Below the pieces are notes generated by a model. The model ran no database searches, had not been told where the DNA came from, and was given only the letters and a program-made list of their open reading frames with translations. From a virus, in the IMG/VR virus record IMGVR_UViG_3300036892_000047, positions 1 to 23,372 of that record: DNA of 23,372 bases; one strand, written 5' to 3'. Below are positions 1 to 23,372 of the stretch, one piece after another (positions within the stretch are counted from its first letter, which is position 1; each line of letters starts with the position of its first letter). The translations under genes were made by a program, and so were the position numbers.

Positions 1-396
1 AATGCCGGGGCCGTCGATCGTGCCGAGGTCTGCGTAGGCGCGTGCGACGAGGGCCATCGTGCCATGCGGGTTGTGCAGGTCGTTGACGACGACGACGCCC
101 TCGTCCATCACCGCGAGTGCTGCGGAAAGCCAGCCCGAGTGGAACAGCACGTCCTCTGCGCCGAGGAACAGGAAGGGCTCGCTGGTCTGGCGGTAGCCGA
201 GGTTGATGCGCTTCGCCCATGAGCCGCCCTCGTCGCGGATCACCTGCGCGCCCGTGAGCTGCGCGAAGTCGGCGACCTCTCCGGTGGCGATCAGGTAGAC
301 CGTGTGCGGCTCGGGGGTCGCCTGCTCGATGTTCTCGACTAGCGGGGCGAGCTTCGCCGGGCGCATCGCCGGGATCAGGATGGCCGTGCTATCCAC
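1..396 (-). CDS. GT-A-like glycosyltransferase, 3' end cut by window edge
   Basis: The minus-strand frame is open from about 420 to the left edge, so the C-terminus is missing. The visible part has a beta-strand start (TAILIPAMRP), a second strand (HTVYLIATGE) and an acidic motif in FLFLGAEDVLF, which resembles the DXD-type metal/nucleotide-sugar site of GT-A folds. I place the start at a GTG at 396 because it overlaps the stop of the upstream gene at 389-391 by 8 nt and is preceded by a weak CAGGG; an ATG at 420 has no visible ribosome site. It is the last visible member of the coupled glycosylation cluster. A glycosyltransferase role is inferred from fold-like motifs and context; donor and acceptor are unknown. 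Confidence 0.6.
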   Translation of the reverse strand, partial: MDSTAILIPAMRPAKLAPLVENIEQATPEPHTVYLIATGEVADFAQLTGAQVIRDEGGSWAKRINLGYRQTSEPFLFLGAEDVLFHSGWLSAALAVMDEGVVVVNDLHNPHGTMALVARAYADLGTIDGPGI

Positions 397-994
397 AGAT
401 CTGCCCTGGAGTCTTGCCATAGCGCCAGGTGGCGACGGGCACGCACTTGAATCGCGCCCGCTGGCCAGCCAGCAGCTGCCATGTACGCCAGTCCAGCCAA
501 CGCGCGATCGACCCCGCGTAGTGCCCGCCATCCCAGGGTCCGGGTCCTTGCCAGTCGGTCGGGAATCCGCCGACAGCTTCGAGCGCCGAGCGACGGATCA
601 GGCAGTTCCCGTCGATGAAGTTGGTGCGGGCGAACGTCTCGCACAGCGCCTCGATGGTCCAGTCGTTGCAGTTCTCGCGGGGCTTGTGGCCGTCCGCATC
701 CCAGGAGTACACGACATCTGCGTTGTGGAGGTGGGGGAGCACCGTCTCGACGTGGTGGGGGAGCCAGGAGTCGTCGTCGTTGAGCACCGCGACCCAGGGC
801 GTCTGCACGGCAGGCAGGAGCGAGTTTTTGGCGCGGGCGTACTGAACCTGGGCTTGCTCGTCGCCGACGGGGTGCGAGCAGACGAGTTGGACTGTGACGG
901 GGATGGTCTGGGCGTTGACGGAGGCGACGTTCTCGGCGAGCAGCGCCTCGCGGCCCGGAATACTGACGGTCAAGACTGTGATCGGGGCCTGCAT
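389..994 (-). CDS. Family 2 glycosyltransferase
   Basis: A 201-residue protein with the classic GT2 layout: N-terminal strand ITVLTVSIPGR, then a run of helices, and the motif VAVLNDDDSW at residues 68-77, whose acidic triplet is the expected metal/nucleotide-sugar site. A second conserved-looking patch (FIDGNCLIRRSALEAVGGF) matches the acceptor-side region of GT2 enzymes. It starts at ATG 994, 25 nt inside the end of the preceding glycosyltransferase, so translation is probably coupled. It is short for a GT2, essentially a single catalytic domain with no membrane segment, so likely cytoplasmic and acting on a protein or nucleotide-linked glycan. The substrate cannot be told from sequence. 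Confidence 0.85.
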   Translation of the reverse strand: MQAPITVLTVSIPGREALLAENVASVNAQTIPVTVQLVCSHPVGDEQAQVQYARAKNSLLPAVQTPWVAVLNDDDSWLPHHVETVLPHLHNADVVYSWDADGHKPRENCNDWTIEALCETFARTNFIDGNCLIRRSALEAVGGFPTDWQGPGPWDGGHYAGSIARWLDWRTWQLLAGQRARFKCVPVATWRYGKTPGQICG

Positions 995-1710
995 GTGCTC
1001 CTGCTCGGGATCGGGTCATACACGGTCGGCACGGCCAACCATGCCTCGTACTCTGCGCGCAACTGCTCGCGGCTCATGCCTTCCAAGCGGGTGTGGTGGG
1101 AGCCGTCGCCGCGCGCGCGAGCAACCGGGTCTAGCGTGGCGTTGCGTTCGCTGACCTTCCGCAGGAAGTGCTCGAAGCCGCGGTAGTGCAGCTCGCGGAT
1201 CTCAAGGACCTCGGACAGCGTCGTGCGTCCAAGGTCGCTGACGGCGTGGTTGCCGTTGGTCAGCAGCCGGTCGGGGCGCGGACGAAACGCGATCTTGCCC
1301 AGGCGCTCGGGCTCGACACGGCGGTGGTTCCAGTTGTGGTGCAGATAGCGTTTCGCTGTAAGCGTGTCGTAGGGGCAAAGCGCGAGCAGCGATGCGATGG
1401 ACTCGCCGTTCGTGGTGCACCAGAGCTCGTCCACGTCGGAGGCGAGCACCCAGTCGGCGCCGGCCTGCCGCGCGCGCTCCGCAAGCTCGTTCATCAGCTC
1501 GGGCTGACGGTGGACCGGGCCGGGCGCATCCTGCCAGTAGACGCAGCCCGTCTCGTCGGCCAAGCGGATCAGGGTCTCGCGTGTTCCCTCGCCGGGGTCC
1601 GAGCCGTCGGCGACGAGGATCAGGTCGACGCCCCGGGCGAGATGATGGCGCAGCCAGCACTCCATGATGTCGCCCTCGTTCTTCGAGGTGCCGATCAGGG
1701 CCAGTATCAC
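970..1710 (-). CDS. Glycosyltransferase of the Glyco_tranf_2_4 type
   Basis: The start is a GTG at 1710 that overlaps the TGA of the FkbM gene (GTGA), giving 246 residues. The N-terminal sequence ILALIGTSKNEGDIMECWL followed by HHLARGVDLILVADGSDPG is typical of the glycosyltransferase 2-like group that acts on cell-surface or protein glycans. The acidic motif is ASDVDELW at residues 90-97. The central part contains paired aromatic/histidine stretches (RYLHHNWNHRR) as in this family. No signal peptide or membrane segment is seen. It sits between a methyltransferase and a GT2 gene, both overlapping it, which supports one glycan-modification pathway. The exact sugar is unknown. Confidence 0.85.
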   Translation of the reverse strand: MILALIGTSKNEGDIMECWLRHHLARGVDLILVADGSDPGEGTRETLIRLADETGCVYWQDAPGPVHRQPELMNELAERARQAGADWVLASDVDELWCTTNGESIASLLALCPYDTLTAKRYLHHNWNHRRVEPERLGKIAFRPRPDRLLTNGNHAVSDLGRTTLSEVLEIRELHYRGFEHFLRKVSERNATLDPVARARGDGSHHTRLEGMSREQLRAEYEAWLAVPTVYDPIPSRSTCRPRSQS

Positions 1711-2393
1711 GGGACCGCCACGACATGCTCCCAACCCCCGAGCCGACCCTCCAGCTCCGAGAAGCCAGCGAACCACGCCGGCTCAACAGGGATGGGCCAG
1801 AATGGCTCGTGTGTGGAGAGATGCAGCGGGACGCCCTTGGCGGCCAGGAACGGTGCGACGCTCTCCAAGACCAGCGCCTCCATGCCCTCGATGTCCATCT
1901 TGACCAGGCAGCAGTCCTCGATCTGGTAGTCGGCGAAGATCCGCTGCAACGTGAAGCACGGCACCGTCTCGCTTTTCTCGCTGTCGGCGTAGCGGAGCAC
2001 CGAGGACATCGAGGATGCCCAGCCTTGGGGGTGGCTGGAGATCGTGCAGGTGCCGTCGTAGTCGGCGACCGCGGCGCGCACGCAGCGGACCTTGCCGGGC
2101 ACGTTGCGCTCGCAGTGACGGACGAGATACTCGTAGGCGACGGGGTCGGGCTCGACAGCGACCACGTTCGCGCCGTGGCGCGCGGCCCACATCGACAGAG
2201 CACCGATGCACGCGCCGAGATCCACGAACGTCTGGCCGGGCTTGACGAACCGGGCCATCACTTCCAGCGTGTCGCGCTCCCAGTTGTCGGCTGCCCATTC
2301 GTTCCAGAAGCCGGGGGTTGGGCCTTCGGTGTAGGGCGGGTCGAACGGGGGTTCGTCTACGTCCCAGGTGACGCCGCGTCTGGTGATCTTCAT
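1707..2393 (-). CDS. FkbM-family SAM-dependent methyltransferase
   Basis: A 228-residue protein with Rossmann methyltransferase motifs: motif I FVDLGACIGALSMWAA (56-71), the acidic loop VVAVEPDP (77-84) that would bind the SAM ribose, and the FkbM signature VKMDIEGME (164-172). FkbM enzymes O-methylate hydroxyl groups, often on sugars. ATG at 2393 overlaps the preceding stop as ATGA. Within a run of glycosyltransferases it most likely methylates a sugar of the virion glycan; this is inference from context. Length is normal for the family and all key motifs are present. Confidence 0.9.
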   Translation of the reverse strand: MKITRRGVTWDVDEPPFDPPYTEGPTPGFWNEWAADNWERDTLEVMARFVKPGQTFVDLGACIGALSMWAARHGANVVAVEPDPVAYEYLVRHCERNVPGKVRCVRAAVADYDGTCTISSHPQGWASSMSSVLRYADSEKSETVPCFTLQRIFADYQIEDCCLVKMDIEGMEALVLESVAPFLAAKGVPLHLSTHEPFWPIPVEPAWFAGFSELEGRLGGWEHVVAVP

Positions 2394-2923
2394 GTCGCCG
2401 GGACCCCTCTCACTGTCTCGCCCGCGGGCACGTCATGGATCACCACGGCGCCGGCGGCGATCGTTGCCCCGTCGCCGATCTTCAGCAGGTTGCAGATCGT
2501 GGCGCCCGCGCCGATGAACACGGCCTCGCCGATCTCCACGTCGCCGCAAATCGTCACGCCCGGGGCGATCGTCGTGAACGCCCCGACGGAGCAGCGGGTC
2601 ATGGTCGTGCCGTAGTTGATGTGGACGTGTCCGTCGAGGCTCACGTCTCGGAGCAGGACGGCGTTCGGCGCGACGACGCAGCCGAAGCCGATGTCCACGC
2701 AAGGACCACAGATAGCGCTCGGGTCGATCAACGGCATCGCCCAGCCGCCCCAGCGTTGCGCTACCAAGCGGCGCGTGCGCGGGTCATTGATACCGACCAG
2801 AATCAGATCGTTGCAGTAGGCGTCGAAGTCGTCGCCCTCGACTACCCGTAGCTGCTGGCCACGTCGGGCGGCGATCGCCTGTATGTCGCGGCTGTGCGAG
2901 CCCGTGCCGATCAGCGTCACCAT
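2390..2923 (-). CDS. NeuD/PglD-like sugar O/N-acetyltransferase
   Basis: Starting at ATG 2923 behind a GGAGGG ribosome site, this is 177 residues. The first 60 residues form a small Rossmann-like part (MVTLIGTGSHSRDIQAIA, then ILVGINDPRTRR), followed by a left-handed beta-helix of hexapeptide repeats (residues about 75-175: AFTTIAPGVTICGDVEIGEA, AVFIGAGATICNL, KIGDGATIAAGAVV). This order is that of PglD/NeuD acetyltransferases, which use acetyl-CoA to acetylate UDP-amino-sugars or sialic acids. A histidine in GHVHINYGTT may be the catalytic base. It overlaps the upstream glycosyltransferase by 7 nt and the FkbM gene by 4 nt. Confidence 0.88.
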   Translation of the reverse strand: MVTLIGTGSHSRDIQAIAARRGQQLRVVEGDDFDAYCNDLILVGINDPRTRRLVAQRWGGWAMPLIDPSAICGPCVDIGFGCVVAPNAVLLRDVSLDGHVHINYGTTMTRCSVGAFTTIAPGVTICGDVEIGEAVFIGAGATICNLLKIGDGATIAAGAVVIHDVPAGETVRGVPAT

Positions 2924-3591
2924 CGGTGTCCCTCCGATCGACGGACGCCGATGTGCTCGCAGCGAGGACCGTCGTTGCGAGCACCGTAGTAGGCGAATGA
3001 ATAGCCGTGCGCGAGCAGCGTGTCGGTGATGCCGCGCTCGAGGCCGTCGCCGGGCTCGGCCAATGCCAGCTCGATCGCCTCGCGTCGGATGAGCGACGGG
3101 TTGAAGCTGAACAGCCGCCGGTGTTCGACGAACCCCTCGCGGTCGACGTACTCGTCTGGGGCGACCTCGATCTGGCCGCCGGCGGCGATCTCCTGCTCGC
3201 CCCATGGCTGGCGCTTGAGCACCACCTGGGCTAGATGCGGGTTCTCGTCGAGCAGTCGGGCCATGCCTGCGAGGTCCACGGGCTCGCGGTAGATGAAGTC
3301 GTCCTCGGCGTGGAAGACGTAGCGAGCGGGGGTTGCGAGTGCCAGCGTCCAGGCCAAGCGGACGGCGGCAGCGAGCCCGCGACGCGACGAGTGCGGACAG
3401 ATCGTGAAGTCCGGTTCGTAGCGCCGATGCAGCATGATGCCGTAGGCCGAGTCGCCCGAGTCATCGACCACGACGCGCCACTCGGGCCACGGGTCCAGCG
3501 AGACGCGCAGGCTGTCGATGGCCTGGAGCAGATAATCGCCGCGGCCGTCCGTGGTGACGGTCAGAGCGAATGCCAAGGCGGCATCCCGCAC
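2917..3591 (-). CDS. Glycosyltransferase-like protein (GT-A fold)
   Basis: A 224-residue protein beginning with a GT2-like strand (FALTVTTDGRGDYLLQAIDS), a second strand RVVVDDSGDS, and the acidic motif YVFHAEDDFIY at residues 91-101, matching a DXD-type site. The C-terminal part (LFSFNPSLIRREAIELAL, then ERGITDTLLAHGYSFAYYG) resembles the acceptor region of similar phage and cyanobacterial glycosyltransferases. The start is a GTG at 3591 overlapping the upstream 58-residue gene by 31 nt; a TTG at about 3576 is an alternative. It is coupled to the acetyltransferase downstream. Sugar and target unknown. Confidence 0.8.
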   Translation of the reverse strand: MRDAALAFALTVTTDGRGDYLLQAIDSLRVSLDPWPEWRVVVDDSGDSAYGIMLHRRYEPDFTICPHSSRRGLAAAVRLAWTLALATPARYVFHAEDDFIYREPVDLAGMARLLDENPHLAQVVLKRQPWGEQEIAAGGQIEVAPDEYVDREGFVEHRRLFSFNPSLIRREAIELALAEPGDGLERGITDTLLAHGYSFAYYGARNDGPRCEHIGVRRSEGHRW

Positions 3592-3737
3592 CGGATCATC
3601 CAGGCAAGCTCTTCACGGCCCTCAGACGAGAGCTCCTTCATGGCCTGCACGATGAAGTCCAGGCAGCGTTGCTGTCGTTCGCGCTCTCGCTGTCGCCGCC
3701 CGCAGCGCCAGCGGATCAATGCTGCCACCCGTCTCAT
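3561..3737 (-). CDS. Small basic protein of unknown function
   Basis: I place the start at the ATG at 3737, where it overlaps the preceding stop as TGATG, giving 58 residues; the longer open frame upstream has composition unlike the neighbours. The N-terminal half is strongly basic (RCGRRQRERERQQR); the C-terminal half is a probable helix (MKELSSEGREELAWMIRCG). No recognised domain. Its position inside a chain of coupled glycosylation genes gives no direct function. Confidence 0.6.
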   Translation of the reverse strand: MRRVAALIRWRCGRRQRERERQQRCLDFIVQAMKELSSEGREELAWMIRCGMPPWHSL

Positions 3738-3928
3738 CAGATCGAGCCTTCCGACACGCGCCGCAGCGCGAGCCGTGCCGTGCGCAAATTCGCCTCCGTC
3801 TTCTCCTTCGTAGCCTGGGCGCGGTCGAAGACGTCTGAGGCTTGCGTGTGCTGGCGCACGGCGTCCTGGAACTGGCGCAGCGCTTCCTGCTGGTGCTTCT
3901 CCTGTGCCGTGGGCCTGCCGAGCTTCAC
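3737..3928 (-). CDS. Small coiled-coil-like protein of unknown function
   Basis: A 63-residue protein from a GTG at 3928 that overlaps the upstream stop as GTGA. It begins MKLGRPTAQEK and is then almost entirely charged and helical (QALRQF-type heptads through KEKTEANLRTARLAL), which suggests a short coiled coil. I do not recognise the family. Exact 4-nt and TGATG overlaps on both sides support that it is translated. Confidence 0.6.
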   Translation of the reverse strand: MKLGRPTAQEKHQQEALRQFQDAVRQHTQASDVFDRAQATKEKTEANLRTARLALRRVSEGSI

Positions 3929-4101
3929 GCTGGCCTCCAAGGGCCAAGGCCCTCCCACCAGTTCCGCACGCCAGCGAAGATGCGCTCGATGGCCGTCTCC
4001 AGTTCGACGACTGTCATCTCGTCTCTGATGAAGCACTCGTGTGCCTGCGTCAGCGCCCAGTCTTGCGCGCGCTCGCGCTCAATGAGCGGATGCGCGCTCA
4101 C
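3925..4101 (-). CDS. Small protein of unknown function
   Basis: Placed from the GTG at 4101, which overlaps the stop of the upstream gene (GTGA), to the TGA at 3925; 58 residues. An ATG nine bases upstream is an alternative start. The protein is mixed-charge and helical (IERERAQDWALTQAHECF, then VVELETAIERIFAGVRNWW) with tryptophans near the end. No family recognised. It is one of three consecutive genes of about 60 codons inserted between glycosyltransferase-like genes. Confidence 0.6.
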   Translation of the reverse strand: MSAHPLIERERAQDWALTQAHECFIRDEMTVVELETAIERIFAGVRNWWEGLGPWRPA

Positions 4102-4625
4102 CGCCAGCATCCGTGCGCCGGCGCGATCGCCCAGGGTGCCGATGGCGAGAACTCGTCCCTGATGTGCCTCAGCGGTGGCCCATGCACATGCATCGTCTCG
4201 CCTCCAGGATTCAGAACATGGGACTGTAGCCAGGTATCCAGTCGGCACCAATGCTTAGGGTTGTGCCCCTCGTCGCTCAGCTCGGCGATCGTGTCGAGCG
4301 CGTCCGGGTATCGGGCGAGCAGCGCGGCCGAGAACTTCGCGCACGAGAGCCCCGCATACAGCCGGCCGACGTAGGGCACCTGGAACGAGCACCATGGGTG
4401 GTGACACTGCTCAAGCTCGTCGAGAGAGTCGGGGCGGACAACTACGTCCTGCTCGACGTTGATGAAGCTGGCGCCCTTCGCCCAAAGTCCCGCCAGTAGC
4501 TCCCAGTACGCCTCGTCGCTCCCGGACACATCGACGAACGCCACATCCCAGCCGGTGAGTGCCTGGACTACCTCGGGGCGTAGCCGGGTGTAGGGCTGAA
4601 CGACGGGAGTCTCGTGGCCCCGCAT
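4098..4625 (-). CDS. Glycosyltransferase-like protein
   Basis: 175 residues from an ATG preceded by AGGAGG at 4 nt spacing. The protein has an acidic motif SFINVEQDVVV (53-63) that resembles the metal site of GT-A enzymes and a following segment (CSFQVPYVGRLYAGLSCAKFSAAL) in which a small lip of residues precedes a helix. The same arrangement, a pattern of E-x-D-hydrophobic then a Cys-rich stretch, is seen in the product of 5963-6466, so both probably belong to one phage glycosyltransferase-like group. The C-terminal histidines (HNPKHWCRLD, ETMHVHGPPL) may complete the site. Function is inferred from motif and context only. Confidence 0.65.
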   Translation of the reverse strand: MRGHETPVVQPYTRLRPEVVQALTGWDVAFVDVSGSDEAYWELLAGLWAKGASFINVEQDVVVRPDSLDELEQCHHPWCSFQVPYVGRLYAGLSCAKFSAALLARYPDALDTIAELSDEGHNPKHWCRLDTWLQSHVLNPGGETMHVHGPPLRHIRDEFSPSAPWAIAPAHGCWR

Positions 4626-4643
4626 CGCACCTCCTACGCCAGC

Positions 4644-5291
4644 TCATACGAACAGCTCCGCCGCCGGCCATCCTTTGTTCAGGTCCTTCACGGTCGGCTG
4701 GCCCAGCCCAATCCACCGCTCAGCATCGAACCGTGATCGTGTCGAAGGCTCAGGCAACGTGCGCAGGTAGTCGCAGCGGGCCATCCAGAAGTTGCCGCCG
4801 AAGAACGGGGTGCCGTCGGAGAACTCCTGCTCGAAGCCTTTGGGACCGTAGACCTCGCGGGTGAGCCAGTGGCAGCCCACCGCGTCGAAGCGGGCCAGGT
4901 GCTTGAGGTTGATCCGCCAATCGCGCACGACGAGCCGAGTCATCGACCGGCGCCATTTGGCCCGGAAGTCCGTCACGTCCTGGGCACCCTTAGTGTGGCA
5001 GTAGAGGACTGCCCCGTCATGCTCCTGGGCGTACTCGCGGACTGCTTTCAGCGTGACCTGCTCGAAGCCCTCATCGGCCTCGACTGCTACGCGCACGTCG
5101 AGTAGGCGCTGTGGCTGCTCGTTCAGCAGGTCGAAGGCATCCTTCGCCGCCCCGCGCCATAGGTCCGCGCCGACGAGCCCGAGATACACCGGAGCCGTGA
5201 AGTCCGAGTCGAGCAGCGCGTCTACGTGCTCTAGGACCGGCTCTGTCCAGTCGCCATCGCACCAGCAGTGGTAGAAGGCGACGATGTCCAC
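4644..5291 (-). CDS. Glycosyltransferase-associated protein with HTKG and GGNFWMA motifs
   Basis: 215 residues from a GTG at 5291 directly after the upstream TAA. The N-terminal MDIVAFYHCW, the middle VLYCHTKGAQD (about 95-105) and the late motifs FFGGNFWMARCDYLRTL and RFDAERWIG match a family I know from polysaccharide and rhamnan-type clusters, in which an HTKG motif is followed by a GNFWWA motif. Members are treated as glycosyltransferases or their partners. No membrane segment. It belongs to the coupled cluster and is followed after 18 nt by another glycosyltransferase-like gene with its own strong ribosome site. Confidence 0.7.
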   Translation of the reverse strand: MDIVAFYHCWCDGDWTEPVLEHVDALLDSDFTAPVYLGLVGADLWRGAAKDAFDLLNEQPQRLLDVRVAVEADEGFEQVTLKAVREYAQEHDGAVLYCHTKGAQDVTDFRAKWRRSMTRLVVRDWRINLKHLARFDAVGCHWLTREVYGPKGFEQEFSDGTPFFGGNFWMARCDYLRTLPEPSTRSRFDAERWIGLGQPTVKDLNKGWPAAELFV

Positions 5292-5711
5292 TTAGCCGAG
5301 TGGCTCGACGCTCCCGATGACCATAAGCCGACCAGAGAGCATGCAGTCTCCGCAGACGCTGCGGACGCCCGCGTGGGCGCCGCGATTGGAGCGAACCGGG
5401 ATGCTTGGCCCATTGTGCCAGCCTCCATGCTCGGAGCACCACTTGGCACCAGGTGGCCGAGTAGCGAATTCCAGGGGCACATTGATGTTGACCGTAACCG
5501 CGCCCTCCGGCGCCGCCGCCTCGGCGAAGAACTTGCGGTCGGAGTCGCGCCGAGCCTGCGAGTAGTCCGTCGCCTGCACGCGATGCTCCAAGAACGGCCA
5601 CATGTCTGCGAGCTTGGCCGCAAGCTCCGTCGCCCGCTCCAGCTTCTCGATGAGCGCGTCCACGTCCGACGAGTCCAGCCCGATCTTGATCGTCGAGTCC
5701 ACTCCTTGCAT
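5292..5711 (-). CDS. Unknown protein, possible small zinc-binding C-terminus
   Basis: The most likely start is ATG 5711, one base after the upstream stop, giving 139 residues; the longer open frame upstream is a low-complexity shadow. The N-terminal half is helical (SSDVDALIEKLERATELAAK); the C-terminal half has spaced Cys/His (WCSEHGGWHNGPS and VCGDCMLSG), which could bind a metal. Not recognised. It is part of the coupled run of genes between glycosyltransferase-like proteins. Confidence 0.6.
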   Translation of the reverse strand: MQGVDSTIKIGLDSSDVDALIEKLERATELAAKLADMWPFLEHRVQATDYSQARRDSDRKFFAEAAAPEGAVTVNINVPLEFATRPPGAKWCSEHGGWHNGPSIPVRSNRGAHAGVRSVCGDCMLSGRLMVIGSVEPLG

Positions 5712-5712
5712 C

Positions 5713-6006
5713 TTACCCGGGAGGGGCGCGAACGACATCGAAGCGCCGGATGTGCCACATCGTGTACTTGAAGTCCTGCTCGGGCCCGTTGTAGAGCCGC
5801 CAGAAGTCTTCGCCATCGTCCACGAGGGTCCACTCGTCACGAGAGTGCGGCTTGCCCTTGACGAGCGCGACCGCATCGTCAAATGTCGCGGCTATGAAGT
5901 CGGGTTCGTGACGCTCGTATACGTCCTCGCCTACGGTCCACACCGAATCCAACGGGCGCTCCCTATCGGTGGAGGTGCTCGACACCTTCTGGTCCGTCGG
6001 GTCCAT
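5713..6006 (-). CDS. Unknown small acidic protein
   Basis: 97 residues from ATG 6006, preceded by GGAAAG, overlapping the end of the upstream glycosyltransferase-like gene by about 44 nt. The sequence is rich in Asp, Glu and Trp (DEWTLVDDGEDFWRLYNGP; MWHIRRFDVV) and looks like a compact alpha/beta domain. No family is recognised. The upstream extension of this frame is Ser/Arg-rich and probably not translated. Confidence 0.55.
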   Translation of the reverse strand: MDPTDQKVSSTSTDRERPLDSVWTVGEDVYERHEPDFIAATFDDAVALVKGKPHSRDEWTLVDDGEDFWRLYNGPEQDFKYTMWHIRRFDVVRAPPG

Positions 6007-6466
6007 CTTTCCAGTGTACGTGGACCCGCTCATCGACTGCCTGGAACACGGCGATGTCCACGAACTGCCAGCTTTGCTCGGGCAGCGGCCGAACCCTCGC
6101 CTGCGGCGTGATCTTGCAGAACCCGATCCCGCCGTAGTCGGCCCACTCGTCGCCTGTCTCGATCCACACTCCACCACATGGGGGCTTTTTGCCTGTTCGG
6201 TGCGCCCAGTGCGGGCCGCCGGAGGGGATCCCCAGCCAGTAGGCCCAGGTCCCGAAGGCGCAGTCGCAGTCGAGCAAGGTCTGGATCAGGTCATCGCTGA
6301 CCTCCATGTCGTGCTCGAGGATGCACAGCGTCTCGTCGCTGGCCCAGTGCGCCTCGACGCCACGCCAGTAGTCCTCGGGCTCCACGCACTCGATGCCGAC
6401 GACCTCGAAGCGCTCCGACCGGAAGTGCGGCTGGCCGACTAGATGGCTGGCGAGGATGACGGTCAC
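5963..6466 (-). CDS. Glycosyltransferase-like protein
   Basis: 167 residues from a GTG at 6466 that overlaps the HNH gene stop as GTGA. The first strand TVILASHLVGQ leads into ETLCILEHDMEVSDDL (46-61), where EHD resembles the acidic metal motif of GT-A enzymes. The middle (CAFGTWAYWLGIPSGGP; YGGIGFCKITP) and the aromatic C-terminus are similar in layout to the product at 4098-4625. It is the first glycosyltransferase-like gene of the cluster. Assignment is by motif and context. Confidence 0.65.
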   Translation of the reverse strand: MTVILASHLVGQPHFRSERFEVVGIECVEPEDYWRGVEAHWASDETLCILEHDMEVSDDLIQTLLDCDCAFGTWAYWLGIPSGGPHWAHRTGKKPPCGGVWIETGDEWADYGGIGFCKITPQARVRPLPEQSWQFVDIAVFQAVDERVHVHWKDGPDGPEGVEHLHR

Positions 6467-6822
6467 TCGCGACGACGCCGAACAGCGTAGCGCGCAGCGG
6501 CTCGGGCTTTCCGGCAGGTGTGACACTCGCGGCCGCCATCGCTCGCCCTGATGTACGTGTTCTCCGGCGTGAACTCATGGCCGTGCGGGCAGTGGGTCTT
6601 AGCCCGCTGATAGTCCGGCGCTCCACCGCCGCCATCGAACGCATGATGACAACGCTGGCAAAGCTCGAACCAGTCGTGACGCCAGCGCGAGTACCGGTGT
6701 CCCACGCTGGCGTACTCGGTCCGCCGATCAGTGGCTGCGCAGTACTCGCATCGGCCGACCTTCGGGAACTGCCTCTGAAGGCGCTGATGTATGACGTAGT
6801 AGCGATTCGAATGCTGTCCCAT
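6463..6822 (-). CDS. HNH-type nuclease with C-terminal zinc module
   Basis: 119 residues from ATG 6822, five nt after the upstream stop. Residues 25-63 hold paired Cys (CEYC, then CQRCHHAF) and His residues around SVGHRYSRWRHDW, consistent with a small HNH/zinc nuclease. A separate C-terminal block, CPHGHEFTPENTYI then CHTCRKARAAAR, is nearly the same as the C-terminus of the HNH protein at 22817-23251, although the two N-terminal halves differ. Free-standing HNH genes in phages often act as homing endonucleases; that role is inferred here. The stop overlaps the next start, so any insertion has kept translational coupling. Confidence 0.75.
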   Translation of the reverse strand: MGQHSNRYYVIHQRLQRQFPKVGRCEYCAATDRRTEYASVGHRYSRWRHDWFELCQRCHHAFDGGGGAPDYQRAKTHCPHGHEFTPENTYIRASDGGRECHTCRKARAAARYAVRRRRE

Positions 6823-6827
6823 CGAGT

Positions 6828-7352
6828 CTACCCTCGCGTCTCCCTGACCACGGACTCGACCTCCACCAGATCGCCGCCACGGGTAACGAAGCGGCGGCGG
6901 GTGCGGGGCGGTCGCCCATGCTCGCCAGGTGTGCGATCCCCGTACGCGATGACGTTCTCGGGTGGCTCCGCTGGCATCGGGTTCGGTCGCGTGTCTGCGC
7001 CCTCTGCCTCGCATGCGACGCGTCGGCTTACGGCCGCCGCGGCGGCTTCGGCCTCTCGCTGCGTCGGCTTGAACGTTCCCGGCTGCTCCGCGATGGCCCG
7101 CTTCGCCTCGACCACTCGCTCGTAGAGTCTGCGCCCCTCCCGCGCGCTGCCCTCTCCCTCGTTGATCCCTATGCCGATCGGCGTCGGGATCTGCTCGGGT
7201 GGTAGGGGCCGCGGCGCACAGGCGCACGGCTTGTACAGGTCGCACCGTTTGCAGAACGTCGCGGCGCTCGTGCCGATCGGGTAGTGCGGGCATCGGGTGT
7301 TCGCCTCGGCGTCGTCGTAGACGCGGCAGCAGCTCTCGCAGCGGACGATCAT
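6828..7352 (-). CDS. Unknown protein with N-terminal Cys-rich region
   Basis: 174 residues from ATG 7352; a TTG two codons upstream is an alternative start. The first 50 residues carry many cysteines (RCESCCRVY, RCPHYP, FCKRCDLYKPCACAP), which suggest a zinc-ribbon. The rest is a helical, Ala/Glu-rich stretch (KPTQREAEAAAAAVSRRV) and a basic end. It lies just after the second capsid gene, where head-tail connection or decoration genes often lie, but nothing in the sequence shows such a role. Confidence 0.65.
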   Translation of the reverse strand: MIVRCESCCRVYDDAEANTRCPHYPIGTSAATFCKRCDLYKPCACAPRPLPPEQIPTPIGIGINEGEGSAREGRRLYERVVEAKRAIAEQPGTFKPTQREAEAAAAAVSRRVACEAEGADTRPNPMPAEPPENVIAYGDRTPGEHGRPPRTRRRFVTRGGDLVEVESVVRETRG

Positions 7353-7376
7353 TTCCAACGATGATAGGTCACGCTG

Positions 7377-8687
7377 CTAGACCTTGGCCGTGGTGTATGC
7401 CGCCCCGGTGAGCACCGACGTGCCCGCGGATTGGCGCGTAGCCGTGGCCACGTAGCAGCGCAGGTTGAGGATCACGCGCAGCGTGTCAGCTTTCGTTTCC
7501 ACGAACGTGGTCAACACGGGATCGTCCTCGAACAGGATGATCGCTGTCGCGGGTGCCGACACGAGAATCTGAATGCCGGTCGTGGTCCCGACGAGCGGTA
7601 TTGAATCGTCGGCCATCCACACGAGGCCACCGGGCATCATGGTGCCCAGAAAGCGCGACCACGCCGGCGCGTCGCCGGAGCCGAAGTCGTCCGCCCCGGT
7701 CGAGACCGGGAACCCCGGCACGAAGTTCGGCGTCATGAACGGCCGTTTCTGTTCGTCGAACTGCCGGGTGTAGTAGCCGTAGAAGTCGGTTGAAGAGAAG
7801 ATATGCGTCGCCCGCAGCCGCGTCCCGGCGATATCGGCGACTTCCCTTCGTGCCTTCGCGACATCTTCCAGGAACTTTTCGTTCGAGTAGGCACCTGAGT
7901 TGCCGGCGATCGCCGTGCCTGTTTTGAGCGCCTGGTTCAGTGCGTACTTGTCGATCGCTTCGTCGAGTTGCTCGTGTAGCTGACTGCCGAGGATCGCGTC
8001 GACGCTGCCCCCGCCGGCTCCGCCACGATCATGTAGCTGCATGCTCGTCGTGATCTGCCCGGTTACGGTGCCGACCGTCGGCGAGGCTTCGAGTGCTGTC
8101 GTCGGCTCGGTTTCCGCCACCGCGCCGCCCTCGGTCTGTTCGCCCACCGCATCCGTGCCGCTGACGTAGGGCACGTACAGTTTCATGCCGAACGCCGGGA
8201 GCGGCAGAGACCGGCATGCGTCGGCGAACACTCGCTGCGCCCCGCGAAACGGCGTCCACTCGGCGAGCAGCACTGCCGGCGAGACGAACGACGCCGCTTC
8301 GCCGGCCGCCGCCGCGCTGATGCCGCCGTCTGTGCCGAATCCACGCAGCTCCGCCAGCACGTTGGCGGAGCGCTGTTCGTGCTCAGACACATCCCCCGTG
8401 CGGTCGCGGGCGCGGATGACCCGTTCCGCGCGCAGGCCCTCGCGGGAGCGCTGGTCAATCTCGTAGCCCAGCTCGCGGCCATAGCGCGCGAGCCGCTGGA
8501 CGGCCGCCTGGTGGCCGGGCATGTCGGCGTTCCGGCGCCGGACACAGTCGCCGTAGAACGAGTGCTGCGAGTGCAAGCCGTAGGTTCTCGGCTCGTGGGT
8601 GACTCGGGTCTGCCGGTCGCGCGCGAGGCGCTCGCCGACGATCCGGTCCACCTCTTTCTGCTGCTCGGGCGTGAAGATGTCCGACAT
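7377..8687 (-). CDS. Major capsid protein, HK97 fold (second copy, intact)
   Basis: 436 residues from ATG 8687, preceded by GGAGGA. Only the last 436 codons of a longer open frame are real. The N-terminus (TPEQQKEVDRIVGERLARDR) is short, without the long coiled delta domain of the other capsid gene. From residue about 110 it follows the HK97 capsid pattern: GTDGG and FVSPAVLLAEW, then RVFADACRSLPLP and YVPYVSGTDA, an E-loop-like central section, a middle domain (EQLDEAIDKYALNQALK) and a C-terminal strand (TFVETKADTLRVILNLRCYV). It is clearly homologous to the intron-split capsid gene at 9427-11592. Either may build the main shell; one could form a minor component. Confidence 0.88.
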   Translation of the reverse strand: MSDIFTPEQQKEVDRIVGERLARDRQTRVTHEPRTYGLHSQHSFYGDCVRRRNADMPGHQAAVQRLARYGRELGYEIDQRSREGLRAERVIRARDRTGDVSEHEQRSANVLAELRGFGTDGGISAAAAGEAASFVSPAVLLAEWTPFRGAQRVFADACRSLPLPAFGMKLYVPYVSGTDAVGEQTEGGAVAETEPTTALEASPTVGTVTGQITTSMQLHDRGGAGGGSVDAILGSQLHEQLDEAIDKYALNQALKTGTAIAGNSGAYSNEKFLEDVAKARREVADIAGTRLRATHIFSSTDFYGYYTRQFDEQKRPFMTPNFVPGFPVSTGADDFGSGDAPAWSRFLGTMMPGGLVWMADDSIPLVGTTTGIQILVSAPATAIILFEDDPVLTTFVETKADTLRVILNLRCYVATATRQSAGTSVLTGAAYTTAKV

Positions 8688-8730
8688 CGGTCCTCCAATG
8701 GAAATAGGTCCGACGTCTTGACGCGCGTCG

Positions 8731-9319
8731 TCAGCGTGAAAGTCTGAGGTACTTCGCTGCGGCGTCGAGGATCTCCGGGCTGTCCTTGAATTGGCCGAGC
8801 CCCCGGTCGCAGTGCTCGCAGAGCAGGCCGCGCACGCCGCCGCCGTTGTGGCAGTGGTCGATGTGTAGGCCGTGCTGTCCAATCCCAGCGCCGCGCCTGC
8901 CGCGGATGATCGGGTCGCCGCAGATCGCGCACTTGTGATCCTGCGCCGCGAGCATGGCGTTGACCGCCAGGCCGGTGATCCCGTACTCGCGCCGGAGTCG
9001 CGCCGTTTCGATGGCGCAGTCCTTCGAGCAGTTCTCTGCGTTGCGGCGCCGGAGGCGTGAAGTCCTCGCCGCAGTTGAGACAGCGACGCGCGATCGGCGC
9101 GTCCAGCGTACCGTGGCGATGTTTGAAGTAGTGCGATTTGCAGAGCTGGAGCTTCTTGCGATACACCGGCTCGCCGCACACGCGGCAGCCCGCCGGAAGC
9201 ATCGCCTTCGTCGGGTGCAGCACCTCGCCGCGTTCCTGCTGGGCGTAGTGTGCCCTGCAGAGCGCCCGGCAGTAGGCGCCCGTGGGGCATCCGGGGACCC
9301 TGCAAGCTACCTTGTCCAT
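8731..9319 (-). pseudogene. Endonuclease VII-like HNH nuclease, frameshifted
   Basis: Translation would start at ATG 9319 behind AGGAGG. The first frame gives paired-Cys modules (CRVPGCPTGAYC, CRVCGEPV, CKSHYFKH, RCLNCGEDFTPP). At about 9044-9050 the sensible sequence moves to another frame, continuing ENCSKDCAIETARLRREYGI and then the endonuclease VII core: HKCAICGDPI, the catalytic-type HIDHCH, then VRGLLCEHCDRGLGQF. Removing a single base near there joins the halves into one protein of about 195 residues. So the gene is broken by one extra base, or the base is a sequencing error; a programmed shift is less likely. It lies between the two capsid genes and could once have served mobility of the nearby introns. 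Confidence 0.75.
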
Positions 9320-9347
9320 GTTGGACCTCCTGTGTAGGTCTGACCAC

Positions 9348-9376
9348 GGCCCGGAGCGTTTTGCGCGCTCCGGGCC
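9348..9376 (-). terminator. Strong hairpin after the intron-split capsid gene
   Basis: A perfect 11-bp inverted repeat (GGCCCGGAGCG / CGCTCCGGGCC) with a 7-nt loop lies about 50 nt past the stop of the first capsid gene and about 30 nt before the start of the endonuclease VII-like gene. No T-run follows on the minus strand, so it may be a GC-rich factor-independent terminator as in many actinobacteria, or an RNA-stabilising or processing hairpin that sets the amount of capsid message. Confidence 0.6.
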
Positions 9377-9426
9377 TCTATGGTTCCGCCTACAGCAGGA
9401 AGCTATTGCTTCGCTGCCTGGTCACC

Positions 9427-11592
9427 TTATTCGTAGGTAACCGCTTTCATTCCTTCACCGTTGATCGTCTGCACGCCTTCGGCGTAGCGCTTGATCGCGG
9501 TGGCATACGAATACTGCTGCAATATGCGCCTTGTTACCCGATCACTCGGGGCTAGGTCATTTCTGCCTAGCTCTGCATCTTTGCCATCGATGCAGACCGG
9601 ACTGTAACTTCGACTCCAGTCCCGCGCGGCTAATACCGGCCGGTCGGTCCTATCGGAGTGCGCTCCACGTTCAGTCTCTACGGAACCCGCGGTAACGGTT
9701 TCCTCGGTATTCCCCTTGGATGGCGGGGTTCACCGATACGGTGGAGTGATTCTCGCCTAGATCGCTCTAGACGACGGCCAGTTCTCCAACCTGCAACGTA
9801 TTCGCTTTCGTCTGTGGGATCGTCCGAGGAGTTATCGCTCCCTCGAACACCCACACCTCGTCCAAGCACCCGACGACCGCCTGATCGTTGGTCGTCGTGC
9901 CCTGGTCGGGGATGTTCTCATCGGTGAACACCGGGAGGCCAGCGAATTTGTAACCCGTGGCTCCCTCGATGCCCTCGTCACCCGATGCTGAACCAGCACC
10001 GGCCGCGTTGAACGGCCCGGCGTAGGTCGGCACGACCAGCGACCGGCCTGTCGTGTCGGCGAACGCCGACATGAACTCCCAGCGGGTCGGACGCACGAAC
10101 AGGTGCGTCGGGTTCAGGACGGTGCCCGCTGTCGTGCGGATTTCCGCCTTCGCCTTGGCGACCTGGCCATAGAACCCACCGGCTGCTTCTTTCTTGGTGA
10201 GTTCAAATTTGCCGGCGTTGCCTTTGTAGTTCAGCACCCCGGCCGACGCGAGTGCGATTTCGAGACAGTACACGTCGAAGTTCAACGCGTAGTTCCTCAT
10301 CAACTGATCGAAGATCAGTTTGTCGAACGCGAAGCTAGGGCCAGCGCGATCAAGGAGCTGCTGTGAAACGACGACCTGCCCAGAGAGCGTTTTCAACGAC
10401 CCCGAGAGGTAGCCTGCGGTCGGTGCCAGATCGGCGATCGTGGTGGAGCCCGAAGACTCCGTGGTCGCTGTCACTTCGGCGCCGCCAGTGACGTGTGGGA
10501 TGTAGCAAGCTGTTACACAAGCCCGAAGGCTTGGGCTGAGTCATTTCTGCTCAGCTCTGCATCTTTGCCATCGATGCAGACCGGACTGTAACTTCGACTC
10601 CAGTCCCGCGCGGCTAATACCGGCCGGTCGGTCCTATCGGAGTGCGCTCCACGTTCAGTCTCTACGGAACCCGCGGTAACGGTTTCCTCGGTATTCCCCT
10701 TTGTTGGCGGGGTTCACCGATACGGTGGAGTGATAACTCATAGGTCGCCCTATGAGACCGCCTAGTTAGTGACGTACATCCCATACGGTGGGAGCTGTTC
10801 TTTCTGGCATGCGTCAGCGAAACTTCTCCCGAATTCACGATACGGTGCGTACTTTCCAACCTCGAACACGGGGGTCACGAACGCCGAGCCTTCACCCGGT
10901 GCCGTGGCCGACGCGCCTCCGTCGGTGCCGATCGCGGTTGCACGCAGCTCGGGCTTGTCCTCCAGCGCCATACGGCCACGCGCCTCGAACTCCTTCATCC
11001 GTTCTGCTGTGGCCGCCTGGTCCTCGCCGCGGATCGTTTCGCGGATCTGCTTCTCCGCGAACCGCCCGAACGCCGAGCGCTCAGCGTACTCCTTCTCGAC
11101 CTGGTGAGACCACTGCGTCAGACGTTTCGAGGCTCCATGGTCGAAGTCCCCGATGAATAGCGATTTGCAGCGGAGTGCCATGTCCATGTAGAACGAGTGG
11201 GGTGAGCGCTCACCGTCGGGCGCCACACCGTAGACCGGACGGTCGCCCTGGGTGACCGTCACGTCGGCGATCGAGTCGACCGACTGAATGCGCTCGCGCG
11301 CCTCTGCGATCTTCTCTTTGTCCTTCGCCCGCTGCTCCTCTTCCTTGATCCGCCTGCGGATCGTCTTCACTTCCTTGCGGATCGGCTTGAGATCCTTGTC
11401 CGCACTGTCGATCTCGGTGCGCAGCTCCTCACAGCGAGCTGTCTCCTTCTCGTCGGGCTCGCGGCTCTCGCCCTCGATGGCCTCGACAATCTTGCGGAAC
11501 TCCGCTTCCGACCCGTCGCGGCGCGTGACCAACTCGTCACGGCGTTGCTGGGCGGCCTCGGCGTTCTCCACGAGCTCTGCTAGAGCGCTCAT
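9427..11592 (-). CDS. Major capsid protein, HK97 fold, split by two group I introns
   Basis: Three exons: 11592 to about 10778, about 10505 to 9771, and about 9526 (or 9529) to 9427. Joined they give one open frame of about 549-551 residues. ATG 11592 follows AGGA. Exon 1 holds a long charged coiled-coil delta domain (about residues 1-110, e.g. KEVKTIRRRIKEEEQRAKDK) and the start of the capsid fold (GTDGGASATAPGEGSAFVTP; SFADACQKEQLPPYG). Exon 2 continues with YIPHVTGGAEV and most of the shell fold, ending TKANTLQVGELAVV. Exon 3 gives the final QYSYATAIKRYAEGVQTING and TAA. The intact paralogue at 7377-8687 aligns straight across both gaps (LPAFGM-KL-YVPYVSG; TKADTLRVILNLRCYV), which shows the two gaps are not part of the protein. 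Without splicing, exon 1 would stop two to four codons after the junction. Exact splice points are uncertain by a few bases. Confidence 0.85.
9527..9770 (-). ncRNA. Group I intron 2 in the capsid gene
   Basis: On the minus strand I see a full group I core. P3 is CUCCAC (9746-9741) with GUGGAG (9668-9663); P7 is GACUG (9676-9672) with CAGUC (9604-9600), inside the hallmark contexts AGACTGAACG and AAGTTACAGTCC; P4, P5 and P6 helices are also present. P1 is likely a hairpin closed by a GCGA loop: exon end CGU and intron CUAGA face UCUAGGCG, with a U-G wobble after the last exon U at 9771. P9 is GCUAGG/CCUAGC and a further hairpin is CCCGA/UCGGG. The 3' end is after the G at 9527 (or 9530). About 240 nt, no ORF inside. 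Confidence 0.85.
10506..10777 (-). ncRNA. Group I intron 1 in the capsid gene
   Basis: This has nearly the same core as intron 2. P3 is CUCCAC (10730-10725) with GUGGAG (10652-10647); P7 is GACUG (10660-10656) with CAGUC (10588-10584). P9 is GCUGAG/CUCAGC, a compensated version of the intron 2 helix, followed by CAAGCC-UUCG-GGCUUG. A possible P1 pairs the exon end UAUGGGAU with GUCUCAUA in the intron, ending in a U-G wobble, which places the 5' site after 10778 and, by frame, the 3' site after G 10506. The alternative pair 10776/10510 preserves a GM + two residues + YIPHV alignment. A stop codon lies 2-4 codons inside the intron. No ORF. Confidence 0.83.
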
Positions 11593-11858
11593 GTGCTGGT
11601 CCTTTCGTGTGGGTTTGACTGGCCCACGGTTTCCCTGACCCACGCGCGCCCCGGTACTCGGTTCCCGGACGGGCGGCGCGGCGGTACTGCGTGTTCGACG
11701 CTTGGGGCCGCCGCGTCGTCAGGCGGTAAGGGGAGGGGGGGCGAAAGCCCGGAAAGTGCGAGATGGGCTGGGCTGCGTGTTTGGGTTCGGTGGTAGCTTC
11801 GGGATGCAGGTCCAATTCGCCTTGCGATACCCACGGATCACTCGACTAGGAGGTTTCT
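11593..11858. other. Intergenic region between divergent capsid gene and plus-strand cassette
   Basis: 266 nt separating the start of the first capsid gene (minus strand) from the first cassette gene (plus strand). It must hold the divergent transcription starts if each has its own promoter, but I cannot point to a convincing -35/-10 pair on either strand. The plus-strand end contains a degenerate copy of the array unit (see 11805-11848). Short plus- and minus-strand open frames here have low-complexity, Arg/Ser/Pro-rich translations and are not supported. Confidence 0.5.
11805..11848 (+). repeat. Single degenerate copy of the cassette repeat unit
   Basis: GATACCCA at 11826-11833 is followed by exactly 9 nt and then CGACT, the same spacing as in the five units at 12369-12601. 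The upstream block is only partly kept (AGGTCCA at 11809-11815 in place of AGGCCA), again 10 nt before GATACCCA. It ends at the ribosome site AGGAGG of the first cassette gene. A unit therefore stands just upstream of each of the two cassette genes. Confidence 0.65.
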
Positions 11859-12371
11859 ATGGCTGTTGCCGTAGCGCCCGGTTCCGACGCAGCTATCGAG
11901 ACGCTCAATGCCGTAATCCAGCGCATCAGCGCCGAGCGCCCGGAGTACTCAGACCGAGGGATCGCCCTGCTGGTCCTGGAGGCCCTCGAAGAGTCGCCGA
12001 GTGAGGTGCTGCTGTCGCTGCTCCCGGCGGTCACGCAATACACCAACACGATCCGACGGAGGCCCTCGCTTGCGCTTGAGCACAAGATGAGCGAGTCCTT
12101 CCGGCCGAGTGCGGCACTCGCCCAGCGCAAGGCCAAAGCCACAGAATGGCGATCAGTCTTGAGCGACTACGCGAACGAGTACGTCGCGATCCCCGGCTGC
12201 ACAGACCGCGTTCGGGCGGGCATCGTCACGCTCGATGAATGGAAAGCGCGCGTCGCGGCGCTGCAAAGAGGGATCGACCGCGACCAAGGGACCGTGGCGT
12301 TCCTTGAGGCGATGCTCGGCGAGCTTGTGAAAGCGAAAGCTAGGACGGTGGACCAGTACCTGGCGCGCTGA
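11859..12371 (+). CDS. Unknown protein, first gene of the plus-strand cassette
   Basis: 170 residues from ATG 11859 with a perfect AGGAGG ribosome site. Predicted all-helical: an N-terminal helical part (AIETLNAVIQRISAERPEY; GIALLVLEALEESPSE; VLLSLLPAVTQYTNTIRRR) and a C-terminal charged part (RVRAGIVTLDEWKARVAAL) ending in a coiled-coil-like stretch. No family recognised. Its stop codon TGA is the first three bases of the TGAGGCCA block that opens the repeat array, so the gene and array are physically joined. The gene is on the strand opposite to the virion genes, which suggests the cassette was acquired as a unit. Confidence 0.75.
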   Translation: MAVAVAPGSDAAIETLNAVIQRISAERPEYSDRGIALLVLEALEESPSEVLLSLLPAVTQYTNTIRRRPSLALEHKMSESFRPSAALAQRKAKATEWRSVLSDYANEYVAIPGCTDRVRAGIVTLDEWKARVAALQRGIDRDQGTVAFLEAMLGELVKAKARTVDQYLAR

Positions 12372-12601
12372 GGCCAGAGCGCACGCGAGATACCCAACAC
12401 CTGACCGCCCGACTCCTTGAGGCCATTCCTTTCGCGATACCCACCCCCACACCGCCCAAACCCCTTGAGGCCACTAGAGCACCGATACCCACCTATCTCG
12501 CGCCCAACCCTTGAGGCCATCACGCTTTCGATACCCAAAGATGGCTCGCCCAACCCCCCCTTGAGGCCAAACCCTCCGCGATACCCAGAGGCCACTCGCC
12601 C
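12369..12601 (+). repeat. Five-unit interrupted repeat array with fixed-length variable segments
   Basis: Each unit reads TGAGGCCA (usually CCTTGAGGCCA), a variable segment, GATACCCA, a second variable segment, then CGCCC with a short A/C run. GATACCCA lies at 12389, 12436, 12484, 12530 and 12580 (periods 47, 48, 46, 50). The second variable segment is exactly 9 nt in all five units; the first is exactly 10 nt in four and 12 nt in the first unit. Only the A/C run after CGCCC otherwise changes length. The first 10-mers (ttcctttcgc, ctagagcacc, tcacgctttc, aaccctccgc) and the 9-mers differ from one another. The period is not a multiple of three throughout, so it is not a coding repeat. It lies between the two cassette genes. 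Confidence 0.85.
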
Positions 12602-12620
12602 AGCAGAAAGGACCCCACCA

Positions 12621-13442
12621 ATGCCCGACTACCTTGACCTACGCACGGCCGCCGAGATGTTCGAGGACGTACAGAAGACCCGTATCTCTCAGGAGAACCG
12701 CGTGCGCTCGGCAACGGTCGGCGCCGTGGACTACAACCCCGTAATCGCGAACCTACGGCAGACCGAGGATCTACTGAGCAAGCGCCTGGTGGCGCTCTAC
12801 AAGCAGGTCGCGCCCAGTGGCGTCGTCGAATGGCAGCAGAGCACGCTCGGCGTCGGGCCGCACCTGCTCGCCCGGCTGCTCGGGCATCTCGGGCACCCAC
12901 GCATGGCCGAGCCGAAGTTCTGGGCGGAAAGCATCGACGGTGAGCACGGCGACGACGAGAACCCGAAGCGCGCCGTGCAGGACGGCGAGCCGTTCGAGCG
13001 GATGGTCTCTCAGCTATGGCAGTACTGCGGCCATGGCGAAGCGCTGCGGCGTACCAAGGGGATGAGCCAACAGGACGCCTTTCGTCTCGGCAACCCGCGC
13101 TGCAAGATGCTGGTCCACGTCATCAGCGGGGCCGTCGTCAAGGCCCAGGTCCGCAAAGATGGCGAGGACCGCATCGGGCTCGCGCCGCTCGGCGAGTTCT
13201 ACCTCTCGGAGAAGGTCCGCTACCGCGAGCGCGCGCACGCGGGTCCGTGCTCCGGCGGCTACGTCGCTGCCGGTCCCGCCAAGGTCGTGTTCGCGAAGTG
13301 CAAGATCGGTGATCGCTACGCCGACGCTGGCGACCCCTACAGCCCTGGGCACGTCAACTCGATCGCGCTCCGGCATCTCGGGAAGCGCGTCCTCAAGGAG
13401 CTATGGGAGGCTGCTGCCGTTGCTCGCCATGAATGCACATAG
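12621..13442 (+). CDS. IS110 transposase C-terminal-domain-like protein without RuvC domain
   Basis: 273 residues from ATG 12621, preceded by AAAGGA; the open frame continuing upstream through the array is not likely to be used. After an N-terminal helical segment (to about residue 70) comes a helix-hairpin-helix-like motif TLGVGPHLLARLLGHLG (75-91), then QLWQYCGHG (131-139), GNPRCKMLVHVISGAVVK (157-174), a YxxxKxxYxxR motif (194-204) and GHVNSIALRHLGKRVLKELW (243-262). This order matches the Transposase_20 part of IS110/IS116/IS902 transposases (PGVG, then YCG, then GN..L). The N-terminal DEDD RuvC-like nuclease of IS110 is absent, so it is not a complete transposase. A DNA- or RNA-binding role with the adjacent array is my inference. 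Confidence 0.6.
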   Translation: MPDYLDLRTAAEMFEDVQKTRISQENRVRSATVGAVDYNPVIANLRQTEDLLSKRLVALYKQVAPSGVVEWQQSTLGVGPHLLARLLGHLGHPRMAEPKFWAESIDGEHGDDENPKRAVQDGEPFERMVSQLWQYCGHGEALRRTKGMSQQDAFRLGNPRCKMLVHVISGAVVKAQVRKDGEDRIGLAPLGEFYLSEKVRYRERAHAGPCSGGYVAAGPAKVVFAKCKIGDRYADAGDPYSPGHVNSIALRHLGKRVLKELWEAAAVARHECT

Positions 13443-13866
13443 AGCGCGTTTCCCAATCGCGTCGGTGACGTAGGTAGAACCTGAGCACGTTCAATGGGCC
13501 GGGTGCGCCCCAGCCTTCAGACAGCGCCCTGTATCCCCGGCCTCCGCGTGATAGTCCACCATCTCCGGCCGTTGCTCTTTTCTACGATGCCGCGCGGGGC
13601 GCGTCAGAACGTGCGGGCGATTCGCCTCGATCCGCATTGGGACCGAACTAAAGCGCCGCCGCGCTTGGCGAAACCGGACACAACCCCCAGGGGAGTTATT
13701 GCCGGTTTCCCGTCAGGGGGTTATTGCCGGTTTCTTGGGGCCTGCACGAACGGCACGCTGTAACCCGACACGATGAGTAGATGGTCCATCGTCCTCCTGT
13801 GGGTTCGTGAGGCGTGCCGTGCTCCCTGCTCAGCGCCCTTCGCCGCGTTCGATCTCCCGAGCGAGA
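13443..13866. other. Gene-poor region between cassette and protease gene
   Basis: 424 nt between the end of the IS110-like gene and the end of the prohead protease gene, which converge here. I see no convincing gene. It contains the three-copy repeat at 13670-13734. Termination signals for both convergent genes should lie here, and the repeat hairpins may supply one. A plus-strand open frame of 89 codons (13494-13763) runs through the repeats and has no recognisable protein features. Confidence 0.5.
13670..13734. repeat. Inverted plus tandem direct repeat (three copies)
   Basis: Two near-identical direct copies, CAGGGGAGTTATTGCCGGTTTC-like at 13688-13709 and 13714-13734 (the second lacks one A), follow an inverted copy at 13670-13688 (GAAACCGG with CAACCCCC). 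The inverted copy can pair with either direct copy (GAAACCGG/CCGGTTTC and CAACCCC/GGGG-GTT), giving two mutually exclusive hairpins. It lies at the downstream border of the plus-strand cassette and could be an end of the mobile element, a recombination site or a two-way terminator. Confidence 0.75.
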
Positions 13867-15534
13867 TCAGGCGGCGATCTTCCGCCGGTTGCGTTTCTTG
13901 GAGCGCGCCTCCAGCTGCAAGCGCAAGGTCGCGGCACTCTGAGAGCGGATCGGCTCGCCGTCTTCGGAGCGGGTGCCGTCCTGGGCGAGAGCCGTTTCCT
14001 CTGACTCGGGCTCGGTGGGGCCATCGTCGGCGATCAACTCGGCCGGGTCATAGCCGGCCGCTTCGAGGACGCCGTGGATCGACTTCGCGGCCTCGACGAG
14101 CTGGCCCTGGTGGGCCTTGGACAGCACCTTGCCGGCGCGCTCCTCGTGGCCCTGGAGGATCGCCAGGATGTCCGCCAATTCCTCCGCAGACATGCGCCCG
14201 GCGCGCAGGTCGACCTCGAAGCGGCGCAGGCGGGCGCGCGACTCGACGGGCATCTCGAGCGCCATGCGCTTCGCCACCTCGATCGAGGTTGTCGGCGAGC
14301 AGGCGTAGGTAACGCCGCTGACGTCGAGAAGATCGTCGAGCCCGAAGATGTCGCGCGTTTCCATGTCGCCTGCGACGCCCCACTTGTCGCGGCCGACCCT
14401 CATGCCGACGGACATTTCGTCGATGTCCCCACGTTCGAGGGCGATCGCGAAGTCGTTGGCGATCTGCTGTCGCGCGTCGAGCCGCGCCTCGAAGTTGAGC
14501 GCGTCGGGCTCGTCCCACAGCCGCATCGTGTTGCGGGCGCTCCGTTCGGATTTGACGCGCGCCATCGGGATGCCTTCGTGGTTGACGAGGAAGCGGCAGT
14601 CGACTCGATCGAGGATCGGCGTGACGCACCCGCTGTGCATCGTCTCCTCGAACTCGCCGAACGCGTCTCGTACGACGTAGGGCACGCCGTACTTGATCGG
14701 CTTGCCCGTCACGATCAGTTCGTTGGTGTCCTTCTGCTCGCGGACCTCGATGCCGGCGTCGGCCAGTGGACGAAAACGGAACTCGTTGCCGAGCGGCACG
14801 GCGCGCCGGCGCTCCTTGCGCCGACGCACGGCCCGTTCCTCTGCCTGCGTGTCGGCGGACTTGGCTTCGACCGGCTTGTATTCGGTGTGCAGCTGGACCT
14901 CCTGCGGGTCGCCGAGCTTGACGCTCCCGTCGCCCTTTTCCGTGTAGGGCACCTGGAAGGTCCTCCCGCCCGATTCGTAGATCGCCGTGTCGTCGTCGAA
15001 GTCGCAGAGATAGGCGCTCAGCTTGCCCGCGTCCGGCAGGTCGCGGATCGCGCTCGAGATGGCGCTCGCCAACTGCGCGTGACTCGGCCCGCTCCGGTGC
15101 TCGGCGTCCCACGCTTCGGCTGCCTTCTGTTCCTGTTCGGGCGCCTTACCCGAGCCGTGGCACTTGGGGCATTCGCGGTTGCCGTCCATGATCGTGCCGG
15201 AGCCCTTGCACGTCGGGCACTGGGCGCGCGTCTCGGCGTCGGCGTCGGCGTCCTTTTCTTCGGACAGGCTCCCGTCGGCGTTCCAGTTGTCCGGTACGAG
15301 GCTCGACAGTTTCAGCGCCTTCGCGCGCGCCATGATGTGCTTGCGGATCGTGTCGTGGTCGGCGTTCCCGCGCCCGACGGCCTTGATCGCTTTTTCCAGA
15401 TCGTCCTGGTCGGCGATCGGGTAGCTTTCATCCGCCATCGCCTCTTTGCCCGCCATCGCCTTCAGTTCTTCGGCGTTGTACTTCGCGCGCCACTCGGCCT
15501 CGACGCTCGCCAGACGGTCCTCATAGCTGTCCAT
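13867..15534 (-). CDS. HK97-family prohead protease with zinc-finger N-terminal and long C-terminal extensions
   Basis: 555 residues from ATG 15534 behind AGGAGG. Residues 1-90 form a helical domain with the pattern IADQDDLEKAIKAVGRG and HIMARAKALKLSSLVPDNW, common in actinophage head genes. Two DnaJ-type zinc motifs follow: CPTCKGSG (106-113) and CPKCHGSG (122-129). Residues about 245-425 are the serine protease: GKPIKYGVPY, LVNHEG with the likely catalytic His319, MSVGM with the likely catalytic Ser375, and DVSGVTYACSPTT. The tail from 430 is helical and charged (KVLSKAHQGQLVEAAKSIHG) and may act as scaffold. The enzyme cleaves the capsid delta domain after assembly. It is about twice the usual length of such proteases because of both extensions. 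Confidence 0.9.
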   Translation of the reverse strand: MDSYEDRLASVEAEWRAKYNAEELKAMAGKEAMADESYPIADQDDLEKAIKAVGRGNADHDTIRKHIMARAKALKLSSLVPDNWNADGSLSEEKDADADAETRAQCPTCKGSGTIMDGNRECPKCHGSGKAPEQEQKAAEAWDAEHRSGPSHAQLASAISSAIRDLPDAGKLSAYLCDFDDDTAIYESGGRTFQVPYTEKGDGSVKLGDPQEVQLHTEYKPVEAKSADTQAEERAVRRRKERRRAVPLGNEFRFRPLADAGIEVREQKDTNELIVTGKPIKYGVPYVVRDAFGEFEETMHSGCVTPILDRVDCRFLVNHEGIPMARVKSERSARNTMRLWDEPDALNFEARLDARQQIANDFAIALERGDIDEMSVGMRVGRDKWGVAGDMETRDIFGLDDLLDVSGVTYACSPTTSIEVAKRMALEMPVESRARLRRFEVDLRAGRMSAEELADILAILQGHEERAGKVLSKAHQGQLVEAAKSIHGVLEAAGYDPAELIADDGPTEPESEETALAQDGTRSEDGEPIRSQSAATLRLQLEARSKKRNRRKIAA

Positions 15535-15757
15535 GTTGACCTCCTGGGGTCTCGACGTAACGGAACTGCGGTTCGATCACAAGGCCATCTGCGGGAGGGA
15601 TGCTGACCTGAACTGTGCTCGCGGGGCTCCAGCCATCCGCACCCCGCTCGACGCGAAGGCGCTCAATCAACTGGTCGGCGACAAAGACGACCTTGGTTCC
15701 CGGCGGAACGCGAACCGTCTCCCATTCAGTGTCCACTATGACCTCCGGGGTCGTCAC
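15521..15757 (-). CDS. Small unknown protein upstream of the protease
   Basis: 78 residues from a GTG at 15757 that overlaps the HAD gene stop (GTGA). The sequence looks like an all-beta domain (EWETVRVPPGTKVVFVADQ; STVQVSIPPADGLVIEP). No family recognised. Its end contains the ribosome site of the protease gene and overlaps it by 14 nt, so the two are translationally coupled. Confidence 0.65.
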   Translation of the reverse strand: MTTPEVIVDTEWETVRVPPGTKVVFVADQLIERLRVERGADGWSPASTVQVSIPPADGLVIEPQFRYVETPGGQHGQL

Positions 15758-16245
15758 GACTGGTTCGCTTTCTTCGCCGCCTGCTTGGCGTCCTGCGCGG
15801 CCTGCTTCTTAGTGCCGGCGGCGGCTTCCTTCTCTTCGGTCGTCGGCTTGGTGATGAGGTACAGGGTCGGGCAGATCTTGGCGTACAGGTAGCAGCGGTC
15901 GATGCGGTTATCGAACGCGCACCATGCGCCGAGTGCCTTCAAGTGCTCCGCGCGGGCGACTCCGTTGGAGCCCGAGTCGTCGTACTGCACGAGGGCGTCG
16001 AACGGGAAGCCGTAGCCTTCCAAGCGGCCTTCGAGTTCCTTTGCCGGCAGTTCGCTGCCGGTCAGCACGATGATCGTGTCGCCCTGGGTCTTGAGGCCCG
16101 TGGCGATCCGGGCGAGCTGCTGCGGCGCGTTCGTGATCGTCTCGTCGAAGTCGAACGCCACCGTAAAAGGGGGGCCGTCTACGTCGTTGCCGGTCTTCTT
16201 ACGATCCTCGACCCGATGAAGGAAGCGATGTGCTGGCAGTGCCAC
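15754..16245 (-). CDS. HAD-superfamily phosphatase-like protein
   Basis: 163 residues if started at the GTG at 16245, inside the end of the HNH gene; the first 25 residues may not be real. The motif [15 protein letters not shown] carries the HAD DxDxT nucleophile motif, [11 protein letters not shown] is motif II with its Thr, and CAFDNRID may be motif III/IV, although a second conserved Asp is less clear. The C-terminus is a Lys/Ala-rich tail ([20 protein letters not shown]). HAD proteins hydrolyse small phosphates, sometimes nucleotides; phages often carry them, with unclear role. Confidence 0.75.
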
Positions 16246-16867
16246 TCAGTGCCTCCCGTGCTATCTCGGCGGCCGTAGCATCGCCGCGGTCGGCGATGGC
16301 TTCTAGCGCTTGTCGGTATCGGTCCATCCGGCCTGCGTAGCGCTGACGGTTGTGCGCCTGCTCGGAAGGCGTCGCCCACCTGCAGTTGCCGGGCTCGTAG
16401 TCGCCGTCGTTGTCGATGCGGTCGAGGTTGCGTCCGGCGGGCCGTTCGCCAAGGTCGGCAAGGAAGTTCTCGAAGCCTTGGGGTCCGCGCCACCGCTCGC
16501 AGACCGTGATCCCACGGCCGCCGTAGCGGTGATAGCTCGAGTCGTTCGGGTTGCGACATCGGCTCTGCATCGAACTCCATGAGCGAAAGGTGCGACTCCC
16601 TGTGTTGCGGCTGTGCCCGTGCGTCCGATGGGCTTCGCCAACTTCGACTATCTGTTCGATGCGCCGGCAGCCGCAGCTCGTGGTGTTGCCTGAGCGCAGG
16701 TTCGCGCTCGCGATGCCTGCGACCTCGTTGCCGCAGTCGCAACGGCAGTGGTAGGTCCGCTGCCCGAAACGAGTGCGACCGTCCTCGCGGAGGACTACCA
16801 GGCGCGTGTAGCGGTCACCGGGAAAGACGACAGAAGGTCTGCCTCGCCGTTGTATACCTTCCGCCAT
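16199..16867 (-). CDS. HNH homing-type endonuclease
   Basis: 222 residues from ATG 16867 behind TTGGAG. An N-terminal zinc-ribbon-like part ([29 protein letters not shown]) is followed by an HNH core as in many phage HNH proteins: [35 protein letters not shown] and [20 protein letters not shown]. The histidine/asparagine residues of the DRIDNDG-NCRWA segment form the nuclease site. It stands between the portal and HAD genes, a position typical of free-standing homing endonucleases that sit between conserved virion genes. Confidence 0.9.
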
Positions 16868-16922
16868 GTCTGCACGCTCCAATCGTGTAGGCCACGACCC
16901 CGGCGAGCGACATCGCGCGGGG

Positions 16923-18293
16923 TCACTTATCGCTGGATTTTAGTTCATCGCCTTCATCTTCGGGGTCCGGAGCGCTTGCCTTCCCGCCTGCGCCTGTCTG
17001 CCCCGGGGCTACATTTGAGGCCAACGGCAAGACGAGTTCGTCGCCTGCCGGATCACTACTGGGCGGCCAGCCCATCTTGCGCACCCGGATCTGGTTGGGG
17101 GTCGCGACCTGGCTCCCGCGGAGCGTTTCGATCTCCTGCGCCAAGAACTGTGGGTCAGGCGTGAGCAGCTTGTGCTCCTCGACGGCTGCTTTGACTTCGC
17201 CGGGCAGCAGGTCGGAGTGGACCTCTTCGAGTGGGGTCGTGTAGCCGCTCAAGGTGAGGGTCGTGAAGCGCTGCATTTTCTCCTGTGCGGTGTGGGCGGG
17301 CGCGGGCGTCTGGCGCAGCAGAGCATCGGGGATCAGCTCGTCAGTGCCGAACCATGCCGCGACCACGCTCCGGGCGTATTGGAGGGTCTGCAGGTACTGG
17401 GCCTCGTCGGGGGTGGACAGCGCCTTCTCGGGTTTGATGCCCGAGTCGAGCACGAGCGGGTGATGTGCGTTGCCGAGGCCCGAGTTGTTGACGAGGAACT
17501 TGTCGGCGATCCGTTCGACCTCGGCCTGCCCGAGCTTCTGGTCGGTCGTCAGCAGCCATGAGGGCGCGGCGCCCTGGCTAAACCACGTCGAGCCGAACTC
17601 GTAGGCGGCCAGCGCGAGCGCCGCGCTGATGCCTGCGTACTCCGTCGTCGAGAGCCCGCGCCTCGCCTGGGGCATCGACATGAACGGGATGTGCACCACG
17701 TCGCCGGGGTCGAGCAGTTTCTTGTCGTTCGCCGCGCCGTAGATGTACATCGATTCGCCGACGTTGCTCGCCCGCCTCGCGGCCACATCCTGGGGCGATG
17801 CGACCTTGACTTCCATGAAGGCCGGGTGCAGCACCTCGACCGCCGACGCGTACGCGGCCGGCTTGGAGCGCACGAGGATGTACCAGAACGACTCGCCGAA
17901 CAGCGCCATGCTCATCAGGGTTTTGCGCCGGCCGTCGTACTGGTAGACCTTCCCGTTCGCGCCGAGGAAGGTGCTGGTCAACAGGCTCGGCTGCTTCTTC
18001 AGGTACTTGCGGTAGGGGATGTTTTCGCTGGACAGCTTCTCTTCGTAGGCCCGCAGGTTTCCGGTGCGCAGGATCGCCGTGGTGATGAGGCGCAGCGAGG
18101 TGAAGACAACATCAAGTTGGAGCAAGGTGCTAGGTGTAACTAGAACCCCGGCGCGGCTCATCGCGGTCAAACCTGGCGGTGGAACTGCGCTGAAGTCGGT
18201 GTAGTTGTACCCGTTGCTCCACGACCCGCCGATGCTGGAGCGCTCCTCGACCGGCTCTTGCGTCCTCTGCTCTCGAAGGCGGCTGACGGTCAC
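16923..18293 (-). CDS. Phage portal protein
   Basis: 456 residues from a GTG at 18293 behind GGAGG. The portal forms the dodecameric ring through which terminase packs DNA. Typical HK97-type portal features: [19 protein letters not shown] (clip/stem entry), [39 protein letters not shown], and [26 protein letters not shown], then [25 protein letters not shown], the helix that lines the channel. Length and order agree with family members. The upstream part of the frame before the GTG is not needed. It is preceded by a hairpin (18389-18417) and followed 55 nt later by an HNH gene. Confidence 0.92.
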
Positions 18294-18388
18294 GTATCGC
18301 CTCCATGTTTTCTTCGCATAGTGCGGAGTCGGGTGTGGACATGCCGCTGGTGCGAAGGCTAGCCTGCGCGCTGCGGGGCGAGGCATGG

Positions 18389-18417
18389 CCGGTCCCGGCG
18401 TGGCTCGGCGGGACCGG
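18389..18417 (-). terminator. GC-rich hairpin between membrane protein and portal genes
   Basis: A 9-bp inverted repeat (CCGGTCCCG / CGGGACCGG) with an 11-nt loop in the 145-nt gap between the membrane protein gene and the portal gene. There is no T-run after it on the minus strand, so it may be an intrinsic terminator lacking U residues, a partial attenuator or an RNA-processing hairpin. Confidence 0.4.
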
Positions 18418-18438
18418 GCTTGGCAGGGCTCCCCTCTA

Positions 18439-18828
18439 CTACTTAGGCTCGTCGTACCGCCTTAGCGCCTCTCGCGCGCGTTCCAGTTCGGTCAGGAGGC
18501 CGCCTACTTCGCGGTCGAGCTTGCGCTGAAAGAGGATCGATGCCTCTAGCCAGTCGGCTTCGGCCTGGAGGGCAGCCTTGCTCGTGCCGCGCGGCGGCCG
18601 GTTCCCCGGCCACGCGCCGAGCTGCTGTTCGAGCGCCGCGACCCGCCGATAGCGCGTTTCGCCAAACACCTGGAACGCACTCGGCAACGAGACGTGCCCG
18701 AAGCACTGGCCCTCGTAGACGAGTGCGATCCCGACCACGCCGAGCCCGGCGGGGATGCCCCACACGAGGTAGGCGGCGACCGCGAGGCCGGCGGCGCCGA
18801 TGATCTCCAGCAGGTCGCCGAGTCTCAC
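18439..18828 (-). CDS. Small membrane protein of unknown function
   Basis: 129 residues from a GTG at 18828. The N-terminal region has a hydrophobic stretch (EIIGAAGLAVAAYLVWGIP, then GLGVVGIALVYEG), enough for one or two membrane segments. The rest is soluble and helical, ending in a coiled-coil-like segment (LDREVGGLLTELERAREALR). Unknown family. Proteins of this type just upstream of the portal are common in actinophages; a role at the host membrane is possible. Confidence 0.7.
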   Translation of the reverse strand: MRLGDLLEIIGAAGLAVAAYLVWGIPAGLGVVGIALVYEGQCFGHVSLPSAFQVFGETRYRRVAALEQQLGAWPGNRPPRGTSKAALQAEADWLEASILFQRKLDREVGGLLTELERAREALRRYDEPK

Positions 18829-18854
18829 GCGCTCATCGTAGGGGCCGTTCCTTC

Positions 18855-18885
18855 TTGAGCATGCCCGTGCCTCCCCGTCTATGCT
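18855..18885 (+). promoter_or_regulatory. Possible leaderless promoter for plus-strand gene
   Basis: TTGAGC at 18855-18860 and TATGCT at 18880-18885 are separated by 19 nt. The start codon ATG of the next gene lies at 18892, seven bases after the -10 element, and there is no ribosome site in between. This spacing fits a leaderless transcript, which is common in actinobacteria. The 19-nt spacer is longer than ideal. Confidence 0.35.
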
Positions 18886-18891
18886 TTGGCG

Positions 18892-19221
18892 ATGGGCACG
18901 GTCGTGATGGCGTTGGCCTCCGAGTCGCACCCGGACTGTGCCTACCACTACGTCTTCTCGCCCGAGTGCCTCGACCGCTTCGCCGACCAGGCCGTGGGCT
19001 TGCCGGTGATGATCAACTTCGAGGGGGCGTCGGTTGGCACCGTCACGGCTGCCGAGCGCACTGTCGATGGAGTCCGGCTGACGATCGACGCCGATGGCGA
19101 CCTCGCTGACCGGATCGCGAGCCCCGCGTTCGTCGCCACCGATGATGCGTGGAACGCGGACTACTCCGACCGCGTGATCCGCATGGCCGACTTGAAGGGC
19201 ATCGGCATGACCGATGACTGA
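18892..19221 (+). CDS. Unknown plus-strand protein, first of a gene pair
   Basis: 109 residues from ATG 18892 (a TTG two codons earlier is less likely). The sequence looks like a compact beta-rich domain (VVMALASESHPDCAYHYVFSP; VGTVTAAERTVDGVRLTID) with a pattern reminiscent of small phage head-proteins of the prohead-protease-accessory kind, but I cannot name it. It overlaps the next gene by 8 nt. The pair lies on the opposite strand to the virion operon. Confidence 0.7.
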   Translation: MGTVVMALASESHPDCAYHYVFSPECLDRFADQAVGLPVMINFEGASVGTVTAAERTVDGVRLTIDADGDLADRIASPAFVATDDAWNADYSDRVIRMADLKGIGMTDD

Positions 19222-19678
19222 CGAGACTCGGGGCGTGGAGGCGACCGTCGAGGTGCACGACGAGGCTGCGGTCTGGACAGACCCGGCCTACTCCGAACGC
19301 GCCCGGAAGCTCGCCGACGTCCAGAAGCGCTACCTCTGGTTCGACGCGGCGCTGAAGAAGGCGCACGCGGAGGGGAAGATCAAGTCGGACGGCGTGCGGT
19401 TTCTCATTGTCCAAGAGCAGCCGCTGTTGTACGACAAGAACGGCGTGCTGGTGCTGGACGACTACGGCAACCCATTGCACGACTGGCAGGCCGAGCCCTA
19501 CTACTACGGGCGTGCGCAGGCATACAGCTATGTGGGCGACCCGACGCGCACGATCGCAGGACAGATGGAAGTCTCGCTGCAACTACTCGGCCGTGCGGCC
19601 ACGGGGATGGTCATCGATGTCCTCTGCGCCGACCTCTCGGCATTGCACGCGCGCGAGCTGGCCCGAGCTACCGTCTGA
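19214..19678 (+). CDS. Unknown plus-strand protein, second of the pair
   Basis: 154 residues from ATG 19214, overlapping the first gene's end by 8 nt, which points to translational coupling. The sequence is rich in aromatic residues (VQKRYLWFDAALKKAH; EPYYYGRAQAYSYVG) and mixed alpha/beta. No family recognised. Its end overlaps the convergent gene at 19668 by 11 nt. Confidence 0.7.
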   Translation: MTDETRGVEATVEVHDEAAVWTDPAYSERARKLADVQKRYLWFDAALKKAHAEGKIKSDGVRFLIVQEQPLLYDKNGVLVLDDYGNPLHDWQAEPYYYGRAQAYSYVGDPTRTIAGQMEVSLQLLGRAATGMVIDVLCADLSALHARELARATV

Positions 19679-20006
19679 ACCCGCGCGGCATGTCCTCAAG
19701 CGCGATGAACTGGGTGCCGATCGGCTCGGGCGGCTCCGGCTCGGGCTCGCGCGCCAGATACTCCCTTTCGGCCTCGCTGGCGCGCCGACACTTCGCCAGC
19801 ACACGGCGGAACGCGCGGGAGGTTTCCCAGGAGCGTTTCGCTGCCGGGCTGCCGCCGTTGGCCTTCAGCGCCTCGGCCTCAGACGAGCCGCCCGCTAGGT
19901 CCGAGAGGAACGCGAGTGCGACACCGTAGGAGTCCATGTCGTACTCGAAGTCCGCCGCCCGCAGGCCGTGGGGGTTGGGGAGGTCAAAGCCGTTTGAAAG
20001 GTCCAT
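19668..20006 (-). CDS. Unknown protein downstream of terminase-linked HNH gene
   Basis: 112 residues from ATG 20006, overlapping the HNH stop by one base (TGATG). The sequence has an N-terminal MDLSNGFDLPNPHGLRAADF, a helical middle (SSEAEALKANGGSPAAKRSW; REYLAREPEPEPPEP) and an acidic Pro-rich stretch. Proteins of similar size occur next to phage terminase genes but I cannot assign a family. Confidence 0.65.
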   Translation of the reverse strand: MDLSNGFDLPNPHGLRAADFEYDMDSYGVALAFLSDLAGGSSEAEALKANGGSPAAKRSWETSRAFRRVLAKCRRASEAEREYLAREPEPEPPEPIGTQFIALEDMPRGFRR

Positions 20007-20293
20007 CACCAGTCCCTCGATACATGAGCCGCCCGTGATCGTCCCGCGCCGCGGCGCCCGTTGCAGCCGTAGTGGACGGGGCGCAGGTTGGCGGGGTCGA
20101 GCAGCAACTGCCGCCGAGAGTGCGGGTCAAGGCTGCGCATGTGCTTGACCGGGAAGATGTGGTCGACCGACGGACTTGAGGGTGATCGCGCGGGGGCATC
20201 GAAGTCCAGCGCGCCGCCGCACAGCCAACACGCCTGCGCATCGCGCAGCACCCGTGCTCGCACCCGGCGCCACTGGTGGTCGTAGACGCTCAC
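20006..20293 (-). CDS. HNH endonuclease next to large terminase
   Basis: 95 residues from a GTG at 20293 that overlaps the terminase stop (GTGA). It carries CWLCGGALDFDAP (zinc pair), SVDHIFPVKHM (the DH of the HNH motif) and the NLRPVHYGCNGRRG end with the last catalytic His and Asn. This is the standard small phage HNH protein encoded beside terminase; in some phages it works with terminase in DNA packaging, as described for HK97-like phages. A homing role is less likely for this one. Confidence 0.9.
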   Translation of the reverse strand: MSVYDHQWRRVRARVLRDAQACWLCGGALDFDAPARSPSSPSVDHIFPVKHMRSLDPHSRRQLLLDPANLRPVHYGCNGRRGAGRSRAAHVSRDW

Positions 20294-21678
20294 AACTCGC
20301 CCCACGCCCCGTGCCAGAACGAGGCAGCGTTCGTCAGCGCCACCAGCGGTGTGATGTCAGCCCCGCTGTTGCGCCGACTCCATGCCCATCCATCGCCGAG
20401 TTTCCGTTGCCCCGCTCCGTCGAGCGCGATCGTCAGCTCCCGCTCGCCGCGGTGACGCAGCCGGGACTCCTGCACGAGTTTCAGCCAGAACTCGCAGGCA
20501 ACCGGGACATCCCCAGCGTCGAGTTCGGAGACCTTGAAGTCGCTCACGCGCTCAAGCTCGGGCATCAGCGCCGCGCACGCCTTCTTGTCCGCCATCAGCC
20601 GCAACTCGCCGAGCCTGGCGCGCTGGCGTTCGAGCGCTGTGATCACCCAATCGCTGCCAGGGCCATGCTCGAGCACCGCCGAGCGTAGAAGGTCACCGTC
20701 CTCGCCGACGGCCACGATCGCCGCCGACTGATTCTGCGGTGCCACGTCCACGCCGAGGACCACCCATTCGGGTCGCTTGGCCTTCGGCTCGGCGAGGGTC
20801 TGCCAGTGCTCCAGGCTCACCATCGGCTCGCCCATCTGCGCGACCCAACGGTTCAGGAAGGCGCGGGCGAACTCGCCGCGCGGCATCGATCGCTGCGCGG
20901 CGGCAACCGTATCCTCATCGACCGTGTGGCCGAGCGCTGGCATGCACGAGCGCCACGTCTGCGGGTCCGCCGGATCCGCATCGTCATCGGCCGACCACTC
21001 GAAATAACACAGGCTCTCGGTCAGCCCCGCCTCGACCGCTAGGCGCCCGGCCTGCACCCGCTCCCACAGATATGGGCTCGCGTCCGGCGTGCCGGCCGTC
21101 GAGACGACCCACAACTGCGGATCGGGACGGGTCATCATCGCCGGGCGTAGCGCCTGCTCAGTCCGCGCGTCGGTGTAGGCGAACGCCTCGTCCATCACGC
21201 CGAGGTCCACGGTCATCCCGTGGCCGGCCTTCGCGGTCGATGCCACGAGCTGTATGACCGAGCCGTTCGCGGTGCGCATCGACTCACGGCCCGGCGCCAA
21301 ATATGACGCCACGAGTGGCCCGATCGAGCTGGCCTGCACGGTCGGCAGCCAGTCTTCGACCAGCTTCTTGCGAGCGTCGAGCCCGGTCTGCGCCGTGTAG
21401 ATCGCATTCTGCCGCGTCGCCACCAGCGCCCGCGTGAGCAGCAGCACCAGCACCAGGTAGCTCTTCCCCTGCTGGCGCGGGACCGTCAGCACCACGTCGC
21501 GGTAGATGAGCCGTCCGTCTGGGTCGACCTCGAGCGCAGTGTCCACAACCTGGCGCTGCCAGGGCATCAGCCGCTGCCCAAGCACCTTGGCGACTCGCGC
21601 CGCCGCCCGTCCGAGCGACTGGCGTCCCGTCCTCTCGGTCGCGTAACGCGGCGCGCACTCAGTCGTCGCCGGCGGCAA
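20290..21678 (-). CDS. Terminase large subunit
   Basis: 462 residues from a TTG at 21678, 20 nt inside the end of the small-subunit gene; a later start would lose the conserved MPWQRQVVDTALE segment. ATPase motifs: Walker A-like VPRQQGKS (66-73), Walker B VDLGVMDEA (157-165) and the coupling motif VVSTAGTPD (191-199). The nuclease half begins at VVLGVDVAPQNQSAAIV with Asp311 as first metal ligand. Together with the small subunit it cuts and pumps DNA into the prohead through the portal. Length is normal. Confidence 0.95.
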   Translation of the reverse strand: MPPATTECAPRYATERTGRQSLGRAAARVAKVLGQRLMPWQRQVVDTALEVDPDGRLIYRDVVLTVPRQQGKSYLVLVLLLTRALVATRQNAIYTAQTGLDARKKLVEDWLPTVQASSIGPLVASYLAPGRESMRTANGSVIQLVASTAKAGHGMTVDLGVMDEAFAYTDARTEQALRPAMMTRPDPQLWVVSTAGTPDASPYLWERVQAGRLAVEAGLTESLCYFEWSADDDADPADPQTWRSCMPALGHTVDEDTVAAAQRSMPRGEFARAFLNRWVAQMGEPMVSLEHWQTLAEPKAKRPEWVVLGVDVAPQNQSAAIVAVGEDGDLLRSAVLEHGPGSDWVITALERQRARLGELRLMADKKACAALMPELERVSDFKVSELDAGDVPVACEFWLKLVQESRLRHRGERELTIALDGAGQRKLGDGWAWSRRNSGADITPLVALTNAASFWHGAWGEL

Positions 21679-22069
21679 GGAGCGCCTCCGTCAACGCGTC
21701 GAATGACGCCGTCTGCTTCAGCTTCTCAAGCATCGCCTCGTACTCTTTGTTCAGCGAGGCGGTCGCCATCGCCGCCGTCCCGGTGCCGGCACCCGCACAC
21801 CAGTCGAGCTGCTTGGCAAGGTTGCGCAGGCCCGCGACCCGCGCGGCGACATCCGGCGCAAGCGCATCCCCGAGCGACGCCACGAACACGTCGACCGCGT
21901 CCTGGGTTGGCCGCTGCCCCGGCTCCGCGCGGTGGTCGCGCAGGGTGCGCGAGATCGTCTGCGGGCTCACGCCCAGCTTCTTGGCGACCTGCGCCTGATT
22001 CAGGCCCTTCGCCATAAGCGCGGCGATGCGCTCGCGCCGCGCGTCAGGTGTTTCCGCCTTCGGCGCCAT
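21659..22069 (-). CDS. Terminase small subunit, HTH-containing
   Basis: 136 residues from ATG 22069, preceded by GGGAGTGGTGG. The N-terminal 45 residues contain a helix-turn-helix (RRERIAALMAKGLNQAQVA, then KKLGVSPQTISRTLRDHR), as expected for DNA recognition by small terminases. The C-terminal part is helical (LNKEYEAMLEKLKQTASF) and may form the oligomer. It ends 20 nt inside the large-subunit gene. The assignment rests on size, HTH and position. Confidence 0.82.
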   Translation of the reverse strand: MAPKAETPDARRERIAALMAKGLNQAQVAKKLGVSPQTISRTLRDHRAEPGQRPTQDAVDVFVASLGDALAPDVAARVAGLRNLAKQLDWCAGAGTGTAAMATASLNKEYEAMLEKLKQTASFDALTEALLAAGDD

Positions 22070-22193
22070 CGACCACCACTCCCGTGATTCCGCTTAAGCG
22101 CGTCGGGTAAAAGATTTGTTCACTGCGACGGTCACTGACGCCGACCCGCCGAACACGACGGCCCCCCCATATGGCCACAGCGACCATGCCGAG

Positions 22194-22463
22194 CTACACC
22201 CGCGCTGCTATCTGCCTGGCGTGCTCCGCTGCCACGACGAGCGTTGATGCCGTGGCGCCTCGTGCTGCTCGCAAACGGGTACGGAGTGCCAGCCTGTCCT
22301 CTGCTTCGGCTGATAGACCACGCTCGCTGAGCGGCTGCCCTGCTGCCAGGCGGATCCGCTCGTCTCTGGGCAGATGGCTGTTGACAGGCAGCCTGGCGTC
22401 GATGCCGTAGGCGTGTAGCTCGTCTACCAGCGCCGCGTCGGACATGAGCGTCAGCGGCCTCAC
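22194..22463 (-). CDS. Unknown small protein
   Basis: 89 residues from a GTG at 22463 that overlaps the upstream stop (GTGA). The sequence is helical with a SDAALVDELHAYGIDARLP start and a basic, Ala-rich C-terminus. No recognised family. It precedes the small terminase gene by about 124 nt, where the terminase promoter may lie. Confidence 0.6.
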   Translation of the reverse strand: MRPLTLMSDAALVDELHAYGIDARLPVNSHLPRDERIRLAAGQPLSERGLSAEAEDRLALRTRLRAARGATASTLVVAAEHARQIAARV

Positions 22464-22753
22464 TGCCGTGCTGCCCGTGCTCGTATCGTCTCAGCGATAG
22501 CGACCTGCTGCTCGCACGGGCGCACATACATCTGCCATCCGTTCGGGGTGTCAGCGAAGGCGATCTGGACCGGCTCTGACCAGTCGTTGAGGCGCTGTGC
22601 TAGCGGCCGTGCGACGTTGACCTGCACGGTGGCGTCGTTGGCTTGAGCCACACGAGTGAGCGTCTTGGCGACCTGCAGCGTGTGGCCAAGGTCGATCTTG
22701 GCTGCCGCGCGGATCAGCAGGAACGCGATCTCACGAGCAAGACGTCTGCGCAT
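22460..22753 (-). CDS. Unknown small protein
   Basis: 97 residues from ATG 22753, behind a GGAG ribosome site. The sequence has an amphipathic helical start (RREIAFLLIR-like; IDLGHTLQVAKTL) and a beta-rich second half (VQVNVARPLAQRLND; IAFADTPNGWQMYV). No family recognised. It is coupled to the next gene by GTGA. Confidence 0.6.
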   Translation of the reverse strand: MRRRLAREIAFLLIRAAAKIDLGHTLQVAKTLTRVAQANDATVQVNVARPLAQRLNDWSEPVQIAFADTPNGWQMYVRPCEQQVAIAETIRARAARQ

Positions 22754-22801
22754 GGAGTCTCCTGAGTGTCGCTGTGGGCTGCCTGTTCGCTTGCGGCGCT
22801 T

Positions 22802-22816
22802 GGCTATTCGTCGAAC
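22802..22816. repeat. Downstream copy of 15-bp direct repeat flanking the HNH gene
   Basis: GGCTATTCGTCGAAC here and at 23329-23343 are identical. On the minus strand they read GTTCGACGAATAGCC, and both encode the ending FDE-stop in a frame. Confidence 0.85.
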
Positions 22817-23251
22817 TCAACGGACTCGCTCATCCTCGTTGTAGCGCCGTACGCGTCGCTCGCGCTGTTGATCGCGACCGCAAGTGCGGCAAAAGCGTTT
22901 GCCCTTGTACATGCGCGTATTCTCCGGCGTAAACTCGTGACCGCGCTTGCAGTGGGTCTGCGGCACGTAGTCGTCCCTTTCGGTGTAGTGCCGTCCACGG
23001 TCGCACATTTCGGCGATGTTATCCGCCTGCGTGCCTAGCGTTAGGTGATCCAACCTCACGCAGCGCGGGTTATCGCAGCGATGGAGCACAATCGCGTCCT
23101 TGGCAATCCGGCCGTATGCCGCAGTCCAAGCGAGCCGATGTGCGAGCCAGTAGACACCGCCAACGCATCGAGTCACGTACCCAGCTCCGTTGGGCTTGCC
23201 CGTCGCCTCAAAGCACGGTGTAGTTGGCGTGTTGCTACGGTCTGCTTGCAT
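22817..23251 (-). CDS. HNH homing endonuclease
   Basis: 144 residues from ATG 23251 with a GGAGG ribosome site at 8 nt spacing. The HNH core (GYVTRCVGGVYWLAHRLAW, then IVLHRCDNPRCVRLDHLTLG, NIAEMCDRG) is the HNH_3 type seen in free-standing phage homing enzymes. A C-terminal zinc module (CKRGHEFTPENTRMYKG, FCRTCGRDQQR) is shared with the nuclease at 6463-6822. The gene is bounded on each side by the same 15-bp sequence, consistent with insertion as a discrete unit after a gene ending in FDE. Confidence 0.88.
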   Translation of the reverse strand: MQADRSNTPTTPCFEATGKPNGAGYVTRCVGGVYWLAHRLAWTAAYGRIAKDAIVLHRCDNPRCVRLDHLTLGTQADNIAEMCDRGRHYTERDDYVPQTHCKRGHEFTPENTRMYKGKRFCRTCGRDQQRERRVRRYNEDERVR

Positions 23252-23328
23252 CAGGATCAGCCTCCTGGTGTCATGCGCCCGGCGGCTACAACCGTGCGGG
23301 CGCGCCTTTGGTTTGCCTTCTCATTCTA

Positions 23329-23343
23329 GGCTATTCGTCGAAC
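23329..23343. repeat. Upstream copy of 15-bp direct repeat flanking the HNH gene
   Basis: Identical to 22802-22816. It includes the stop codon and last codons of the gene entering from the right edge. Confidence 0.85.
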
Positions 23344-23372
23344 GCTGGTTTGACCGGAATCTGCGCTGGTTG
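23331..23372 (-). CDS. C-terminal end of a gene cut by the window edge
   Basis: The last 13 codons read QPAQIPVKPAFDE before TAG on the minus strand. The rest is outside the window, so the product is unknown. The reading is supported because the same FDE-stop bases are duplicated on the far side of the HNH gene. Confidence 0.45.
   Translation of the reverse strand, partial: QPAQIPVKPAFDE

What the first reader, a model, noticed from the sequence alone, without database searches (positions are those of the whole stretch)
11805..13442. Plus-strand cassette: two genes with a five-unit array of fixed-length variable segments
Seen: the units share CCTTGAGGCCA, GATACCCA and CGCCC. The segment after GATACCCA is exactly 9 nt in all five units; the segment before it is 10 nt in four units and 12 nt in the first. 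The segments differ in sequence from unit to unit. A sixth degenerate unit stands in front of the first gene, and the array begins in that gene's stop codon. Known: IS110 elements use a bridge RNA with programmable loops read by their transposase. Inferred: conserved blocks with exchangeable short segments beside an IS110-like protein may be a guide- or recombination-like system; a simple operator array of about one helical turn spacing is the plainer alternative.
Basis: partly seen in the sequence, partly recalled or inferred. Interest (0 to 1): 0.85.

Follow-up and report, generated by a model that had tools for sequence, protein, structure and literature searches.

The report
Phage TIGR-TasA guide-RNA locus
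A phage carries a short array of paired 9-letter guides beside a nuclease-free RNA-guided DNA-binding protein (a TIGR-TasA system), and its relatives in more than 70 cultured mycobacteriophages swap those guides while keeping everything around them, which makes the unknown purpose of such systems testable in the laboratory.

Summary
The array is real and far beyond chance. It is best read as a TIGR-TasA locus (TIGR-Tas, PMC12045711), not an IS110 element or an operator array. If the C before GATACCCA is counted as box D, four units have two 9-nt spacers, a CGATACCCA loop repeat and an edge repeat, both repeats running CG...CCA. The 273-aa protein belongs to a family whose profile matches TasR (E 8e-31) and TasH (E 1e-20) in the PDB; it lacks their N-terminal nuclease, so it is a TasA.

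Beyond the published main text: (1) the 170-aa upstream gene belongs to a partner family found directly upstream of tasA in 79/79 viral loci and 11/11 bacterial-contig loci, with no known fold. (2) Relatives include 74 mycobacteriophages plus Gordonia, Rhodococcus and Arthrobacter phages; the arrays examined are mostly stem-loop TIGR arrays. (3) In 12 mycobacteriophages whose genes are 96-98% identical, well-sampled units keep their stems (95-100%) but swap spacers (28-54%). (4) In 21 loci, 32 guide units lie in frame inside one loop of TasA.

No natural target was found. Likely action: RNA-guided binding of foreign DNA without cutting. Whether the paper's supplement lists these loci could not be checked.

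The parts
11812..11844 (+). Leader tigRNA-like unit ahead of gene 1: CCA, spacer A 10 nt ATTCGCCTTG (11815-11824), loop repeat CGATACCCA (11825-11833), spacer B CGGATCACT (11834-11842), box D CG
   Evidence: lies just 5' of AGGAGG and the ATG of gene 1
11859..12371 (+). Partner gene, 170 aa, family phrog_4604-like, function unknown
   Evidence: Profile of 38 relatives built without the window protein finds it at E 3.7e-9; a 4-sequence single-pass profile at E 3.2e-4; same place upstream of tasA in 79/79 viral loci and 11/11 bacterial-contig loci
12369..12410 (+). Unit 1: 5'-truncated edge TGAGGCCA (overlaps the gene 1 stop codon), spacer A 11 nt, AGATACCCA, spacer B ACACCTGAC, CGCCC
12417..12457 (+). 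Unit 2: TTGAGGCCA, spacer A TTCCTTTCG, CGATACCCA, spacer B CCCCCACAC, CGCCC
12465..12505 (+). Unit 3: TTGAGGCCA, spacer A CTAGAGCAC, CGATACCCA, spacer B CCTATCTCG, CGCCC
12511..12551 (+). Unit 4: TTGAGGCCA, spacer A TCACGCTTT, CGATACCCA, spacer B AAGATGGCT, CGCCC
12561..12601 (+). Unit 5: TTGAGGCCA, spacer A AACCCTCCG, CGATACCCA, spacer B GAGGCCACT, CGCCC (3'-truncated edge follows)
12621..13442 (+). tasA, 273 aa, solo Nop-domain (TasA) protein; phrog_4285 (labelled transposase)
   Evidence: phrog_4285 E 7e-29; family profile A3 matches TasR 9mty E 8e-31 and TasH 21kl E 1e-20

Best explanation
The locus is a two-gene TIGR-TasA system of a tailed phage. The array between the genes (five units, plus one in the leader of gene 1) is transcribed with the operon and cut into short tigRNAs. 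Each carries two 9-nt guides held between box C (CCA) and box D (CG), bound by a dimer of the solo-Nop protein TasA. The two guides pair with opposite strands of one DNA site (top strand = A followed by the reverse complement of B). TasA has no nuclease, so the complex binds and bends DNA and blocks transcription or replication, or delivers the partner protein to it. Shown here: the array, homology to TasR/TasH, absence of a nuclease domain, the universal partner gene, spacer exchange with scaffolds kept, and absence of self-targets. Inferred: transcription, processing, DNA binding, blocking of other mobile elements, any contact between partner and TasA.
For: Array far above chance; spacers 9/9 with boxes CG...CCA shared by loop and edge, the box logic described in PMC12045711. 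TasA family profile matches TasR and TasH in the PDB, starting after their N-terminal part (profile position 12 aligns to TasR residue 117). 73 of 78 related loci (all but five of those examined) carry at least one stem-loop TIGR unit; with stems of 8 bp or more 323 units lie on the sense strand and 1 on the antisense, and 205 of 206 units in 4.7 M strand-bases of whole phage genomes lie at tasA loci. Spacer identity 28-54% in the three best-sampled units, against stems 95-100% and flanking genes 96-98%. Partner gene 79/79 and 11/11.
Against: No transcript, processing or binding data. Edge repeats of the window (19-23 nt, variable C/A-rich middle) are longer than the 8-12 nt of published dual-repeat arrays, and box D is CG, not UG. 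Unit 1 is irregular. No natural target was found: self and cross matches equal a shuffled control.
Confidence: 0.87

Rival explanations
1. Operator array: GATACCCA and TTGAGGCCA are protein-binding sites in DNA and the segments between them are mere spacers.
For: Regular spacing near the helical repeat; sites lie before two start codons; the array RNA has no structure of its own (z -0.44).
Against: In relatives the same place holds sense-strand hairpins with compensating stems and exact 9-nt segments, with significant RNA structure (z -5.15 in CactusRose). Sites are confined to tasA loci. In close relatives only the segments between the boxes change; neutral filler would not change so much faster than third codon positions (93% identical).
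Confidence: 0.05
2. IS110-family element or remnant with a bridge RNA, acting in recombination.
For: Pfam Transposase_20 is matched weakly by 8 of 39 relatives; homologues are annotated 'transposase'.
Against: No DEDD domain; IS621 only E 0.28 while TasR is E 8e-31; bridge RNAs are single two-loop units, not arrays (PMC12045711); no Rfam hit in the window; the genes sit at fixed places in cluster A mycobacteriophages.
Confidence: 0.03
3. A TIGR-TasA system whose targets lie in the phage's own genome or its host (gene control, integration aid, plasmid-like maintenance) rather than in rival elements.
For: TasA has no nuclease; the authors of TIGR-Tas suggest integration aid or regulation as options.
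Against: No enrichment of self matches: 3 with two mismatches, none better; the single pair tested in 148 Mycobacterium genomes had no exact match. Rapid guide exchange between near-identical phages fits moving targets better than fixed self sites.
Confidence: 0.2

Closest known systems
TIGR-Tas dual-repeat systems with TasA (e.g. Flavonifractor plautii FpTIGR; Faure et al. 2025, PMC12045711)
   Same: Solo Nop protein; tandem units of edge, spacer A, loop, spacer B; 9-nt spacers; repeats end in CCA; box D shared between edge and loop; truncated edges at array ends; phage setting
   Different: Box D is CG; edge repeats 19-23 nt with variable middle; obligate partner gene upstream; array between two genes
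TIGR stem-loop arrays with TasA (Peromyscus gut contig, same paper)
   Same: Relatives (CactusRose, LonelyBoi, most IMG/VR loci) have variable palindromes in place of edge repeats, with 9-nt spacers between box C and D
   Different: Window array has no palindromes; relatives place units in frame inside tasA; partner gene not described in the main text
TasParB-TasA operons (same paper, fig. S14)
   Same: A second gene in operon with tasA, arrays upstream and between the genes
   Different: The partner here matches no ParB family in Pfam and no solved fold
IS110/IS621 bridge-RNA transposases
   Same: Nop-type RNA-binding C-terminal domain; two guide segments read on opposite DNA strands
   Different: No DEDD domain, tandem array, no transposon ends

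Membership tests
TIGR-Tas | Effector with a Nop domain of the Tas family | tested here: met
   Family profile A3 hits TasR 9mty E 7.9e-31 and TasH 21kl E 1.2e-20; window protein itself phrog_4285 E 7e-29 and 40-43% identical to its nearest family members. Fold of the window protein itself not obtained (single-sequence model pLDDT 41)
TIGR-Tas | Tandem array of two alternating repeats separating two spacers of 9 nt (up to 12) | tested here: met
   Units 2-5: 9/9 nt; unit 1: 11/9; leader unit: 10/9
TIGR-Tas | Edge and loop repeats of 8-12 nt | tested here: inconclusive
   Loop 9 nt: met. Edge 19-23 nt with conserved ends and variable middle: longer than published
TIGR-Tas | Box C (CCA) and box D, which may diverge from UG but match between edge and loop | tested here: met
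   CCA ends both repeats; CG starts both (loop of unit 1 is AG); CG in 338 of 382 units of the relatives
TIGR-Tas | Processed tigRNA bound by Tas; tandem-spacer DNA targeting | not testable with these tools
   needs RNA sequencing and binding assays
TasA (solo Nop) subtype | No N-terminal RuvC or HNH domain | tested here: met
   273 aa; alignment starts at TasR residue 117; no nuclease family in Pfam
TIGR stem-loop array subtype | Palindromic sequences in place of edge repeats | tested here: not met
   Window: no stem-loop unit at its array and no excess RNA structure (z -0.44); met in most relatives
IS110 transposase | N-terminal DEDD catalytic domain and single bridge RNA | tested here: not met

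The most novel reading that the evidence does not exclude
A distinct, obligately two-gene TIGR subfamily of actinobacterial phages: TasA plus a universal partner of new fold, with guides that are exchanged rapidly between near-identical phages and partly written in frame inside the coding sequence of the effector. It serves as a nuclease-free, guide-swapping weapon or shield in competition between phages.
Probability: 0.35. Interest if true: 0.88.

Novelty: new variant of a known kind. Interest (0 to 1): 0.73.

Why it matters
What nuclease-free TasA systems do, what their guides target and how arrays change are named as open questions in the paper that described TIGR-Tas. This family puts such systems in 74 sequenced mycobacteriophages that grow on the harmless laboratory host M. 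smegmatis, with arrays that differ between near-identical phages. Guides, partner gene and effector can therefore be deleted or swapped and tested in native hosts. A universal partner gene and guide units inside the effector's own reading frame are features not described in the main text of that paper.

Tried and rejected
Close-relative searches with the single protein in viral and bacterial contigs found nothing; a profile of five relatives was needed. Single-sequence structure prediction of TasA was useless (pLDDT 41). Target search: 346 spacer pairs against 2.4 Mb of TIGR-phage genomes gave 10 matches with one mismatch and 218 with two, against 10 and 240 for shuffled pairs; the opposite geometry gave no more (an earlier scan of 12 mycobacteriophage genomes, agrees). 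Three N-padded targets in 50,697 phage records gave no match (exact 18-mers sit near the E-value limit, so this is weak). Two pairs in IMG/VR gave 2 and 0 exact matches, chance level. One pair in 148 Mycobacterium genomes: none. Fold of the partner: no PDB match with E under 3.7, only relatives in BFVD. Operator-array and IS110 readings rejected as argued above. The tree places the window near L010-L012 but with weak support.

Full report
Observation. GATACCCA occurs six times, all on the plus strand, 0.24 expected. The frame TTGAGGCCA-N10-GATACCCA-N9-CGCCC occurs four times exactly, none expected. A leader unit stands before gene 1 and the array begins in the stop codon of gene 1. The base before GATACCCA is C in five of six copies, so I assign it to the repeat; spacer A and spacer B are then both 9 nt in units 2-5.

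What the second gene encodes. The 273-aa protein has no confident Pfam match and is filed under phrog_4285, 'transposase', E 7e-29. Its relatives in GenBank phages are 74 mycobacteriophages annotated as transposase, DNA-binding or hypothetical, with single relatives in Rhodococcus and Arthrobacter phages and several in Gordonia phages. A profile of five relatives found 74 loci in IMG/VR and 11 in bacterial genomes or MAGs, mostly Actinobacteria. A profile of 39 members, the window protein among them, matches two solved proteins: TasR (9mty, E 8e-31) and TasH (21kl and others, E 1e-20); IS621 is at E 0.28. The match starts at profile position 12, aligned to TasR residue 117, so the N-terminal nuclease part of TasR is absent. 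This is the solo-Nop arrangement called TasA. That 9mty is the TasR structure is my reading of its title, length and match; the entry's own name is 'Transposase IS116/IS110/IS902 C-terminal domain-containing protein'.

What the array is. [quoted passage not shown] Here the loop is CGATACCCA and the edge runs CGCCC...TTGAGGCCA: both CG...CCA. The edges are 19-23 nt, longer than published. The array RNA has no structure of its own (z -0.44). In the relatives the same boxes and 9-nt spacers sit inside hairpins with variable palindromic stems, the stem-loop TIGR type of the paper: CactusRose z -5.15. A scan for such units gave 382 on the sense strand, 43 antisense and 29 in shuffled sequence, with box D CG in 338 and spacer B 9 nt in 361. 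With stems of at least 8 bp it gave 323 sense and 1 antisense, and in 4.7 million strand-bases of whole genomes of these phages 205 of 206 units lay at the tasA loci. So the window holds a dual-repeat array whose nearest relatives (L010-L012, 40-43% identity) carry stem-loop arrays; the tree is too weak to order the change.

A universal partner. The 170-aa first gene is related to the gene directly upstream of tasA in every viral locus: 79 of 79. The profile was iterated, so I checked it: a single-pass profile from four relatives, window excluded, finds 66 loci, all 66 hits at that position and none elsewhere, window E 3.2e-4; a 38-member profile without the window finds all 79, window E 3.7e-9, no hit among reversed decoys. 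All 11 loci from bacterial contigs have it as well. In GenBank phages a query from a mycobacteriophage partner finds 76 records, 75 Mycobacterium and 1 Gordonia, close to the distribution of tasA. It is phrog_4604, unknown. The predicted fold (pLDDT 91) is mostly helical with a small hairpin and matches no solved structure. The paper's main text says TasA lacks clear associations with other proteins apart from an occasional ParB-like gene.

Guide exchange. In 12 cluster A mycobacteriophages the partner and tasA genes are 96% and 98% identical (third positions 93%). The three best-sampled units keep their stems (95-100%) but their spacers are only 28-54% identical, with 7 or 8 different spacer pairs each among 9-12 phages; three less-sampled units vary less. 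L012 and L013, near-identical contigs, differ in the spacers of units 4 and 5. It was shown in relatives, not in the window phage, of which no close relative was found.

Guides inside the effector gene. In 21 loci, 32 units lie in frame inside the tasA open reading frame in one loop, between the LWAYCG and KG..NW motifs; the loop is 47 residues on average with units and 13 without. The loop repeat reads as D-T-Q/H in frame. LonelyBoi gene 46, as annotated, also carries units in its N-terminal extension, and L010 has one inside the partner gene.

Targets. From the cleavage geometry in the paper (8-nt 3' overhangs) I derive that the top strand of a target is A followed by the reverse complement of B, with a gap of 0-2. 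No target was found. Over 346 spacer pairs and 2.4 Mb of TIGR-phage DNA the matches (10 with one mismatch, 218 with two) equal those of shuffled pairs (10 and 240), and self matches number three, all with two mismatches. Wider searches were small or negative.

Mechanism. Shown: locus architecture, homology, absence of a nuclease domain, partner conservation, guide exchange, no self-targeting. Established for TasR and partly TasA by others: processing to short tigRNAs, dimeric Nop complex, two-strand pairing, 180-degree DNA bend. Inferred: the same here, and use against other mobile elements by blocking without cutting, possibly with the partner as delivered factor.

Verdict. A new variant of a known kind. 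The most novel parts are the obligate partner, the in-frame guides and the native, culturable hosts; the supplementary tables of the TIGR-Tas paper could not be opened, so some of these loci may be listed there.

Noticed in passing
13655-13745: Two near-identical copies of GGGGTTATTGCCGGTTTC with a facing GAAACCGG; looks like the end of a lost insertion element (such as the IS21/IS481 kind, from memory).
   Followed up: no
7377-11643, - strand: Two capsid-like genes lie side by side; the upstream one is split into 10762-11643 and 9767-10474, both parts matching major head protein families.
   Followed up: partly
11859-13442: The plus-strand cassette interrupts a minus-strand head module, between the head maturation protease and the capsid gene.
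   Followed up: partly
6463-7293, 16199-16882, 20006-20305, 22817-23251, - strand: Several HNH-type or zinc-finger-like open reading frames scattered between the structural genes; judged by eye only.
   Followed up: no
L006:4708-5511: In CactusRose and other cluster A mycobacteriophages tasA overlaps the start of a Cas4-type exonuclease gene.
   Followed up: partly
L006:3806-3866: The third tigRNA unit of CactusRose ends in GGGG followed by a T run, so its hairpin may double as a transcription terminator.
   Followed up: no
L027, L037, L038 (second unit); L032, L034 (first unit): Some guides differ between phages by only one to three letters rather than by full replacement, as if following variation in a target.
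   Followed up: partly
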